Shown: one piece after another, positions 1 through 64,000 of the stretch | Numbering within the stretch: the first letter of the stretch is position 1 | Layout: each line of letters starts with the position of its first letter | DNA from: Stenotrophomonas sp. 704A1 | GTDB lineage: Bacteria; Pseudomonadota; Gammaproteobacteria; Xanthomonadales; Xanthomonadaceae | Assembly: GCF_030549525.1 (NCBI RefSeq) | Contig: NZ_CP130831.1 | Span: 1,885,501 to 1,949,500 of the forward strand | DNA: 64,000 nt | Reading direction: 5' to 3' | The notes under the pieces: generated by a model | What the model saw: only the letters and a program-made list of their open reading frames with translations | What the model was told of the DNA's origin: nothing | Databases searched by the model: none | Position numbers and translations under genes: made by a program

Positions 1-554
1 TGCGCCACGTGTGCCTCGGCAATCGCCCACAGCTGCCTCTCGACGACCGGCAGACCCGGAAAACCGTCAATGCCGTGGTAGCGGCTGAGCACGCGTTTGA
101 CGTTGCCATCGAGGATCGCGAACGGGTCGTTCCAGGCCTGGCTGAGGATCGCGCCGGCCGTGCTGCGGCCAATGCCGGGCAAGGCATGCAGCGCATCGAA
201 GTCGCGCGGCAGGTCGCCATCGTGCCGTTCGACGCAGCACTTGGCGGCCGCGTGCAGGTTGCGTGCGCGGGCGTAATAGCCCAGCCCGGCCCACTGCGCC
301 ATCACCGCATCGTTGTCGGCGGCGGCGAGGTCGGGCAGGGTCGGGAAGTGCTGCAGGAAGCGCTGGAAGTACGGGATGACCGTGGCGACCTGGGTCTGCT
401 GCAGCATGATTTCCGACAGCCACACCCGGTACGGGCTGCGCGGGTGCTGCCAGGGCAGGTCGTGGCGCCCGTGGTCGTCGAACCAGTGCAGCAGGCGGGC
501 GACGAAGCCATCCTCGGCAGGGGGCGGGGCGCTGGCGGTCGGCTGGCGGGACAT
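1..554 (-). CDS. mutY: A/G-specific adenine glycosylase MutY (3' part outside window)
   Basis: This is a base-excision repair enzyme that removes adenine mispaired with 8-oxoguanine or guanine. About 184 N-terminal codons are visible; the gene runs off the left edge. Seen: the family opening WFDDHGRHDLPW, then PYRVWLSEIMLQQTQVATV, and the helix-hairpin-helix LPGIGRSTAGAI followed by the catalytic-Asp segment AILDGNVKRVLSR. The [4Fe-4S] cysteines and the NUDIX-like 8-oxoG domain would lie beyond the edge. The ATG at 554 is preceded by a GGAG Shine-Dalgarno about 8 bases upstream. It lies downstream of ftsY on the same strand, about 115 bp away. Confidence 0.93.
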   Translation of the reverse strand, partial: MSRQPTASAPPPAEDGFVARLLHWFDDHGRHDLPWQHPRSPYRVWLSEIMLQQTQVATVIPYFQRFLQHFPTLPDLAAADNDAVMAQWAGLGYYARARNLHAAAKCCVERHDGDLPRDFDALHALPGIGRSTAGAILSQAWNDPFAILDGNVKRVLSRYHGIDGFPGLPVVERQLWAIAEAHVA

Positions 555-670
555 CGTTACTCCAGGAGGGCAGCCACCCATGGGGGGTGCTGCTGCGGTG
601 CCGGTCGGCGACCCACAGGGCGCCACCCCGGCGGCAGCAGACCCACGCCGTGCGTGGCTGCGGGCGCGGA

Positions 671-1978
671 TCAGGCGCCCAGCGCTTCAGGCAGCAGGGC
701 GTCGACGAAAGCTTCCGGATCGAACACGCGCAGGTCTTCGGGGCGCTCGCCGATGCCGGCGAAGCGGATCGGGATGCCGAACTCGCGGGCCAGCGCGAAC
801 ACCACGCCGCCCTTGGCGGTGCCGTCCAGCTTGGTCACCACCAGCCCGGTCACGTTCACTGCGGCATTGAACTGGCGCAGCTGCGAGAGCGCGTTCTGGC
901 CGGTGGTGCCATCGATCACCATCAGCACCTCGTGCGGCGCGTCCGCGTCGATCTTGCCGAGCACGCGACGGATCTTGCCCAGTTCGTTCATCAGGCCGGA
1001 CTGGGTATGCAGGCGTCCGGCCGTGTCGGCGATCAGCACCGACGTACCGCGTGCCTTGCCGGCCTGCAGCGCATCGTAGGCCACCGAGGCGGCATCGGCG
1101 TTCTGGCCCTGGGCGACCACGGCCACGCCATTGCGCTCGCCCCAGATCTGCAGCTGGGCCACGGCCGCGGCGCGGAAGGTATCGCCGGCGGCGAGCATCA
1201 GGCTGTGGCCATCGTCCTTGAAGCGCTTGGCCAGCTTGCCGATGGTGGTGGTCTTGCCGACGCCGTTGACGCCCACGGTCAGCACCACGAAGGGCTTGGC
1301 AGTGCGGTCGATCAGCAGCGGCTTGGCCACCGGCTGCAGGATGGCGATCAGGTCCGAACGCAGCGCTGCCAGCAGGGCATTGGCATCGACGAACTCGCGC
1401 GCCTTCATGCGCTTGCGCAGGTCGCCGATCAGGTCGGTGGTGGCGGCGATGCCGACGTCGGCGGTCAGCAGCGCTGTTTCGATTTCGTCCAGCAGGTCGT
1501 CATCGAGCTTCGGATTGCGCGAGAACAGCCCGCCAAAGCTGCGCGCAAAGGCGCTGTTGCGCAGGCGCTCGCGCCAGCCGGGCTTGCCGGCGGGGGCCGC
1601 CGGCGCATCGACCAGCACCGGCAGGTCGGCGGCGGGGGCTGCCGGTTCCTCGGCCGGGATGACCGGTGCCAGCGGCGCGAGCACGGCGGCGGCAGCCAGT
1701 GCTTCGGCCTCGAAGTCCTCCGGCGCGATGACCCGGTCCGGCACCGCGGCAACCGGCGCTGCGGGCGCGGGCTGAACCGGCGCGGGCGCGGCGGTGGTCG
1801 AGGCCGGCGCAGGCGCGGGCGCCACGGGTTCAGCTGCCGGTGCAGTCACCGGGGCTGCCGGTGCGGGCTCGGCCGTCGGGAACGCGGCGGCCAGCTCTTC
1901 AGCCGAGTAGTGCTGGGTCTTGGGCGCGTCCGGTGCGGCGGCGTCCTGGGGCTTCTTGCGGCGGAAAAAACTGAGCAT
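671..1978 (-). CDS. ftsY: Signal recognition particle receptor FtsY
   Basis: FtsY is the SRP receptor GTPase. It docks ribosome-nascent-chain/SRP complexes at the inner membrane for co-translational insertion. The protein has 435 residues. It begins MLSFFRRKKP, then has a long Ala/Pro-rich acidic A domain (about residues 10-130), an N domain (130-225) and the G domain. The G1 P-loop GVNGVGKTTT lies at 236-245, followed by AGDTFRAAA, DTAGR and the TKLDG guanine-specificity motif. The low-complexity A domain is typical of Xanthomonadaceae. The gene is divergent from the small flagellar-rod-like gene at 2108. Confidence 0.97.
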   Translation of the reverse strand: MLSFFRRKKPQDAAAPDAPKTQHYSAEELAAAFPTAEPAPAAPVTAPAAEPVAPAPAPASTTAAPAPVQPAPAAPVAAVPDRVIAPEDFEAEALAAAAVLAPLAPVIPAEEPAAPAADLPVLVDAPAAPAGKPGWRERLRNSAFARSFGGLFSRNPKLDDDLLDEIETALLTADVGIAATTDLIGDLRKRMKAREFVDANALLAALRSDLIAILQPVAKPLLIDRTAKPFVVLTVGVNGVGKTTTIGKLAKRFKDDGHSLMLAAGDTFRAAAVAQLQIWGERNGVAVVAQGQNADAASVAYDALQAGKARGTSVLIADTAGRLHTQSGLMNELGKIRRVLGKIDADAPHEVLMVIDGTTGQNALSQLRQFNAAVNVTGLVVTKLDGTAKGGVVFALAREFGIPIRFAGIGERPEDLRVFDPEAFVDALLPEALGA

Positions 1979-2107
1979 TGGCGAAAGGCGCTGAAATCAG
2001 GGGGATATGCTACCACTGGGGCCTGTCGGGCCGATGTGGACTCAAGGTCGCGGCCCGCCGGCCGTTAACCGGTCCGGAGGGCTGCGCGGAGCGGCCCGGA
2101 GACCGCC

Positions 2108-2407
2108 ATGAACAACGTGATGGGAATCGCCCTCGGCGGGATGCGTGCGGCCCAGCAGGGCGTGCAGGTGGCCGCGCATAACCTGGCCAACCTGGCGACT
2201 TCTGATGCCAGGCGCCTGCAGCTGCAGCGTAGTGCCGTGGAGCAGGGCGGGATACAGGTCTCGGTGACCCCTGCCGGCGCCGATGCCAACGCGCCGCTGG
2301 GGGATCTGTTGGCAGCGAAAGCCGAGGTGGTGGCCTTCGCCGCCAATGCCACGGTGATCCGCCGCCAGGACCAGATGCTGGGTTCGCTGCTGGATCGCGA
2401 GGTTTGA
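2108..2407 (+). CDS. Orphan flagellar basal-body rod-like protein
   Basis: A 99-residue protein. Its first 30 residues carry the rod/hook N-terminal signature of FlgB/FlgC/FlgG-type axial proteins (ALGGMRAAQQGVQVAAHNLANLAT). The C-terminus has the matching coiled segment AAKAEVVAFAANATVIRRQDQM, which resembles the C-terminal axial helix with most of the middle domain missing. The gene stands alone, far from any flagellar operon in this window, so a role in flagella is an inference from the motif only. The start at 2108 follows a GGAG-like stretch (gcccggagaccgcc). It could be a minimal rod-like protein or a relic. Confidence 0.72.
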   Translation: MNNVMGIALGGMRAAQQGVQVAAHNLANLATSDARRLQLQRSAVEQGGIQVSVTPAGADANAPLGDLLAAKAEVVAFAANATVIRRQDQMLGSLLDREV

Positions 2408-2419
2408 GCAGCCCGCACC

Positions 2420-2494
2420 GGTAGGTGCCGAAAGGGCGTGTCACCCAGGTCGGCCTCTACCAGAGTGCGGGCAGCGCCGGGCCATGCCCGGCGC
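2420..2494. repeat. SMAG-like palindromic elements between convergent genes
   Basis: Two stem-loops lie between the rod-like gene and the htpG stop codon. The first, 2420-2461, has arms GGTAGGTGCCGA and TCGGCCTCTACC (10 of 12 paired), with the GTAG head typical of Stenotrophomonas SMAG repeats. The second, 2474-2494, is a perfect 9-bp stem GCGCCGGGC with loop CAT. The region probably also stops transcription from both sides, although no clear T-run follows. Confidence 0.6.
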
Positions 2495-2505
2495 CCCGCA
2501 GTCGA

Positions 2506-4398
2506 TCAGGCCGACAGTTCCAGCAGCAGCTTGTTCAGGCGTGCCACATAGGCGCCCGGGTCCTTCAGGCTGTCACCGGCAGCCAGCGCGGCCTGGTCGA
2601 ACAGCACCCGGCCCAGATCGTCGAAGCGCGCGCCATCGGCCTCGGCATCGAGCTTGGCGATCAACGGGTGGCCGGGGTTGATCTCCAGCACCGGCTTGCT
2701 GTCGGGCACCTTCTGCCCGCTGGCTTCCAGGATCTGGCGCATCTGCAGGCCCAGGTCCTGCTCGCCGATGGCCAGCACCGCCGGCGAATCGGTCAGGCGG
2801 TGCGAGACGCGCACTTCGGCGACGTCGTCGCCGAGCACGGTCTTCAGGCGCTCGACCAGGCCCTGCTTGTCCTTGGCGGCGGCTTCCTGTTCCTGCTTGT
2901 CGGCTTCGCTTTCCAGCGCCCCGAGGTCCAGATCGCCACGGGCGATGTCGACGAAGCCCTTGCCGTCGAAATCGGTCAGGTAGCCCATCAGCCACTCATC
3001 GATGCGGTCGGTCAGCAGCAGTACCTCGACGCCCTTCTTGCGGAACACTTCCAGGTGCGGGCTGTTGCGGACCTGGCTGTAGCTCTCGCCGGTCAGGTAA
3101 TAGATCTTGTCCTGGCCTTCGGCCATGCGGCCGATGTACTCGGCCAGCGAGACGGTCTGTGCATCGCCGTCGCCCCGGGTGGAGGCGAAGCGCAGCAGGC
3201 CGGCGACCTTCTCGCGGTTGTTGTAGTCCTCGGCCGGGCCTTCCTTCAGCACCTGGCCGAATTCCTTCCAGAACGTGGCGTACTGCTCGGGCTTGTCCGT
3301 GGCCAGCTTCTCCAGCATGTCCAGCGCGCGCTTGGTCAGCGCGGCCTTCATCGAATCGATGACCGGGCCGGACTGCAGGATCTCGCGCGAGACGTTCAGC
3401 GACAGATCGTTGGAATCGACCACGCCCTTGATGAAGCGCAGGTACAGCGGCAGGAACTGCTCGGCCTGGTCCATCACGAAGACGCGCTGCACGTACAGCT
3501 TCAGGCCCTTGGGCGCGTCGCGGTGGTACAGGTCGAACGGGGCGCGGCCGGGCACGTACAGCAGCGAGGTGTACTCGAGCTTGCCCTCGACCTTGTTGTG
3601 GCTCCACGCCAGCGGGTCGCTGTGATCGTGGGCGACGTGCTTGTAGAACTCGCTGTACTCGGCATCGCTGATCTCGGTGCGCGGACGGGTCCACAGCGCG
3701 CTGGCGCGGTTGACCGTCTCCCACTCGACGGCAGCCCCTTCTTCTCCGCCTTCCTTGGGCATCTGGATCGGCAGGCCGATATGGTCGGAGTACTTCTTGA
3801 GGATGCTGCGCAGGCGCCAGCCGTCGGCGAAGTCGTGCTCGCCGTCCTTCAGGTGCAGCACGATGCGGGTACCGCGCTCGGCCTTGTCGATGGTGGCGAC
3901 GTCGAAGTCACCTTCGCCGCGCGAGGTCCAGCGCACGCCTTCGGCGGCCGGCAGGCCGGCACGGCGCGAGGTCACTTCCACCTGGTCGGCGACGATGAAG
4001 GCGCTGTAGAAACCGACGCCGAACTGGCCGATCAGCTGCGAGTCCTTCTTCTGGTCACCGGACAGCTGGCGCAGGAAGTCGCCGGTACCGGACTTGGCGA
4101 TCGTGCCCAGGTGGGCGATGGCATCGGCGCGGCTCATGCCAATGCCGTTGTCTTCGATGGTGATGGTGTGGGCGGCCGGATCGAAACTGACGCGCACGCG
4201 CAGTTCGCTGTCGCCTTCCAGCAGCGCCGGCTGGGTCAGCGCTTCGAAGCGGAGCTTGTCGGCGGCGTCGGCGGCGTTGGAGACCAGCTCGCGGAGGAAG
4301 ATCTCCTTGTTGGAGTACAGCGAGTGGATCATCAGCTGCAGCAGCTGCTTGACCTCGGTCTGGAAGCCAAGGGTTTCGGTCTGGGTCGTCTCGGTCAT
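2506..4398 (-). CDS. htpG: Molecular chaperone HtpG (Hsp90 family)
   Basis: Bacterial Hsp90, a dimeric ATP-dependent cytosolic chaperone. The protein has 630 residues, close to the E. coli length. The N-terminal GHKL ATPase domain is evident: [27 protein letters not shown] opening, EDNGIGM, then [11 protein letters not shown]. Middle and C-terminal dimerisation domains follow. The frame stays open upstream to 4872, but homology begins at [12 protein letters not shown]. The ATG at 4398 has a GGAG about 9 bases upstream, so the long upstream extension is rejected. It is followed (5' side) by a 700-bp repeat-rich gap. Confidence 0.97.
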
Positions 4399-4568
4399 CG
4401 GGTAGGGCTCCATGTGCAATGCCGCGCCAGCGTGTGCGGCCTGGGCAAGGGGTAGGGGTGATTGTCCCGAAATCAAGGGGTTCTTCCGGCAGGGCTGCGC
4501 CCTGCACCCGCAGAAGCCGAGGCAACAGCAACAGCAACAGCCGGCTCTGGGTTGTCTGTCGGTCTGGC

Positions 4569-4819
4569 GGGGCGGTGTGGGCTGGCAGGACACGCCGTAA
4601 ACCCCCAGGCCGGCCCAGCCGCTGGCGGCTGCGCGTTCGGGCGCTTGCGAAGCAGTGCTTCGCAAGCAAAGCGCCCTCACCCATGGGGGTTCGATGGCGC
4701 CTTGCTCGTGTGCGCTGTCCTGCGCACACGGCAAGACCGGGGTTGGGCGTCCTGCCCAACCCGCCCGAGGCATGCCTCGGGCCCATGGCGCCAACGGTCC
4801 TGCCAACCCACACCGCCCC
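4569..4819. repeat. 251-bp nested palindromic element
   Basis: The outer 23-bp arms at 4569-4591 and 4797-4819 are inverted copies with one mismatch. Inside are at least four smaller palindromes. They are 4643-4667 (12-bp arms around one base), 4707-4730 (CGTGTGCGC arms, extended by CTTGC/GCAAG), 4741-4761 (GGTTGGGC arms), and 4763-4782 (perfect 20-bp palindrome GCCCGAGGC/ATGCCTCGGGC). The whole could fold as a branched hairpin in DNA or RNA. Function unknown; a compound intergenic repeat is the simplest reading. Confidence 0.8.
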
Positions 4820-4822
4820 ACC

Positions 4823-4880
4823 TCTGACAGGTTCCTGCGGCTGTTGGTAGGTGTCGACCTTGGTCGGCACATCTGTCAGA
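4823..4880. repeat. SMAG-like hairpin with flanking stem
   Basis: A core GTAGGTGTCGACC-TT-GGTCGGCAC at 4847-4870 forms a stem with one G-T mismatch and carries the GTAG head. It is enclosed by a second perfect 8-bp stem, TCTGACAG (4823-4830) with CTGTCAGA (4873-4880). Confidence 0.65.
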
Positions 4881-4925
4881 TCTCGACACATCAAATGACG
4901 GGCATCGGATTTCGTCTGGGGCAGA

Positions 4926-4944
4926 GCCCCCTGAGTCAGGGGGC
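4926..4944. repeat. Perfect 19-bp palindrome
   Basis: GCCCCCTGA and TCAGGGGGC are exact inverted arms around one G. It lies upstream of rsmD and is not followed by a T-run, so a terminator role is uncertain. Confidence 0.55.
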
Positions 4945-5112
4945 GGCCGCGAAGCGGCGGGGGTCTGGGAGCTGGTAAGTGGGGCCCGCGTTTCGCGCAG
5001 CGAAGCGTGGGAGCGACAGCGCGCATGCGTTGGCGCGTACCCGGGCGCCGCCCGGCCGAACTACAATCCCGCTCATGCTGAAATTCCCGAACACCCCCCG
5101 CCCGGGGCGCCG

Positions 5113-5691
5113 ATGAGCGGCCGTGGTGGCAATGAGGGCCAGGTCCGCATCATCGGCGGGCGCTGGCGCAATACCCGTCTGCCGGTGCCGATCCTGCCGG
5201 GCCTGCGGCCCAGCAGCGACCGTGTGCGCGAAACGCTGTTCAACTGGTTGATGCCCAAGCTGGGCGGCGCGCGGGTGCTGGACCTGTTCGCCGGCAGCGG
5301 CGCGCTGGGCCTGGAGGCGGTCTCGCGCGGGGCCGGCCACGCCACCCTGGTCGAGCGCGATGCCGTGCTGGCGCGCAATCTGTCGGCGGCAGTGGCCCGG
5401 CTGCAGGCCGCCGAACAGGTCGCCGTGGTCCAGGCCGATGCTCTGCGCTGGCTGCAGGGCGCGCCGCCGCTGCAGGCCGATCTGGTGTTCATCGACCCGC
5501 CGTTCGCCGACGGCCTGTGGCAGGACGTGCTGGCCCAGCTGCCGCGGCACCTGGCTGCCGATGCCTGGCTGTACCTGGAGTCGCCGGCCGGGCATGCGCC
5601 GCTGTTGCCGCCGGACTGGCTGCTGCACCGCGAGGGCGGCACCCGCGAGGTGCGCTTTGCCCTGTACCGCCGCGCCACTGCTACACTTTGA
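5113..5691 (+). CDS. rsmD: 16S rRNA (guanine(966)-N(2))-methyltransferase
   Basis: A SAM-dependent methyltransferase that modifies G966 of 16S rRNA in the 30S subunit. It has 192 residues, the usual length. Seen: the family opening VRIIGGRWRNTRLPV, the RPSSDRVRETLFNWL segment, the SAM motif VLDLFAGSGALGLEAVSRGA, and the catalytic motif FIDPPF (the D/NPPY-like motif of N-methyltransferases). It lies 27 bp before coaD, the usual rsmD-coaD pairing, so the two are probably co-transcribed. Confidence 0.95.
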   Translation: MSGRGGNEGQVRIIGGRWRNTRLPVPILPGLRPSSDRVRETLFNWLMPKLGGARVLDLFAGSGALGLEAVSRGAGHATLVERDAVLARNLSAAVARLQAAEQVAVVQADALRWLQGAPPLQADLVFIDPPFADGLWQDVLAQLPRHLAADAWLYLESPAGHAPLLPPDWLLHREGGTREVRFALYRRATATL

Positions 5692-6228
<537 letters not shown>

Positions 6229-6307
6229 GCCCTGCGCAGCCGTAGATCCTGTAGTACCACGCACCGCCATTACGCACACCAACACGCACCATCTCGGGAG
6301 GAAACCC

Positions 6308-6802
6308 ATGAACAACACCATGCGCGCGATGCTGATCGCTTCGTTTGCCCTGGCTTTCACCGCCTGCAAGAAGGAAGAAGCGGCCGCTCCGGCCGACGAG
6401 GCCAAGCAGGCCCTGGTCGCACCGGCCAAGGAAGACGACGCTGGCTGGAAGAAGTACCTGCAGGAAGTTGCCATCCAGAACATGGGCAACATCACCAACA
6501 GCCCGTTCCTGTACTACCTCTCGCCGGAATCGGATCCGGACTTCCAGGCCAAGTACGAGCGCCAGACCGAAAGCGCGACCCAGGCCGTGGCCCGTGGCGT
6601 GCAGCCGGGCAACATGCTGGCCTTCGGTTCGTCGGCCTCGGGCAAGATGGCTGACATGATCCAGGCCGTGTTCAAGGACGTGTCGCCGGATTCGATGAAG
6701 GGCGTGCGCGTCGTCTTCATCGGTCAGTCGGCCGACAACGCCCGTGTCCAGGCGGCGGTGCAGCCGACCGGCGCCGAGTACATCTTCGTCGAAGCCAAGT
6801 AA
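6308..6802 (+). CDS. Putative lipoprotein of unknown function
   Basis: A 164-residue protein with a signal peptide ending in the lipobox FTAC (Cys at residue 20), followed by a KKEEAAAPA linker. It should therefore be lipidated and anchored in the envelope. The mature part shows no motif I can name; one stretch (SSASGKMADMIQAVFKDV) looks helical and the C-terminus is beta-like (GAEYIFVEAK). The start is clear: a GGAGG Shine-Dalgarno lies 7 bases before ATG 6308. It is probably transcribed separately from coaD. Confidence 0.85.
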   Translation: MNNTMRAMLIASFALAFTACKKEEAAAPADEAKQALVAPAKEDDAGWKKYLQEVAIQNMGNITNSPFLYYLSPESDPDFQAKYERQTESATQAVARGVQPGNMLAFGSSASGKMADMIQAVFKDVSPDSMKGVRVVFIGQSADNARVQAAVQPTGAEYIFVEAK

Positions 6803-6934
6803 GACCGAGCCGTGGCGGCCACGCTGCGGCGTGGCCCGGGCGGTGCCCTGCAACGGGTGCCGCTGATGACCTGACCGGCCCGCGCGCCCGCGCAGGCCGG
6901 TCCTTGTCCCAAGGCGCGGGCGTGGAGTATCGCC

Positions 6935-7216
6935 ATGTCGCTGAAAATCAATGAGCTCTGCGTCAACTGCGACGTCTGCGAGCCGGCCTGCCCGAACCAG
7001 GCCATCTCGATGGGTGAAACCATCTACGTGATCGACCCCGCCCGGTGCACCGAGTGCGTGGGCCATTTCGACGAGCCACAGTGCGTGGTCGTGTGCCCGG
7101 TAGAGTGCATCGACCCCGATCCGGACATCGTCGAGACCGAAGTCGAGCTGCTGGCCAAGCTGCGCCAGCTGCAGCACGACCATCCCGAACTCTATGCGGA
7201 GCCCCCATCCGAATGA
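6935..7216 (+). CDS. yfhL: YfhL-type 2x[4Fe-4S] ferredoxin
   Basis: A 93-residue soluble electron carrier. Two cluster-binding motifs are visible: CVNCDVCEPAC-P (residues about 9-19) and CTECVGHFDEPQCVVVCPVEC, with the longer inter-cysteine loop typical of the Alvin/YfhL class. Its stop codon overlaps the ggt start (ATGA at 7213-7216), so the two genes are translationally coupled, an unusual pairing with no obvious biochemical link. Confidence 0.9.
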   Translation: MSLKINELCVNCDVCEPACPNQAISMGETIYVIDPARCTECVGHFDEPQCVVVCPVECIDPDPDIVETEVELLAKLRQLQHDHPELYAEPPSE

Positions 7217-8952
7217 AGCCGTTCGCCCGTCCGCCCGTGCTGCTGGGCCTTCTGCTCGGCCTGCTGCTGAGTCCTGCCACCTGGGCCCAGGCCCCGGTCC
7301 GCGCCGAGCGTCCCGACGGTGCCGCCATTGCCAGCGGCCATGCCCTGGCCACCCAGGCCGGGGTGGACATCCTCGGCCAGGGCGGCAACGCCTTCGATGC
7401 GGCGGTGGCGGTGTCGTCCACGCTGGCCGTGGTCGAGCCGATCAGTTCCGGCCTGGGCGGTGGTGGCTTCTTCCTGCTGCATGATGCGGCCACCGGCAAG
7501 GACGTGATGCTGGATGCGCGCGAAACCGCGCCGGCTGCCGCTACGCCGCAGGCCTTCCTCGACAGCAAGGGCGATCTGGACCGCGACCGTTCGGTCAATG
7601 GCGCATGGTCGGCCGGCATCCCGGGGCTGCCGGCGGCGCTGGTGGAGCTGTCGGCCAAGCATGGCAAGCTGCCGCTGTCGGTGTCGCTGCAGCCGGCGAT
7701 CCGCATCGCCCGCGAAGGTTTCCCGGTCTACGCGCGCATGGCCAGGGGCTACCAGTCGCGGCGTGAGGTGATGGAGCGCTACCCCGGCACGCGCGAGGTG
7801 TACCTGCGCAACGGCAGGCCGATCGCCGAGGGCGATGTGTTCCGGCAGCCGGAACTGGCGCAGACGCTGGAGCGCCTGGCCGCCGGGGGGTTCGACGGCT
7901 TCTACAGGGGCCAGACCGGCAAGCTGCTGCTGGCCGGCGTGAAGCAGGCCGGTGCCCGCTGGACCGCCGAGGAACTGGCCGGCTACCGGGTGAAGCTGCG
8001 CGAGCCGATCGTGTTCAACTACAACGGCTGGAAGATCACCACCGCGCCGCCGCCGTCGTCCGGTGGCATCGCCTTGGCCAGCATGCTGCAGATCCTGGAA
8101 GGCTGGGACATCAAGCAGATGGATCCGGCGCACCGCACCCACCTGGTGGTGGAGTCGATGCGCCGCGCCTACCGCGACCGCACCTTCTTCCTAGGCGACC
8201 CGGACTTCGTGCAGATTCCGCAGAAGGTGCTGGCCAGCAGGGATTACGCGCAGGGCCTGCGCGCGACCATCCACCCGGAAAAGGCGACTCCCAGCGATCT
8301 GCTGTCGGGCAACCCGACGCCGTTGGAGGATGACGAAACCACCCATTTCTCGATCATTGATCGCGATGGCAACCGCGTGGGCGCTACCCAGACCGTCAAC
8401 CTGCTGTACGGCTCGGGCCTGATTCCGAAGGGCACCGGCGTGCTGCTGAACAACGAGATGGATGATTTCGCGCTGAAGCCGGGCACGCCCAATGCATTTG
8501 GCGTGATGGGCTATGCGGCCAATGCGCCGAAGGCCGGCAAGCGCATGCTCAGCTCGATGACGCCGACCTTCATGGAGAACGCCGACAAGGTGATCGTGCT
8601 GGGAACACCGGGTGGCAGCCGCATCATCACCATGGTGCTGCTGGGCATCCTCGGCTACGACGCCGGGCTGGACGCGCAGCAGGTCGCCGCACTGCCGCGC
8701 TACCACCACCAGTGGCTGCCGGACCTGATCGAGGCCGAAAGCGATGCGTTCGATGCTGCGACGATCAGGCAGCTGCAGGCGATGGGCCACAGGATCGACC
8801 TGCCGGGCGAGGTGGCTGCCGGCGGCCGCGGTTCCAGCCATGTGTGGGGCAACCTGCAGACGGTGGAGTGGGACCGCCGGGCGAACCGGCTGTTCGGCGG
8901 CAGCGACCCGCGCAATCCGGTCGGCAGCGCCCAGGTCGTGCCCGGCCGCTAA
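7213..8952 (+). CDS. ggt: Gamma-glutamyltransferase (exported)
   Basis: Hydrolyses or transfers the gamma-glutamyl group of glutathione and related peptides in the periplasm. It has 579 residues with a cleavable signal peptide (LLLGLLLGLLLSPATWAQA). It is an N-terminal nucleophile hydrolase: the precursor is expected to self-cleave before the Thr in DDETTHFSIID. Also seen are the Gly-rich substrate motif LGTPGGSRII and the SSGLGGGGFFLLHD segment. The start was set at the ATG that overlaps the ferredoxin stop; the frame is open farther upstream but that extension lies inside the ferredoxin gene. Confidence 0.95.
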   Translation: MKPFARPPVLLGLLLGLLLSPATWAQAPVRAERPDGAAIASGHALATQAGVDILGQGGNAFDAAVAVSSTLAVVEPISSGLGGGGFFLLHDAATGKDVMLDARETAPAAATPQAFLDSKGDLDRDRSVNGAWSAGIPGLPAALVELSAKHGKLPLSVSLQPAIRIAREGFPVYARMARGYQSRREVMERYPGTREVYLRNGRPIAEGDVFRQPELAQTLERLAAGGFDGFYRGQTGKLLLAGVKQAGARWTAEELAGYRVKLREPIVFNYNGWKITTAPPPSSGGIALASMLQILEGWDIKQMDPAHRTHLVVESMRRAYRDRTFFLGDPDFVQIPQKVLASRDYAQGLRATIHPEKATPSDLLSGNPTPLEDDETTHFSIIDRDGNRVGATQTVNLLYGSGLIPKGTGVLLNNEMDDFALKPGTPNAFGVMGYAANAPKAGKRMLSSMTPTFMENADKVIVLGTPGGSRIITMVLLGILGYDAGLDAQQVAALPRYHHQWLPDLIEAESDAFDAATIRQLQAMGHRIDLPGEVAAGGRGSSHVWGNLQTVEWDRRANRLFGGSDPRNPVGSAQVVPGR

Positions 8953-8962
8953 ACGCTGCGCC

Positions 8963-9020
8963 CGCCGGGCACCGCCCGGCGCTGCCTGGACCCCGCCACA
9001 CGGCGGGGTTCCGTGTTTCT
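8963..9020 (+). terminator. ggt terminator (two hairpins)
   Basis: A SMAG-like stem CGCCGGGC-ACC-GCCCGGCG (8963-8981) is followed by CCCCGCC-ACAC-GGCGGGG (8991-9008) and a T-rich tail (ttccgtgtttcttt). This is the expected form of an intrinsic terminator after ggt. Confidence 0.75.
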
Positions 9021-9061
9021 TTCTAGCGATTATTTAACGAGCCGCCGTCGATAATTGCGCC

Positions 9062-9949
<888 letters not shown>

Positions 9950-9953
9950 GACA

Positions 9954-10004
9954 GCGGGCGCAGGCCGCGCCCGCAGCAGCGCCCGGCCGGCAGGCAGGGC
10001 GCTG
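9954..10004. terminator. Paired hairpins between convergent genes
   Basis: Stem GCGGGCGC/GCGCCCGC (9954-9974) and stem CAGCGCCC/GGGCGCTG (9977-10004) separate the MBL gene and upp. There is no strong T-run, so activity is inferred from placement. Confidence 0.5.
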
Positions 10005-10021
10005 GGCCACGTCAGCGGGGT

Positions 10022-10654
10022 TCAGCCCACGCGCGTGCCGAAGATGCGGTCGCCAGCATCACCCAGGCCCGGCAGGATGTAGCCCTTGTCATTGAGCTGG
10101 GCATCGATCGCCGCGGTGTAGATCTCCACATCCGGGTGCACCGCTTTCACCGCCTCGATGCCTTCCGGTGCGGCCACCAGGAAGATGCCCTTGATGCGGC
10201 GCGCGCCGGCGCGCTTGAGCATGTCGATGGTGGCGATCAGGGTGCCGCCGGTGGCCAGCATCGGGTCCAGGATCAGCGCGTCGCGCTCCTCCAGGCGGCC
10301 GGTCAGGCGCTCGAAGTAGGGCACCGGCTGCAGGGTTTCCTCATCGCGCTGCAGGCCGACCACGCTCACCCGTGCAGCCGGGATCAGTGACAGCACACCA
10401 CTGAGCATGCCCAGGCCGGCGCGCAGGATCGGCACCACGGTGATCTTGGCCCCGGCGATGCGCTGCACCGTGACCGGGCCGGCCCAGCCGGGAAGGGTGT
10501 GCGGCTCGGTGTCCAGGTCGGCGGTGGCCTCGTAGGCCAGCAGCGTGCCCAGCTCGTTGGCCAGTTCGCGGAAATCCTTGGTGCTGAGCGCGGCGTTGCG
10601 CATCAGTCCGATCTTGTGCTGCACCAGCGGATGGCGCACTTCGACGATCTTCAT
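10022..10654 (-). CDS. upp: Uracil phosphoribosyltransferase
   Basis: Pyrimidine salvage enzyme: uracil plus PRPP gives UMP. It has 210 residues, the usual length. Seen: the PRPP-binding motif [19 protein letters not shown] (residues about 128-146), the substrate region [11 protein letters not shown], and the C-terminal [16 protein letters not shown] loop. It lies between convergent and divergent neighbours and is probably monocistronic. Confidence 0.97.
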
Positions 10655-10808
10655 GGGAGGGTCTGGGAAGAGGGGAGGTGCCCATTTTGCCTGAAGCCCG
10701 CACTGAAGCCGAACGCCGGCACGCGGGCGGCGCGGCCACCGGTGTCACGCCCATGCAACCTGCTGGACATACCGTGCTGACCCAATCTTTACACCGTTGG
10801 GGATAGCT

Positions 10809-13361
10809 GTGCAGAAGAAGAATACGCTGGGTCGCGCGATCAGCCTGTCGTTGCTGGTGATGGCCAGCCCGCCGGTGCTGGCAGCCGAAGCTGCCGCTGC
10901 AACCGGCGCGGTCGCCGCCGCAACGGAGCTGGACCGCATCGAAGTGCGCGCACAGCTGGAATCGCAGATCCGCGCGGTGGACCTGAAACGCAGCAGCGAT
11001 GCCATCGAGGATGCCGTGTCGTCCGACGCGCTCGGGCAGTACCCGGACAAGAACGTGGCCGAGTCGCTGCAGCGCCTGCCGGGCATCAGCGTGACCCGCG
11101 ACCAGGGCGAGGGCCGCTTCGTGGTGGTGCGTGGCCTGGATGCCAACCTCAACAGCGTCAGCGTCGATGGCATCGCCATCGGTACCCCGGAAGACTCCAG
11201 CCGTGCCGCACCGCTGGACGTGATTCCCTCCGACTCGACCGAACGCCTGCGCGTGGTCAAGTCGCCGACCCCGGACATGCCGGGCGACGCCATCGGTGGC
11301 GCGATCCTGGTGGAATCGGCCTCGGCGTTCGACCGTGACGGCCGCAGCCTGCGCGGCAAGATCGAGGCCAGCCACCAGCAGCTGTCCGGCGAGACCAGCC
11401 CGAAGGCGGCGTTCAACTACAGCGAAGTGTTCGCCGACACCTTCGGCGTTGCGCTGGGCGTGAACTACCAGAAGCGCAGCTTCGAATCGGACAACACCGA
11501 AGTGGAGTACGACGGCGAGGACGATGCGGCCCCGGGCGACGTCACCGCCATCAACCTGCAGAACCGCAAGTACGAGATCGAGCGCAAGCGCATTGGTGCC
11601 AACCTCAACCTGGACTGGCGCCCGAACGAAGACAGCCGCTACTACCTGCGCACCCTGTACAGCCAGTTCGATGACGCCGAAACACGCCAGCGCGTGATCT
11701 TCAATTTCGACGACGCCGACATGGTCCGCACCGGCACCGACCAGTACCGCCTGGACGACATGCCGGGCGATGCCATCGACAAGCGCATGCGCTACCGCAC
11801 CAAGGAAGAGAACACCCTGGCCGCCAGCCTCGGTGGTGAGAACCGGCTGACCAACGCGGTGGTCGATTACCGCGTCGGCTATACCCGTACCGAAGAGCGC
11901 GTGAACGACGAGATGGAAGCGCGCTTCTCGCTGGACGGTGACGACTTCAGCGGCACCCTGGACCAGCGCAGCCGCCTGCCGAGCTACCGCTTCGACAACC
12001 CGCAGTGGCTGGACAATGCGAACTACGCCTTCGACCGGTTCGTGCTTTCGCCCAAGCAGGTGAACGACAAGGAGCACAGCGCGCAGGTCAATGTGCGCTT
12101 CGATGGTGACAGCAGCAGCATCAAGTTCGGCCTGCTGGGCCGCTGGCGCGACCGCGACGTCAATGTCGATGAACGAGAACTGCGGGTGGGGCCCAAGGTG
12201 GCGCTGTCCAGCTGGACCACCGGTGCGCCCGAGCATCGCCACGGCACCCTCGGTGACGGCATGGATTCGGATGCGATGCGTGCGTTCTGGGCCGCCAACG
12301 GCAGCCAGTACAGCGCGCGTCCGCAGGACGTCGGGGCCAACGCGATGACCTCGCTGGAAGAGGATTACACCGCCAGCGAGGACATCTTCGCCAGCTACGT
12401 CATGGGCACCTGGGACATCGGGGCGCTGCGCGTCATCGGTGGCGTGCGCGTGGAGAACACCCGTTTCAAGGCGGAAGGCAACCAGGTCGACGTCGCCGCC
12501 AACGGCCGCAGTTACAGTGTCACCCCGCGGGTGGCCAACAGCAGCTACACCAATGTGCTGCCGGGCCTGCACCTGCGCTACGACGCGGCCGACGACTGGG
12601 TGCTGCGCGCGTCGGCCAACAAGACCGTCTCGCGCCCGTCGTTCGGCGATGTGTCGCCGCGCGTGGGCTACAGCCGTGGCGATGAGGAAGTGCGGCTGGG
12701 CAACCCGGAACTGGACCCCTACGAGTCGAAGAACATCGACCTGTCGGTGGAGAAGTACATCGGCAGCACCGGCATCGTCTCGCTGGGCCTGTTCCACAAG
12801 TCCATCGATGGCTACATCGTGCAGACCGTGCGCAGCAACGATCCGGCCTACGGCGGCTTCGACGTGACCCAGCCGATCAACGGCGACAAGGCCACCGTAC
12901 GCGGCGCCGAGTTCAACTGGCAGCAGCAGCTGGCCTTCCTGCCGGCCGGCCTGGACGGCCTGCTGGTGGGCGCCAGCGGCACCTGGCTGGATACCGAGTT
13001 CGATGCCGGCATCGAAGACCGCGCCGGGGAGGACTTCACCCTGCCGCGTGCCTCCAAGCATGTCTACAGCGCACACATCGGGTATGAGAAGTACGGCATC
13101 AGCACGCGCCTGGCTGCGGTGTACCGCAGCGAGTACCTGGACAGCATCGGCAAGGGGCGGGCGTTCGACATCTACGTGGCCCCCAACACCCAGCTCGATT
13201 TCTCGCTGGACTACCGGTTCAACGCACATGTCAGTGTGTACTTCGAAGCGCAGAACCTGCTGGACAAGCCGCTGGAGCTGTACCAGGGCTCCCGTTCGCG
13301 CACCCTGCAGATGGAAGAATACGGCCGCACCTATGCGCTGGGCCTGAAGGTGGCGCTGTGA
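10809..13361 (+). CDS. TonB-dependent outer-membrane receptor (phosphate-ester operon)
   Basis: A gated 22-strand outer-membrane transporter of about 850 residues. Seen: a signal peptide ending PPVLAAEA, a plug domain (YPDKNVAESLQRLPGISVTRDQGEGRF, VVVRGLDANLNSVSVDG), and the C-terminal barrel with terminal Leu after ALGLKVAL. A TonB box is not obvious; LDRIEV is the best candidate. It is first in a four-gene operon with a phytase-like lipoprotein, a phosphatase and a pyrophosphatase, which suggests uptake of an organic phosphate such as an inositol phosphate (inference). A TTG at 10797 is in frame; GTG 10809 is preferred because GGGGA precedes it. Confidence 0.9.
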   Translation: MQKKNTLGRAISLSLLVMASPPVLAAEAAAATGAVAAATELDRIEVRAQLESQIRAVDLKRSSDAIEDAVSSDALGQYPDKNVAESLQRLPGISVTRDQGEGRFVVVRGLDANLNSVSVDGIAIGTPEDSSRAAPLDVIPSDSTERLRVVKSPTPDMPGDAIGGAILVESASAFDRDGRSLRGKIEASHQQLSGETSPKAAFNYSEVFADTFGVALGVNYQKRSFESDNTEVEYDGEDDAAPGDVTAINLQNRKYEIERKRIGANLNLDWRPNEDSRYYLRTLYSQFDDAETRQRVIFNFDDADMVRTGTDQYRLDDMPGDAIDKRMRYRTKEENTLAASLGGENRLTNAVVDYRVGYTRTEERVNDEMEARFSLDGDDFSGTLDQRSRLPSYRFDNPQWLDNANYAFDRFVLSPKQVNDKEHSAQVNVRFDGDSSSIKFGLLGRWRDRDVNVDERELRVGPKVALSSWTTGAPEHRHGTLGDGMDSDAMRAFWAANGSQYSARPQDVGANAMTSLEEDYTASEDIFASYVMGTWDIGALRVIGGVRVENTRFKAEGNQVDVAANGRSYSVTPRVANSSYTNVLPGLHLRYDAADDWVLRASANKTVSRPSFGDVSPRVGYSRGDEEVRLGNPELDPYESKNIDLSVEKYIGSTGIVSLGLFHKSIDGYIVQTVRSNDPAYGGFDVTQPINGDKATVRGAEFNWQQQLAFLPAGLDGLLVGASGTWLDTEFDAGIEDRAGEDFTLPRASKHVYSAHIGYEKYGISTRLAAVYRSEYLDSIGKGRAFDIYVAPNTQLDFSLDYRFNAHVSVYFEAQNLLDKPLELYQGSRSRTLQMEEYGRTYALGLKVAL

Positions 13362-14479
13362 TGGGGCGTTGCACGACCCTGCTGGCCGCTGCGCTGCTCG
13401 CCGGCCTGGGAGCCGGCTGCACGCCGGCTACCGGCGAGCCGGCCGTCGCGCCCGCCGCCGCCCCGGTCACGACGGCGGCCCCGCGTGCGGTGGCCACCCT
13501 GGCCGAGGCGTTCCTGACCCCGATGACGCCGGCCGACAACATCGATTCGCCGGCGGCCTGGCAGGCTCCCGATGGCAAGACCTGGCTGATCGCCACGGCC
13601 AAGGCCACCGACAAGCTGGTGGTCTACGACGGCAGCAACGGCCAGCTGCTGCGCGATGTCGGCCGCCATGGGACCGGGCCGGGCCAGTTCGATCGGCCCA
13701 ATGGCATCGCCGTGACCGACGACCTGCTGTGGATCGTCGAGCGCGACAACCATCGCGTGCAGGTGCTCTCGCTGCCGGCGTTCACGCCGCTGGCGACGTT
13801 CGGTGCCGGCGATCTCCGCAAGCCGTACGGCCTCTGGGTGGATCGGCAGGGCGATGGCTACCGCGTCTATGTCACCGACTCCTGGGACAACGGCGAGGAC
13901 GCCCAGGGCAGGGACATCCTGCCGCCGCTGGCAGAGCTGGACAAGCGTGTACGCCAGTACCACGTCACCCGCGATGGCGCCAAGGTCGAAGCGACCCTGG
14001 CGGCCAGCATCGGTGACACCAGTGAAGCCGGCGCGCTGCGCGTGGTGGAGTCGATCTGGGGTGATCCGGCCAACGATCGCCTGCTGATCGCCGAGGAAGA
14101 CGAAAGCTACGCCAGCGAGTTCAAGGTCTACACCCTGGCCGGCCGCTTCACCGGCACCACCTTTGGCCGCGACGTGTTCAAGGCGCAGGCCGAGGGCGTG
14201 ATGCTGCGCACCTGCGGCAAGGACGGCTGGTGGATCACCACCGAGCAGGGCAAGCAGCGCAGCGTGTTCCACCTGTTCGACCGGCATACGCTGAAACACG
14301 TGGGGGCGTTCCAGGGCAATACCGTGGCCAATACCGATGGCATCTGGATGATGCAGCAGCCGACGCCGCGGTTCCGGCACGGCGCGCTGTACGCCGTGCA
14401 CGACGACCAGGGCGTGGTTGCGTTCGACTGGGAGCAGATCGCCCGCCAGCTGGCGCTGCCGTTGGAGTGTGGTTCGTGA
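13361..14479 (+). CDS. Beta-propeller phytase-like lipoprotein
   Basis: 372 residues, with a signal peptide and lipobox LGAGC. The mature protein contains the phytase-type first blade NIDSPAAW, then TWLIATAKATDKLVVYDGSNGQLL, followed by NHL-like repeats (FDRPNGIAV, RDNHRVQVL, LRKPYGLWVD). Beta-propeller phytases release phosphate from phytate using bound calcium. The Asp/Glu-rich calcium sites cannot be checked without alignment, so esterase-like or NHL-repeat alternatives remain. Its ATG overlaps the receptor stop (TGATG) and its stop overlaps the next start (GTGA), so it is firmly in the operon. Confidence 0.82.
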   Translation: MGRCTTLLAAALLAGLGAGCTPATGEPAVAPAAAPVTTAAPRAVATLAEAFLTPMTPADNIDSPAAWQAPDGKTWLIATAKATDKLVVYDGSNGQLLRDVGRHGTGPGQFDRPNGIAVTDDLLWIVERDNHRVQVLSLPAFTPLATFGAGDLRKPYGLWVDRQGDGYRVYVTDSWDNGEDAQGRDILPPLAELDKRVRQYHVTRDGAKVEATLAASIGDTSEAGALRVVESIWGDPANDRLLIAEEDESYASEFKVYTLAGRFTGTTFGRDVFKAQAEGVMLRTCGKDGWWITTEQGKQRSVFHLFDRHTLKHVGAFQGNTVANTDGIWMMQQPTPRFRHGALYAVHDDQGVVAFDWEQIARQLALPLECGS

Positions 14480-15840
14480 GTGCGCGGCAGATGCGCGCGC
14501 TGGTCGCTGGCGCGCTGCTGGCGCTGCCGGCGCTGGCGTTCGCCGCCGTCGAGCCCAACACCCAGGTGCCCGCAGGCAGCCGCTACTACGCAGCGAGCCC
14601 CGTGCCGGACCGCATCGTCGCCTCGCCCGCGGTCGATCCCAGCCGTGGCTTCGCGGTCGCCTGGCGCACCGATGGCAGTGTGCAGGCGCCGTTGCTGGAG
14701 ATCGCCCTGGCCGGGGATTCGCCGGCCATCGAGGGCATCCGCCAGGTCCGCGCGACAACCCGGGAACTGCAGACCGAGAACGGGCGCTCGCACCATCATC
14801 GTGCCGAGATCGATGGCCTGCAGCCCGATACGCTCTATGTCTACCGCGTCCAGGGCAATGGCAGCTGGAGTGCCTGGAACCAGCTGCGCACGCTGGCGGC
14901 GGCCGACCAGCCGCTGACCCTGCTGTACTTCGGGGATACCCAAAACAAGAACGTCAGCCATGTCAGCCGTGTGGTGCGCGCGGCACAGAAGGCGGCACCG
15001 GATGTACGGCTCAGCCTGTTCGCTGGCGATCTTGTCAGCGGAGGCGACAACATGGACGACAGCGAATGGGGCGAGTGGTTCGCCGCCACCGCGTGGCTGG
15101 CACAGGAAACGCTGGTGGCGCCGGCGATCGGCAACCACGAGTACTTCGAGGAGTTCGAGGACACGCCGCAGGAACGTCGCGTGCTGGGCCGCCACTGGCC
15201 GGTGACCTTCGCGCTGCCTGCCAATGGTGCCGATGCGGCGGCCAGCAGCAGCTACTGGTTCGACGCGCAGGGCGTGCGCGTGGTTGTGGTCGACGGTACC
15301 TCCGCGCTGGACCTGGGGACCGCCAGCGCGCAGGCGCAGTGGCTGGACTCGGTGCTGGCCGGCCACCGCCAGCCGTGGACCGTGGTGCTGCTGCACCAGC
15401 CGTTCTATTCGCCGCGCGCAGGCCGCGAGAATGCCGCGCTGCGTGACGTGCTGTTGCCGGTGGTGCGTCGTCACAAGGTGGACCTGGTGCTGCAGGGCCA
15501 TGACCACACCTATGGCCGTCGTGGTGAGGGGCAGGCGGCGACGCCGCAGTACGTGGTCACCGTGGCCGGCCCGAAGCAGTACCGGTTGTCCGACGAGGCG
15601 CGCAGCACCATGAACCCGGTCGGCGAAGACACCCAGCTGTTTCAGGTGCTGCGCGTCGATCCGCAGCATCTGCGCTACGAAGCACGCACCGTGACCGGAC
15701 GCCTGTACGACGCCTTCGAACTGCGCCGGGATGCGGCCGGTGGCAAGCAGCGCACCGAGCTGACCGAGGGCCGTATCGCGCCGCGCGACTGTGCGCGTGC
15801 GCAGACCGGCAAGGGGCGCACGGACCGATGCTGGGAATGA
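14476..15840 (+). CDS. Exported purple-acid-phosphatase-like metallophosphoesterase
   Basis: 454 residues with a signal peptide (ALLALPALAFAA). An N-terminal fibronectin-III-like domain (about 40-135) precedes a calcineurin-fold domain with all metal motifs in order: FGDTQNKN, AGDLVSGGDN, GNHEYF, LLHQPFY and QGHDHTYGR. It should remove phosphate from organic monoesters in the periplasm. The GTG start at 14476 is preceded by GGAG and overlaps the phytase-like stop; an in-frame ATG lies at 14491. Its place between phytase-like and pyrophosphatase genes fits stepwise release of phosphate. Confidence 0.9.
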   Translation: MSARQMRALVAGALLALPALAFAAVEPNTQVPAGSRYYAASPVPDRIVASPAVDPSRGFAVAWRTDGSVQAPLLEIALAGDSPAIEGIRQVRATTRELQTENGRSHHHRAEIDGLQPDTLYVYRVQGNGSWSAWNQLRTLAAADQPLTLLYFGDTQNKNVSHVSRVVRAAQKAAPDVRLSLFAGDLVSGGDNMDDSEWGEWFAATAWLAQETLVAPAIGNHEYFEEFEDTPQERRVLGRHWPVTFALPANGADAAASSSYWFDAQGVRVVVVDGTSALDLGTASAQAQWLDSVLAGHRQPWTVVLLHQPFYSPRAGRENAALRDVLLPVVRRHKVDLVLQGHDHTYGRRGEGQAATPQYVVTVAGPKQYRLSDEARSTMNPVGEDTQLFQVLRVDPQHLRYEARTVTGRLYDAFELRRDAAGGKQRTELTEGRIAPRDCARAQTGKGRTDRCWE

Positions 15841-15850
15841 GGACAGACCG

Positions 15851-16465
15851 ATGAGCAGTTCCCGACGCGTGTTTCCGTTGGCGGCCATCGCCGGCGCCTT
15901 GCTGCTGCTGGCCGGCGCGGTAGCCGCTGCGGACGCGGTACTGCACCCGTTCCTGGTCGCGCAGCCGGCACAGGCGCCGGCCGAAGTGAACCTGGCGGTG
16001 GAGATTCCGGCCGGTGGGTTCACCAAGTACGAGATCAAGGAGGACGGTCTGCTGCATGTGGACCGCTTCCAGTCGATGCCGGTCGCCTATCCCGCCAACT
16101 ACGGCTCGATGCCACGCACCCTGGCCGGTGACAACGATCCGCTGGACGCGCTGGTACTGACCCGCGAGCCGCTGCACCCGGGGGTGATCGTGCGCTTCCG
16201 GCCGATCGGCTTCCTGAAGATGATCGACGGCGGCGAACGTGACGAGAAGGTCATCGGCGTGCCGACCGACACGGTCGACCCGACCTACGCCAGCATCCGC
16301 GAGCTGACCGACCTGCCGGCGATCGAGCGGCAGCGCATCGAGGCGTTCTTCCGCGTCTACAAGGACCTGCCGGGCGGGCGCAATCCCGTGCAGCTCAACG
16401 GCTGGGGCACTGCCGCCGAGGCCCGCGCGCTGATCACTGAAGCGATGGAACGGTTCGAGCGATAG
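15851..16465 (+). CDS. Exported inorganic pyrophosphatase
   Basis: Family I pyrophosphatase, splitting PPi to two phosphates. It has 204 residues. The family signature GDNDPLDALVL is intact, with FTKYEIKEDGLLHVDRF and PANYGSMP before it, and the GVIVRFRPIGFLKMIDGGERDEKVIGV core after it. Unlike the usual cytosolic enzyme, it starts with a hydrophobic signal (PLAAIAGALLLLAGAVAAADA), so it acts outside the cytoplasm. GAGGA lies about 9 bases before ATG 15851. It is last in the operon with the receptor, phytase-like and phosphatase genes. Confidence 0.92.
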   Translation: MSSSRRVFPLAAIAGALLLLAGAVAAADAVLHPFLVAQPAQAPAEVNLAVEIPAGGFTKYEIKEDGLLHVDRFQSMPVAYPANYGSMPRTLAGDNDPLDALVLTREPLHPGVIVRFRPIGFLKMIDGGERDEKVIGVPTDTVDPTYASIRELTDLPAIERQRIEAFFRVYKDLPGGRNPVQLNGWGTAAEARALITEAMERFER

Positions 16466-16516
16466 CGCCGTGCCATGCAGGGCCACGGCCCGCGGCATTG
16501 CAGGCTACGCGTGGCT

Positions 16517-17101
16517 TCAGTGGCGCAGCGTCTCCAGCAGGTACTCCGCGCGCAGGCGGCTGCCCAGCACCTGCGCGACCGCCTGCAGCGCCGCTTCGGC
16601 GTGCACGGTGCGGATGCCGCCGTCATCGTCATCGCTGTACAGATCGTCCCCGGCATCGGCGTAGACCGCGCCAGCGGCGGCCAGAACGGCCATCAGCGTG
16701 GGCACGTCGTCGACCAACGCGTCGGCGTCCCACCGGCCGCAGCCATGGCGGGCGAACAGGACGCGCCCGTCCTCGATGTCGAGGATCAGCGGGTCCGCGC
16801 TGCGGTCGGCGATCACCAGCCACTGCGGCGGCCAGTCACCGATCCTTTCGCCGCTGTTGCCATCCCATCGGTAGCCAGCCTGATGCTCCCACAGCCGCTG
16901 CAGCGGCGGCAGCCAGACCTCCAGGCCAGGAACGGTGACGCCCGAAGGGCCCCGCTCCGCACTCACGATCGTGCCGTACGGCCCCACCTGCGCATAGAAC
17001 GTGGCCAGCACCGGCGGCAACGGAAACGGCCCCTGCCATGCGTCGCTGGCCTGTGCCTGCAGGGTGCCGAAGCGGGCAAATCGGCTGCGGAGATCTTCCA
17101 T
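16517..17101 (-). CDS. SMI1/KNR4 (SUKH)-like protein
   Basis: 194 residues, cytosolic. The central part shows the SMI1/KNR4 pattern: LPPVLATFYAQVGPYG, then a W-rich segment and WLVIADRSADPLILDIEDGRVLFARHG. Proteins of this superfamily often serve as immunity partners of contact-dependent toxins, but no toxin gene lies nearby, so the role is open. A short acidic run (DLYSDDDDGG) sits near the C-terminus. The start at 17101 fits the family better than upstream options, which run into phrB on the other strand. Confidence 0.72.
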   Translation of the reverse strand: MEDLRSRFARFGTLQAQASDAWQGPFPLPPVLATFYAQVGPYGTIVSAERGPSGVTVPGLEVWLPPLQRLWEHQAGYRWDGNSGERIGDWPPQWLVIADRSADPLILDIEDGRVLFARHGCGRWDADALVDDVPTLMAVLAAAGAVYADAGDDLYSDDDDGGIRTVHAEAALQAVAQVLGSRLRAEYLLETLRH

Positions 17102-17208
17102 GACAGTTCGCGCTGAAGGAGCCAGCGCGCAGCCTAGCAGACGCGCAGCAGCGGACTGCACGCACGCGCTGCCTTCACCGTCGCTGGCTATCATGTGCGC
17201 CTTCCACA

Positions 17209-18639
17209 ATGAAGGCGGTGCGTGTGTCGGTAGCGTTGCTCTGGTTCCGCCGTGATCTGCGCCTGCAGGACAACCCGGCCCTGCAGGCCGCGCTGGACGC
17301 TGGCCACGACGTGGTGCCGGTCTACATCCACGCGCCCCACGAGGAAGGCGAGTGGGCACCCGGTGCGGCCTCTGACGCGTGGCGGCATCGTTCGCTGGCC
17401 GCGCTGGATGCGCAACTGCGTGCACGCGGCTCGGCGCTGGTGCTGCGCGCCGGCGACAGCCTGCCGACCCTGCAGGCGTTGATCGCCCAGACCGGTGCCG
17501 AAGCGGTGTACTGGAACCGCAAGTACGAACCGGCGACCCAGCCACGCGATGCCACCATCAAGCGCACGCTGCGCGAGCAGGGCATCGATGCACAGAGCTG
17601 CAATGGCAGCCTGTTGTTCGAGCCGTGGGACATCGCCACCCAGCAGGGCCAGCCGTACAAGGTGTTTACCCCGTACTGGCGCACTGTGCTCAGCCACTGG
17701 CGCCTGCCCGCGCCGCAGGCGGCACCGCAGACCCTGCCGGCGCACACGGTGGACAGCCTGGCGCTGGATGACCTGGCGCTGGCCCCCACGCTCGACTGGG
17801 ACGCCGGCTTCTGGCAGCACTGGCAGCCGGGCGAGGCCGGGGCGCTGGAGGCACTGTCGGTGTTCGAGGACGGTGCGTTGCGTGGCTATCGCGAGCAGCG
17901 CGACCTGCCGGACCGGGTCGGGACCTCGCGGCTGTCGCCGCACCTGCATTTCGGCGAGATCGCCCCCTGGCGCATCGCCCATGCGCTGGAACGGCTGCGC
18001 AGCGCCGGCACCGATGCCGACATCGACGGGTATCTGCGCCAGCTCGGCTGGCGTGATTTCGCCTACCACCTGCTGCATCACTTCCCGAAGACGCCGAGCG
18101 ACAACCTCAATCCGCGCTTTGATCGCTTTGCATGGGCTGCGCCCAGCCCGGCCCAGCTGCACGCCTGGCAGCGCGGCAACACCGGCGTGCCGATCGTCGA
18201 TGCGGGTCTGCGCGAGTTGTGGCACACCGGCTACATGCACAACCGGGTGCGCATGATCGTCGCCAGCTACCTGTGCAAGCACCTGCGCGCACATTGGCTG
18301 CACGGCGCGCGCTGGTTCTGGGACACGCTGGTCGATGCCGACCTGGCCAACAACACGATGGGCTGGCAGTGGGTGGCCGGGACCGGCGCCGACGCCGCGC
18401 CGTATTTCCGCGTGTTCAATCCGGTGACCCAGGCCGAGAAGTTCGACCCGCAGGCCCGCTACATCACGCGCTGGGTGCCGGAGCTGGCCGCGCTGCCGGT
18501 CAAGGCGCGCTTCGCGCCGTGGCAGCACCCGCAGCTGCTGGCCGAACGGGCAGCGGCCTATCCGCGTACCCCGCTGGTGGACCTGGCGACCGGCCGGGAC
18601 GCCGCGCTGGCCGCCTACCGCCAGTCGGCAGCGGGGTAA
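17209..18639 (+). CDS. phrB: Deoxyribodipyrimidine photolyase
   Basis: Light-driven repair of cyclobutane pyrimidine dimers using FADH- and an antenna cofactor. It has 476 residues. Seen: ALLWFRRDLRLQDNPALQAAL, the antenna domain, the FAD-binding helical domain with GTSRLSPHLHFGEI, GWRDFAYHLLHHFP, and the class I motifs MHNRVRMIVASYL and DLANNTMGWQWVAGTGADAAPYFRVFNP. ATG 17209 is annotated; GTG 17224 (giving MSVALLWFRRDLR) matches typical class I starts and has GAAGGCGG upstream, so it is a real alternative. Confidence 0.96.
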   Translation: MKAVRVSVALLWFRRDLRLQDNPALQAALDAGHDVVPVYIHAPHEEGEWAPGAASDAWRHRSLAALDAQLRARGSALVLRAGDSLPTLQALIAQTGAEAVYWNRKYEPATQPRDATIKRTLREQGIDAQSCNGSLLFEPWDIATQQGQPYKVFTPYWRTVLSHWRLPAPQAAPQTLPAHTVDSLALDDLALAPTLDWDAGFWQHWQPGEAGALEALSVFEDGALRGYREQRDLPDRVGTSRLSPHLHFGEIAPWRIAHALERLRSAGTDADIDGYLRQLGWRDFAYHLLHHFPKTPSDNLNPRFDRFAWAAPSPAQLHAWQRGNTGVPIVDAGLRELWHTGYMHNRVRMIVASYLCKHLRAHWLHGARWFWDTLVDADLANNTMGWQWVAGTGADAAPYFRVFNPVTQAEKFDPQARYITRWVPELAALPVKARFAPWQHPQLLAERAAAYPRTPLVDLATGRDAALAAYRQSAAG

Positions 18640-18781
18640 AGCGCTGGCTGAGCGGTCCAGACAGCTAGCTGAACACGACCCCGTCAGCCGACCCGATCAT
18701 CATCCCGACATCGCGTCCGGCTGTTTATCCTCTTGGCCGCCCGCAAGCCGCCGGCCCGACCGGAAACCAAGGAGAACACCC

Positions 18782-19477
18782 ATGATCCGCAACACCACCC
18801 GCAACGTCGCACTGGCCCTGATGAGTGCGGCCGTCCTGTCGGCCTGCGCCACCGGCGGCTCCTATGTGCAGAGCGATCAGTACGGCAACCCGACCGAGCA
18901 GCAGAACCGCACCGGCCGCAACGCGCTGATCGGTACCGCCATCGGCGTGGCTGCTGGCCTGTTGACCGGTGACAGCGCCACCGAACGCCGCCAGCATGCG
19001 CTGATCGGTGCCGGTATCGGTGCACTGAGCGGCGCCGCCGTGGGCCAGTACCAGGACCGCCAGGAACGCGCGCTGCGCGAGCGCACCGCCAATACCGGCA
19101 TCGACGTCGAGCGCCAGGGCGACAACATCATGTTGAACCTGCCCGACGGCATCACCTTCGATTTCGGCAAGTCGGCGCTGAAGCCGCAGTTCTACGGTTC
19201 GCTCAATGGCGTTGCCGGTACGCTGCGTGAGTACAACCAGACCATGATCGAAGTGGTCGGCCACACCGACAGCATCGGCAGCGATGCGGTCAACAACCGC
19301 CTGTCCAAGGAACGTGCCGATTCGGTCGCGCAGTACCTGATCGGGCAGGGCGTGCAGAGCGTGCGCATCGAAACCCTGGGTGCCGGCAAGTCCTACCCGA
19401 TTGCCGACAACAGCACCGATGCCGGCCGTGCCAAGAACCGTCGCGTCGAGATCCGCGTGATTCCGCTGAAGCAGTAA
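18782..19477 (+). CDS. OmpA-family lipoprotein with glycine-zipper domain (YiaD-like)
   Basis: 231 residues. Signal peptide with lipobox LSAC (Cys about residue 22). A glycine-zipper region follows (IGTAIGVAAGLLTG, IGAGIGALSGAAVG, residues about 50-85). The C-terminal OmpA-like peptidoglycan-binding domain (about 115-231) has the FDFGKSALKP opening and the VVGHTDSIGSDAVNNRLSKERADSV motif. It should tether the outer membrane to peptidoglycan. GGAG precedes the ATG and a strong terminator follows, so it is likely a single-gene transcript. Confidence 0.93.
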   Translation: MIRNTTRNVALALMSAAVLSACATGGSYVQSDQYGNPTEQQNRTGRNALIGTAIGVAAGLLTGDSATERRQHALIGAGIGALSGAAVGQYQDRQERALRERTANTGIDVERQGDNIMLNLPDGITFDFGKSALKPQFYGSLNGVAGTLREYNQTMIEVVGHTDSIGSDAVNNRLSKERADSVAQYLIGQGVQSVRIETLGAGKSYPIADNSTDAGRAKNRRVEIRVIPLKQ

Positions 19478-19522
19478 CGCACAGCGCTGCTGCTCGAGCC
19501 GGTCCGGCCATCGGCCGGAACG

Positions 19523-19551
19523 AAAATGCCGCCCTTGCAGGCGGCATTTTT
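19523..19551 (+). terminator. Intrinsic terminator after the OmpA-like gene
   Basis: Perfect 11-bp stem AAAATGCCGCC / GGCGGCATTTT with 6-nt loop and a T-run, giving a strong rho-independent terminator. Because it is flanked by A's as well as T's it may also stop the convergent smeRv transcript. Confidence 0.92.
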
Positions 19552-19630
19552 GTGGGTTCCGAACGTTGCCCGGCACGCCCACAGCGCAGAAACCTGCATC
19601 AGGTCCACGCCATGCGTGGATACCCGCGGT

Positions 19631-20662
19631 TCACGCCGCCGAAGCGGCCACCTTTTCCAGGATGCGCTTGCCACTGCTGGCCAACGCCGCGTCTTCCTGC
19701 TCCTTCTGCTGCTGCGCCAGCTTGGCGCCCGGGCACTGGGCCAGCATGTAGTTGGCGTCGAAATTCAGCTTCTCGACCAGGAAATCGACGAAGGCCCGCA
19801 CCTTCGGCGAGACCAGGCGACCGCCGGCGAACACCGCGTTGAAGTCCACCTCCGGGCCGGTCCAGCCGGCCAGCACGCGGCGCACCATCCCGGATTCGAC
19901 GAATGGCTTGGCCATCACATCGCCGGTCAGCAGCAGGCCCTCACCGCACACCAGCGCCCCGTTGAGCGCGGACATGTCATTGGCGGTCATCAGCGGCGTC
20001 ACCGGGAAGTCGCGCAGCTCGCCGCCGTTCTCGCCCAGCTGCCAGGTGAAGCGTGGCGAATTGCCGGTGTGATACGGCTTGCGCATGGCCAGGATGCGAT
20101 GGAACTGCAGTTCTTCCGGGTGCAGCGGCTCGCCGTAGCGTTCGATGTAGGCGGGGCTGGCAAACACCTGCGTACGCAGGCTGCCGAGCTTGCGCGCGAC
20201 CAGGTTGGAATCGGGCAGGGCACCCACGCGCAGGGCCAGGTCGGCCTCGCCGGCGATCAGGTCCAGCTTTTCGTTGCCCATGTGCATGTCCAGGCGGATT
20301 TCCGGGTACTGCGCATGGAACTGGCCCAGCAGCGGTGCGATCCAGGTGATGCCGATCGAATAGGGCACGGTGAAGCGCAGCCAGCCGCGTGGGCCGGACT
20401 GCAACTGGCTGACCGCACTCTCGGCTTCCTCCAGCTCGCGCGCGATGCGCTGGCAGTGTTCGTGATAGATCGAGCCGGCTTCGGTCAGGCCGAGGCGGCG
20501 CGTGGTCCGGTGCAGCAGGCGCGCGCCAAGGCGCGTCTCCAGCTCCTGCACCTTGCGGCTGACCGTGGTCTTGGGCAGGCCGAGCGACTTGGCGGCAGCA
20601 ATGAAGCTGCCCTGCTCGACCACTTTGACGAAGATCAGCGTTTCGTTGAGATCGTGGGACAT
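19631..20662 (-). CDS. smeRv: LysR-family regulator of the SmeVWX efflux operon (SmeRv)
   Basis: 343-residue LysR-type regulator. The winged helix-turn-helix occupies residues 5-62 (FIAAAKSLGLPKTTVSRKVQELETRLGARLLHRTTR) and the effector domain about 92-300. It is divergent from the smeU1VWU2X operon, the known arrangement for SmeRv, which both represses its own gene and controls the pump. Residue 266 is Gly; changes at this position are, as I recall, linked to pump overexpression and raised quinolone and chloramphenicol resistance, so this copy looks wild type there. ATG 20662 is chosen because homology starts MSHDLNETL. Confidence 0.9.
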   Translation of the reverse strand: MSHDLNETLIFVKVVEQGSFIAAAKSLGLPKTTVSRKVQELETRLGARLLHRTTRRLGLTEAGSIYHEHCQRIARELEEAESAVSQLQSGPRGWLRFTVPYSIGITWIAPLLGQFHAQYPEIRLDMHMGNEKLDLIAGEADLALRVGALPDSNLVARKLGSLRTQVFASPAYIERYGEPLHPEELQFHRILAMRKPYHTGNSPRFTWQLGENGGELRDFPVTPLMTANDMSALNGALVCGEGLLLTGDVMAKPFVESGMVRRVLAGWTGPEVDFNAVFAGGRLVSPKVRAFVDFLVEKLNFDANYMLAQCPGAKLAQQQKEQEDAALASSGKRILEKVAASAA

Positions 20663-20726
20663 GGCCGGGGATCCTGGACGTCGGGGATGGGGCAATCGTG
20701 ACAGAACGATTGGACCGGGGACGGGA

Positions 20727-20745
20727 TGATTATTCCCCTTAATCA
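20727..20745. promoter_or_regulatory. Candidate SmeRv (LysR) operator
   Basis: TGATTA-N7-TAATCA, a perfect 6-bp inverted repeat inside the divergent smeRv/smeU1 control region; it contains the T-N11-A form expected for LysR proteins. A further TAATCA half-site follows at 20750-20755. Placement and symmetry support the call; binding is inferred. Confidence 0.6.
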
Positions 20746-20809
20746 GGACTAATCAAGTAGGGGTTTGAGGTCTATCGTGGCGCCATTCGTTAATTGGAGC
20801 CCGTCCGCC

Positions 20810-21037
20810 ATGAGCCTGCGCAACATTCTTGCCCGCTTCCGGATCGTCGGCCAGAACGCCATGGACCTGGCGATGACCGTCGAAGCCCGTCCGAGTTCCT
20901 TGGTGCACAAGGATTTTCGTGAGTTTACCGCGCCCACGCGTCAGCAGCGTGGCGGTGCCCTGCGGCTGGTTCCGCATAAGGGTGACCGACTGCGCCGAAT
21001 TGGGACTATCCCGGATTTGGGAGGAAATGTCCCGTGA
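20810..21037 (+). CDS. Small ORF coupled to smeU1, unknown function
   Basis: 75 codons starting ATG 20810, with GGAG 11 bases upstream. The stop overlaps the GTG start of smeU1 (GTGA at 21034-21037). The product is basic (MSLRNILARFRIVGQ..., then an Arg/Lys-rich second half) with no signal peptide or family I recognise. The coupling and position suggest either a genuine first gene of the efflux operon or a leader ORF. The Shine-Dalgarno of smeU1 (GGAGG, 21020-21024) lies inside its end, so ribosomes finishing it could feed smeU1. Confidence 0.5.
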   Translation: MSLRNILARFRIVGQNAMDLAMTVEARPSSLVHKDFREFTAPTRQQRGGALRLVPHKGDRLRRIGTIPDLGGNVP

Positions 21038-21804
21038 ATGGGATTCTGACGCCCGAAGTCCTGGTCCTGGGCGGCACCGGTGCGGTCGGTCAGGGCGTGG
21101 TGGGCGCATTGCTGGAGGCCGGCAGCCCGGTGCTGGTGGTCGGCCGCGACCCCGCCCGGCTCGCCGCGCTGCATGAGCAGTTCGCCGATGAGCCAGGCCT
21201 GGAGACGCTGCTGGGTTCGCTGAGCGATGACGGCTCGGCGCGCGCCCTGGCCGAGCGCATCGCACAGCGGCCACGGCCGCTGGCAGCGGTGATCGCCGCG
21301 ATGGGTGGCCCGTACCGGCGCGGCCGTGTGGTCGACCGCAATGGCGGCGAGCTGCTCGGCGCGCTGCAGGCCGACCTGATGCCGCACGTGCACGCAGTGC
21401 GCCACCTGCTGCCGCTGCTGCAGGACAACGTGCATGCGCGCCGCTACGTGATGATCGGCAGCCCGGCCGCAGTCAAGCCATGGGCCGGCTACGGCGAAAG
21501 CTCGATCACCGCCGCGGCGATGCGCATGTACGCGCAGGTGGTGCACCAGGAAGCCCAGGCCATGGGCGTGCGCGCGCAGATGCTGGAAGTGTGCAGCCCG
21601 GTCTGTACCCCGGCCAATGCGGCCAATGCCTGCATCGAGTGGCCGAGCTCGCTGCTGGTCGGCCGCCGCGTGGTGTCGCTGCTGGATGGTTGCCGCGACA
21701 ACCGCGCCATCGTCCGCTGTGACAGCAGCGATGCCGAGCTGCCACGTGGACTGCTGCACCTGGAAGTTCCGCCGCTGTGGCGCGACACCGCAGGCGTTGC
21801 TTGA
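21034..21804 (+). CDS. smeU1: SmeU1, short-chain dehydrogenase/reductase-like protein
   Basis: 256 residues, first assigned gene of the SmeVWX operon. The Rossmann nucleotide-binding motif is visible at the N-terminus (VLVLGGTGAVGQGVVGALLEAG, then VVGRDPARL). The catalytic YxxxK of active SDR enzymes is not intact: the Tyr in GYGESSITAA is followed by Ser at the Lys position, so enzymatic activity is doubtful. SmeU1 is known as a component of the smeU1-V-W-U2-X operon; its role in export is unclear. GTG start with GGAGG nine bases upstream. Confidence 0.87.
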   Translation: MNGILTPEVLVLGGTGAVGQGVVGALLEAGSPVLVVGRDPARLAALHEQFADEPGLETLLGSLSDDGSARALAERIAQRPRPLAAVIAAMGGPYRRGRVVDRNGGELLGALQADLMPHVHAVRHLLPLLQDNVHARRYVMIGSPAAVKPWAGYGESSITAAAMRMYAQVVHQEAQAMGVRAQMLEVCSPVCTPANAANACIEWPSSLLVGRRVVSLLDGCRDNRAIVRCDSSDAELPRGLLHLEVPPLWRDTAGVA

Positions 21805-21824
21805 CCTCGACCATGGTTGAGGTC
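21803..21824 (+). other. Intercistronic stem-loop between smeU1 and smeV
   Basis: GACCTCGACC and GGTTGAGGTC form a 10-bp stem with one mismatch around a 2-nt loop, at the smeU1 stop codon. There is no adjacent T-run (a T6 run comes 16 bases later), so partial termination or mRNA processing is possible. Confidence 0.4.
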
Positions 21825-21895
21825 GCAGGATACGCCGCCGTTTTTTGCTGTCTTTTACCCCATTGCTGTACCACCCCTCCGTACGGATGCATGCC

Positions 21896-23119
21896 ATGAC
21901 TTCCCCCAACTCCACTCCACATCGTTTCCGCCATCGCCTGGCGATGGCTGGCGTTTCGATCCTTGCCGCCGCCGTGCTGGCGGCCTGCAGCGGTGGCCAT
22001 GCCGAAGAGGCCGGTGCGCCGCCGCCGCCGCAGGTCAGCGCCGCACCGGTGCTGCTCAAGCAGATCAGCCAGTGGGACGAATTCAGCGGCCGCGTCGAGG
22101 CCGTGCAGAGCGTCGAACTGCGTCCGCGCGTGTCCGGCTACATCGACAAGGTCAATTACGTTGAGGGCGAAGAGGTGAAGAAGGGCGATGTCCTGTTCAC
22201 CATCGATGCGCGCAGCTACCAGGCCGAGTACGACCGTGCCAATGCCGAGCTGGCCCGTGCCCGCACCCAGGCGACGCTGGCCCGCAGTGAATCGGAGCGC
22301 GCCAAGCGCCTGTCCGAGCAGCAGGCGATCTCGACCGAGACCGCCGAGCAGCGTCGTGCGGCTGCCGACCAGTCCGGTGCGGCGGTGCAGGCCGCGCAGG
22401 CGGCGCTGGATGCGGCCCGCCTCAACCTGGAGTTCACCAAGGTGCGCGCCCCGATCGATGGCCGTGCCGGCCGTGCGATGGTCACCGCCGGCAACCTGGT
22501 CACCGCCGGCGACAGCGCCAGCGTGCTGACCACGCTGGTTTCGCTGGATACCGTGTTCGTCTACTTCGATGCCGACGAAAGCACCTTCCTGCGCTACGCA
22601 CAGATGGCACGCAAGGGTGAACGCCCGAGCGAGCGTGACAGCGAACTGCCGGTGAAGGTCGGCCTGTCCGGTGAAGAGGGCTACCCGCACGCGGGCAAGG
22701 TCGACTTCCTCGACAACCAGGTCACCCGCAGTACCGGCACCATCCGCGTGCGTGCGCTGCTGGACAACGCCGACCGCCAGTTCACCCCGGGCCTGTTCGC
22801 CCGCGTGCAGCTGCTGGGCAGCGGCCAGTTCCAGGCCATGCTGATCGACGACAAGGCCGTGCTGACCGACCAGGACCGCAAGTATGTGTACGTGGTCGAC
22901 AAGGAAGGCAAGGCACAGCGTCGCGACATCCGCCTTGGCCGTACCGCTGAAGGACTGCGCATCGTCGAGCAGGGCCTGGCCGCTGGTGACAAGGTGATCA
23001 TCGACGGCGTGCAGAAGGTCTTCATGCCGGGCATGCCGGTGCAGGCAAAGGCGGTGGCGATGCAGCCCGCTGCCGCGCCGGCGCCGGGTCGCGATGCCAC
23101 CGCTGCACTGAACCACTGA
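21896..23119 (+). CDS. smeV: SmeV, periplasmic adaptor of the SmeVWX RND pump
   Basis: Membrane-fusion protein linking the inner-membrane pump to the outer-membrane channel. It has 407 residues. It is a lipoprotein (lipobox LAAC, Cys about residue 30), with the HlyD-type lipoyl halves (SGYIDKVNYVEGEEVKKGDVLFTIDAR), an alpha-hairpin (about 95-165), the second lipoyl half (VRAPIDGRAGRAMVTAGNLV) and the C-terminal beta domains. ATG 21896 is annotated; ATG 21887 is in frame. SmeVWX exports chloramphenicol, quinolones and tetracyclines when overexpressed. Confidence 0.93.
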   Translation: MTSPNSTPHRFRHRLAMAGVSILAAAVLAACSGGHAEEAGAPPPPQVSAAPVLLKQISQWDEFSGRVEAVQSVELRPRVSGYIDKVNYVEGEEVKKGDVLFTIDARSYQAEYDRANAELARARTQATLARSESERAKRLSEQQAISTETAEQRRAAADQSGAAVQAAQAALDAARLNLEFTKVRAPIDGRAGRAMVTAGNLVTAGDSASVLTTLVSLDTVFVYFDADESTFLRYAQMARKGERPSERDSELPVKVGLSGEEGYPHAGKVDFLDNQVTRSTGTIRVRALLDNADRQFTPGLFARVQLLGSGQFQAMLIDDKAVLTDQDRKYVYVVDKEGKAQRRDIRLGRTAEGLRIVEQGLAAGDKVIIDGVQKVFMPGMPVQAKAVAMQPAAAPAPGRDATAALNH

Positions 23120-23231
23120 TCCGCGTCCCCGCTTAGCTGCCGGTGCCAGCGGCAGCCGTTACTGCCTTCGCCAGCGTGGCGAGGGGCAGGGCGGCTGTTG
23201 CCCACCGATGGCCTTTTCCAGGAATTCTTCC

Positions 23232-26200
23232 ATGGACTTTTCCCGTTTCTTCATCGACAGGCCGATCTTCGCGGCGGTGCTGTCGATCGTGATCTTCGCC
23301 GCAGGCCTGATCTCGATACCGATCCTGCCGATCGGCGAGTACCCGGAAGTGGTGCCGCCGTCGGTGGTCGTGCGCACGGTGTATCCGGGCGCCAACCCCA
23401 AGGTCATCGCTGAGACCGTCGCCACGCCTCTGGAAGAGGCGATCAACGGCGTCGAGGGCATGATGTACCTCAAGTCGGTCGCCGGTTCCGATGGCGTGCT
23501 GCAGATGACCGTCACCTTCCGCCCGGGCACCGATCCGGACGCTGCGGCGGTGAAGGTGCAGAACCGCGTGGCGCAGGCACAGGCCCGCCTGCCCGAGGAT
23601 GTGCGGCGCCAGGGTGTGACCACCCAGAAGCAGTCGCCCACCTTCCTGATGGTGGTGCACCTGACCTCGCCCAACGGCAAGTACGACACCCTGTACCTGC
23701 GCAACTACGCCCGACTGCACGTCAAGGACGCCCTGGCCCGCATCCCGGGCGTGGGTGACGCGCAGATCTTCGGTGGTGGTGACTACGCCATGCGTGCGTG
23801 GCTGGACCCGGACAAGGTGGCCGCGCGCGGCCTGACCGCCAGCGACGTGGTGCGCGCGATGCGCGAGCAGAACGTGCAGGTCTCGGCCGGCCAGCTCGGT
23901 GCCGAGCCGCTGCCCAACAGCCAGTTCCTGACCCTGATCAACGCGCAGGGCCGCTTGAAGAGCGAGAAGGAGTTCGGCGACATCGTGCTGAAGAGCGGCA
24001 CCGATGGCGAGATCGTGCGCCTGTCCGACGTCGCCCGCCTGGAACTGGGCGCCGGCGACTACACCCTGCGTTCGCAGCTGGATGGCAAGAACGCGGTGGG
24101 CATCGGCATCTTCCAGTCGCCCGGCGCCAACGCGCTGGAAATCCGTGATGCGGTCATCGGCACCATGGACGAGATGCAGAAGACCATGCCGGCCGACGTG
24201 AAGTACGAGGCGGTGTATGACACCACCATCTTCGTGCGTGACTCGATCAAGGCGGTGGTGTCCACCCTGCTTGAAGCCATCGCGCTGGTGGTGCTGGTGG
24301 TGATCCTGTTCCTTCAGACCTGGCGCGCGTCGATCATTCCGCTGATCGCGGTGCCGGTGTCGGTGGTGGGTACCTTCGCAGCGCTGTACCTGCTGGGCTT
24401 CTCGATCAACACGCTGAGCCTGTTCGGCCTGGTGCTGGCGATCGGCATCGTGGTCGACGACGCCATCGTGGTGGTGGAGAACGTCGAGCGCAACATCGAG
24501 GAAGGCCTGTCGCCGACCGCGGCGGCCCACCAGGCCATGCGCGAAGTGTCCGGGCCGATCGTGGCGATCGCGCTGGTGCTGTGTGCGGTGTTCGTGCCGA
24601 TGGCGTTCCTGTCCGGTGTCACCGGCCAGTTCTACAAGCAGTTCGCCGTCACCATCGCCATCTCCACCGTGATCTCGGCGATCAACTCGCTGACCCTGTC
24701 GCCGGCCCTGGCCGCGCGCCTGCTGAAGCCGCATGACGCCGCCAAGGATGCCCCGACCCGCATCATCGACCGGCTGTTCGGCTGGGTGTTCCGTCCGTTC
24801 AACCGCTTCTTCAAGTCCAGCTCGGAGAAGTACGAGCGTGGCGTGGCGAAGATCCTCGGTCGTCGTGGCGCGGTGTTCGTGGTCTACGCGATCCTGCTGG
24901 TCGGTACCGGTGTGATCTTCAAGCTGGTGCCGCCGGGCTTCATCCCGACCCAGGACAAGCTGTACCTGATCGCCGGTGTGAAGCTGCCGGAAGGCTCGTC
25001 GATCGCGCGCACCGATGAAATGCTGCGCAAGGTTGCCAAGATCGCCCAGGAAACCGATGGCGTCGCCCATACCATCTCGTTCCCCGGCCTGAACGCACTG
25101 CAGTTCACCAACACCCCGAACACCGGTGTGGCGTTCATCCCGCTCAAGCCGTTCAGCGAGCGTCATGGCCGTACGGCTGCGCAGATCAATGCCGAGATCA
25201 ACCAGAAGATCGCCGGGCTGCAGGAAGGCTTCGCATTCGCGATGATGCCGCCGCCGATCCTCGGCCTGGGCAACGGCAACGGCTACCAGATGTTCATCGA
25301 GGACCGCGGCAATCTCGGCTACGGCGCGTTGCAGAACGCGGTGCAGTCGATGCAGGGCGCAGTCGCGCAGACCCCGGGCATGGCCTTCCCGATCACCAGC
25401 TACCAGGCCAACGTGCCGCAGCTGGATGCGGAAGTGGACCGGGTGAAGGCCAAGGCGCAGGGCGTGCAGCTGACCGAGCTGTTCGACACCCTGCAGACCT
25501 ACCTGGGCTCGGCCTACGTCAATGACTTCAACCAGTTCGGCCGTACCTGGCAGGTGATCGCCCAGGCGGACGGTCCGTACCGCGAGAGCGTGGAGGACAT
25601 CGCCAAGCTGCGTACCCGCAACGACCGTGGCGAGATGGTGCCGATCGGTTCGATGGTGACCATCAAGGAAACCTACGGCCCGGACCCGGTGCTGCGCTTC
25701 AACGGTTACCCGGCAGCCGACCTGGCCGGTGAAGCCGATCCGCGCGTGCTGTCCTCGGCGCAGGCCATGAACAACCTCACCGCGATCGCTGCCAAGGTGC
25801 TGCCGGTGGGCATGACCACCGAATGGACCGACCTGAGCTACCAGCAGGCAACGCAGGGCAAGGCCGCCTTCATCGTGTTCCCGGTGGCGATCATGCTGGC
25901 GTTCCTGGTGCTGGCGGCGCTGTACGAGAGCTGGTCGCTGCCGCTGGCGGTGATCCTGATCGTGCCGATGACCCTGCTGTCGGCGCTGTTCGGTGTGTGG
26001 ATGACCGGCGGTGACAACAACGTGTTCGTGCAGGTGGGCCTGGTGGTGCTGATGGGCCTGGCGTGCAAGAACGCGATCCTGATCGTCGAGTTCGCCAGAG
26101 AGCTGGAGATGGGCGGCAAGGGCATCGTTGAAGCTGCACTGGAAGCCTGCCGCCTGCGTCTGCGTCCGATCGTGATGACCTCCATCGCGTTCATCGCCGG

Positions 26201-26402
26201 CACCGTGCCGCTGGTGCTGTCGCACGGTGCAGGCGCCGAGGTCCGCTCGGTGACCGGCATCACCGTGTTCGCCGGCATGCTCGGTGTGACCCTGTTCGGC
26301 CTGTTCCTCACCCCGGTCTTCTACGTGGCCCTGCGCAAGTTCGTCAGCCGCAATGGCGGCGGCAAGCTGGTGCAGCACGGTGAACCGACCATCCATCACT
26401 GA
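23232..26402 (+). CDS. smeW: SmeW, RND inner-membrane drug transporter
   Basis: HAE1-type proton-driven multidrug transporter of 1056 residues, 12 membrane segments and two large periplasmic loops. Seen: MDFSRFFIDRPIFAAVLSI start, the periplasmic pore segment VVVRTVYPGANPKV, the TM4 proton-relay pair in LVLAIGIVVDDAIVVVENVERN, and the second-half repeat LVVLMGLACKNAILIVEFARE. ATG 23208 is in frame but ATG 23232 has AGGA at good spacing and matches the family start. It forms the tripartite pump with SmeV and SmeX. Confidence 0.95.
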   Translation: MDFSRFFIDRPIFAAVLSIVIFAAGLISIPILPIGEYPEVVPPSVVVRTVYPGANPKVIAETVATPLEEAINGVEGMMYLKSVAGSDGVLQMTVTFRPGTDPDAAAVKVQNRVAQAQARLPEDVRRQGVTTQKQSPTFLMVVHLTSPNGKYDTLYLRNYARLHVKDALARIPGVGDAQIFGGGDYAMRAWLDPDKVAARGLTASDVVRAMREQNVQVSAGQLGAEPLPNSQFLTLINAQGRLKSEKEFGDIVLKSGTDGEIVRLSDVARLELGAGDYTLRSQLDGKNAVGIGIFQSPGANALEIRDAVIGTMDEMQKTMPADVKYEAVYDTTIFVRDSIKAVVSTLLEAIALVVLVVILFLQTWRASIIPLIAVPVSVVGTFAALYLLGFSINTLSLFGLVLAIGIVVDDAIVVVENVERNIEEGLSPTAAAHQAMREVSGPIVAIALVLCAVFVPMAFLSGVTGQFYKQFAVTIAISTVISAINSLTLSPALAARLLKPHDAAKDAPTRIIDRLFGWVFRPFNRFFKSSSEKYERGVAKILGRRGAVFVVYAILLVGTGVIFKLVPPGFIPTQDKLYLIAGVKLPEGSSIARTDEMLRKVAKIAQETDGVAHTISFPGLNALQFTNTPNTGVAFIPLKPFSERHGRTAAQINAEINQKIAGLQEGFAFAMMPPPILGLGNGNGYQMFIEDRGNLGYGALQNAVQSMQGAVAQTPGMAFPITSYQANVPQLDAEVDRVKAKAQGVQLTELFDTLQTYLGSAYVNDFNQFGRTWQVIAQADGPYRESVEDIAKLRTRNDRGEMVPIGSMVTIKETYGPDPVLRFNGYPAADLAGEADPRVLSSAQAMNNLTAIAAKVLPVGMTTEWTDLSYQQATQGKAAFIVFPVAIMLAFLVLAALYESWSLPLAVILIVPMTLLSALFGVWMTGGDNNVFVQVGLVVLMGLACKNAILIVEFARELEMGGKGIVEAALEACRLRLRPIVMTSIAFIAGTVPLVLSHGAGAEVRSVTGITVFAGMLGVTLFGLFLTPVFYVALRKFVSRNGGGKLVQHGEPTIHH

Positions 26403-26467
26403 CATGGAACCCCGTCGCCGCCGGTCGCTGGCCGGCGGCGGCTTTCCCCCTCACAAGGCATGACTCC

Positions 26468-27205
26468 ATGAACACCCATCAGAACAAGATCGCGCTGGTC
26501 ACCGGCGCTACCCGTGGCATCGGCGCGGAGACCGTGCGCCAGCTGGCCCAGGCCGGCGTGCATACGCTGCTGGCGGGCCGCAAGCGCGAGACCGCGGTGG
26601 AGCAGGCGCTGAAGCTGCAGGCCGAGGGCCTGCCGGTGGAAGCGATCCAGCTGGACGTGACCGACGCGGCCAGCATCGCCGACGCCGTCGAACAGGTGCG
26701 CCAGCGCCATGGCCGCCTGGATATCCTGGTCAACAATGCCGGCATCATGATCGAGAACCCGGCACAGGCGCCGTCGGAACAGTCGCTGGATACCTGGAAG
26801 CGCACCTTTGATACCAATGTCTACGCGCTGGTCGCGGTGACCCAGGCGTTCCTGCCGCTGATCAGGCAGGCCAAGTCCGGGCGCATCGTCAACGTGTCCA
26901 GCATGCTGGGCTCGCAGACCCTGCATGCCGACCCGTCCTCGGGCATCTACGATTTCAAGATCCCGGCCTACAACGCCTCCAAGGCGGCGGTGAACAGCTG
27001 GACCCTGAGCCTGGCCTACGAGCTGCGCAACACACCGATCAAGGTCAACACCGTGCATCCGGGCTACGTGAAAACCGACATGAACGGCGGCAACGGCGAG
27101 ATCGAGATCAGCGAAGGCGCCCGTTCCAGCGTGGAGATGGCCCTGATCGGCGAAGCCGGAGCCAGCGGCAGCTTCACCTACCTCGGTGAGGTGCTGCCAT
27201 GGTGA
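26468..27205 (+). CDS. smeU2: SmeU2, short-chain dehydrogenase/reductase
   Basis: 245 residues, classical SDR. NAD(P)-binding motif GATRGIGAETVRQLA near residue 14; NNAG motif; and an intact catalytic Ser (NVSSMLG) with YNASK. Unlike SmeU1 it therefore has a complete active site. The motif GPGYV-like VHPGYVKTDM follows. It is encoded between smeW and smeX, overlapping smeX by 7 nt. Its substrate is unknown; a role in redox adaptation alongside drug export has been suggested for this operon but is not shown by the sequence. Confidence 0.92.
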   Translation: MNTHQNKIALVTGATRGIGAETVRQLAQAGVHTLLAGRKRETAVEQALKLQAEGLPVEAIQLDVTDAASIADAVEQVRQRHGRLDILVNNAGIMIENPAQAPSEQSLDTWKRTFDTNVYALVAVTQAFLPLIRQAKSGRIVNVSSMLGSQTLHADPSSGIYDFKIPAYNASKAAVNSWTLSLAYELRNTPIKVNTVHPGYVKTDMNGGNGEIEISEGARSSVEMALIGEAGASGSFTYLGEVLPW

Positions 27206-28626
27206 TCCGCACATTGGCGATGGCCGTCTCCAGCCTGGTGCTGGCAGGCTGTGTCAGCGTCGGTCCCAACTACAGGGCGCCGGTGCAGGAGCCGGTCACC
27301 CTGCAGGGGGCACAGCAGCCGGTGTTCAGTACCGCTTCGCCGGTCGCCAGCTGGTGGGCGCAGTTCGATGACCCGGTGCTGGAAGAGCTGGTGCACGGTG
27401 CACTGTCGGACAATCTGGACCTGCGCGTGGCCGTGGCCCGCGTCAGCCAGGCCCGCGCCGTGTTCGTGGAAAGCCGCTTCGACCAGGCGCCCCATGTCAC
27501 CGCCGGCGGCAGCTACGACCGCCGCAAGCAACCCGATCCGCAGCTGGGTGGGCAGCGGGTGTTCAGTGAAAGCTACCAGCTCGGCTTCGATGCGGGCTGG
27601 GAGCTGGATCTGTTCGGCCGCAAGCGCCGCGCTGCCGAAGCCGCGCGTGCCGACCTGGGCGCCGAGCAGGCCAACCTGGCCGACGCGCAGGTGCTGGTTG
27701 CCGCCGAAGTGGCGCGCAACTACTTCGAGCTGCGCGGTACCCAGAAGCGCATCGCGGTGGCCCAGCACACGCTGGAGAACCTGCGCGACACGCAGAAGCT
27801 GACCGAAGCCCGCTGGGAGCTGGGCGCCGGCAGCGAACTGGACGTGCAGAGCAGCCGTGCCCGGCTGAAGGCGATCGAGGCCGACATCCCGCTGCTGGAA
27901 GTGGCCGAGGTACAGTCGCGCAACCGGTTGGCGGTGCTGCTGGGCCAGCGCCCGGAAGTGCTGACCGACATGCTGGCTCCGCACGAGGTACCGGCCTTCG
28001 CCAAGGCGTTGCCGCTGGGGGATACCCGCGAACTGCTGCGCCAGCGCGCCGATGTGCGCATGGCCGAACGTCGCCTGGCCGCAGCCACCGCGCGCGTGGG
28101 TGTCGCCACGGCCGATCTGTTCCCGCGGCTGTCGCTGTCCGGGTTCGTCGGTTTCCTCGGCGGCGATGCCAGCGGCCTGGTCAATGGCAACAACAAGGCC
28201 TGGTCGCTGACGCCGTCGCTGAGCTGGGCGGCGTTCGATTTCGGCACCGTGCGTGCACGCCTGCGTGCCAGCAAGGCCGAGGCCGAAGGCGTGGCCGCGC
28301 AGTACGAACAGACCGTGCTGCTGGCGCTGGAGGACACCGAGAACGCGCTGACCCGCTATGCCAAGCAGCAGGCGCGGCTGGCCATCGTGGTCGAGCAGGC
28401 ACAGGCGGCTCGCCGTGCCGAGTCGCTGGCGCAGATCCGCTATCGCGAGGGATCGGAGGACTTCCTGACCCTGCTGGATGCGCAGCGTACGCAGTTGGCG
28501 GCCGACGATGCACTGGCCGCGGCGGAGTCGGAGGTCAACGTCAGCGTGGTCGGCGTGTACAAGGCGCTGGGTGGCTGGGGCCAGTCACCGCAGGCGCCCA
28601 GCGTGGCGCAGCTGCAGCCGCGGTGA
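27199..28626 (+). CDS. smeX: SmeX, outer-membrane efflux channel
   Basis: TolC/OprM-family outer-membrane factor of 475 residues, 18-residue signal peptide with lipobox LAGC, followed by the NodT opening VGPNYRAPV. Two TolC repeats of coiled-coil hairpins are visible (about 60-250 and 265-460), with ARADLGAEQANLADA and the second-half RKAFEEAE-like YAKQQARLAIVVEQAQAARRAE. It is the exit duct for SmeVW. A strong hairpin terminator lies just after the stop codon, closing the operon. Confidence 0.94.
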   Translation: MVIRTLAMAVSSLVLAGCVSVGPNYRAPVQEPVTLQGAQQPVFSTASPVASWWAQFDDPVLEELVHGALSDNLDLRVAVARVSQARAVFVESRFDQAPHVTAGGSYDRRKQPDPQLGGQRVFSESYQLGFDAGWELDLFGRKRRAAEAARADLGAEQANLADAQVLVAAEVARNYFELRGTQKRIAVAQHTLENLRDTQKLTEARWELGAGSELDVQSSRARLKAIEADIPLLEVAEVQSRNRLAVLLGQRPEVLTDMLAPHEVPAFAKALPLGDTRELLRQRADVRMAERRLAAATARVGVATADLFPRLSLSGFVGFLGGDASGLVNGNNKAWSLTPSLSWAAFDFGTVRARLRASKAEAEGVAAQYEQTVLLALEDTENALTRYAKQQARLAIVVEQAQAARRAESLAQIRYREGSEDFLTLLDAQRTQLAADDALAAAESEVNVSVVGVYKALGGWGQSPQAPSVAQLQPR

Positions 28627-28632
28627 ACCAGA

Positions 28633-28663
28633 GGGGACGGCGCCACCGGCGGCCGTCCCCTTT
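28633..28663 (+). terminator. Terminator of the sme operon
   Basis: GGGGACGG / CCGTCCCC 8-bp stem (28633-28640 with 28653-28660) with a GC-rich 12-nt loop and a short T tract; placed 7 bp after smeX and converging with the VOC gene. Confidence 0.75.
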
Positions 28664-28668
28664 CCCGG

Positions 28669-29046
28669 TCAGGGCCAGTGGTTGGCCGGTGCATCGCGAT
28701 CGCGCATGCGCACGATGCAGAAGCGATGGCCGGTGGGCGCTTCCATCACCCACCAGCGTTTGACGAACGCGATACGGCGCGCACCGAGCTTTTCAAGACG
28801 ATCGGCTTCGGCGTCGACATCGTCGCTTTCGATATCCAGGTGCACCCGCGATGGGTGATGGACCCGCTGCACTTCGACGTTCATTCCCGCCGGTGCGCCG
28901 ATCAGGTCAGCGTATTCCGCGTCGCCTTCGGTATACGGCGGTTCCGCCTTCAGCCCGAGCGCCGCCGCCCAGAAGCGTGCCGCGTCCTCGGCAGCAACGT
29001 CCTGGCAATCGATGATGAATCCCGCCAACCGGCTGTGATGGGCCAT
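28669..29046 (-). CDS. VOC-family (glyoxalase/bleomycin-resistance-like) protein
   Basis: 125 residues, single vicinal-oxygen-chelate module of two beta-alpha-beta-beta-beta units. Seen: LAGFIIDCQDVAAEDAARFWAAALGLKA at the start, VHLDIESDDVDAEADRLEKLGARRI in the second half, and EAPTGHRFCIVR at the end. The fold supports metal-dependent chemistry or ligand binding, but the exact substrate cannot be read. It converges with smeX and is not part of that operon. Confidence 0.88.
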   Translation of the reverse strand: MAHHSRLAGFIIDCQDVAAEDAARFWAAALGLKAEPPYTEGDAEYADLIGAPAGMNVEVQRVHHPSRVHLDIESDDVDAEADRLEKLGARRIAFVKRWWVMEAPTGHRFCIVRMRDRDAPANHWP

Positions 29047-29187
29047 GTGCTGTCTCCGCTGCGGAAAGTTGCAGGCAGGGTAACGCCGGCAGCGTCGGCG
29101 GCATTCTCACCATCGTGACGTTTATGACTCTGCCGGAAGCCGTGCGGGCGGTGTAACTAGTGGGGCCAGCCTACCGGAGGTCAGCAC

Positions 29188-29451
29188 ATGAGCGACGCAA
29201 AGCAATCTGCCCAGAGGATGCTGTTCGGCGATCCGGGCCCGCCGGGGGCGGGCCTGTCGGTCGCGGTGGTCGCGCTGATGGTTCTGGCGGCGATGGCCGC
29301 CGCCATCGGCTTCCTGCGCCTGCCCGATTCGCTGCTGGGCATCGGCCTGATCGGTCTGGCGATCTTCCTGTCGGTGGCCGCCCGCATCTGCCAGGCGCGC
29401 GACCAGCACCAGGCGCTGTACCGGTTGCTGGGGCGACGGGCACCGCGGTAG
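29188..29451 (+). CDS. Small inner-membrane protein, unknown function
   Basis: 87 residues with two hydrophobic segments (VAVVALMVLAAMAAAIGFL, about 25-43, and LLGIGLIGLAIFLSVAA, about 49-65) and a basic cytoplasmic tail (YRLLGRRAPR). A GGAGG Shine-Dalgarno lies 7 bases before the ATG, which supports a real gene. No family recognised. It converges with the exported nuclease/phosphatase gene, the stops being 19 bp apart. Confidence 0.75.
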   Translation: MSDAKQSAQRMLFGDPGPPGAGLSVAVVALMVLAAMAAAIGFLRLPDSLLGIGLIGLAIFLSVAARICQARDQHQALYRLLGRRAPR

Positions 29452-29469
29452 CGGCGGCCGCCGCCAGGC

Positions 29470-30324
29470 TCACTGCTGCGGCCAGTCCAGGTCAACCACC
29501 AGCGGGAAGTGGTCGGACGGCAGCACGCCCCCGATGCGACGGTCGTCGGTCAGGAAGCGGCGGGCGTGGAAACCGCGCACCAGCACCCAGTCGAGCTGCG
29601 AGGTGGCGCTGCCGGTGAAGTTGTGGAACGTCAGTCGTGGTCCCTGCGGTGCCGTGACCTGGGTGCGCGCGTCCTGCAGCACCCGGGTGAAGGCCTGGTA
29701 GGTACCGCCGCCCGGCTCGCTGTTGAAATCGCCGGTGAGCACCACCGGCAGGTCGGCCGGCAGCCTGGCGACGCGCGCGGCGATCAGTTCGGCGCCCTTG
29801 ATCCGGCGCGGCTCATCCTCGTCGCGGTAGGGCAGGTGGGTATTCATGAAGTAGAAGCGGCGGCCATCGTCGATGCGGCGGAACAGTGCCCAGGTGACCA
29901 TGCGCGGATACAGATTGCCCCAGCTGATGCTGCCGGCAATCTCCGGCGTGTCGGACAGCCAGAAGTTGCCGGACGATTCCACCGCCAGCGTGGTGCTGTC
30001 GTAGAACACGCCCATGTGTTCATCGCCGCTGCCACCACGGCGGCCTTCGCCGAACCAGCGATAGCCGGGCAGATGTTCGGCCAGGTAGTCGGCCTGCTGC
30101 GGCACCAGCTCCTGGGTGCCGATCACCGCCGGGTGCGCGTCGAGGATGACCTTGACCATCGCTTCGCGGCGGTCTTCCCAGCGCTTGCCGGGCTCGGTGT
30201 CGGCCGGGGTACGCACGTTGAACGACATCACCTTCAACGGTGCAGACGGCGCCGCCCAGACGGCAGCGGGCAGGGCAAGGGCGAGCAGGGCGCAGAGCGC
30301 GGGTGTGCGGAGACGCGACAACAT
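29470..30324 (-). CDS. Exported endonuclease/exonuclease/phosphatase-family protein
   Basis: 284 residues with a signal peptide (ALCALLALALPAAVWAAP), so it acts in the periplasm or outside. EEP-fold motifs are complete: LKVMSFNVRT (metal site), GTQELVPQQADYL, FMNTHLPYRDE, LTGDFNSEPG and the final SDHFPLVVDLDW His. Such enzymes cleave phosphodiesters in nucleic acids, sphingomyelin or inositol phosphates; the substrate here is not determined. ATG 30324 has GGAGGG upstream; an upstream in-frame start lacks one. Confidence 0.9.
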   Translation of the reverse strand: MLSRLRTPALCALLALALPAAVWAAPSAPLKVMSFNVRTPADTEPGKRWEDRREAMVKVILDAHPAVIGTQELVPQQADYLAEHLPGYRWFGEGRRGGSGDEHMGVFYDSTTLAVESSGNFWLSDTPEIAGSISWGNLYPRMVTWALFRRIDDGRRFYFMNTHLPYRDEDEPRRIKGAELIAARVARLPADLPVVLTGDFNSEPGGGTYQAFTRVLQDARTQVTAPQGPRLTFHNFTGSATSQLDWVLVRGFHARRFLTDDRRIGGVLPSDHFPLVVDLDWPQQ

Positions 30325-30456
30325 CGTGGAATCCCTCCATTCCATGAAAACGGTTTCAGGAAGCATGCCACGTCCGGCAGCGGCAGCGGTATGCCGGGAT
30401 GGGCGACTGCTGCGGATGGTGCGCGGGCCAGACGGTTGCGGCGCCCGCGCGCGGGC

Positions 30457-31161
30457 TCAGTCTTCGATTTCACCGCGACGGCTGGCGGCCCGTACGGCCT
30501 GCGCGGTGGTCGCCACGCCCAGGCGCTGGCGTGCACGCCGCAGGTGGTTTTCCACCGTGCGTGCGGACAGGCCCAGGGTGGCGGCAATGTCGGTCTGGCG
30601 GCGGCCGGCCGCAACCCAGCGCAGCACCTCGCGCTCACGCGGACTCAATGTGCCCGCCGGCACCGGCAGCGGTGCCTGCGCCAGCCTCTGTGCGGCGCGG
30701 AATGCCGCAGCGCCCACAGTCGCCAGCCGCAGGCGTGCGACCGCAGAGGCATCGATGTGCTGGCCGGCGAGGCTGATCGCGCCCTCCAGCCCGGTGATGC
30801 CGAACACCGGCACCTGCAGCCCGTGCAGGCCTTCGCCCCGTGGCTGCTTCACCACCTGGTAGCGCTCGCCGTGGTCGCCCTGGCGCTTGCTCCAGAAGAA
30901 CGGCGCATCGCTGTCCAGCACGTGGCGGTTCACCGGGCAGGCGTGCAGGTAGGCCGCCAGGTCGGTCGACCCGCCTTCGCCAAGCCAATCGCCCTCGATC
31001 CAGTACACGCGCTGTGCACCGCGCTCCAGGCCGGTGCCGGTGGCAAACAGCAGCAGGCGGTCGTAGCCGAGCGGCAAGGCACTGTCGCGCAGCACCGCGC
31101 CCACCGCGTCCAGCGCACGTGCACGTTCCAGCTGCAGCAGTGCCTGCACCACCTCGTCCAC
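30457..31161 (-). CDS. smoR: LuxR-family solo regulator (SmoR-like)
   Basis: 234 residues: an N-terminal autoinducer-binding-like domain (about 1-160) and a C-terminal LuxR helix-turn-helix (LSPREREVLRWVAAGRRQTDIAATLGLSARTVENHLRRAR, about 170-210). No luxI lies nearby, so it is a solo. The aromatic pocket partly matches AHL receptors (HVLDSDAPFFWS contains the conserved Pro-Phe-Trp run), but the usual Asp before Pro is replaced by Cys (ACPVN). S. maltophilia SmoR, which responds to acyl-homoserine lactones and affects swarming, lies beside hchA as here; the name rests on that context. Confidence 0.8.
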   Translation of the reverse strand: MDEVVQALLQLERARALDAVGAVLRDSALPLGYDRLLLFATGTGLERGAQRVYWIEGDWLGEGGSTDLAAYLHACPVNRHVLDSDAPFFWSKRQGDHGERYQVVKQPRGEGLHGLQVPVFGITGLEGAISLAGQHIDASAVARLRLATVGAAAFRAAQRLAQAPLPVPAGTLSPREREVLRWVAAGRRQTDIAATLGLSARTVENHLRRARQRLGVATTAQAVRAASRRGEIED

Positions 31162-31163
31162 CT

Positions 31164-32036
31164 TCAGCGCCCGGCCAGTGCGTCGAGCAGGGTGCGTGCG
31201 GCCAGCTTGCCCAGCGCATTGCCGGCCAGCGGACTGTCGCCGGTCAGCAGCAGGCGGTCCTGCAGCACGCTGCCATCGATGCCGTCGTTGACGATCTGCA
31301 CACCCTGCTGCGCCAAGCGCTCGCCGAAGAACCAGCGCAGCTGCCCCGGCATGTAGCCGATGTCGGGTGTCTGCCGGTCCATCGCATCGGGGAACGCGCA
31401 GATGCGATAGCCGCCGAACAGCGATCCACCATCAGCCTCGTCCACGCCGGCCGCCAGCAATGCGGCAGGGCCATGGCACAGGGTGATGATGTGGCGCTGA
31501 GCAGCCATCGCCCACTGCAGGGTGGCCTTGACCGCCGGGCTTTCCGGCAGGCCGATCAGGGCGCCGTGACCACCGGGGATGAACACGGCGGCGTAGTCCG
31601 AATTGTCATCCAGGCCCGCCACCACATCGGCCAGCTGCAGTGGCTGGCGGAAGCGCGCCTGGTAGCGCTCGTAGAGGCCGGTGATCTCCTTGTCCTCGCG
31701 TGGGAACGCCCACCACTCGAACTTGACGGCGTTGCCGGACAGCGTTGCCACGTCGATGGCAAAACCGGCCTTGTCCAGGTGGTACATCGGCAGCAGGGTT
31801 TCCACCGGATGGTTGCCGGTGGAGAACAGATGGCCATTGGCGGTGGGCAGGTACCGCTCGTCGGCAGCGATCATCAGCACTTTCCAGCGGCCATCGCGGC
31901 GTGCGTCCGGGTAGTCCGCGCCGGACAGGTCGCTGCGCGGCGAGGTGAACTGCGAGAGCGAATACGGCGACGGGAAAAAGGCATCGCGCTCGGCCGGGTC
32001 GGGACTGGGCTGGCGGCTGGGTACTTGCGTGTTCAT
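31164..32036 (-). CDS. hchA: Hsp31/HchA-type DJ-1 superfamily protein (glyoxalase III, deglycase)
   Basis: 290 residues, class I glutamine-amidotransferase-like fold. The nucleophile elbow ITLCHGPAALLAAG holds the catalytic Cys (about residue 190). The upstream FIPGGHGALIGLPES carries the conserved Glu-side pocket; the family start SPYSLSQFTSPRSDLSGADYP matches E. coli Hsp31. It detoxifies methylglyoxal and has holdase activity in the family. AGGAGG precedes the start. Its stop is 2 nt before the smoR start, so the two form an operon with hchA first. Confidence 0.93.
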   Translation of the reverse strand: MNTQVPSRQPSPDPAERDAFFPSPYSLSQFTSPRSDLSGADYPDARRDGRWKVLMIAADERYLPTANGHLFSTGNHPVETLLPMYHLDKAGFAIDVATLSGNAVKFEWWAFPREDKEITGLYERYQARFRQPLQLADVVAGLDDNSDYAAVFIPGGHGALIGLPESPAVKATLQWAMAAQRHIITLCHGPAALLAAGVDEADGGSLFGGYRICAFPDAMDRQTPDIGYMPGQLRWFFGERLAQQGVQIVNDGIDGSVLQDRLLLTGDSPLAGNALGKLAARTLLDALAGR

Positions 32037-32206
32037 GCAGGCCTCCTGCAGGGGATGTGGGGCCAGCATAGGAGGGCCGGTGCACGCGTGCGATGAGGGA
32101 TTTCCCGCAGCGGCAACGTGGCAGCAGAGGCCAGCCCCATCAGGACAGGGCTGGCCAGGGTCGATCACTCACCGCCATGCCGCCGCAGTGCGATCGCCCC
32201 ATGCAC

Positions 32207-32413
32207 TCAGTTCGGCGGATTGCAGCCGGTCGAGTTCTTCAGGCATCGGGAAAGCGCGCCGTAACACCAGATCTCGCTCTTGCCCTGCGAAAGGCAGATC
32301 TGGTAGCCGCGGTAGCATTCGTCGCAGGGGGTAGGTTCGGCCGCGACAGCGTTCAGTCCAAACACCAACGCCGCGGCACCGATAGCAACAGACAGCCTGA
32401 ACATCCTCTTCAT
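32207..32413 (-). CDS. Small exported cysteine-rich protein
   Basis: 68 residues. A signal peptide (SVAIGAAALVFGLNAVAAEP) is followed by a 43-residue mature part with six cysteines (30, 33, 40, 50, 57, 64), enough for three disulfides. It has no similarity I recognise; the spacing CxxC-x6-C-x9-C-x6-C-x6-C is regular. A Shine-Dalgarno (GGAGAA) lies just before the ATG. It stands alone between hchA and the lipase-like gene. Likely periplasmic or secreted. Confidence 0.72.
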   Translation of the reverse strand: MKRMFRLSVAIGAAALVFGLNAVAAEPTPCDECYRGYQICLSQGKSEIWCYGALSRCLKNSTGCNPPN

Positions 32414-32538
32414 GCGTGTTCTCCGTTGTAGCCCGTATGGGCAGCGGCGACGCTACAGGGGTTCAGGCAGGCATTCAATGCTGCGTACAGCCACGGTGGG
32501 CGAGGGCATGCATGCCAACCGGTGCCGCCGATTCCGCG

Positions 32539-34536
32539 CTACTTTGCCGGCAGCGGGTGCTCGAGCATGTCCTCATGCAGGATCCGCCGCAGCTCGACGA
32601 TGGCCGGAGTGGCTTCCTGCACACTGTGCCCGGACACGATCACCTTTTCCGAAACGGCATCGGGCAGGTGCGAACTCCAGTACGGCACCAGTCCATCGTC
32701 GGTCTTTTCCAGCGGCCCCTGCGCGTTGGCGCGGGCGATGATCGAGTGGTAGTGAACCCTGGGCGAAATCGGCAGGTCAGCCACGGCCTTGACGAAGGCA
32801 TCGTCCTTGTCCAGGTTCTGGATGCTGTTCATCTGGTAGCCGTGCTTGTCGTCGTTGCGCTCGACCTTGCCATCGTTGGCCAGCGTAGCGACATCCTCCA
32901 GCACGGTCAGTGGCAGGCGCACGAAGCGGCCCAGCCAGCGCCCCAGGCGGGTACCGGCCACGTCGGTGCCGCGATGTGGCGTAGCGATGAACACCACCCG
33001 CGTGATTTCCGGTTCCGGCGTGAAGGTCAGCACCGGCGCGCCCTTGGTCCGCAGCAGCTCGCGCTGTGCCGGGGTCATCTGCGCCGTCGCCAGCAGGGTG
33101 TCGACCAGGTGGTCGCCGGAGGAAGACACCATCAGCCGCGAAATCACCCCGCCCATGCTGTGGGCCACCAGTACCATGTCATGCGAGGCCACGGCCTTGC
33201 CGGCGGGGTCGAAGTGGCGCAGCGCTTCATCCAGGATCCGGCGGATCTCATCGTGGCTGAGCGCGATCGGCATGTTGGTCGGGTAGTAGAACTGCCAGAC
33301 CTGGAAATCACTGCGGATCTCATCGTCGCGCATCAGCTCGTTGGCCACGTTGACCCACGCTTCCGGGCTGCTGGCCAGGCCGTGGATCATCAGCAGTATG
33401 CGGCGGTTCGGATCGTACGGCTGCATCATGAACAGGTGCGGCTTGTCGATGCCGCCCTTGCCGCCGAACAGCGAGCGCAGCGACTGCCGGCTGAAGTTGG
33501 AGCGGGCCAGCCACAGCGCGTAGCCGGCGGTGAAGTTGGCGGCCAGTGGCACCTGTTCGCCGTGCAGCTCGACCACGGCGATCTGGTAGGGATCATGGAT
33601 CTCCAGTTCCGGCTCGTCGTCGTGCAGCACTTCCCACAGGTTCTTCCCGGAGAAGCGCAGCAGCACCGTCATCGACGGCGATGGCATCTCGCTCCAGTTG
33701 CGCTCGGTCGCCGGCGCGGTCCCTGCGGCAGCCGCTGCCAGGCCGGTGCTGGCAGGGTCGGCCATCACCGCCACCAGTTCGGCGCCGAAGCCATCGCGGC
33801 GGTGCACGCTGCGCAGGGTGCCGGTGAACGACATCGATGCGGCCGGCACCAGCTCGATCGGCTCGCGCGTGTCCGCTGCCGCCCCGTCATCGGCCGGCGC
33901 CAGCACGAACGTCCAGCGGCCCAGCTGGAAGCGGCCGCCATCGTTGCGCACCTGGTGGCTCGAATAGGCTTCAAACAGCAGCACCGCCGATTCCTGCACG
34001 GCCAGGTTGTAGTAGTCGCGGACCTGCGTCTGCCGGTCTTCGAAGCCGCGCTGGTTGGCGGTGCGCTCGGTGAAGAACAGGTAGGCATAGGCCTGGCGTG
34101 CAACCTGCATCCAGGCATCCAGCCGCGGCTGCAGGGTGGCATCGGGCGCGGCCGCTGCCGCCCTGCTGCGCGCGACACCGGCCGATTCGCGCTTCGGCGC
34201 GGGCATCGACAGTGCGTACTGCAGCCACAGTTCGGCCAGCGACGAACGCTTGTCCTCCTCGCGCACCACGATGGTCGCTTCCATCGCCTCGATGCAGGGC
34301 AGGCCGGGCTTGGCGCAGACACCTTCGTCCAGCCCGGCCACGCGCAGGGTTTCCATGGTCGCCGCGCTGAGCCTGCCGGTGGTGAGGATGTCACCGCGCT
34401 TGAGCGCGATGTACTGGCCGGGCGTGACCGTGCCCACCTGCACCGATGGGCCAAACTGGCGCAGCGTGGCGCAGCCGCTCAACAGCAGCAGTGTGGTGAG
34501 AATGAGGGTCGTGTGGCGGATCAGGCCGGTGCCCAT
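32539..34536 (-). CDS. Large lipoprotein with alpha/beta-hydrolase (lipase-like) domain
   Basis: 665 residues with a signal peptide and lipobox LSGC, so probably an outer-membrane lipoprotein. The N-terminal half (to about 360) is not recognised. The C-terminal hydrolase starts at RRILLMIHGLASSPEAW and has the nucleophile elbow LVAHSMGGVISR (Ser in AHSMG); VFIATPHRGTDVA follows, then a late SDxxD-like region and a His in VIVSGHSVQEA. PGAP1/lipase-type serine esterases share this layout. Substrate unknown. Monocistronic by spacing. Confidence 0.85.
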   Translation of the reverse strand: MGTGLIRHTTLILTTLLLLSGCATLRQFGPSVQVGTVTPGQYIALKRGDILTTGRLSAATMETLRVAGLDEGVCAKPGLPCIEAMEATIVVREEDKRSSLAELWLQYALSMPAPKRESAGVARSRAAAAAPDATLQPRLDAWMQVARQAYAYLFFTERTANQRGFEDRQTQVRDYYNLAVQESAVLLFEAYSSHQVRNDGGRFQLGRWTFVLAPADDGAAADTREPIELVPAASMSFTGTLRSVHRRDGFGAELVAVMADPASTGLAAAAAGTAPATERNWSEMPSPSMTVLLRFSGKNLWEVLHDDEPELEIHDPYQIAVVELHGEQVPLAANFTAGYALWLARSNFSRQSLRSLFGGKGGIDKPHLFMMQPYDPNRRILLMIHGLASSPEAWVNVANELMRDDEIRSDFQVWQFYYPTNMPIALSHDEIRRILDEALRHFDPAGKAVASHDMVLVAHSMGGVISRLMVSSSGDHLVDTLLATAQMTPAQRELLRTKGAPVLTFTPEPEITRVVFIATPHRGTDVAGTRLGRWLGRFVRLPLTVLEDVATLANDGKVERNDDKHGYQMNSIQNLDKDDAFVKAVADLPISPRVHYHSIIARANAQGPLEKTDDGLVPYWSSHLPDAVSEKVIVSGHSVQEATPAIVELRRILHEDMLEHPLPAK

Positions 34537-34608
34537 GCTTGCCCTGCGTAGCGGTGCGCGGTGGCGCCACTCTAGCGGGCGGCGCGTCAACGCGGAAGCG
34601 ATGTTCCG

Positions 34609-34632
34609 GTAGCGCCGGGCCGTGCCCGGCGA
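34609..34632. repeat. SMAG repeat element
   Basis: GTAG head followed by an 8-bp stem CGCCGGGC-CGT-GCCCGGCG, the classic Stenotrophomonas GTAG palindrome, located between two leftward genes. Near-identical cores occur at 2474-2494 and 8963-8981 in this window. Confidence 0.85.
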
Positions 34633-34662
34633 ACACCATCAGTCAGCAAACCCTGCTGCAGG

Positions 34663-35130
34663 TCAGCCCTCGATCTGGCAGGTCACCGCAGCCGAATACC
34701 CTTCGTAGTCGTCACCTGCACCCACATGCAAGGTGTGCCTCGCATCAACCTTCTTCAGGTACGAGGGTTCCTCGGTGTCGGCCGCTTCGTTGACCGTCGT
34801 TACTCCCCAGGATCGGGCCAAACCCTGGTGATCGACACCCTTCAGATACACATGCAGGCTCTTGTAGGGCCTGGAAATGCTCACGTCCGCACTCGCGACG
34901 GTGCCACCGTACAGTGCGACCGGCGTGTCCTTCGGCTCGAACACGCTGCCCGGGTCGCGGCTCAGGCCGGCGGCATGGAAGGCTGCCTCCACCTGCGCTT
35001 CGGTGAAATCAGAGCCGGCCTTGCAGGCCAGCAGCGCTTCCAGCTCGGCGGTGCCGGTGGTGGCAGGGGCGGCCAGCGCAGCCGAGGTGGCGGTCAGGCC
35101 CAGCAGCAGGGCGACAAGCGGCGCGTTCAT
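34663..35130 (-). CDS. Exported protein of unknown function
   Basis: 155 residues with a clear signal peptide (ALLLGLTATSAALAAPA). The mature part has two cysteines that could pair (ALLACKAG near residue 36 and AVTCQIEG near the C-terminus) and a mixed beta pattern (KSLHVYLKGVDHQGL, RHTLHVGAGDDYEGYSAAV). No family recognised. Probably periplasmic. Confidence 0.75.
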   Translation of the reverse strand: MNAPLVALLLGLTATSAALAAPATTGTAELEALLACKAGSDFTEAQVEAAFHAAGLSRDPGSVFEPKDTPVALYGGTVASADVSISRPYKSLHVYLKGVDHQGLARSWGVTTVNEAADTEEPSYLKKVDARHTLHVGAGDDYEGYSAAVTCQIEG

Positions 35131-35434
35131 TGCAGATCCTTCTGGCTGTCGAGGGGGAGCGGGGGCGGCTCAAGGCCGATCCCATGCTGGAGTGTGGGGC
35201 AGGCCTGCGCTGCCGCCAACTGCCGGTCGCGTTGGCTGCCGAGGCGGGCAGGCTTGGCCGGGCCCCTGGCCCGGGTGCGGGAGGGCCTCATTCGGCGGGA
35301 AACCATGCATCCGGCGGCGGCGAAGCGGGGGCCCGGCGAGGGGCGGGCGGAGTCGGCTGCCGCGCCCGTGAAAGCCGCAATCCTGTGGTAGTAAAGGCCA
35401 CAGCGGTGGCATGACGCTGCCGACAGGGGGCAAC
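35131..35434. other. 304-bp gap with no recognised feature
   Basis: GC-rich spacer between the divergent exported-protein gene and the small lipoprotein gene. It contains open frames on both strands, but none with a ribosome-binding site or family resemblance. Confidence 0.6.
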
Positions 35435-35563
35435 ATGAAAGCGATGATCGCTGTTTTGGTTGCTGCGGTGCTGTGCGTTGGCTGTACCACCACTGGTGGT
35501 TCTGCTGCACCTTACAACGTTTCATTCGTTGGTCATTCGTCTGGGGTCGACGTGGCGCCATAG
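35435..35563 (+). CDS. 42-residue lipoprotein
   Basis: MKAMIAVLVAAVLCVGC is a complete lipoprotein signal peptide (lipobox LCVGC, lipid Cys at residue 17), leaving a 26-residue mature peptide (CTTTGGSAAPYNVSFVGHSS...). A GGGGG Shine-Dalgarno lies 6 bases upstream of the ATG. Function unknown; similar tiny lipoproteins in other species act as envelope anchors or entericidins, but there is no sequence evidence for either here. Confidence 0.6.
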   Translation: MKAMIAVLVAAVLCVGCTTTGGSAAPYNVSFVGHSSGVDVAP

Positions 35564-35663
35564 CCTCTGCTTCCACCACCACCCGCTGAAGGTCGTACGC
35601 GTAGTCGATGAAGAAGGCGCCCGGTCGCGGACGCGTTCCGGGCGATTTCGGGCTGGCTTCGGA

Positions 35664-36185
35664 TCAGTGCCCGAAGCCGCAGTCGACATAGCCCGTATCC
35701 CCCGTTTGGCAGAGGCTTACGCCATGTGCCGTTGAGCAGCCAGTGGAAGTGCCGGGAACTACGGAGCAGGCATCTCCACCAAAGCTACCACCGCCACCGT
35801 CGCCTTCAGACCCACCACCGCCACCTATGCCACCACCAGCACCGCCGCCCGGAGAGGACGTCTGAGGCGTCGGCGGTCCTCCCAGATAACTGTTGCTGTT
35901 CGTCATGGTGTAGGTGACGCACGAGCTCCCGTTGCAGACGACGATTTCATCCCCTGGTGCAACGACGATCTGCGTCCAGACTGCGGCTGTGTGCCGGACG
36001 TCCCAGGCCCATGCGTCGAGGAAGGCCTGCGTTCCTGGCCCCGGCATGGGACTTTCCAGATGGCAGGCGGGGCAGGCCAGTGGACCGTATATCTGTCCTC
36101 CTTCGGTTGCTTTGGCGTAAATAACCCAGCCACAAATCACGATCAGTGCTATCGACAACGCTGTAGTAGTGAAACTGCGATGCAT
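35664..36185 (-). CDS. Membrane-anchored or exported Gly/Ser-rich protein
   Basis: 173 residues: one N-terminal hydrophobic segment (TTALSIALIVICGWVIYA), a CPAC pair, a compact beta-like region (AVWTQIVVAPGDEIVVCNGSSCVTYTMTN), then a 40-residue Gly/Ser-rich stretch (about 115-155) and a Cys-rich tail (CSVVPGTSTGCSTAHGVSLCQ...DCGFGH). AAGGAG lies 9 bases before ATG 36185. It follows the SEL1-like gene by 16 bp and is probably co-transcribed. Not recognised. Base composition is clearly lower in GC than the chromosomal neighbours, which suggests acquisition. Confidence 0.65.
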   Translation of the reverse strand: MHRSFTTTALSIALIVICGWVIYAKATEGGQIYGPLACPACHLESPMPGPGTQAFLDAWAWDVRHTAAVWTQIVVAPGDEIVVCNGSSCVTYTMTNSNSYLGGPPTPQTSSPGGGAGGGIGGGGGSEGDGGGGSFGGDACSVVPGTSTGCSTAHGVSLCQTGDTGYVDCGFGH

Positions 36186-36201
36186 CTGGAAACTCTCCTT
36201 G

Positions 36202-37098
36202 TTAGTGGCAGCAGCCCTCATGAATTGCATCGGCACGACTGACGGCCGCCTGCTGCTGAGCGGAACTCAGTTCATTCCTGTACATGCCGAGCAATTTTTC
36301 CGAGAGCGCTGATGGCATCGCTTTCTGCGCTGCAAGATAGTAGGCGTAAGCCTCAGTTGGATTCTTATCGACGATTATTCCGTTGGTGTGTGCACGGCCA
36401 AGTGCGACCAGGGCGTCAACGCTGCCTAGATCCGCTGCGGTGTTGAGGAATAGCGCAGCATTCTGCTTCCATTCAATCACCGCTTCGGGGTTCTGAACGG
36501 CGAACGCCGAGCCGCCGAATGCGGATTCGGTATCAGCGGCATATAGGAGCATGGCTTCTACGGAGCCCTGCTTTGCTGCTTTCAGCAGCCACGTCCCGGG
36601 AGGGGACAGGTCCGGATCTTTCAGCAGTGATGAGCACTCCTGCAGTCGTCGCTCAGACGAATTGAGCGCGGCTTGCCGGTCTGATTGATTCGCGAGCAGT
36701 CTTGCAGACTGCAGCTCGCCGGGGGATCCGGCGTTCCTGCAGTCCAAAGCGGCCAGATATATCTCATAGGAAGCGGTGCTGTCGCCGGAATCAGAGGCAC
36801 CTAACCGAGAGAGGATGAACTCTTTCGCGTCGCCTCTTGGACGGAATTCGCCATTCCGTGAGATGGCGAATGCCCTCGTTCCCAGTGGCTGGACAAACTG
36901 GGGGTCAAGCTTCTTCTGAGAGATGAGAGTTGTGTAGGAAACCATGGCGCGCCTATCCGTTGTTGCGACAGGATCGTCGCCGCGATGACCGCTTTCGGTT
37001 TGGCGCGGGCGACTGGAGCCGTTCATGGAGAGCGCGATGACGCACACCACGGCAACAAACACGACAAGACTTGCTGCCAGGAGTTTCTTCATGTTCAT
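36202..37098 (-). CDS. Exported protein with SEL1/TPR-like helices
   Basis: 298 residues. An N-terminal hydrophobic anchor (LLAASLVVFVAVVCVIALSM) is followed by a helical repeat region. The C-terminal part matches SEL1-type repeats (AALFLNTAADLGSVDALVALGRAHTNGIIVDKNPTEAYAYYLAAQKAM), preceded by GTWLLKAAKQGSVEAMLLYAAD. Such repeats mediate protein contacts in the envelope. An in-frame ATG at 37092 is an alternative start. GC is lower than in the rest of the chromosome part. It heads the two-gene unit with the Gly-rich protein. Confidence 0.7.
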   Translation of the reverse strand: MNMKKLLAASLVVFVAVVCVIALSMNGSSRPRQTESGHRGDDPVATTDRRAMVSYTTLISQKKLDPQFVQPLGTRAFAISRNGEFRPRGDAKEFILSRLGASDSGDSTASYEIYLAALDCRNAGSPGELQSARLLANQSDRQAALNSSERRLQECSSLLKDPDLSPPGTWLLKAAKQGSVEAMLLYAADTESAFGGSAFAVQNPEAVIEWKQNAALFLNTAADLGSVDALVALGRAHTNGIIVDKNPTEAYAYYLAAQKAMPSALSEKLLGMYRNELSSAQQQAAVSRADAIHEGCCH

Positions 37099-37545
37099 GG
37101 TCGTGTCGGCGTATTTGAATGGCTTTGTAACTGCTCAATTCAATGTCGCAACGACTTGAGAGGACGGCAATCGGTAGGGAGCCCGCCTCCATGTGGGCAA
37201 TTTCCGGCGCTCGATTCGGGGCGCGTGAGCGGTGGTCTTCTGCGGCTTGGCGCGCCTGATGGCTGCGTCGGTCAGAGGCATTGGGGGGTATCGCTTCAGT
37301 CGATGTGGTCGGATACCCCTTGATGTACCCCCACCGATTCATGGATGGAAACGAATTGTCCCAGCTTGCCGCGGGCAATAAAAAAGCCCGGTACCCTTGT
37401 GATGCGGGGGGTTCCGGGCTTCTCCGGTTCTTGACGAACCGTTCGTTGGTGGAGGTGGGCTCTATCTCACGATGCCCGCAAGTTGTTGATACGGAAAGTG
37501 GTTTGGCACGTCGCTGAAGACGCATGCCCCCAATGATGCCCCCGC
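37099..37545. other. 447-bp gap, probable chromosome/prophage junction
   Basis: No gene is supported here. It lies between the SEL1-like gene and the last gene of the leftward phage operon and contains a strong leftward terminator (37384-37421). The left attachment site is expected here, but with the right end outside the window no direct repeat can be tested. Confidence 0.5.
37384..37421 (-). terminator. Terminator of the leftward prophage operon
   Basis: AAGCCCGGTACCC and GGGTTCCGGGCTT form a 13-bp stem with one mismatch; read leftward it ends in a run of six T's (a run of A's on the top strand at 37380-37385). It would stop early-left transcription before the chromosomal genes. Confidence 0.88.
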
Positions 37546-37797
37546 CTACGCCGCCCTTAACCGGTTCGATTCCTCTGGGTCGGGTGGCGACCGCTCCGCC
37601 AGACGCTCGGCCTGCCAGGCGTCTACCTCCGCTTCAACCCAGGCAACCATGCCCTCTCCGAGAGGAACCGCAGCCGGGAACGTCCGTTCATGGATCCGCT
37701 TGTAGATGGTGGTCTTGCTCAGGCCAGTGCGGCGCCGGACCTCCGGCATCCGAATGAAGACGAGCGGGGTTGGGCTCGCCATGATGTTGTCGCTCAT
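37546..37797 (-). CDS. AlpA-like helix-turn-helix excisionase/regulator
   Basis: 83 residues with the AlpA/MerR-like DNA-binding start FIRMPEVRRRTGLSKTTIYKRIHERTFP, followed by EAEVDAWQAERLAE, typical of phage excisionase-type activators. These usually sit beside an integrase; none is next to it here. It is the last gene of the leftward operon, overlaps the previous one by 4 nt, and is followed by a terminator. Confidence 0.85.
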   Translation of the reverse strand: MSDNIMASPTPLVFIRMPEVRRRTGLSKTTIYKRIHERTFPAAVPLGEGMVAWVEAEVDAWQAERLAERSPPDPEESNRLRAA

Positions 37798-38048
37798 GCT
37801 TCCTCCTTCGGCGCGCCGGCGGCGGCCAGATTGGTGCCGCGGCGGCGGCGTTTCGATACGGGGGCCATGATCCGCTCGGCTTCGGCCCGGTGCTCACGGG
37901 AGAGTGCGATCAGCGCCGGGCCACGGGCCTCCCACGCGCGCACAGTGGCCTTGCTCGCCTTGGCGAGGTCCACACCCGACAGGCTAGCCAGCGCGTGGCC
38001 TACTTCGCGGAAGTCGGGCACCTCGAGAGCTTGTAGCAGGTCAGTCAT
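37794..38048 (-). CDS. Small phage protein, unknown function
   Basis: 84 residues, helical, with a basic tail (SKRRRRGTN). The start MTDLLQALEVPDFREVGHAL was chosen because ATG 38048 is the first after the divergent membrane gene; upstream frame is open but overlaps that gene. Stop overlaps AlpA start (ATGA). A role in DNA binding is possible from its charge but not shown. Confidence 0.65.
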   Translation of the reverse strand: MTDLLQALEVPDFREVGHALASLSGVDLAKASKATVRAWEARGPALIALSREHRAEAERIMAPVSKRRRRGTNLAAAGAPKEEA

Positions 38049-38097
38049 GCGCGGCCCCCGTGGCAAGATGCGGCATCGTCCACAAGGAGATGGCCCG

Positions 38098-38721
38098 ATG
38101 ATTGCCGCTGAAGTGATGGTTCCGTGTATGTCCCTCTTGCCCAACTGCCGGTTGGACTGGACCGCACTCTCCGCAATTGGCGGTTGGGCTGCGGCCATCG
38201 CAACGTTCCTGGCCGTTTACGTCCCTGCCCGGAATTACAAGGCAGATAATGAACGTCGTGCAAAGCGAGAACGCCAAGTCTCGTTCGTTGAGATCAACAG
38301 GATTATTCCGAAGGTCCGAGATATTCGGGGGCAGGTGCGGACACTCCAGGCGAAGGTGGTCCCTGCGATTCCAGAGGTTCTGCGTAGGGGCAAGGCTGAC
38401 TCCGCTGCAGTTGCCGATCTGCTGCGTGTGAAGGGGCAGGTTCCGTTCGTCATACTTTCGGAAGGCCTGGAAATGATCTCCATGGCCATATCGAATCTTC
38501 AGGCCAATCTCGACACCATCAATGATTACCTTGATGCTGGGGCGGAAATAAAGCTGTATGAGAACCATCAGTTTCACAGAATGGATGCTTATCAGCATGC
38601 GCTCCATAACACGGAGGTCGCCGCAAACAATGTGTTCCTCGCTATCAAGAAGTATGCGGGGATCGACTTCATCGGCGAGGAGCAGAACGGTCATGTGGCT
38701 CATGAGCCGTTCTCCGGATAG
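38098..38721 (+). CDS. Membrane-anchored cargo protein, antisense to phage operon (1 of 3)
   Basis: 207 residues. One transmembrane helix near the N-terminus (ALSAIGGWAAAIATFLAVYV, about 25-44), then a basic cytoplasmic stretch (NERRAKRERQ) and a long helical domain to the C-terminus. AGGAG precedes ATG 38098. It is encoded against the leftward operon, divergent from 38048 and overlapping the MazG-like gene end by 22 nt. GC content is lower than that of its neighbours. Layout and orientation suggest a moron expressed from the prophage, perhaps acting at the membrane on other phages (inference). Confidence 0.75.
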   Translation: MIAAEVMVPCMSLLPNCRLDWTALSAIGGWAAAIATFLAVYVPARNYKADNERRAKRERQVSFVEINRIIPKVRDIRGQVRTLQAKVVPAIPEVLRRGKADSAAVADLLRVKGQVPFVILSEGLEMISMAISNLQANLDTINDYLDAGAEIKLYENHQFHRMDAYQHALHNTEVAANNVFLAIKKYAGIDFIGEEQNGHVAHEPFSG

Positions 38722-40016
38722 GCACATCGGTGGTGGTCGATCACAGCCTGCTCGGCGGAGCTCGCGCGGCTGTTGGCATACGCCCTGATCCCACCTGCGG
38801 TTTCAAGGAACTCTGTGTCCTTATTCGAGTTCGCAATGGTCCTAAGCGACTTCGCGGCAGCCCGCAGTGCGTCCCGCGTGCGCTGCAGCATTCGGGCGTC
38901 GGCCTGTGCTGCCTGCCATAACGGCTCAGCCCAGTGACCGGCCGGCGGCGGCGTGTAGCCCTGCGCTCCAACCATCAAGGTACCGGTGATCACGTCGCAC
39001 ACGCGGGCGCGGATACCTGCCGGGTCGGCATCGAGCGAGTAGGGCAGGTCCACGGCCTCGGCTTTTGGTGCGTGGGCGTTTCCCGGCAGCGGGGTGTCGA
39101 AGTGCAGGGCGTTCTTTGCCTCCTGCTTGGCGCGGATCTTCGCCATCACGTCGGGCTGGTTGATGCGAGCCAGCTCGGCGTCGCCAGCCGCGTGCATGTC
39201 GAGGCCCGCCACCCAGCAGTAGCCGGCCAGGGTGACCATGACGCCGCCGACTTCCTGCGCAGGCTCGCCGACCGGGCGGCCGAACACGTAGTCGACCAGG
39301 GTGGGGACGCGCGCGCTGTCGTAGCCGCGGGCCTGCAGCAGCTCCAGCACTTCCTCCAGCAGGCGGTCGCCGCGCTCGGTCATGTCGCTGTAAAGCGACG
39401 GCTGGAAGCACTGGCCCATCCATTCGGCCACGCCAGCTTGGAAGCTGGGCCTCACCTGCTCGCGTGTATCGCCAGCGCAAGACCTGCCCAAGTCGCAGTC
39501 CGGGCAGCAGATGTTGCGGCCTTCATCGTTCTGGCGAATCCCAGTTTGATCGCAGGCATCGCAGCCTTGCGGCAGAGCCCCCACCGGCTGGCGGGCGGCG
39601 AGTGCCGCACAAACCGCTTTGACCTGTTCGTACACCTCGTAGGGGATATCAGCCCTGCGGCGCTCAAACACTTCCAGGGCGATCGCCAATGCATCCCCCT
39701 GACCACCCGGGGAGGGCTGGGCGGAGAGGGCGGCTGGCTTCGCCACATACTGGTCTTCTTCGTTGATGATGAAAGGGTGGCCCTCCATCATCTGTTCGAT
39801 GTTGACCAGCATCCGGCCGATCTGATCGTACTGAGCCGGGGTGTGCTCTCCCGCGCTGTCTTCGTACATGAGGTTGTCCCATGCTTTGCCAGCAAGGCGC
39901 AGGCTGGTCTCATCATGAATTCCTTCCTTCCAGTTGAAGGAAGGCTCGGCCTGATCCCCCAGCCTCACCCTCCCACCGAGCTTCACGTCCGCCAGGGTCT
40001 TGTTGTCGGTGGTCAT
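38700..40016 (-). CDS. Phage protein with MazG-like NTP pyrophosphohydrolase domain
   Basis: 438 residues. A MazG-superfamily helical domain spans about 192-301: FQAGVAEWMGQCF, then ERGDRLLEEVLELLQARGYD (EExxE-type metal motif), YVFGRPVGEPAQEVGGVMVTLAGYC and a KIRAKQEAK end. An upstream cysteine cluster (C152, C155, C170, C171, C174, C180) looks like a zinc module. The C-terminal 100 residues form a long helix pattern of unknown role. Phages use such enzymes to tune dNTP or ppGpp pools. ATG overlaps the HTH gene stop (ATGA). Confidence 0.78.
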   Translation of the reverse strand: MTTDNKTLADVKLGGRVRLGDQAEPSFNWKEGIHDETSLRLAGKAWDNLMYEDSAGEHTPAQYDQIGRMLVNIEQMMEGHPFIINEEDQYVAKPAALSAQPSPGGQGDALAIALEVFERRRADIPYEVYEQVKAVCAALAARQPVGALPQGCDACDQTGIRQNDEGRNICCPDCDLGRSCAGDTREQVRPSFQAGVAEWMGQCFQPSLYSDMTERGDRLLEEVLELLQARGYDSARVPTLVDYVFGRPVGEPAQEVGGVMVTLAGYCWVAGLDMHAAGDAELARINQPDVMAKIRAKQEAKNALHFDTPLPGNAHAPKAEAVDLPYSLDADPAGIRARVCDVITGTLMVGAQGYTPPPAGHWAEPLWQAAQADARMLQRTRDALRAAAKSLRTIANSNKDTEFLETAGGIRAYANSRASSAEQAVIDHHRCAYPENGS

Positions 40017-40348
40017 GCGATCTTCTCCAGCAGGAAGTTGGTGTCGATGTGCCAGCCGGCCTCACGGGCTCCCAGCAGGCGCAGCTCGTTGGTGTCGAAC
40101 TCGTCCAGACCGAGAAGCTTCGCGGCGAGCTCGATGTGGGTAGGGGAGATGGGCCGGTCGCGGTAGAAGAGGTCGTAGACGTTGTGCTTCGAGCAGCCCC
40201 AGGCGTCGGCCAGGTCCTGCATGCGCTTGCCTTCTTCCACCAGGTGCCGCTTCAGGTGCGCGCGCACGCTGTCGATCGACCTGGGGATGCGGATCGGGCG
40301 GCCACCGGCGGCCATGCCGTTGTGTGCGTGCTGGCGACGGGCGCTCAT
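40013..40348 (-). CDS. XRE-like helix-turn-helix protein
   Basis: 111 residues. A Cro/C1-type HTH occupies about 35-85 (LKRHLVEEGKRMQDLADAWGCSKHNVYDLFYRDRPISPTHIELAAKLLGLDEF). The N-terminus is basic (GGRPIRIPRS). It lies between the methyltransferase and the MazG-like gene, overlapping both by 4 nt. Probably a transcriptional regulator within the early-left operon. Confidence 0.8.
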   Translation of the reverse strand: MSARRQHAHNGMAAGGRPIRIPRSIDSVRAHLKRHLVEEGKRMQDLADAWGCSKHNVYDLFYRDRPISPTHIELAAKLLGLDEFDTNELRLLGAREAGWHIDTNFLLEKIA

Positions 40349-42363
40349 GCGGCTTCCTGCATCAGCGCCTTGACCAGCGCCTTTGCGGTGCGGTTCGGGA
40401 CCGCGTTGCCGATCTGCTTGGTGATCTCGGTAGCGTTGCCGGCGAAGTCGTACACCTCGCCCTCGTCATCAAACGACGTGGCCCGGGCCAGCTCGCGCCA
40501 GTGCAGCATCCGGTAATTGATGTCGATGCGGACCTCGTCGGCGACGTCGGCTGCAGGAGTTGCCAGCTGGACGTGGCCTGTTGCAGTGACAGTCGGCATG
40601 GGGTCGTCGATGCTGTGGGTGCGCGGGGTCTGACCCGGGGCTTCGCCGAAGTTTGGAACCAGGAACGGCTCGGCCAGTGCCAGTGACTCGGAGCAGGTAA
40701 TGGTGGGCATCGGCTCGCTGGCCAGCCGCATGTCGCCCGTCCGGCCGGTGCCGACGTTGCCGCGCATGACGATCGGTTCGACCAGCGCCATTTCGTTGGA
40801 TCCGGTCAGCGCCGGCATCGGCGCGTCAGCATCCAGCACGCGGCTCACGGGATTGCGGCCGTCGCTGTCGCCGTGCCCTGCGCGCATAAGCACCGGCTCG
40901 GCCAGGCCGAAGCGGGCCTTAGTTGTCACCGAGGGCACCGGCTCGACCACCGACGACGCGGTCAGGCCCGAGCCGCCGCCGTAGTACGGAGCCACCAGCG
41001 GCACGGCGAGCGCCTGATCGCCGCCCTTGGCGGTGGTCACCGTACGGATCGGCTCAGCGGCAGAGCGCGGCACGCCGGCGCTGCTGGTGTTGGATGTGGG
41101 CACGATGATGGGCTCGATCAGGTGCGGCCGCGCGCCGTTGCCGCCGGTGGTGATCGTGGGCACCGGATTGTCGACGCTGCGCGCGCTCCCGCCGCTGGCA
41201 TTGGCCATCACCAGAGGCTCCACCAGCTGCGGCCGAGCGCAGCCGGGGCGCTCGGCACCCGCGCCGCCGGTGGTGATTGTGGGCAGAGGCTGGTCCAGGT
41301 CGCGCGCGGCACCGCCGCTGCTGGTGGCCAGCACCAGCCCAACGTGGCTGCCGCCGGCGGTCAGCGTCGGCAGCGGCTCGTCGGCGGACTTCGCCGTGGC
41401 CTGCAGGTGCTGCTCGCTGGTGCCGCGCGGGTGGACCAGCATCGGGTCCGCGCTGACCAGGCCCAGAACCGCGGCCTCTGCGCGGCTGAACACCAGTCGC
41501 GGGGCCTGGCCGTCCAGCAGCGCCTGCACGGCATCGATGTAGGGCCGGGGCCAGCTGTACTTCACCGCGCCGGCCAGGATCCGCCGCAGCGTGTTCGGCT
41601 TCAGCGGCTTCGTGCGGGTGAAGATGCTCTTGCCGGTCATGGTCCAGTCGATGACCTCGCGTGCACCGCGCCAGCGCGGCCGGCTGCCCAGCAGGTCGGT
41701 ACCGCCCACGCGGTCGTGCGTGAACTCCGGCCAGGACAGGCGCTTGCCGTCGCTGCGGCCGATCAGGAAGAAGCGGCGGCGGGTGGTCGGGTCGCCGAAG
41801 TCGGCGCAGCAGACGACCTTCCAGTCCACCTTGAATCCCACGGCCTCCAGCGCGGCAACCCACGCGCGGAAGTACTCTCCGCGGCGCGACTTGATGGGCC
41901 GGCCGGTGACAAGGCTGCACGGGCCCCAGTCCATGAACTCCGGCACGTTCTCCACCAGCACGCGGGCGACGCGCAGCTCGGTGCACCAGCGCACGACGTG
42001 CCATGGATCCATGCGCTGCTGGTCGTGCACCGGCCGGCCGCCGCGCGCGCGGCTGTGGAAGACGCAGGAAGGGGCAGCAGTGAGCAGGTCCAGGCGACCC
42101 TCGGGGACGATGGTGAGCGGCAGCGCCGATTCCAGGTCCGCACAGTGGATGCGGTCGGCGTGCTCCTTGTGGTTGCGGCGGTTGGTCTCGATGGCGACCG
42201 GCCAGTGGTTCACACCGATCATCTGCACCGGCAGGCCCAGCTGGCGCATGGCGCGGGCGGTTCCGTTGGACAGGCCGCCGGCGCCGCAGAACAGGTCGGC
42301 CACCAGCATCGGGCGGACCTTTCGCGCGACGCGGATCTCGGGGACGCGGGAGCCGTCAGCCAT
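40345..42363 (-). CDS. DNA C5-cytosine methyltransferase with eight internal repeats
   Basis: 672 residues. Class I SAM-dependent C5 MTase: motif I DLFCGAGGLS (23-32), catalytic loop APSCVFHSRARGG with Cys100, motif VI ENV (138-140), motif VIII TTRRRFFLIG (193-202), and motif X QIGNAVPNRTA (650-660). Between VIII and X lies an array of eight degenerate copies of xPxPTxT at residues 329, 358, 399, 437, 474, 514, 550 and 587 (period 29-41), in the target-recognition region. No matching restriction enzyme is seen, so it is an orphan that probably protects phage DNA. Confidence 0.92.
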   Translation of the reverse strand: MADGSRVPEIRVARKVRPMLVADLFCGAGGLSNGTARAMRQLGLPVQMIGVNHWPVAIETNRRNHKEHADRIHCADLESALPLTIVPEGRLDLLTAAPSCVFHSRARGGRPVHDQQRMDPWHVVRWCTELRVARVLVENVPEFMDWGPCSLVTGRPIKSRRGEYFRAWVAALEAVGFKVDWKVVCCADFGDPTTRRRFFLIGRSDGKRLSWPEFTHDRVGGTDLLGSRPRWRGAREVIDWTMTGKSIFTRTKPLKPNTLRRILAGAVKYSWPRPYIDAVQALLDGQAPRLVFSRAEAAVLGLVSADPMLVHPRGTSEQHLQATAKSADEPLPTLTAGGSHVGLVLATSSGGAARDLDQPLPTITTGGAGAERPGCARPQLVEPLVMANASGGSARSVDNPVPTITTGGNGARPHLIEPIIVPTSNTSSAGVPRSAAEPIRTVTTAKGGDQALAVPLVAPYYGGGSGLTASSVVEPVPSVTTKARFGLAEPVLMRAGHGDSDGRNPVSRVLDADAPMPALTGSNEMALVEPIVMRGNVGTGRTGDMRLASEPMPTITCSESLALAEPFLVPNFGEAPGQTPRTHSIDDPMPTVTATGHVQLATPAADVADEVRIDINYRMLHWRELARATSFDDEGEVYDFAGNATEITKQIGNAVPNRTAKALVKALMQEAA

Positions 42364-42653
42364 CAGAAGTCCTCCATGGCGAACAGGCGCGGGAAGGAGC
42401 CGCCGGCGGCGACCTCGATGGCCAGCTGCTCACGGAAGGTGCGCTTTTGGCCCGTCGGCCGGCCGTCTTCATCGCTGTCGGAGAAGTTGAGCGAGTCGAG
42501 GTCGGAATCGACCAGCTCCACGGCATCGGCCACGTCGCTGTCGTCCAGGCCGTAGGCCTCCTGTGCGGCCTTGACCACGGAAGCGAGGTCAGTGCCCATC
42601 CACCATTCGGACTCGGTGACGGCGAAGATCTTGATGGGTGCGGTATCAGTCAC
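42363..42653 (-). CDS. Small acidic phage protein, unknown function
   Basis: 96 residues, strongly acidic in the middle (DDSDVADAVELVDSDLDSLNFSDSDEDGR). No family recognised. Its stop shares one base with the methyltransferase start, and its start overlaps the upstream gene by 8 nt, so it is coupled in the early-left operon. Confidence 0.7.
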   Translation of the reverse strand: MTDTAPIKIFAVTESEWWMGTDLASVVKAAQEAYGLDDSDVADAVELVDSDLDSLNFSDSDEDGRPTGQKRTFREQLAIEVAAGGSFPRLFAMEDF

Positions 42654-42966
42654 GGGATGCTCCTGTCAGTTCGGCGCGCAGCTGCTCAACGCGCGTGCGC
42701 CAGTAGTCGATGGTTTCGTCGCTGCTGCTGCGCAGCGTTTCGTGGTGCCCGAGGGCAGTTGCAGCGGTGATCAGGTCGGTAACCAAGCCCGGCCGCGTGG
42801 TGCTGGTGCTGCCGCCGGCGCGCAGCTCGGCCACCTCGGCCTGCAGCTGCTCGATGTTGTCGTTAGCCTGGGCCAGCCACTGCCGATAGGCGTCCTTCGT
42901 CGGCTGCCGCATGCGACACGGAACGCCCGGATCCTTCGGCGCCGGCACCAGCACCAGGCCGCTCAC
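42646..42966 (-). CDS. Small coiled-coil phage protein
   Basis: 106 residues from a GTG start at 42966 that overlaps the upstream stop (GTGA). A coiled-coil segment is visible (QANDNIEQLQAEVAELRAG), with a second helix near the end (TIDYWRTRVEQLRAELTG). Not recognised. The frame is open upstream to 43230, but that would cross the next gene. Confidence 0.65.
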   Translation of the reverse strand: MSGLVLVPAPKDPGVPCRMRQPTKDAYRQWLAQANDNIEQLQAEVAELRAGGSTSTTRPGLVTDLITAATALGHHETLRSSSDETIDYWRTRVEQLRAELTGASRD

Positions 42967-43103
42967 CCCCGGGCCTCGCGGCGGGCTTCCGCGAGGATCT
43001 CGCGCAGGTCGTCCTGCACCTTGCGGTCCTCGCCCAGGGCGACAGCGGCGGCCAGAGCGCGCTCTAGCGCGTAGACCCGGTCGTTCGGATGGATGTAGGT
43101 CAT
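42963..43103 (-). CDS. 46-residue phage protein
   Basis: Short helical protein (MTYIHPNDRVYALERALAAAVALGEDRKVQ...). Supported by its GTGA overlap with the next gene and by an ATG placed just before the divergent membrane gene at 43142. Function unknown. Confidence 0.55.
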   Translation of the reverse strand: MTYIHPNDRVYALERALAAAVALGEDRKVQDDLREILAEARREARG

Positions 43104-43141
43104 GGCAGAATCGGCTCCAACATGGACAGGGAGGAAGTGCG

Positions 43142-43819
43142 ATGGCGATATGCCCGCTCGCAGTCGATTGGGGGAACGTGGCCGACTGGGCTGCGGTTGT
43201 GGTGGGCGCACTGGCGGCCGGCGGTACCATCGGGGTCGCGGTACTGGCAAACCGAACGTCTAAGCGAGCGGCTGCTATTGCGGAGGAGGCGACGAAAATC
43301 GCTGCTCAACAGCATGGCGAGGCAGTGAAGCTGCGCGAGGAGAACGCGCGAATCATTGGCAGGATCCTGCTGTACGAGGTCACGGCATTGCCTGCGCGGA
43401 TGGCCGTGATGGTCAGAGATCTCGACGCTGGCATTGACTTGCAAAACCGACAGATACTCGATGGCGGCGCGATGACCCGTGCTCTCGATGAGGCAGAGCG
43501 TGCTCTGCTGCCTGGGGCAGAGCGCGTCGAGGACCGAATCCACAACCTGCCGGACAGCATTGGGGCAGACCTGGCCACCCTGATCGGTGGCAGTCGAACC
43601 CTCGGGGAGTTGGTTCGAAAGATTCGCGATCGGGTGGTCAAGCCTAGTGGCGTAAATCCTAGGTGGCGGTACGCAGGCGAGTACGCGGACTTCCAGCTTC
43701 TGCTTGGGCAGCTGGAATGGCTGCACGGAATAAGCGAACAGTTTGCTGCCGAGTTTCGAGAGTTTGTCGGGGTCGCGCCTGACGAGAATTTCGGTCCAGA
43801 CGAGCCGGAAGAGCGGTAG
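43142..43819 (+). CDS. Membrane-anchored cargo protein, antisense to phage operon (2 of 3)
   Basis: 225 residues. One transmembrane helix (WAAVVVGALAAGGTIGVAVLA, about 16-36) followed by a long coiled-coil-like cytoplasmic region (RTSKRAAAIAEEATKIAAQQHGEAVKLREENARII). GGAGG lies 7 bases before the ATG. Like the gene at 38098 it begins with an Asp-Trp-x-x-(V/I)-x-x-Trp-Ala-Ala pattern, runs against the operon and has its own start signals. The product is predicted to sit at the inner membrane with its bulk in the cytoplasm. Function unknown. Confidence 0.75.
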   Translation: MAICPLAVDWGNVADWAAVVVGALAAGGTIGVAVLANRTSKRAAAIAEEATKIAAQQHGEAVKLREENARIIGRILLYEVTALPARMAVMVRDLDAGIDLQNRQILDGGAMTRALDEAERALLPGAERVEDRIHNLPDSIGADLATLIGGSRTLGELVRKIRDRVVKPSGVNPRWRYAGEYADFQLLLGQLEWLHGISEQFAAEFREFVGVAPDENFGPDEPEER

Positions 43820-43827
43820 GGGAGTGC

Positions 43828-44085
43828 TCACGCCGCAACCCCCATCGCCATCAGGTCGACGTCGTCCACCTTGTCGCGCAGGTAGCGGCGCGCGCGGCAC
43901 AGGCGGCTGGCGATCACGGCGCGGTCTTCATGGGCAAAGAAGGTCTCCGCGTGCATGTGCAGCGCACGGCGGTGGTCGCGCCGGTACAGGCGCCAGGTGA
44001 CGGCGCTGCCGTCCGTGGTCGGGAACCGGCCCCAGGCGAAACCCAAGGTCTCCTTCGGCGCGCGGCGCGCGATGTGGCGGCTCAT
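43828..44085 (-). CDS. Small phage protein, unknown function
   Basis: 85 residues, basic, Trp-containing (TLGFAWGRFPTTDGSAVTWRLYRRDHRRAL). Start ATG 44085 overlaps the upstream stop (ATGA). No family recognised. Confidence 0.62.
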   Translation of the reverse strand: MSRHIARRAPKETLGFAWGRFPTTDGSAVTWRLYRRDHRRALHMHAETFFAHEDRAVIASRLCRARRYLRDKVDDVDLMAMGVAA

Positions 44086-44303
44086 GCCTGCGCTCCCTTC
44101 TTCGCGGCGCGGCGACCGTGGCCACCTTCGACCACCTGCCGGCGGCTGATCGTGCTCTTGTCGATGCCGCTGGTGCCCAGGACCTGGACCTGTCCGCCAG
44201 CGGCGGCGAAGCGCGCCATGTCGCTGGCCAGCTTCTGCCGGTCCTGCTCCTTCTCGCGATCGGTGGCGCCACTGAAGACGGGCTTGACGTGGATGCTGGT
44301 CAT
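44082..44303 (-). CDS. Small phage protein, unknown function
   Basis: 73 residues with a charged helical start (GATDREKEQDRQKLASDMARFAAAGG) and a short segment resembling an HTH end (TSGIDKSTISRRQVVEGGHGRR). A DNA-binding role is possible. It overlaps both neighbours by 4 nt. Confidence 0.62.
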   Translation of the reverse strand: MTSIHVKPVFSGATDREKEQDRQKLASDMARFAAAGGQVQVLGTSGIDKSTISRRQVVEGGHGRRAAKKGAQA

Positions 44304-44590
44304 GCTGCTGCTCCTTCGTAGACCCAGCGGCGCACTGTCCCGAACGGAACACCAAGCGCGGCGCTGATCTGGTTGACGGTGTTGCCGCTGGCCCGGAGCT
44401 GCCGGGCGCGGCGTTTGGTGGTGACCGGCCAGTACCGGCCGTGAGGCTGGCGCGGTACCGGCATTCCTTGGCAGCGGGCCATGTCCTGGACCGCGCGGGG
44501 CGAGCGCCCGAGGGCAGCCGCGACGGTCATCGCGTCGCGGCCCTCCATCTGGCGCAGAACCCGCAGTTCGCTGGTGCGCCAGAGTTCCAT
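44300..44590 (-). CDS. Putative DNA-binding phage protein (two HTH-like segments)
   Basis: 96 residues. Two helix-turn-helix-like stretches are visible: AMTVAAALGRSPRAVQDMARCQG (about 20-42) and NTVNQISAALGVPFGTVRRWVYEG (about 70-93). Its start shares one base with the exonuclease stop. Likely a regulator or accessory DNA-binding factor. Confidence 0.7.
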   Translation of the reverse strand: MELWRTSELRVLRQMEGRDAMTVAAALGRSPRAVQDMARCQGMPVPRQPHGRYWPVTTKRRARQLRASGNTVNQISAALGVPFGTVRRWVYEGAAA

Positions 44591-46347
44591 CAGGCGGCCA
44601 GCGGGTAGCTGTTGACCGCGTCCTGCAGGCCGTCGATCATGGCCCGGCACATGTCCGGGAACTGCGCCTGGTCGTACAGCTTGGCCGCGCCGGTGGCGTT
44701 GATCGGCTTGAACCCCAGCAGGGCCAGCCCATCGGCAGTGATCGAGAGCGGCGCGATGCGCGCGTTGATGTCGCCCAGCTTGATCTTGACCACCTCGCGC
44801 GGTGCGGCGGCCGGTGCCGGGGCGCTGGCCACTGCCGTCGGAGCGGCGCGCACCGGCGCCGCTGCCGGGGCGGCTGCCACCGGCCCGGTCTGCTGCTCGG
44901 TCGCTGCCGGCTGTTCCGCTTGAGCTGCCTGGGCGGCCTGCTCAGCTGCAGCAGCAGCTGCATCGTCAGCTGCCTTCTTCTGGGCGCGGGCCTCCTCCTC
45001 CTTACGGATCCTCTCGCGCTCGGCGTCCAAGCGCTCCTGCTCGGCCTGCTGGTGCTGGGAGATGCGCGCGGCCATCAGGTTGCGCAGATCCTCTGCCGCC
45101 TTCGTGGAGCACAGCTGCACCCGGTCCGGGAACAGGGCGGCATGCGTGCCCACCTCCATCTCCATGACGCGGATGTTGGCGCGGATGCGCTCGGCCGACT
45201 GGCTGGCGTCGACCTTGGCGTTCGCAGCAACCGCGTCCACCGCCTCCTGCATGCTGGCGAACGAGCGCTTGCCCTTCATGGCATCGCTGATATCTGCGAT
45301 CAACGTCGCAGGCATGGGGATAGCGTGCTCGCCCAGGCTCTCGTTGATGGCCAGCACGTGCTGCTGCACTGCGCGGCGGGCGGCATTGCCGATCTCGGTG
45401 CGGCGCTCGTCCTTGCGGGTCTTGACGCGCTTCTCCAGCGCCAGGCGCTTGGAGCGGGCTTCATCGGCGATGGCGTCGATGGTCTTGAACAGCAGGTCGA
45501 TGCTCTGGGTCTGGCTCAGGGCATGCTGCTTGGCGGCCTTCAGCTGCTCCTCGATATCGCCGCACCACTTCACCGTCTTCTCGGCATCCGCGAAGTCCTG
45601 GTCGCTGACCAGCTCGGTGCTGATGCCTTGGAACACGGCGATGGCCTGTTCCTTCCACTCGGCCAGATTCGACGCGGTGACCATGCCGGTCACTTCGATG
45701 CGCAGGGCCGGCATCTGGTCCGGCGCGCGGCCAGCGGCCACCGGCTCAGCCGCCGGCGCCGGGTCATAGGCCATCACGTCAGCATCGAACTGGGCCCAGC
45801 CGGCCACGATCTTGGCGCGCAGCTCGGGGTTCGGGATGTACCAGCAGTGACGCTCCTCAACCAGCTCGTCGCCGTTCCACTTCGATGCCATGAACAGCAC
45901 GCGCTCGGCGCCGCTGACCATGGCGTGGTGTTCCATCTGCACCTGGTAGTGCAGCGGCAGGCAGGCGTCGCCGCCGTCCAGCGGCATGGCCAGACGCAGG
46001 TCGTCGTTGAGCGACTTGTGCTCAAAGGCCTTGTCCTCCAGCAGGGTCAGGCCGTCGAAGCTGGCCGAGAACTTGCCGTCTACGCCCACGCAGGGATACA
46101 GCTCCTCGCCGATGAGGCGCTCGGCCAGCGGCCGGGCCAGGTCTTCGAAGCGGTGACCGTCGGCGAAGCGCTGCAACGTGGCCGCGTCGTGCTCGATGGC
46201 TGCGCCGGTGGCGAACTCGCGCAGCAGCTGGCTGCGGGTCTTGTACGGGCTGCAGCCCATCATCGCCGGCGCATCACTGGCGTTGAAGTGGCTGGCGCGG
46301 TGGGCATGCCATTCCGGGGTGCCCTGGATCAGGTTCACGGTGCGCAT
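44590..46347 (-). CDS. YqaJ-type exonuclease with C-terminal extension
   Basis: 585 residues. The N-terminal 190 residues match the YqaJ/lambda-exonuclease fold (QGTPEWHAHRASHFNASDAPAMMGCSPY opening, DGLTLLEDKAFEHKS metal site, YQVQMEHHAMVSGA). It digests duplex ends 5' to 3', giving single strands for RecT. A long helical middle (about 215-440) resembles DUF1351-type phage domains; a coiled coil (QAEQERLDAERERIRKEEEARAQ) and an Ala-rich linker precede a last 60-residue domain. It is encoded immediately after recT. Confidence 0.9.
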   Translation of the reverse strand: MRTVNLIQGTPEWHAHRASHFNASDAPAMMGCSPYKTRSQLLREFATGAAIEHDAATLQRFADGHRFEDLARPLAERLIGEELYPCVGVDGKFSASFDGLTLLEDKAFEHKSLNDDLRLAMPLDGGDACLPLHYQVQMEHHAMVSGAERVLFMASKWNGDELVEERHCWYIPNPELRAKIVAGWAQFDADVMAYDPAPAAEPVAAGRAPDQMPALRIEVTGMVTASNLAEWKEQAIAVFQGISTELVSDQDFADAEKTVKWCGDIEEQLKAAKQHALSQTQSIDLLFKTIDAIADEARSKRLALEKRVKTRKDERRTEIGNAARRAVQQHVLAINESLGEHAIPMPATLIADISDAMKGKRSFASMQEAVDAVAANAKVDASQSAERIRANIRVMEMEVGTHAALFPDRVQLCSTKAAEDLRNLMAARISQHQQAEQERLDAERERIRKEEEARAQKKAADDAAAAAAEQAAQAAQAEQPAATEQQTGPVAAAPAAAPVRAAPTAVASAPAPAAAPREVVKIKLGDINARIAPLSITADGLALLGFKPINATGAAKLYDQAQFPDMCRAMIDGLQDAVNSYPLAA

Positions 46348-46349
46348 GC

Positions 46350-47204
46350 TCAGCCCTCCACCGCGGTCTGGGTCAGGCCGCCGGCAGCGGCATCGCTCTG
46401 CGGCTCGCCGGCATCCGCCTCGTCCTTCGGCAGGTTGCGGATCTCCTGCAGCTGGTCAGCGGTGAAGCGAGCCTTCGTCTGCAGCATGGCGATCAGGTCA
46501 TCGGCCGACTTCTTGCCGCTGGCGATGATGTCCCACCACTTCGGCAGGTTCGCCACGAAGTCGGCTTCGGAGTACAGCGGCAGCTGCTTGTCGGCCTGAC
46601 CCTCGATGGCGGCACGCGCCGGCTCGCCGCTGGCAGCGCCTGCCTGCGGCACATCCATGATTTCCTCGGCAATGGGCATGCCGCGCAGGACGTCCGGGAA
46701 GACGTCGCGCAGAGCGAAGGCGCGGGCGCGCATCTGGCGCATACGCTTCGGGTACTGCGTCCACGGGCCGCTCTTACCCAGCAGGCCGGCCACCTTGGCG
46801 TCGTCCATGCTGAAGGTACGAACCTCCTCGGACTCGCCGCGGCGCTTCACCCGGCACACGGCCGCGCTACCGTCGTCGCCCTCGGTGATGTACTCGCACA
46901 GCGGAGAGCTGCGCACCAAGGCGATGACGGCGTCGCCCCACAGCGCGGGCCGGCCGTTGATGATGGCCAGGTTCTGGAGTGCCTGCAGCGGCTTCAGGCC
47001 AAGCTCGGCGCCCCACTGGATGGCGATGAGGCAGTTGGCCGGCTTTCCCTTGAAGTCCTTCGGGACCAGGTCGCTGTCGGCGAGGTAGTCGCAGAACGTC
47101 AGGGCCTGCTCGAAAGTCTGCGGGCTGAGGTCGAACTGCTGGCGCGGCTGCGCCGCGATGGCGGTCTGCGGCTGGTGCTGGGTGGCGGAAACGCTCATGT
47201 TCAT
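46350..47204 (-). CDS. recT: RecT-family single-strand annealing protein
   Basis: 284 residues. The RecT core is clear: FEQALTFCDYLADSDLVPKDFKGKPANCLIAIQWGAELGLKPLQALQNLAIINGRPALWGDA, then YPKRMRQMRARAFALRDVFPDVL. It pairs homologous single strands in phage recombination and works with the adjacent YqaJ exonuclease, 2 bp downstream. An in-frame ATG at 47198 is an alternative start. The tRNA-like element lies just upstream. Confidence 0.93.
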   Translation of the reverse strand: MNMSVSATQHQPQTAIAAQPRQQFDLSPQTFEQALTFCDYLADSDLVPKDFKGKPANCLIAIQWGAELGLKPLQALQNLAIINGRPALWGDAVIALVRSSPLCEYITEGDDGSAAVCRVKRRGESEEVRTFSMDDAKVAGLLGKSGPWTQYPKRMRQMRARAFALRDVFPDVLRGMPIAEEIMDVPQAGAASGEPARAAIEGQADKQLPLYSEADFVANLPKWWDIIASGKKSADDLIAMLQTKARFTADQLQEIRNLPKDEADAGEPQSDAAAGGLTQTAVEG

Positions 47205-47239
47205 GGATCTCCGGCCGGCATCGCCGGCGTTCTGGGAAT

Positions 47240-47328
47240 TGGTACCGCTGTCGGGAGTCGAACCGAGGGACCGTCGTCCCCGAACCTCCGGGTTAAGTAC
47301 CCGGTGCTCTACCGAGAGCTGCAGCGGT
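47240..47328 (-). tRNA. Degenerate tRNA-like gene with encoded CCA
   Basis: Read leftward, an 89-nt segment folds as a tRNA: acceptor ACCGCTG/CAGCGGT (7 exact pairs) followed by A and an encoded CCA; D arm GCTC-TCGGTA-GAGC; anticodon arm CCGGG-TACTTAA-CCCGG; long variable arm GGGAC/GTCCC; T arm with the TTCGACT loop. By position the anticodon would be CTT (Lys), but base 33 is A instead of T and the T stem needs a one-base slip. A functional lysine tRNA is therefore uncertain; the fold itself is not likely to be chance. Confidence 0.55.
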
Positions 47329-47459
47329 GTGGTTGCCGGTCTTTCCCGGCTGTCAGCGGCGTTGCATCCGCACCACTCGTTGACCCATGAGCTTTCGCTG
47401 GGGCGGGTTACGTCTCCCGCGCGGCCCGCTGCTGCAGCAGCCCCGCCGCCTGGGTTCGG

Positions 47460-47753
47460 TCAGGCGGCCTGCTGCTGCTCGGCGACCTTGTGGTACGGGT
47501 ACTTCTGCGGGAACGGCTTGATGTACGCGCCGAAGTGCTTGCCGAGGGAGTCGGCGCCCTTGAACGCCTGGAACTCCTCGGCGCTGAAGTTGGCGTAGTG
47601 ATAGAGCGAGCCGGGGCCGCGCTTGTCGCCATAGCCCCTGGTAAACCGGATCGCGAGGGTGTTGGAGCCTGCGTCGTGGCCGATGCTGTGGATCTGGCTC
47701 GACTGCACGTCGAACAGCGCGATGTGATTCCGTTCCGGCATGGTGCGGGTCAT
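47460..47753 (-). CDS. KTSC-domain protein
   Basis: 97 residues. KTSC-like domain: VQSSQIHSIGHDAGSNTLAIRF, then GSLYHYANFSAEEFQAFKGADSLGKHFGAYIKP. This small domain is often found next to RNA-modifying or tRNA-related genes and in phages; its exact role is not settled. A second ATG in frame (MPERN) lies four codons in. It sits just upstream of the tRNA-like element. Confidence 0.85.
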   Translation of the reverse strand: MTRTMPERNHIALFDVQSSQIHSIGHDAGSNTLAIRFTRGYGDKRGPGSLYHYANFSAEEFQAFKGADSLGKHFGAYIKPFPQKYPYHKVAEQQQAA

Positions 47754-47839
47754 AGGTGTTCTCCTGGGCGGGTAGAGAGGTGGCCGTGCTTTCCGGGCTG
47801 TCAGCCCTGCGCCACAGGGGGAGGCGCAGGGCAGGCGGA

Positions 47840-48361
47840 TCAGGCAGCGAGGTCTTCCTGCTGCGTGGCGTCGTTGGCCTGGCCGGGCTGCAGGGTCAGG
47901 ACCACGTTTTCGCGGATCAGCGCTTCGGTCAGCTCGGCTACTTCGTCGGGGGTGACGCTGGCCGACGCCTTGAAGGTCAGCTCGACGCTACCGCCCTCCT
48001 TCGGGGCGATGACGAACTTCTTGAGCTTCACGTCCACCAGGAAGATCGGCTGCGTGTTGTCGAGCTCACCGTCGATCTGCAGCTCGAAGCCCTTGAATTC
48101 GTGGCCCACCTTGATGGGCTCCAGGCTCGGGATCTTGATCTCGGTCAAGTGGTCGCCGATGGTCGGCAGCGACTGCTGCTCGCCCTTGCCCGGCTTGCGG
48201 AACAGGGCCTTGCGCAGTTCCTTGTCGAAGTGGTCCAGCACCAGGTTGCTGGTGCTGGTGGTGATGGACAGATCGACCGCCAGGTGCCGCTCATCGCCGT
48301 GCTTCTCGATGCGCAGGTTCACGTTGGAGACGGCCGCCGGGTTGTTCTTCAGGTGGAACAT
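47840..48361 (-). CDS. Phage protein of unknown function, beta-rich
   Basis: 173 residues, no signal peptide. Alternating beta pattern (NVNLRIEKHGDERHLAVDLSITT, GFELQIDGELDNTQPIFLVDVKLKKFVI) suggests a beta-sandwich. No family recognised. It lies in the early-left operon between the KTSC gene and small membrane proteins, so a DNA-metabolism or single-strand-binding type accessory role is conceivable but not shown. Confidence 0.75.
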   Translation of the reverse strand: MFHLKNNPAAVSNVNLRIEKHGDERHLAVDLSITTSTSNLVLDHFDKELRKALFRKPGKGEQQSLPTIGDHLTEIKIPSLEPIKVGHEFKGFELQIDGELDNTQPIFLVDVKLKKFVIAPKEGGSVELTFKASASVTPDEVAELTEALIRENVVLTLQPGQANDATQQEDLAA

Positions 48362-48400
48362 GTGGACCTCGTCGGTTGAGCCGGCCGGGCCGGCAGTGGG

Positions 48401-48658
48401 TTACTGCAGGTCTTCCGCCGGAACCGGCGTGGCGGAGGTCGGGGACTGGATGCTTCTGCGGCGCTGGGCCAGCGCCTTCTCGGCGCGGAGCCATTCCCGA
48501 GAGGTCTGGTAGGCAGCTGCGGTCAGTACCGCACCGGCCGTCAGCAGCAACAGGTAGCTGCCGTGCACCACGGCCAGCAGCACGCAGGCGGCGGCGAAGC
48601 CGCAGATCTGTCCCCACATCAGCACCGGCGCGAGGATGTAGGCGAGGCGGCGGCTCAC
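48401..48658 (-). CDS. Small two-span membrane protein
   Basis: 85 residues with two hydrophobic spans (YILAPVLMWGQICGFAAACVLLAVV and YLLLLTAGAVLTAAAYQTS) and a basic, Pro-rich tail. GTG start at 48658 overlaps the upstream stop (GTGA). Function unknown. Confidence 0.68.
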   Translation of the reverse strand: MSRRLAYILAPVLMWGQICGFAAACVLLAVVHGSYLLLLTAGAVLTAAAYQTSREWLRAEKALAQRRRSIQSPTSATPVPAEDLQ

Positions 48659-48810
48659 GACATCACCGCCTTCAACGTATCCTGGAAAATCAGCACGGAG
48701 GCGGCGCCGACGATGAGGCCTAACACCGCGCCGTAGGCCATGAACTCGACCGACATGCGGATGGTCTCCGCCTTCAGCAGATCCTCGAACCGGGAGGTGT
48801 CGTCGCTCAT
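48655..48810 (-). CDS. 51-residue single-span membrane protein
   Basis: Acidic N-terminus (MSDDTSRFEDLLKAE) and one membrane span (FMAYGAVLGLIVGAASVLIF). Coupled by 4-nt overlaps to both neighbours. Together with the next gene it makes a two-gene membrane pair within the operon; role unknown. Confidence 0.62.
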   Translation of the reverse strand: MSDDTSRFEDLLKAETIRMSVEFMAYGAVLGLIVGAASVLIFQDTLKAVMS

Positions 48811-49013
48811 GCGGCCTCCGGCGGCGGAGTGCTGAACTCGTCGCGGAATTGGCGGCGCAGCTGCAGTGCGTTGTTGACGACAGCCAGGCCACGGTTGCCG
48901 CGGCGCTGCTCGGCGTTGAGGCGGCGGAACAGCGGCGCCGGACTCAGGCCAGTGCAGTCGATCGCGTCGCGCACGGCCTGGAACTCGCGGATCTGGCGAA
49001 CGTTGGTGTTCAT
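48807..49013 (-). CDS. Small phage protein, unknown function
   Basis: 68 residues, basic and helical (MNTNVRQIREFQAVRDAIDCTG..., RRLNAEQRRGNRGLAVVNNALQ). Supported by ATGA overlaps on both sides. Not recognised. Confidence 0.62.
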   Translation of the reverse strand: MNTNVRQIREFQAVRDAIDCTGLSPAPLFRRLNAEQRRGNRGLAVVNNALQLRRQFRDEFSTPPPEAA

Positions 49014-49246
49014 GCGGTTGCTCCTTCGGGTGCGTGCTGGTGGCTGGCGATGAGGCAGGCAATCTCGGCCCGTGCGGCGCGCAACCGGTCGCGGCGGTAC
49101 TCCGCCCAATCGCAGACCCGGTCGGCGTGGATGTCGCGCTCGCCCTTCCGCGCGGCGGTACGGTCAGCACGGCTGCGGTGGCGGGAGAGGCTTCGGCTGA
49201 TCACCTCGATTTCGTCGTCGAGGATCTGGAGAACGGCGGCGCTCAT
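49010..49246 (-). CDS. Small helical phage protein, unknown function
   Basis: 78 residues, Arg-rich and predicted helical (LDDEIEVISRSLSRHRSRADRTAARKGE, then YRRDRLRAARAEIACLIAS). Overlaps both neighbours by 4 nt. Not recognised. Confidence 0.62.
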   Translation of the reverse strand: MSAAVLQILDDEIEVISRSLSRHRSRADRTAARKGERDIHADRVCDWAEYRRDRLRAARAEIACLIASHQHAPEGATA

Positions 49247-49584
49247 GCCGCGACCTGTGCCAGCAGATGGTCGATGGCGCCATTGGCGGACAGACCCTTG
49301 TCGTCGGCTACGTCCTCGACTTCCTCGTTGACGTAGGCGTCGCGGGCATCGCGGATCAGGGCCGCGAAGGCAGCGTCTTGGCAGGAATCGAGAAGGCGGG
49401 CAGCCTTGGCCCAGAAGGCAGGCGACTGGCAGCCGAACGTCTGCTCCAGCATGGTCGGGGCGGCGCGAAGGGCCTCCAGCGCCGTGCTGTCGACGGCAGC
49501 CTCAGCGGCGATGCGCGGGTCCTCACGGTTCTCCCAGGTTGCCTGGGCGCGGTGGGAAGCTGAATTGAGGGCGGTGTGGTCCAT
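49243..49584 (-). CDS. First gene of the leftward operon, unknown function
   Basis: 113 residues, acidic and helical (ALEALRAAPTMLEQTFGCQSPAFWAKAARLLDS...EEVEDVADDKGLSANGAIDHLLAQVAA). It lies about 40 bp after the predicted left promoter and so would be among the first phage proteins made on induction. No similarity recognised; it is a reasonable candidate for an early takeover or anti-host factor by position only. Confidence 0.68.
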   Translation of the reverse strand: MDHTALNSASHRAQATWENREDPRIAAEAAVDSTALEALRAAPTMLEQTFGCQSPAFWAKAARLLDSCQDAAFAALIRDARDAYVNEEVEDVADDKGLSANGAIDHLLAQVAA

Positions 49585-49627
49585 CTCGGGCTCCGGCGGT
49601 CCAGCACGGTGCTGGTCGACTGAGGCG

Positions 49628-49656
49628 AGATTAGGGGGCTAAACGGATCCTGTCAA
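49628..49656 (-). promoter_or_regulatory. Left early promoter pL
   Basis: Leftward perfect -35 TTGACA (49656-49651), 17-bp spacer, and -10 TAATCT (49633-49628). It is embedded among the three left operator copies, as in lambda, and points into the leftward operon. Confidence 0.7.
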
Positions 49657-49679
49657 GTGCGCTAAACCAACGGGCTAAA
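49630..49679. promoter_or_regulatory. Left operators (three TTTAG-type sites)
   Basis: Sites related to TTTAGYGNRCTNNA at 49630-49643, 49653-49666 and 49666-49679 (all readable on the bottom strand; the first is nearly symmetric, ATTAGGGGGCTAAA). The same motif occurs three times at the right control region, so these are the likely binding sites of the CI-like repressor and Cro. Confidence 0.72.
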
Positions 49680-49865
49680 CGGCTAGTTCGGTACCCCTAC
49701 CGCGGCGAGCCGGATGCATGGTAGTTGAGCTGCCCTTAGGCGGTTGTCGTATTGCCCGATGCCAGACTGACCACAACGCAATGCTGGCATCGCACCTCTT
49801 GATTCTCCGGGGGCAAGGCTGGCAGCACGGCCGGTTGCTGACTTCAACGGGTTGAACATCTGGCC

Positions 49866-49895
49866 AAAAAAAAAGACCCCACATGTGCGGGGTCT
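49866..49895 (-). terminator. Terminator of the repressor-lipoprotein transcript
   Basis: Stem AGACCCC / GGGGTCT (49874-49880 with 49889-49895); leftward it is followed by a run of nine T's (A's at 49866-49874). Strong intrinsic terminator after the lipoprotein gene. The 180 bp between it and the left operators shows nothing recognisable. Confidence 0.9.
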
Positions 49896-49939
49896 CTTCG
49901 AATGCTCAGGAGCAAATGCCAGCAAGAAACGCAGCTGGC

Positions 49940-50620
49940 TTAAAGAGCGGAGTTCTCTTTCTTCTTGAACTCTTCAGCACATTGCTCGAAGTTCTTGTAC
50001 TCGTAAGCCACCCTGATCTGTCCTATCCCGCTCACTCCGTTGTCCGCACTCGCCTCAATGAGGATCGTGGCGAGGTCATTGGGGAGCTCGAGCTTAGATG
50101 CAGACCATATGGAGTTAAGGTGCCGCTCTCCCTTGGAAAGCGCCATCATGAAATCTTCTGGATCATTCCAAATTGACCCACGCATGACTCTGTCCATGCC
50201 ATCAGTAGGCGTCCCATACTTGGTGGCGAGCGCATCCCTGAGTTCTTCAAATTTGCTTCTCAGTTCCATGCCATAGCGGTTTGTACTGACATCACTGTAG
50301 GCAGAGAGCTTGCAGAGCCCATGCGTGCTAGAGACGACGTACGCGTACTGACTGAAGCCTGGATGAGGATTTGGCGCAGATCGGTACATGTAGAAGTAGT
50401 CATCCCGGTGCTCAGGTGACGCACCAATTGCCTTCTGCAACGCATCTGCCGAAATACCCATCTCTGTGCCAAAAGGTCCCGAGTACGTTTTCTTGGGCTC
50501 CTTCGTGGCGACCTCCGTCTTACCTTCCGGTTTTGAAGGTATTTCAGATGTGCCTGTCGGCTCTCCCTTGCTGCACGCAGCCAAGAAGAAGATAAGCGTC
50601 AAACATCCAACTCGTTTCAT
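49940..50620 (-). CDS. Prophage-encoded lipoprotein (lysogenic conversion candidate)
   Basis: 226 residues with signal peptide and lipobox LAAC (Cys about residue 16), then a Lys/Glu/Pro-rich linker (about 20-45) and a compact domain (YSGPFGTEMGISADALQKAIGA, then RSKFEELRDALATKYGTP). It is 20 bp downstream of the repressor and shares its terminator, so it should be made in the lysogen. GC is clearly lower than in the rest of the phage. Similar small lipoproteins in other prophages block superinfection, which is only an inference here. ATG 50629 is an alternative start. Confidence 0.8.
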   Translation of the reverse strand: MKRVGCLTLIFFLAACSKGEPTGTSEIPSKPEGKTEVATKEPKKTYSGPFGTEMGISADALQKAIGASPEHRDDYFYMYRSAPNPHPGFSQYAYVVSSTHGLCKLSAYSDVSTNRYGMELRSKFEELRDALATKYGTPTDGMDRVMRGSIWNDPEDFMMALSKGERHLNSIWSASKLELPNDLATILIEASADNGVSGIGQIRVAYEYKNFEQCAEEFKKKENSAL

Positions 50621-50640
50621 GACTTCCATTTCCCCCCTGG

Positions 50641-51351
50641 TTAAAATTCTTCGCCGCGCCGCATGATGGCACCGCCGACAACGCGTCCAGCGACGTGAAG
50701 CGTGTCGATCTCGTCCGTGGGTAACACCGCGCTTTGGTACTTTGTGTTGGTGCTTACGATGTGCAATCCATTAGGCAGCATTTGCAATCGTTTCACCATG
50801 GTGTAGCCGTTGAGATTTATCAGGTAAACGCCGTCGCCGTCGAAGTAATTGCGGGCGGTGTCGACCATCATCACATCACCCGTTCGGATATCCGGGTACA
50901 TGGAATCCCCATGCACTGTGATGAGTTGAATGCGACCTTCCTCTGGAAGAAATCCGATCTGGCTTCGCACCTGCCACTCAGCGATATCAACCTCGCGAAG
51001 TACTGCAGGGAAGTCTTGATTCACTACGCCACCTCCGCCGGATGCCTGACCTTCCATCATGTGGAAGCGAACATACCCGGGGGGAATCTCAGGCGGGGAG
51101 ACTGCCGGTCGCGTTGCCGCCTCTCCACGCATAGGCAGCTCACCATACAGGAGCCAGCGCGGCCGAACAGCTAGCGTGGAGCAGATGCTCTCAACAACGT
51201 GGGCCTTGATGTTCTCGGGCTGCACCTTCCCCTCGGTTTGCCACTGACTCACCTGGCCCTTGGTGGTGCCGGCGAGGGTGGCAATCTCTTGGAGTGAGCG
51301 GCCGGACTCACGTACAGCTAGAGCCATGCGGGCGGCGAATGTGTCTCTCAT
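50641..51351 (-). CDS. CI-like repressor with S24 peptidase domain
   Basis: 236 residues. N-terminal XRE HTH (residues about 5-60: QEIATLAGTTKGQVSQWQTEGK), linker, and C-terminal LexA/CI peptidase fold with Ser150 (HGDSMYPDI) and Lys187 (YTMVKRLQM), so RecA-stimulated self-cleavage is possible. The usual Ala-Gly or Cys-Gly cleavage dipeptide is not seen in the linker (75-110). The start codon overlaps the first right operator, which implies autoregulation. Divergent from the Cro-like gene. Confidence 0.93.
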   Translation of the reverse strand: MRDTFAARMALAVRESGRSLQEIATLAGTTKGQVSQWQTEGKVQPENIKAHVVESICSTLAVRPRWLLYGELPMRGEAATRPAVSPPEIPPGYVRFHMMEGQASGGGGVVNQDFPAVLREVDIAEWQVRSQIGFLPEEGRIQLITVHGDSMYPDIRTGDVMMVDTARNYFDGDGVYLINLNGYTMVKRLQMLPNGLHIVSTNTKYQSAVLPTDEIDTLHVAGRVVGGAIMRRGEEF

Positions 51352-51412
51352 TTAGTGAGCTTAACGGCTAGTGCGTTTAGTGTGCTTGTACGAAGACGTT
51401 TAGCGAACTACA
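51351..51412. promoter_or_regulatory. Right operators (three TTTAG-type sites)
   Basis: TTTAGTGAGCTTAA (51351-51364), TTTAGTGTGCTTGT (51376-51389) and TTTAGCGAACTACA (51399-51412), spaced 25 and 23 bp, fill the whole region between the repressor and Cro-like genes. The first one touches the repressor start codon. Confidence 0.8.
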
Positions 51413-51414
51413 CT
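51386..51414 (+). promoter_or_regulatory. Candidate right promoter pR
   Basis: TTGTAC (51386-51391), 17-bp spacer, TACACT (51409-51414), overlapping operators two and three. The start point would fall at or next to the ATG at 51421, so the Cro-like message may be leaderless. Weak hexamers; called mainly from position. Confidence 0.4.
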
Positions 51415-51420
51415 GCGTCC

Positions 51421-51642
51421 ATGGACATGACTAAACGCGCAGTACGGGAAGCCCTCGGCGGCAAAGACGCTGACGTGGCTCGCTTCTTCGGAGTGACGGC
51501 CGGTGCGGTTTCGCAATGGCCTGATGACGACTTGCTGCCAGAAGGCCGGCAATGGCAGGCGAGGGCGCTCCGTCCCGACCTGTTCGGTGACTTCCGGCAA
51601 CCGCCGGCGAACGATCCCGAGCAGCACGACCAGGCTGCCTGA
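51421..51642 (+). CDS. Cro-like regulator
   Basis: 73 residues, small HTH protein (KRAVREALGGKDADVARFFGVTAGAVSQWPDDDLLPEGRQWQARAL), similar to the Cro/YdaS type of phage regulators. It is the first rightward gene, divergent from the repressor, and should favour lytic growth by binding the shared operators. The start ATG 51421 has no Shine-Dalgarno; ATG 51427 is in frame. A hairpin of tR1 type follows. Confidence 0.85.
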   Translation: MDMTKRAVREALGGKDADVARFFGVTAGAVSQWPDDDLLPEGRQWQARALRPDLFGDFRQPPANDPEQHDQAA

Positions 51643-51653
51643 CCGTGATCTAT

Positions 51654-51719
51654 GCCCCTCTCCGGCTTTCCCGTGCGTGTGGTGACCGCGGGCCTGGCGC
51701 AGGAGAGGGGCGCCTTTCT
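51654..51719 (+). terminator. tR1-like terminator after the Cro-like gene
   Basis: Perfect 10-bp stem GCCCCTCTCC (51654-51663) / GGAGAGGGGC (51702-51711) with a 38-nt loop, followed by a T-rich tail (gcctttctt). Its place between cro and cII matches lambda tR1. Confidence 0.65.
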
Positions 51720-51795
51720 TCCCTGAGTTGATTTCGTCCATGGCGCTGATGGTGCGCCGCAGTCGCCGCCCCGTCTCCAATCGAGAATACCGCCC

Positions 51796-52239
51796 ATGAA
51801 TGTCACCGATGCCGCCTACGACACCGTCCACCAGTACCCGGGCGGCAGCGAGGCCCTGGCGCCCAGGATGGGCATGTCCGCCGCGACCTTGCGCGGCAAG
51901 GTCAACCCGAATACCGACCGCAACCTGCTGAGCCTGCAGGAGGCGGATGCGCTTATGGCGCGCACCGGTGATTACCGGATCCTCCATGCGCTTGCTGCGA
52001 CGCACGGGTTCGTGCTGCAGGCGAGTAACGCCCCGAAGGGCGGCACGATCATCACTGCCATGCTTGCCGCTCAGGCAGCCAAGGGTGATCTGGCCGAACT
52101 GGTGGCGGACGCGATGGCGGACGACCGAATCAGCGGCAACGAGTCCGATCGAATCACGCGCGGCGTCATGCAGGTGATCGTCAAGCTGCTGGAAGTGAGC
52201 CAGCACGCTGAGGCAGCGGCGGAGCGGGGTGGGGTATGA
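51796..52239 (+). CDS. CII-family phage regulatory protein
   Basis: 147 residues. Matches the phage regulatory CII family (DAAYDTVHQYPGGSEALAPRMGMSAATLRGKVNPNTDRNLLSLQEADALMARTGD) with an N-terminal helical DNA-binding part and a helical C-terminus. It probably activates lysogeny promoters. Its stop overlaps the next start (ATGA). Confidence 0.88.
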   Translation: MNVTDAAYDTVHQYPGGSEALAPRMGMSAATLRGKVNPNTDRNLLSLQEADALMARTGDYRILHALAATHGFVLQASNAPKGGTIITAMLAAQAAKGDLAELVADAMADDRISGNESDRITRGVMQVIVKLLEVSQHAEAAAERGGV

Positions 52240-52418
52240 GCGTAACCCCGGCTCAGATCGCGGCAGTTAGCAGGCGTCGCCGGCGCCGAAAGGGCATAGC
52301 TTTTCTATCCCCTACCAATGGTGGATACCCTGTGAACGCAACAGAGAAAGCCCTCATCGCCGTCCGTTCCATCTGGCACATCGCTGGCTGTCAGCAGCTG
52401 TTGAAGGAGGGGGCATGA
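52236..52418 (+). CDS. 60-residue basic phage protein
   Basis: Starts MSVTPAQIAAVSRRRRRRKG, a strongly basic patch, then a short helix (ATEKALIAVRSIWHIAGCQQLL). ATGA overlaps on both sides support expression between cII and the replication gene. Function unknown. Confidence 0.65.
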   Translation: MSVTPAQIAAVSRRRRRRKGIAFLSPTNGGYPVNATEKALIAVRSIWHIAGCQQLLKEGA

Positions 52419-53242
52419 GCATTCAGTTCTCCTGGCAGTCCGCTGTCACGAAGTCCGAGCTGGAGGGCTCGACCAAGCTGGTGCTGCTGGTGATCGGCAC
52501 GTACATGAACCAGCACGGCGATGGCGCATTCCCGTCGTATCGCACCATCGCGGCCGGGGCTTCGCTGAACCGTGCGACCGTGATTCGCCACGTGGATATC
52601 GCGGTCTCGCAGGGGTGGTTGAAGAAGAAAAGCCGGATCCGGATTGCTGGTGCGTCTGGTCGACTCGAAGCTGACTCGAACACGTACCAGATCGCCTTTC
52701 CGGTGGTCGCGGAGGACGACCAGGGTAGTCGCACAGAACGACCACCCCTAGTCGCACAGGGCGACCCTAACACCCCACCTTTAACACCCCAAGGAACACA
52801 AGAACCCCCCATACCCCCCAAGGGGGGCGACGACTTGGATTCCAAATCGAAGCCCGGTGCGAAGCCGAGGGCGAAGCGACTGAAGCGCGAGCTGATCACG
52901 TTCCCGCAGTTCGTGGAGGCCTGCCGGGCAGCGGGCGAGCGGATGATCCGCGCTGACGACCCGATCTTCGACTTCGCTGAAGACGCCGGCATTCCGCGCG
53001 ACTTCGTGGCGCTGGCCTGGCGCGAGTTTGCGATCAGACACCGCGACAGTGGCACGCAAAAGCGGGACTGGCGCGCCCACTTCCGCGATGCCATCCGCCG
53101 GAATTGGCTCAGGCTGTGGTGGTGTTCCCCTGCTGGCGGCTGCGAGCTGACGACCGCTGGAGTGCAGGTCAAGCGGGAGCGTGACGCCGAGCGCGAACGT
53201 GATCGGCAGGAGCAGCAGCTTCAGCAGGAAAAAGCCGCATGA
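52415..53242 (+). CDS. Phage replication initiator (O-like, winged-helix)
   Basis: 275 residues. N-terminal winged helix of the GntR/replication-initiator type (STKLVLLVIGTYMNQHGDGAFPSYRTIAAGASLNRATVIRHVDIAVSQGWLKKKSR, about 18-75). A Pro/Gly/Thr-rich linker (about 105-145) lies over repeated DNA that may be the origin, and the C-terminal domain (about 155-250) has the DnaB/DnaT-like DWRAHFRDAIRRNWLR motif expected to contact the helicase. The next gene is the helicase, coupled by 4 nt. Confidence 0.88.
   Translation: MSIQFSWQSAVTKSELEGSTKLVLLVIGTYMNQHGDGAFPSYRTIAAGASLNRATVIRHVDIAVSQGWLKKKSRIRIAGASGRLEADSNTYQIAFPVVAEDDQGSRTERPPLVAQGDPNTPPLTPQGTQEPPIPPKGGDDLDSKSKPGAKPRAKRLKRELITFPQFVEACRAAGERMIRADDPIFDFAEDAGIPRDFVALAWREFAIRHRDSGTQKRDWRAHFRDAIRRNWLRLWWCSPAGGCELTTAGVQVKRERDAERERDRQEQQLQQEKAA
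52726..52830. other. Probable phage replication origin (iteron-like repeats)
   Basis: Two direct repeats of 18 bp, TAGTCGCACAGAACGACC (52726-52743) and TAGTCGCACAGGGCGACC (52749-52766), 16 of 18 identical and 23 bp apart. They are followed by a strand-biased A/C tract (52767-52819) and a CCCCCC/GGGGGG hairpin. The block lies inside the linker part of the initiator gene, as lambda ori does in O. Confidence 0.55.
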
Positions 53243-54723
53243 GTGCCGTGCCCGTCTATCTGGACAACGTCGCCCAGCTGCGTGTGCCGCCGCATTCCGT
53301 GCCGGCCGAGCAGTCGGTCCTCGGCGCGCTGCTGCTGGTGGGCGAATCGCTGGCTCAGGTCCGCGACCAGCTGGCGCCGGAGGACTTCTACCGCCGCGAG
53401 AACCAGCTGATCTACCAGGGCATCTGCGGCGTGGCCGACCTGAAGCGCGAGGTGGACGTGGTGACCGTGGGCGACTGGATCACGGCCAACGTCGAGATCG
53501 GCGCGCAGGAGCTGGTGGCCACCGTCTACGACCTGGCAGGCAGCACGCCCTCCGCGGCAAACGTGCGCGCCTATGCCGAGATCGTGCGCAACAAGGCGCT
53601 GCTGCGGCAGCTGATCGAGGCCACCACCGACATCGCCGACAGCGCCTACAGCGCCAGCGACGACGAGGCGGAGGAGGTCGTGTCCGCCTCGGCGACGAAG
53701 CTGGCCAGCCTGACCGTGAAGTCGAGCGGCAGCGGCGGTCTGGTGATGGTGCGCAGCGGCGTCCAGAAAGCCTGGGACGAAATGGAAGCGCGCTTCCACG
53801 GAGAGGGCACGCAGGGCCTAGTGCCGAAGTGGAACAGCGTGCGCCGGAAGATCCCGTATCTGGAGCCTACCGACCTGATGGTGCTGGGCGCACGCCCGGC
53901 CATGGGCAAGACCGCCCACGCCCTGAACTGGGCCGAGGACGCGGCTGCCGGCGGCAGGAACGTCGCCGCCTTCAGCCTGGAGATGTCCGCTTCCCAGTGG
54001 AGCCTGCGCCTCATGGCCGCGCACGCAGGCGTCGACCTCAACCGCATGCGCGAGAAGGGCGCGCTGGACAATGACGAGTGGGCACGGCTCTCGCAGGCCC
54101 GAAATTACATCCAGTCGCTGCCGCTGGCCATCGATGACTGCGGCGCGCTGTCGGTTGATGCCTTGGCAGCGCGTGCATCCCGCATGCACGCCAAGGTGCC
54201 CGGCGGCCTGGGCCTGATCGTCGTGGACTACCTGCAGCTACTGACAGGTAAGGCCAAGTCGGATAACCGGAACGAGGAGGTGTCGTACATCTCGCGCCGG
54301 CTGAAGGGTCTGGCCAAGGAGCTGCACTGCCCGGTCATGGCGCTGTCGCAGCTCAACCGCGGCGTGGAGAGCAAGACCGACAAGCGCCCGAGCATGGCCG
54401 ACCTTCGCGAATCCGGTGCCATTGAGCAGGACGCCGACGTGATCGCCTTCCTGTACCGCGACGACTACTACAGCAAGGACGCCTGCGGTGCCCCAGGGAT
54501 CTCCGAACTGATCGTGGCCAAGAACCGCCAGGGCGAGACCGGCACCTGCTACCTGCAGCACAGGCTGCAGTGCAGTGCCTTCGATGACTACAGCGGCCCC
54601 CGGCCGAACTACAGCCTCAAGGGCGTGGCCACTGCTGGCGGTGGCGACGACGACTTCGATGTCCCGTCGCCCGGCCGCCGCCGGCGCAGCCGCCGCGACA
54701 TGGCCGCAGGAGATGACGCATGA
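53239..54723 (+). CDS. dnaB: DnaB-type replicative helicase
   Basis: 494 residues. N-terminal DnaB domain (VPAEQSVLGALLLVGESLAQVRDQLAPEDFYRRENQLIYQGI), linker, and RecA-fold C-terminal domain with Walker A GARPAMGKT (217-225), NVAAFSLEMSASQWSLRLMA, Walker B LIVVDYLQLLTG, and the arginine-rich tail LRESGAIEQDADVIAFLYR. It unwinds phage DNA and would be loaded at the origin by the preceding initiator. Overlaps both neighbours by 4 nt. Confidence 0.95.
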   Translation: MSAVPVYLDNVAQLRVPPHSVPAEQSVLGALLLVGESLAQVRDQLAPEDFYRRENQLIYQGICGVADLKREVDVVTVGDWITANVEIGAQELVATVYDLAGSTPSAANVRAYAEIVRNKALLRQLIEATTDIADSAYSASDDEAEEVVSASATKLASLTVKSSGSGGLVMVRSGVQKAWDEMEARFHGEGTQGLVPKWNSVRRKIPYLEPTDLMVLGARPAMGKTAHALNWAEDAAAGGRNVAAFSLEMSASQWSLRLMAAHAGVDLNRMREKGALDNDEWARLSQARNYIQSLPLAIDDCGALSVDALAARASRMHAKVPGGLGLIVVDYLQLLTGKAKSDNRNEEVSYISRRLKGLAKELHCPVMALSQLNRGVESKTDKRPSMADLRESGAIEQDADVIAFLYRDDYYSKDACGAPGISELIVAKNRQGETGTCYLQHRLQCSAFDDYSGPRPNYSLKGVATAGGGDDDFDVPSPGRRRRSRRDMAAGDDA

Positions 54724-55349
54724 CCGCGATGACAGCAGCTGCGCGCAAGATCCGCGCGAAGCGGGCCAGCCGGCCCATCTACGCCCTTTGCCTGCGCCTG
54801 GTCGATCCGGCCACGGGCGAGGAAATCGGCGCGTTCGCCCCGAGCAACGACATCGATCGCAGGCTGGCCAAGGACCGTGGCTACCGCGTTGGCCATGAGT
54901 ACCGGCTGGAGATCAAGGCGTCGCGCAATGCCGCGTTCCATCGCCTGGCTCACGTCATCGGTCACCTGCTGGTCGACAACGTTGAGGCGTTCCGCGACCT
55001 GGACGCGCATGCCGCGCTGAAGCAGGTGCAGCTGGAGTCGGGGATCTGCTGCGAGATGGTGGAGATGGACGCCAGCCCGGTGGTGAAGGCGCTGCTGGAT
55101 GCCGCAGAGACGGTTCTGGGCGCGGGCGCGCGAAAGGTGCTGGCGGCGGTGCTGCCGGAGATTCGGACCATCCCGGTGAAGGTGGCCCAGTCCCTGGCCT
55201 TCGATTCGATGGAGGAGGAGGACTTCGCCGCCTTCTTCAAGGGCATCACTGCCTGGATCGGTGACCACTACGCGCAGGTCATGCTGGACGACGTACGCGC
55301 GGACTACTGGCGAATGGTCCATGGCAGGCTGCAGGGGAGGGCAGCATGA
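54720..55349 (+). CDS. Phage protein resembling DUF1367
   Basis: 209 residues. The region YRLEIKASRNAAFHRLAHVIGHLLVDNVEAF and the Trp-rich end resemble DUF1367-type proteins of lambdoid nin regions, but the match is from memory and partial. Located directly after the helicase (ATGA overlap). Role unknown. Confidence 0.65.
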   Translation: MTAMTAAARKIRAKRASRPIYALCLRLVDPATGEEIGAFAPSNDIDRRLAKDRGYRVGHEYRLEIKASRNAAFHRLAHVIGHLLVDNVEAFRDLDAHAALKQVQLESGICCEMVEMDASPVVKALLDAAETVLGAGARKVLAAVLPEIRTIPVKVAQSLAFDSMEEEDFAAFFKGITAWIGDHYAQVMLDDVRADYWRMVHGRLQGRAA

Positions 55350-55354
55350 CCTGT

Positions 55355-56047
55355 TCACTCCATCCGTTGGAGCAATTTGCGATTTTCGTCCAGAAGTGCA
55401 GCGAGTTCCTCACCGCTGTCTGCGAGAACCTTTGCCGCTTCGATAATCGCGTTGACCTCCCTGTGAAGCCACGGGGGCATGGGCAGTCTAGTGCGCTCGT
55501 CTTCAGGGAAGACTGTCTCCGCCATGGTTACAAATATCGAGATCAACGCTGTGTGCGGCAGAGCATGGATCAGGTATTGGTCCATGCTTGCGGCCGGCCC
55601 ATCCAGAAAATGCTGTGGGCTAGGGGCGGCCCGCGCTGCAGCGATGCACAGTCGGTAGGCTTCAAGAGCAGTTGCCTCGTCGAGCCGAGCATCCTCAGCA
55701 GTAAGCACCTGATAGGGGATCATCGAAGCTACCGCTGCTCCACGGAGTCTGTTGAACGCTGCAGCGGACCTGAGCAGCTCATCACTCTCGGCCCTTCTCA
55801 CCTCCTGCTCTCGAAGAAGATGAGCCTGCTTTGCGTAGTGCCAGGCTCCGATTCCAACCGCCCACGTGCCGGCCGCGGCGGCAAACGCAATCAGTACATC
55901 CTTGTTGAAAACAACGCGCGCCGCTTCCTCGGTCCCAAAAACCATTGCACCAGTGAAGACCCCCATGCAAAGCGCCAAGGCCAGGGGTACGAGCGCGTCT
56001 GCGGGACTCCTGGTCTTCGCTTTTTCCCTTTGCTGACTGTCTTCCAT
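55355..56047 (-). CDS. Membrane-anchored cargo protein, antisense to phage operon (3 of 3)
   Basis: 230 residues. Two hydrophobic spans (ALVPLALALCMGVFTGAMVFG, about 18-38, and VLIAFAAAAGTWAVGIGAWHYA, about 51-72) and a large helical cytoplasmic part (QAHLLREQEVRRAESDELLRSAAAF...). It is convergent with the preceding gene (5 bp apart) and divergent from the Ref-like gene, so it fills the only break in the rightward operon. The orientation, own start and membrane layout repeat those of the genes at 38098 and 43142. Confidence 0.75.
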   Translation of the reverse strand: MEDSQQREKAKTRSPADALVPLALALCMGVFTGAMVFGTEEAARVVFNKDVLIAFAAAAGTWAVGIGAWHYAKQAHLLREQEVRRAESDELLRSAAAFNRLRGAAVASMIPYQVLTAEDARLDEATALEAYRLCIAAARAAPSPQHFLDGPAASMDQYLIHALPHTALISIFVTMAETVFPEDERTRLPMPPWLHREVNAIIEAAKVLADSGEELAALLDENRKLLQRME

Positions 56048-56079
56048 GGCGTGCGGAATCTGAGAATGGAGGGCAGAGC

Positions 56080-56463
56080 ATGAGGCGCGGACGTTCCACC
56101 GGCAAGCCGACCTTGGCTCAGCAGCAGCGGATGGACGCCATCACCGAGATCGGCTGCATCGTCTGCGGCGCCCTCGGCTACGGTTTCATGCCCTGCCAAG
56201 TGCACCATCTTCTGGTTGGCGGCAAGCATGGGCAGAAGCGGCGCGGCCACGATTGCACCCTCGGGCTGTGTCCTTGGCACCACGTCGGTGAGCCGATGGC
56301 CGGCCTCAGCCATTCGGCCTGTGCAGACCGCTATGGCCCCAGCTACGCCCGCGAACCGCGCCGGTTCCGGCAGGAGATCGGCACCGACGAATACCTGCTG
56401 GACCTGCAGAACACCCTGATTGAACAGTACCTGGAGAAGACATCATGGCGACCCGCCGCCTGA
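56080..56463 (+). CDS. Ref-family (HNH-like) recombination nuclease
   Basis: 127 residues. Zinc/HNH-like pattern: ITEIGCIVCGALGYG, CQVHHLLVGGKHGQKRRGHDCTLGLCPWHHVGE, then the Ref-type end FRQEIGTDEYLLDLQNTLIEQYL. P1 Ref is a RecA-dependent nuclease that aids recombination; the same chemistry is likely. It overlaps the RuvC-like gene start by 19 nt. Confidence 0.87.
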   Translation: MRRGRSTGKPTLAQQQRMDAITEIGCIVCGALGYGFMPCQVHHLLVGGKHGQKRRGHDCTLGLCPWHHVGEPMAGLSHSACADRYGPSYAREPRRFRQEIGTDEYLLDLQNTLIEQYLEKTSWRPAA

Positions 56464-56954
56464 CCTTTGGCATCGACCCTGGCTTGTCCGGGGCGGTGGC
56501 CACCCTGATCGACGGCGAGCCCGGCCCGATCCTCGATATGCCCACCCGCGAGGTGGACGGCTGGAAGGAGGTCGACGCCCGCGCAGTTGCGACCTTCATC
56601 CGTGCCCAGCGCGAGGCTCATCCTGGCGCCGAGCTGCAGGCAGCGCTGGAGAAGGTTGGTGCGCGGCCCGGCGACGGCGGGACCAGCGCATTCCGCTTCG
56701 GCGACAGCTACGGCCAGGTCCGCGCGGTGCTGCAGGTGATGGGGGTGCCCTACCTGCGTGCCATCCCAGCCGTGTGGAAGCGCCGCTTCGGCCTGATTGG
56801 CCAGAACAAGGACGCCGCCCGGCTGCTTGCCATCCAGCGCTTCCCGGCCGCCGCGGTGCAGCTGCAGCGGAAGAAGGACAACGGCCGGGCCGACGCGCTC
56901 CTCATCGGGCTCTGGGCTGAGCACCAGCTGGCCATGGGCCAGGTCGCCGCATGA
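56445..56954 (+). CDS. RuvC-like Holliday-junction resolvase
   Basis: 169 residues, RNase-H-fold resolvase. Catalytic acids are at FGIDPGLSGAVATL (Asp11), the ALEKV Glu, and the paired acid near the end, KDNGRADALLIGLW; a KDAARL basic helix lies between. It should cut four-way junctions made by replication and RecT recombination before packaging. Coupled to the next gene by 4 nt. Confidence 0.92.
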   Translation: MATRRLTFGIDPGLSGAVATLIDGEPGPILDMPTREVDGWKEVDARAVATFIRAQREAHPGAELQAALEKVGARPGDGGTSAFRFGDSYGQVRAVLQVMGVPYLRAIPAVWKRRFGLIGQNKDAARLLAIQRFPAAAVQLQRKKDNGRADALLIGLWAEHQLAMGQVAA

Positions 56955-57166
56955 CCGGCGCCGAACTGCGCATGCAGAAGCGGTACCGGTCCTACGTGCA
57001 GAAGCACGGCCGATGCTCGGTCTGCCAGTTCCGCGCCGCCGGCACCGCGGGCTTCCATTGCAAGGGCTGGCCCGATCGGGCCGGCACCTGCGACACCGAC
57101 AGCAAGCTGCCGGTTTTCCGATTCGATGACGCCGTACTGGAGGGCATGCGCGATGCGCAACACTGA
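56951..57166 (+). CDS. Small zinc-finger-like phage protein
   Basis: 71 residues with C-x2-C (CSVC), HC and a late Cys (TCDTD), a possible zinc site in a basic protein (MQKRYRSYVQKHGR). Similar small proteins occur in lambdoid nin regions. Overlaps the next gene by 14 nt. Function unknown. Confidence 0.7.
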   Translation: MTGAELRMQKRYRSYVQKHGRCSVCQFRAAGTAGFHCKGWPDRAGTCDTDSKLPVFRFDDAVLEGMRDAQH

Positions 57167-57686
57167 TCCGCTGACCGAAGAACTGCGCCGCTGGGGCCAC
57201 GCCCAGGTGAATCGCTTTGCCCTGAGCCGCGCCGACCGCAGCGTGCACGTGCTGGACAAGGTCCGCGACCATGCACCTCTCACCAGGGAACGGGCCCTTC
57301 AGGACCTCGTCGGCCGCGATGGAACTGACCGCCGCCGGCTGATGGCTGCTGGTAGTGGGGTGCAAGGCCTGCGCATCGTGCCGCTGTGGGCCGCCGATCC
57401 CATTCGTGCTTCCAACGATGCTGACCATCCTCACGACAACCCGGAGATCGCTGTGGATGTAGGGGTGCCCGATGAACTGCGCTGGATCGACCGGGCGCTG
57501 GCTTCGATGGAGAGGCGGCACCCGGTGCGGGCGCTGATCGTGCGCACCGAGTTCACCGTGTCGGCCAGTCAGGCGGTGAAGGCTCGGATGGTGGCCGAGC
57601 AGTACGGCGGCACGCTCTCGGTCTGGCAGTACCGCCGGGAGCTGCAACGCGGGGTAGACTTCATGGGCGGCAGGATCGCCGCGTAA
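57153..57686 (+). CDS. Putative late-gene regulator (Q position)
   Basis: 177 residues, basic. The C-terminal part (ALIVRTEFTVSASQAVKARMVAEQYGGTLSVWQYRRELQRG) looks like a sigma/HTH-type DNA-binding domain. It lies last before the late promoter-like region and lysis genes, the place of lambda Q, so an antitermination or late-activation role is inferred from position. It has no Q-type zinc motif. GGAGGG lies before ATG 57153. Confidence 0.6.
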   Translation: MRNTDPLTEELRRWGHAQVNRFALSRADRSVHVLDKVRDHAPLTRERALQDLVGRDGTDRRRLMAAGSGVQGLRIVPLWAADPIRASNDADHPHDNPEIAVDVGVPDELRWIDRALASMERRHPVRALIVRTEFTVSASQAVKARMVAEQYGGTLSVWQYRRELQRGVDFMGGRIAA

Positions 57687-57701
57687 ATCAGGGGTTACAG
57701 C

Positions 57702-57878
57702 ATGGCAGCATCTGCAGAAGAAATCGCTCGGGACATCATGGTCGCCGCTGCGGCCCACCGGCAGTCGGGCGTACCCAATGGTGATTGGCTGGGCACGCAA
57801 TACAAGGCTCTGCTCAAAGCCGTCGGTGAGGCAATGCACGATGAGTCCAAGGCACGCAAAGCGCGAAATGCCGAATGA
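57702..57878 (+). CDS. 58-residue phage protein
   Basis: Starts MAASAEEIARDIMVAAAAHRQSG, ends KARKARNAE; helical and soluble. An AGGGGT stretch lies 8 bases upstream. It is short and its support is the ribosome site, its position directly after the putative late regulator, and phage-like codon use. Function unknown. Confidence 0.5.
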   Translation: MAASAEEIARDIMVAAAAHRQSGVPNGDWLGTQYKALLKAVGEAMHDESKARKARNAE

Positions 57879-57883
57879 TTTCT

Positions 57884-57929
57884 CTTGACAAGTTGCACAA
57901 TCGAATGCCCTAATTCTGCAACTGTCAAG
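57884..57929. promoter_or_regulatory. Inverted repeat with TTGACA boxes upstream of lysis genes
   Basis: Arms CTTGACAAGTTGCA (57884-57897) and TGCAACTGTCAAG (57917-57929) pair with one bulged A and carry TTGACA on both strands. Rightward, TTGACA (57885-57890) has CCTAAT 18 bp downstream (57909-57914), a plausible late promoter or regulator site. Confidence 0.5.
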
Positions 57930-57939
57930 AATTGTCCCT

Positions 57940-57966
57940 GAAGCCCCGGCCCTGCGCTGGGGCTTC
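57940..57966 (+). terminator. Hairpin before the lysis cassette
   Basis: GAAGCCCC / GGGGCTTC 8-bp stem with an 11-nt loop, then tgcgttt. As in lambda tR', it may be the terminator that a late antiterminator overrides. The rest of the gap to 58198 shows no gene. Confidence 0.65.
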
Positions 57967-58198
57967 TGCGTTTCCGGGACCCAGAACACCGATCAACCAC
58001 CGCGCCGAAACCCCCTCCGCTCGCCGTGAGGCGATTGGGGCTGGCGTCAACGCAGGCGGGCGGTCTGCGCACGGTCCTTGGAGGCCGGGCAGCGCCTAGG
58101 CAGCGGTGGTGATCGGCCCTCTACGCCCGCAGCCCCCCGGACCAACCACACCGTGCAGCGAAGCCGGTCGAGGGGCGGGCACCTATTCCGGAGACACC

Positions 58199-58714
58199 AT
58201 GGTGAGCACCGAAACCGTAGCTGCCGCCATGGGCGCCGGCCAGTATGCGCAGGCCCTGGAAGACGGCTGCATCCAGTTCGGCATCGTGACCGCACTGCAG
58301 AAGGCCCACTTCCTGGCACAGGTCGCGCACGAATCCGATGGCTTCCGCACGGCGACCGAGTACGCCTCGGGCCGCGCCTACGAAGGCAGAGCCGATCTGG
58401 GCAACGTGCAGCCGGGCGACGGCATGCGCTTCAAAGGCCGGGGGCTCATCCAGCTGACCGGGCGCGAGAACTACGCGACCTTCAGCAACGCCATGGGGCA
58501 GGGTGACCTGTTCGTGCGCAGCCCCGAATTGGTTGCACAGCTGCCCTGGGCGGTTTCGGCGGCCGGGTGGTTCTGGAAGCGCAAGGGCCTGAACGCCCTA
58601 GCTGACCGCGACGACGTCGTGGCGGTGACTCGGCGCATCAACGGCGGCACCAACGGGCTGGAAGATCGAAAGCGCCGACTGGCCCAGGCCAAGAAGCTGT
58701 TCCGCCTCGCATGA
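58199..58714 (+). CDS. Endolysin, glycoside hydrolase family 19
   Basis: 171 residues. GH19 (chitinase-class) lysozyme: FLAQVAHESDGFRTATEYASGRAYEGR holds the catalytic Glu, and the GDGMRFKGRGLIQLTGRENYATF and RRINGGTNGLEDRKRRL motifs follow. It cuts the glycan strands of peptidoglycan at lysis. No signal peptide, so it depends on the holin. GGAG precedes the ATG. First gene of the lysis cassette. Confidence 0.93.
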   Translation: MVSTETVAAAMGAGQYAQALEDGCIQFGIVTALQKAHFLAQVAHESDGFRTATEYASGRAYEGRADLGNVQPGDGMRFKGRGLIQLTGRENYATFSNAMGQGDLFVRSPELVAQLPWAVSAAGWFWKRKGLNALADRDDVVAVTRRINGGTNGLEDRKRRLAQAKKLFRLA

Positions 58715-59040
58715 CGGCCGCCAAGAAGAAGGCCGCGAAGCTGTCGCCAGTGAACCAGCTGCAGGGCGTGCTGGTGGTGCTGGAGAACCAGAAGGCCAAG
58801 AATCCAACCGCCGAATTGTTGCTGGCCATCCGCGAGATGGTGAGCGACGCGCTGGCGGTGCTGCAGGAGCCGGACCCCACCAAGCAGCGCATTGCGTTCG
58901 TGCTGCTGGCGGTCCAGCAGTCGACCCAGGTGGCGGTGAAGGTGGTGCGCGGCAAGCGCCTCACCCGCGTGACCATCATCGACCAGCCGCTCTATCACTG
59001 GGCGCTGGAGGAAATTCACTCACTGGCAGGTGCCGCATGA
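58711..59040 (+). CDS. Lysis-cassette protein of unknown function
   Basis: 109 residues, basic start (MTAAKKKAAKLSPVNQLQG) and a helical body; no clear membrane span. Coupled by ATGA to endolysin and holin-like genes. Possibly an accessory of lysis control. Confidence 0.65.
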   Translation: MTAAKKKAAKLSPVNQLQGVLVVLENQKAKNPTAELLLAIREMVSDALAVLQEPDPTKQRIAFVLLAVQQSTQVAVKVVRGKRLTRVTIIDQPLYHWALEEIHSLAGAA

Positions 59041-59252
59041 CCTTCGCGACCCGAAACGTTGGCGCCGCGCGCGTGGGCATCGCCGTGCTGGTGTTGTTCC
59101 TGGTTGGCATGGCCATGGCGGCCCTGATCGCGGTGGCCATCCCGCCGGAGAACAAGGATTCCTTCGGCATGCTGATCGGTGGCCTGAACAACGCCACCGG
59201 CATGGTCATCGGCTACTTCTTCGGCATGACCCGCAAGGGTCCGGGGGCCTGA
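59037..59252 (+). CDS. Holin-like protein
   Basis: 71 residues with two membrane spans (RVGIAVLVLFLVGMAMAALIAVAI, about 12-35, and GGLNNATGMVIGYFFGM, about 47-64), the class II holin layout, and a short basic end (TRKGPGA). It sits between endolysin and spanin genes, which supports the call. Confidence 0.8.
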   Translation: MTFATRNVGAARVGIAVLVLFLVGMAMAALIAVAIPPENKDSFGMLIGGLNNATGMVIGYFFGMTRKGPGA

Positions 59253-59253
59253 C

Positions 59254-59781
59254 GTGAACCGAATCGCCATCTACCTGCTGGCGTTCGTTGCCTGGTCCGC
59301 TTGCATGTTCAGTGCCGGCTGGGCCTGGCGCGGCGACCGCGCCGAGACAGGGGAAGCCCTGCAGCACGCCAGTACCAGCGCTGGCCAGGTCCAGCAGCTC
59401 ACCGAGACCCGTGTCGTCGAACACAGCCAGGCCGAGGCGCTGGCCACCATCGGAGCCAAGCATGAAGAAGACCGGACTGCGGCCACGGCCGTCCCTGCTG
59501 CTGTTGCTGCTGGTGTGCGTGATGGCAGCCTCCAGCTGCGCGACGACCTCGCCACCTGCAATACCGCTCGCCTGTCCCAAGCCGCCGCCGGCGCCGTCGA
59601 ACGTGACCAGGCAGCCCAACTACGAGCAGAGGTCGCGGGAGCTCTTGTTCAAATCGGACGAGACGCGGACGACCACGTCCGCGCCTGCCAAGCCGTGATT
59701 GACGCTGACCGTAACGCTGGTGCGGGCGGCACACCTGCCAGAGGCGTTTCGCCTCCGAACGCTACGAATGATGGCCTGTAG
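59254..59781 (+). CDS. Inner-membrane spanin (Rz)
   Basis: 175 residues. N-terminal signal anchor (IAIYLLAFVAWSACMFSAGWAW) and a long periplasmic coiled coil, with two cysteines that may pair in the dimer (LATCNTARL and VRACQAVID). It joins with Rz1 to fuse inner and outer membranes at lysis. The Rz1 gene lies wholly inside it in another frame. Confidence 0.88.
   Translation: MNRIAIYLLAFVAWSACMFSAGWAWRGDRAETGEALQHASTSAGQVQQLTETRVVEHSQAEALATIGAKHEEDRTAATAVPAAVAAGVRDGSLQLRDDLATCNTARLSQAAAGAVERDQAAQLRAEVAGALVQIGRDADDHVRACQAVIDADRNAGAGGTPARGVSPPNATNDGL
59462..59698 (+). CDS. Outer-membrane spanin lipoprotein (Rz1), nested in Rz
   Basis: 78 residues in the frame two bases off Rz. Signal peptide PSLLLLLLVCVMAASSC with lipobox ASSC, followed by a Pro-rich mature part (TTSPPAIPLACPKPPPAPSN), the hallmark of Rz1. 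It should sit in the outer membrane and bind the Rz periplasmic end. Confidence 0.87.
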   Translation: MKKTGLRPRPSLLLLLLVCVMAASSCATTSPPAIPLACPKPPPAPSNVTRQPNYEQRSRELLFKSDETRTTTSAPAKP

Positions 59782-60048
59782 TAGAGGCGGAATGGCCGAG
59801 CTGATGATGGCTTTGACGAGTTCAGGGGAGATCATGGTTTCCATGGTGGGGCTGTTTCCTCTTGTGAGTTATATAGGTACCGAATCAGGTTCGGTCCGCC
59901 TTTCGGGTGTACGTGTACCGAAACGGTGAGCGCTGATTCATAGGGTGTCTCGCCCTTGCTGGCTGCTCCACTTCCGCGATTTCCGCCGGCGCGTGCATCG
60001 TCGGCGAGGCCCCACCGCCATTCCACTTGCGGAATTTCCGCCCCGACT

Positions 60049-60531
60049 ATGGCCAAGACCAAACCAGCACGGATGCCGCCGCTGACCCCAAAGCAGCAGC
60101 GGTTCGTCCAGGAATACCTGCAGGACCACAACGGCACCCAGGCGGCCATCCGCGCTGGGTATAGCGACAGGACGGCGAAGCAGCAGGGTTCCCGGCTCCT
60201 GAGCGAGCCGCGCATCCAGGCTGCGGTGCGCGCCGGCCAGCAGAAGGTGGCCAAGAAAGCCGAGGTGACCGTCGACAGCCTGATGGCCGAGCTGGAGCAG
60301 GCCCGGAAGCTGGCGCTGAAGGAGAAACAGGCCAGCGCGGCGGTCACCGCCACGATGGGCAAGGGGAAGCTGGCCGGCCTGCTGGTGGAGAAGCACAAGC
60401 ACAGCGGCGCGATCGGCACCTACGACCTGAGCAAGCTTTCAGACCATGAACTCGACCGCCTTGAACAGATCCTCGGTCCGGTTGCCGACGCTGGCGGAGA
60501 TCCGGGCGGAGCGGGCGAGGAGGGCGGCTGA
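60049..60531 (+). CDS. Terminase small subunit (TerS)
   Basis: 160 residues. Terminase_2-type HTH: LTPKQQRFVQEYLQDHNGTQAAIRAGYSDRTAKQQGSRLLSEPRIQAAV, followed by a helical oligomerisation part. It recognises phage DNA for packaging. The start MAKTKPARMP was chosen because upstream codons are low-complexity and without a ribosome site. It overlaps terL by 86 nt in another frame. Confidence 0.92.
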   Translation: MAKTKPARMPPLTPKQQRFVQEYLQDHNGTQAAIRAGYSDRTAKQQGSRLLSEPRIQAAVRAGQQKVAKKAEVTVDSLMAELEQARKLALKEKQASAAVTATMGKGKLAGLLVEKHKHSGAIGTYDLSKLSDHELDRLEQILGPVADAGGDPGGAGEEGG

Positions 60532-61975
60532 CGCCGAGCGCGAGCGCCTTGCCCGCGATGGCGAGGCGATCAGGCAGCGCTGCACCACACTGGCTGGCTT
60601 CATCCGTGAGGCATGGCCGGTTCTGGAGCCGGCACAGCCGTACGTGCACGGCTGGCACATCGATGTCCTGTGCCAGCACCTGGAAGCGATCACCGACGGA
60701 CAGATCACCCGGCTGCTGATCAACATTCCGCCGGGCACCATGAAATCGCTGGTGGCCAGCGTGTTCTGGCCGGCATGGGAATGGGGCCCGCGGGGCCTGC
60801 CGTCGATGCGCTACCTGACGACCTCCTATGCGGAGAAGTTCGTCAAGCGCGACAGCCGGCGCATGCGCGACCTGGTGCAGTCGGAGTGGTTCAGCAGTCT
60901 CTGGCCGGAGATCGAGCTGAACCGGTCGGGCGAGATGTCCTTCGCCAATTCGAAGATGGGAAACCGCGAGGGCATGGCGTTTGCCAGCCTGACCGGTGGC
61001 CGCGGCGACCGGGTCATCATCGATGATCCGCACTCGACGGAGACGGCGGAGAGCCCGGCGGAGCGCGCGACAACGACCCGCATCTTCCGCGAGTCGGTGC
61101 CCACCCGACTGAACAACCCGGCCACGTCTGCAATCGTGGTGATCATGCAGCGCCTGCACGAAAAGGACGTGTCGGGGCAGATCCTGGACCTCGGTCTCGG
61201 GTATGAGCACCTGATGCTGCCGATGGAGTTCGAGCCAGAGCGCCGCTGCCGGACGTCTATCGGGTTCGAGGATCCGCGCACTGAGGATGGCGAGCTGCTG
61301 TTCCCTGAGCGCTTCCCCCGCGCGGTGGTCGAGCGCGATAAGAAGATCCTGGGCAGCTACGCGGTAGCCGGCCAGCAGCAGCAACGGCCAACCCCGCGCG
61401 ACGGTGGCAAGTTCAAGCGGGAATGGTTCGAAGTGGTAGAGGCCGCGCCGGCGATCCTGGCGGCGCGGAAGGTCCGGCGATGGGACTTCGCTGCGACGGA
61501 TCCGAAGCAGCAGAAGACGAAAGGCGATCCCGACTACACCGTGGGGCTGCTGTTGGGCGAGGTCGGCGGCGTCTACTACGTGCTGGACATCGTCCGGGAC
61601 CGGCAGTCGCCGGCGGGCGTCGAGAAGATGCTGAAGAACACAGCCCTGCAGGACGGCCGAACCATCAAGGTTCGGATCCCGCAGGACCCTGGCGCCGCCG
61701 GCAAAAGCAATGCCGCGCACCAGGTGAAGCTGCTGGCCGGCTGGGACGTGAAGGCCGCGCTGGAGTCCGGATCCAAGGAGGTCCGCGCAACGCCGGTTGA
61801 AGCTCAGGCCGAGGCCGGAAACATCAAGCTGGTGAATGGCCCGTGGGTGGCGGCGTTCTTGGATGAGATCGCCGAATTCCCCAACGCAAAGCACGACGAC
61901 CAGGTGGACGCGCTTTCGGGCGCTTTCGCTGAGCTGGTCACCGGCAGCACCTACAACCTGGGGAACGCGCTCTGA
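60446..61975 (+). CDS. Terminase large subunit (TerL)
   Basis: 509 residues. ATPase: Walker A-like NIPPGTMKS (about 93-101), Walker B RVIIDDPH (189-196), and a C-terminal RNase-H-type nuclease (WDFAATDPKQQ, then a late acid in KHDDQVDALSGAF). The motor translocates DNA into the head. The N-terminal 60 residues overlap TerS coding sequence and include a charged helix. One base is shared with the portal gene start. Confidence 0.95.
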   Translation: MNSTALNRSSVRLPTLAEIRAERARRAADAERERLARDGEAIRQRCTTLAGFIREAWPVLEPAQPYVHGWHIDVLCQHLEAITDGQITRLLINIPPGTMKSLVASVFWPAWEWGPRGLPSMRYLTTSYAEKFVKRDSRRMRDLVQSEWFSSLWPEIELNRSGEMSFANSKMGNREGMAFASLTGGRGDRVIIDDPHSTETAESPAERATTTRIFRESVPTRLNNPATSAIVVIMQRLHEKDVSGQILDLGLGYEHLMLPMEFEPERRCRTSIGFEDPRTEDGELLFPERFPRAVVERDKKILGSYAVAGQQQQRPTPRDGGKFKREWFEVVEAAPAILAARKVRRWDFAATDPKQQKTKGDPDYTVGLLLGEVGGVYYVLDIVRDRQSPAGVEKMLKNTALQDGRTIKVRIPQDPGAAGKSNAAHQVKLLAGWDVKAALESGSKEVRATPVEAQAEAGNIKLVNGPWVAAFLDEIAEFPNAKHDDQVDALSGAFAELVTGSTYNLGNAL

Positions 61976-63756
61976 TGGGCAAGCTCGCACAAATCAAAGA
62001 CGGGCTGGTCAATCTGGTGGCCAACCTGGGTACGCCGCGCGACAAGGCGGCCTCGACGTTCTACGGCATTCCGACCCTGTCGGAGCAGGAGGCAGACAAC
62101 GCCTACCGCGGCACCTGGCTGGCGCGGAAGGTGATCGACATCCCGGCGATGGACAGCTGCCGGAAGTGGCGCGGTTGGAGCGCCGATCAGGCGAACATCA
62201 CCGCGATCGAGGGTGAGGAAAAGCGGCTGGGCCTGCAGCAGAAGCTGCTGGAAGCACTGATCCGTGCGCGCCTCACCGGCGGAGCCGCGCTCTACATCGG
62301 TACCGGTCACTCCGATCCGATGCTGCCGCTGAAGCCTGAGTCCTTGGGCAAGGCCGGCATCCGTCATCTGAACGTGCTGTCGAAGCGCGTGCTCCAGGCG
62401 GGTGAGTTGGACCGCGATCCCGAGTCGCCGGGCTATGGTCGACCTGCGTTCTACACCCTGAGCAGCGGCACCGCCGGGCAGTTGCAGATCCATCCATCAC
62501 GGCTGGTGATTCTGCAGGGCGCGGTGAGGCCCGACCCGGAACTGGACACCAGCAACGGTTGGGGCGACTCGGTCCTGTTGGCGATCAGCAAGGCGATCAA
62601 GGACGCCGACGCCAGCGCTGCGAACATCGCCTCTCTGGTGTTCGAAGCGAAGGTCGATGTGATCAAGATTCCGAACTTCATGGCGCAGCTGGCCGATCCG
62701 GGCTACGAGGAAAAGGTCCTCAATCGGCTGCAGCTGGCTGCGATGGCCAAGGGGATCAACGGCACCTTGGTGATGGACGCCGAGGAAAACTACGATCAGA
62801 AGCAGCTCCAGTTCGGCGGCCTGGTCGACCTGCTGATGGGCTTCATGCAGCTGGTGTCGGGTGCTTCGGACATCCCGATGACCCGCCTGCTGGGCCAGTC
62901 GCCTGGTGGTCTGAACGCCAGCGGCGAGAGTGACCTGCGGAACTACTACGACCGCATCAGCAGTAACCAGGAGCTGGTGCTGCAGCCGGCGCTGCAGGTT
63001 CTGGACGAGTGCCTGATCCGCTCGGCGCTCGGTAGCCGGCCGGCCGAGGTGTTCTACAACTGGCGCAGCCTGTGGCAGACCACTGACAACGAACGCGCGG
63101 GAATTGGCAAGACCACTGCAGAGACCATCAAGACCATCTCCGAAACGCGGCTGCTACCGGATGAGGTGATGTCCACGGTGGCGGTGAACATGCTGACTGA
63201 AGCCGGCGTCGCACCGGGCCTGGAAGCCGAGATGCTGAAGTACGGCGAAGCCACCCCGCAGAGCGACGAACAGGACGACGACGAGCAGCGCGCCGCTGCA
63301 ACGCCGGTGAAGGACGCCCAGCCCCGTTCGCTGTATGTCAGCCGCAAGGTAGTGAATGCCGACGAGATCGCGGCTTGGGCGAAGGAGCAGGGCATCGGAG
63401 AGCTGCAGCATGACCTGCATGTCACCGTCGCCTACTCGCGCCAGGCCTTCGACTGGATCAAGGCCGGCAACGCCAACGAGTGGAGCAACGGCGGCAAGGA
63501 CGAGCTGGCCATCCCCGAGGGCGGCCCGCGCGCGGTTGAGCCGTTGGGTGGTATGTCGGCGGTGATCCTGTTCGCGTCGGCGCAGCTGTGCTGGCGGCAC
63601 GAAAGCATCATCCGCGCGGGTGGGTCGCACGATTACCCGGATTACACCCCGCACATCAGCCTGACGAAGGCGACTGTCGACCTGTCGAAGGTCGAGCCCT
63701 ACCGCGGCCGCATCGTGCTGGGCCCGGAAATCTTCGAAGAAATTCGAGAGGACTGA
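61975..63756 (+). CDS. Portal protein fused to Acb1-like 2H phosphoesterase (anti-CBASS) domain
   Basis: 593 residues. The first 425 are a DUF1073-type portal (YGIPTLSEQEADNAYRGTWLARKVIDIPAMD, SGASDIPMTRLLGQSPGGLNASGESDLRNYYD). After an acidic linker (TPQSDEQDDDEQRAA) comes a separate domain, about 451-593, with two His-x-Thr/Ser motifs, HVT (482-484) and HIS (560-562), each in a beta strand, as in 2H/LigT phosphoesterases. T4 Acb1 uses the same motifs to degrade CBASS cyclic nucleotides. Portal function is secure; anti-CBASS activity is inferred from the motifs and the family name. Confidence 0.9.
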   Translation: MGKLAQIKDGLVNLVANLGTPRDKAASTFYGIPTLSEQEADNAYRGTWLARKVIDIPAMDSCRKWRGWSADQANITAIEGEEKRLGLQQKLLEALIRARLTGGAALYIGTGHSDPMLPLKPESLGKAGIRHLNVLSKRVLQAGELDRDPESPGYGRPAFYTLSSGTAGQLQIHPSRLVILQGAVRPDPELDTSNGWGDSVLLAISKAIKDADASAANIASLVFEAKVDVIKIPNFMAQLADPGYEEKVLNRLQLAAMAKGINGTLVMDAEENYDQKQLQFGGLVDLLMGFMQLVSGASDIPMTRLLGQSPGGLNASGESDLRNYYDRISSNQELVLQPALQVLDECLIRSALGSRPAEVFYNWRSLWQTTDNERAGIGKTTAETIKTISETRLLPDEVMSTVAVNMLTEAGVAPGLEAEMLKYGEATPQSDEQDDDEQRAAATPVKDAQPRSLYVSRKVVNADEIAAWAKEQGIGELQHDLHVTVAYSRQAFDWIKAGNANEWSNGGKDELAIPEGGPRAVEPLGGMSAVILFASAQLCWRHESIIRAGGSHDYPDYTPHISLTKATVDLSKVEPYRGRIVLGPEIFEEIRED

Positions 63757-63759
63757 ATC

Positions 63760-64000
63760 ATGGAGATCTTCGACAGCCTGGCGCTCGACGCGTCCGGGCT
63801 CGCTTTCACGCGCGACGGTTTCCTGGTCGGCGATGCCAAGGTCAGCCGCGCAGGCAACGTGCAGCAGTACCTGGGCCGCGAGCTGGGCCTGACTGGAGAC
63901 GAAGCTGGCCGGGTGTACGGGGTCTACCGCGATCCGGCCACTGTGTTCGATGAGGACAGCATGCGCTCGCTGGTGGGCCGGCCGGTCACGCGCGGCCATC
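63760..64000 (+). CDS. DUF2213-type head protein (5' part, runs off window)
   Basis: 80 codons are visible: MEIFDSLALDASGLAFTRDGFLVGDAKVSRAGNVQQYLGRELGL, then PATVFDEDSMRSLVGRPVTRGH. This matches the start of DUF2213 proteins, which follow DUF1073 portals and probably act in prohead assembly. Four bp after the portal stop. Confidence 0.88.
   Translation, partial: MEIFDSLALDASGLAFTRDGFLVGDAKVSRAGNVQQYLGRELGLTGDEAGRVYGVYRDPATVFDEDSMRSLVGRPVTRGH

Follow-up and report, generated by a model that had tools for sequence, protein, structure and literature searches.

Acb1 of phage T4 (gene 57B) and Acb1 of phage FBB1 (PDB 7t26, 7t27) are the closest described relatives of the enzyme domain reported here. 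The T4 protein is a free enzyme of 152 residues with a C-terminal lid, and the roles of its catalytic and base-contacting residues are given in the available text of PMC9117128. It acts early in infection, and Acb1 is relatively rare (both according to the accessible part of PMC11722364). Our domain has in common with the two enzymes the 2H fold, the HxT/Hx[TS] tetrad and equivalents of Tyr12, Phe107 and Glu141, at approximately 25-28% identity. In contrast to the T4 enzyme, it forms the C-terminal end of a structural protein and lacks the lid.

A second described system is the portal (PDB 8hds) of Pam3, a virulent cyanobacterial myophage (Myoviridae; excerpt of PMC9382816). This portal shows the same two-part architecture, has the tetrad and ends in a lid-like tail, and is 46% identical to the protein studied here in an alignment of 14 sequences. 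A literature search found no paper on a portal-Acb1 fusion, and the available text of PMC9117128 does not contain the word portal. The architecture itself is already present in databases (Pfam, NCBI names); what is new is its behaviour as a cassette and the repeated coupling of Acb1 to head proteins.

The portal gene and its context

The window (the whole stretch of 64,000 nucleotides that was analysed) is part of a single contig of 4.69 Mb and holds a prophage that, besides the features in Table 1, encodes replication genes, a tape measure and a lambda J-like tail protein. The portal gene is flanked by the genes for the terminase large subunit and a head-maturation protease, with the major head protein gene in the same module. 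Both this position and the family profiles matched (Phage_portal_3, TIGR01555 and phrog_146) fit a portal. The nearest named relatives are from Stenotrophomonas.

Table 1. Features of the portal gene and its surroundings in the window.
Feature	Position	Strand	Evidence
Portal gene with C-terminal Acb1 domain, 593 aa + stop	61975..63756	+	ORF list, Pfam, phrog_146 portal E 3.6e-144, TIGR01555
Phage_portal_3 (PF06381) part, residues 39-386	62089..63132	+	Pfam E 3.5e-107
Acidic, poorly conserved linker, ~residues 427-449	63253..63321	+	Sequence
Acb1-type 2H phosphoesterase domain, residues 450-593	63322..63753	+	Pfam, PDB sequence match, predicted fold
Tyr454, aligned with base-stacking Tyr12 of T4 Acb1	63334..63336	+	Alignment
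First catalytic motif HVT, residues 482-484 (His482, Thr484; T4 His44, Thr46)	63418..63426	+	Alignment
Second catalytic motif HIS, residues 560-562 (His560, Ser562; T4 His113, Thr115)	63652..63660	+	Alignment
Glu588, aligned with adenine-reading Glu141 of T4 Acb1	63736..63738	+	Alignment
DUF2213-type head-maturation protease, 400 aa, 5' part	63760..64000	+	phrog_530 E 3.2e-77; continues past window, L002:260-1462
Terminase large subunit	60446..61975	+	PF17289 Terminase_6C
Terminase small subunit	59956..60531	+	PF03592
CI-like repressor of prophage (context)	50641..51351	-	phrog_4, phrog_6201

The linker contains the acidic run SDEQDDDEQ. Among 120 listed relatives, ranked by domain similarity, mean identity drops from 74% in portal residues 1-420 to 42% in residues 421-449, and is 81% in the domain. 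The gap between portal core and domain has a median of 42 aa in 99 fused relatives. A full-length structure model reached a pLDDT of 57.8 (below 50 in the Acb1 part), and its use was confined to locating 8hds and the number of residues modelled there.

Identity of the C-terminal domain

Residues 452-593 match the Pfam family PF23474 (Acb1) with an E-value of 1.6e-30 and a score of 106 bits, far above the cut-off of 27, which rules out that the motifs occur by chance. A PDB sequence search aligned the domain with FBB1 Acb1 (E 1.4e-5), and its predicted fold is that of a 2H phosphoesterase, with Acb1 closest and LigT-type structures next in the ranking. The catalytic tetrad is intact, with Ser in place of the last Thr, and the alignment places Y454, Y554 and E588 at Tyr12, Phe107 and Glu141 of T4 Acb1. 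The window domain is a member of the Acb1 sequence and fold family.

These results bear out the first-pass annotation where it describes a portal with an Acb1-like 2H domain; a predicted fold unlike 2H phosphoesterases, which it had named as a refuting outcome, did not occur. The separate module that it had placed past an acidic linker, at residues 451-593 (63325-63753), was confirmed in both coordinates and linker. The positions given for HVT and HIS were right as well, but the two histidines are 78 residues apart rather than 76. It had further mentioned a link by name between the DUF1073 portal family and Acb1, and several of the listed relatives are indeed called 'anti-CBASS protein Acb1 family protein' in NCBI/UniRef. 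A frameshift or fusion artefact is ruled out, since 119 of the 120 listed relatives have both Pfam domains; the sole one with PF23474 only is P0111.

Two elements of T4 Acb1 have no counterpart in the alignment. The window protein stops earlier, at EEIRED, and thus lacks the C-terminal lid (residues 145-152, with Trp147). In the sequence alignment the column of Trp74 holds no aromatic residue, a Phe or Leu being found two or more residues away (L524 in the window). Of 176 unique domains, 78 have a lid-like Trp no more than 15 residues past the E141 equivalent, so this Trp is not a family-wide trait. Given both differences in the alignment, specificity may differ, and the domain might be a working 2H phosphoesterase with another substrate (2',3'-cyclic phosphate RNA ends or another nucleotide signal) that serves RNA processing or a different defence. 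The several RNA-end enzymes of the 2H superfamily, the LigT-type structures in the fold ranking and the name 'RNA ligase' of PHROG 755, which the domain matches, agree with such a substrate. Overall, we consider this reading unlikely; it is likely that the window domain acts on CBASS signals.

Comparison with the Pam3 portal

In the PDB sequence search the Pam3 portal matches nearly the whole window protein (E 1.4e-149). Its sequence has 621 residues, with the Acb1 part at 463-611, of which 442 are modelled (aligned over 27-405), in 12 chains. Based on these counts we infer that the Pam3 domain is unmodelled, either flexible or cut off. As a further, weak sign, 8hds is missing from the best 50 of 112 fold matches of the domain and from the 50 entries listed in a second comparison. 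By analogy with the 12 chains, the window portal would form a dodecameric ring in the virion, which makes the earlier figure of about twelve copies per particle plausible.

The C-terminus of a portal points into the capsid. A domain inside the finished capsid would be shut in, and enzyme action would be limited to copies synthesized during infection of the cell. The inward C-terminus, the unmodelled Pam3 domain and the adjacent protease together make action in the cytoplasm by newly made subunits the cautious mechanism; release in the capsid followed by injection is the bolder one. For the latter, cleavage of the linker by the adjacent protease, at the prohead stage, would set Acb1 free within the capsid, from where it would be injected with the DNA and act early in the next cell. 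This would suit a protease gene directly downstream, a linker that is long, acidic and variable, the domain's apparent absence from the mature Pam3 model and its fusion elsewhere to the protease itself. Nonetheless, no cleavage site was identified, flexibility explains the absence by cryo-EM equally well, and at most twelve copies per particle amount to a small dose. We rate cutting and injection as quite improbable. The first-pass wording that the prophage 'delivers' the enzyme found no support: the C-terminus would point inward, and with 442 of 621 residues modelled the Pam3 domain seems flexible or removed.

Gain and loss of the domain

Of the 36 viral loci most similar to the complete portal, 33 have the domain. 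In the three others (L045, L047 and L048) the portal parts are 87-91% identical to that of the window, the protein ends directly past the linker, and the same protease gene starts 3 bases after the portal stop codon. Other portals of the family without the domain (L240, Klebsiella RCIP0047 and Erwinia Papaline) likewise end shortly past the portal part. Across 360 viral loci, 251 ORFs have portal plus domain (167 unique), 98 have the portal only (75 unique, some of them cut) and 15 the domain only; these are counts of the matches listed, from scans of up to 80 best loci each, and not population estimates.

A quick tree built from 130 portal cores, of which 99 have the domain and 31 lack it, requires 23 changes in its presence. 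Shuffled labels gave a mean of 28.1 changes and a minimum of 22, with a single one of 200 shuffles reaching a count as low as that observed; presence thus follows the portal tree only slightly. For this tree, portals with incomplete profile coverage or cut by a contig end were dropped, and clustering at 90%, done separately for the two states, reduced 213 rows to 130.

The closest pairs of opposite state have portals that are 98.1% (L046/L240), 97.4% (L250/L249) and 95.4% (L022/L045) identical. At the DNA level, similarity within L046/L240 and L022/L045 stops in the linker and returns 6-7 bases before the stop codon, with downstream DNA 95% and 93% alike, so that the precise difference is approximately 440 bp. 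Four further opposite pairs have the 5' side in common, with downstream DNA unlike or weakly alike. No separate Acb1 was found in 13 records without the fused domain, although such records may be fragments and no control genome gave a match either. The domain is dispensable for related portals.

Why modules are lost might be partly a matter of cost. In the available text of PMC12657218, plasmid-expressed Acb1 lowered colony formation in the presence of Panoptes, and deletion of T4 acb1 had no effect on Panoptes defence. By analogy, such a cost could help explain the losses.

Exchange of domains between portals

Portal identity and domain identity are weakly correlated among 99 fused proteins (Spearman 0.18 with pairwise alignments, 0.20 in an earlier version), and in both versions 0 of 200 permutations gave a value as high. 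In 11 of 4851 pairs the domains are at least 80% identical on portals of at most 55% identity; the reverse (portals at least 80%, domains at most 60%) is seen in 5 pairs. Among the discordant pairs, domains that are 88-96% identical are joined to portals that are 43-52% identical, for example 96% against 44% in L193/L197 and 91% against 43% in L195/L189, and the discordance persisted under pairwise alignment.

The DNA shows where similarity is confined. In L195/L189, L162/L161 and L153/L121 a domain block of approximately 410-460 bp aligns, while the portal DNA beside it shows short matching stretches at most. Approximately 730 bp are common to L193 and L197, with the portal end included, and for L186/L187 the DNA aligns across the whole region. 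The simplest reading of the discordant identities is cassette exchange between portals.

Conservation and selection

Since one search had been seeded on both motifs, conservation was counted on loci found otherwise, which rules out that it is an artefact of motif-seeded searching. In these 104 unique domains the two histidines and the first Thr are kept without exception, and the tetrad ends in T (59 domains) or S (45 domains). At the position equivalent to E141, the residue is mostly E (84 domains), otherwise A (10), Q (6), D (2), S (1) or K (1). When motif-seeded loci are taken in (partial domains, P0180 and four contig-cut ORFs being dropped), all 218 unique domains, on five kinds of partner, retain the tetrad if S is accepted at its last position. 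Single departures among the 120 listed relatives are T484M in P0056, S562G in P0118, Y454C in P0115 and E588K in P0035. Against the window, the domain has a median dN/dS of 0.127 and the portal part one of 0.123 (23 comparisons, not independent of each other). The domain is under purifying selection at the same level as the portal part.

It might be argued that the domain now serves the portal structurally or in the handling of DNA, with the histidines kept for folding. It is covalently joined to a structural protein, and a C-terminal portal domain would face the packaged DNA. Nonetheless, portals 95-98% identical do without it and have the same next gene 3 bases past the stop, the unmodelled residues of 8hds make an ordered part improbable, and an invariant tetrad across five kinds of partner is not what such a role leads one to expect. 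Of a purely structural role we are accordingly very doubtful indeed.

Other partners, free copies and names

The domain also occurs at the C-terminus of Mu-type portals (PF06074; L118 with near copies, L191 and L068). Such fusions are rare: 3 of 80 listed loci, which are near copies of the query, and in another scan 3 of 3, with ORFs scoring identically. N-terminally it is joined to XkdF-type head-maturation proteases (PF14550) in 41 of 120 proteins of a further listing and precedes a DUF2213-type protease (PF09979) in 2 of these 120 (P0222, which also matches phrog_530, and P0235). All these fusions have the same tetrad and lie in head-gene modules, differing in the partner; in L181 the protease fusion stands amid head-morphogenesis, scaffold and major head genes. 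Searching viral contigs with a protease fusion returned one locus, with a match confined to the domain, and none of 1329 records from named phages reached 80% coverage of such a query.

The domain tree requires 14 changes of partner, where shuffled labels need 29.0 on average. With 37 of 66 inner branches weakly supported, and well-supported branches forcing 3 changes for the protease group, we claim repeated coupling and not a number of origins. Acb1 has repeatedly been coupled to head-assembly proteins.

Some single proteins deserve mention. DUF2213 is the family of the protease downstream of the window portal, and P0222 and P0235 may reflect a shift of the domain from one gene to its neighbour. 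P0183 (553 aa) combines PF03496 (ADP-ribosyltransferase), PF14550 and PF23474, and may be a head protein with two enzymes aimed at the host. Two Acb1-domain loci approximately 47 kb apart on one chromosome of an uncultured Roseovarius (OX638333.1; L198, L199) perhaps represent two adjacent prophages.

Free copies were found in T4 (57B), DSS3P8 (gp129), RcXuper and Edwardsiella phage ZHS, in the last between terminase and portal. In the T4 region L007:5592-7955 the gene adjoins ipI, which encodes an internal virion protein, close to head and tail completion genes, so free Acb1 too is placed among morphogenesis genes. DSS3P8 gp129 (L004:5989-6441, 150 aa) and the ZHS protein (L005:2116-2715, 199 aa) are annotated as 'prohead protease', a name probably carried over from Acb1-protease fusions; the latter has Pfam matches solely to Acb1 and LigT-type families. 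RefSeq gives T4 57B the same 'RNA ligase' label as PHROG 755, and such naming hides Acb1 in phage annotation. PADLOC returned no match for 5 proteins.

Distribution in host genomes

In the host family, 10 of 395 genomes contain the portal family, all 10 with the domain; an eleventh genome (G329) has the domain on a Mu-type portal. A survey of the phylum (398 genomes) gave two genomes above the cut-off, that of the window and G696, both with fused portals. Weak PF23474 matches below the cut-off at G539:C6:440711-441070 and G543:C1:2596600-2596965 (L446 and L447, in frames of 191 and 196 aa) are possibly distant free relatives. The CD-NTase family PF18144 is above its cut-off in 33 of 395 host-family genomes, with 0 matches in the window's own. 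Co-occurrence with CBASS is not significant: CD-NTase is found in 2 of the 11 genomes that have the domain and in 31 of the 384 that lack it (Fisher P 0.23).

Proposed function and implications

Summarizing, we think it probable that the portal bears a catalytically intact Acb1 cassette that would open CBASS signals late in infection. The Acb1-type 2H phosphoesterase would sit on a flexible acidic linker; during late head building many portal subunits, free and in proheads, would work as enzymes and open CBASS cyclic di- and trinucleotides, and host suicide effectors would be kept off until particles are complete. The module would be superfluous to the portal's own work, would be inserted, deleted and exchanged at the portal C-terminus, and would be retained by selection on catalysis. 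Portal expression is presumably late, unlike that of the early T4 Acb1; this timing, signal cleavage by the window copy and a benefit against CBASS are what we infer. The missing lid, the Trp74 column without an aromatic residue, the own genome without PF18144, the co-occurrence P of 0.23, the single departures at T484, S562, Y454 and E588, the expected place of the domain inside the finished capsid and the early action of T4 Acb1 speak against the proposal. The first-pass reading is partly supported; dispensability, exchange and the coupling to proteases and Mu-type portals were not part of it.

A broader idea may be offered tentatively, as rather less than an even bet. The anti-CBASS nuclease might be tethered repeatedly to the head-assembly machine (two portal and two protease families) because CBASS is triggered there, a phage prohead protease being reported to interact with a CBASS sensor (review PMC12409349, available text). 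The alarm would then be destroyed where and when it is made, the portal C-terminus would be a plug-in cassette swapped like a toxin tip, and cleavage by the adjacent protease may, in certain phages, release the enzyme within the capsid for co-injection.

One search alone gave 902 protein clusters (90% identity) with the domain in proteins of about portal length. Concealed in this way within a structural protein, much of the Acb1 family may have been overlooked. Natural matched pairs of phages with and without the module make the question of an anti-CBASS virion protein directly testable. That Acb1 has been joined repeatedly to portals and head proteases suggests head assembly as the place where CBASS is both sensed and countered.
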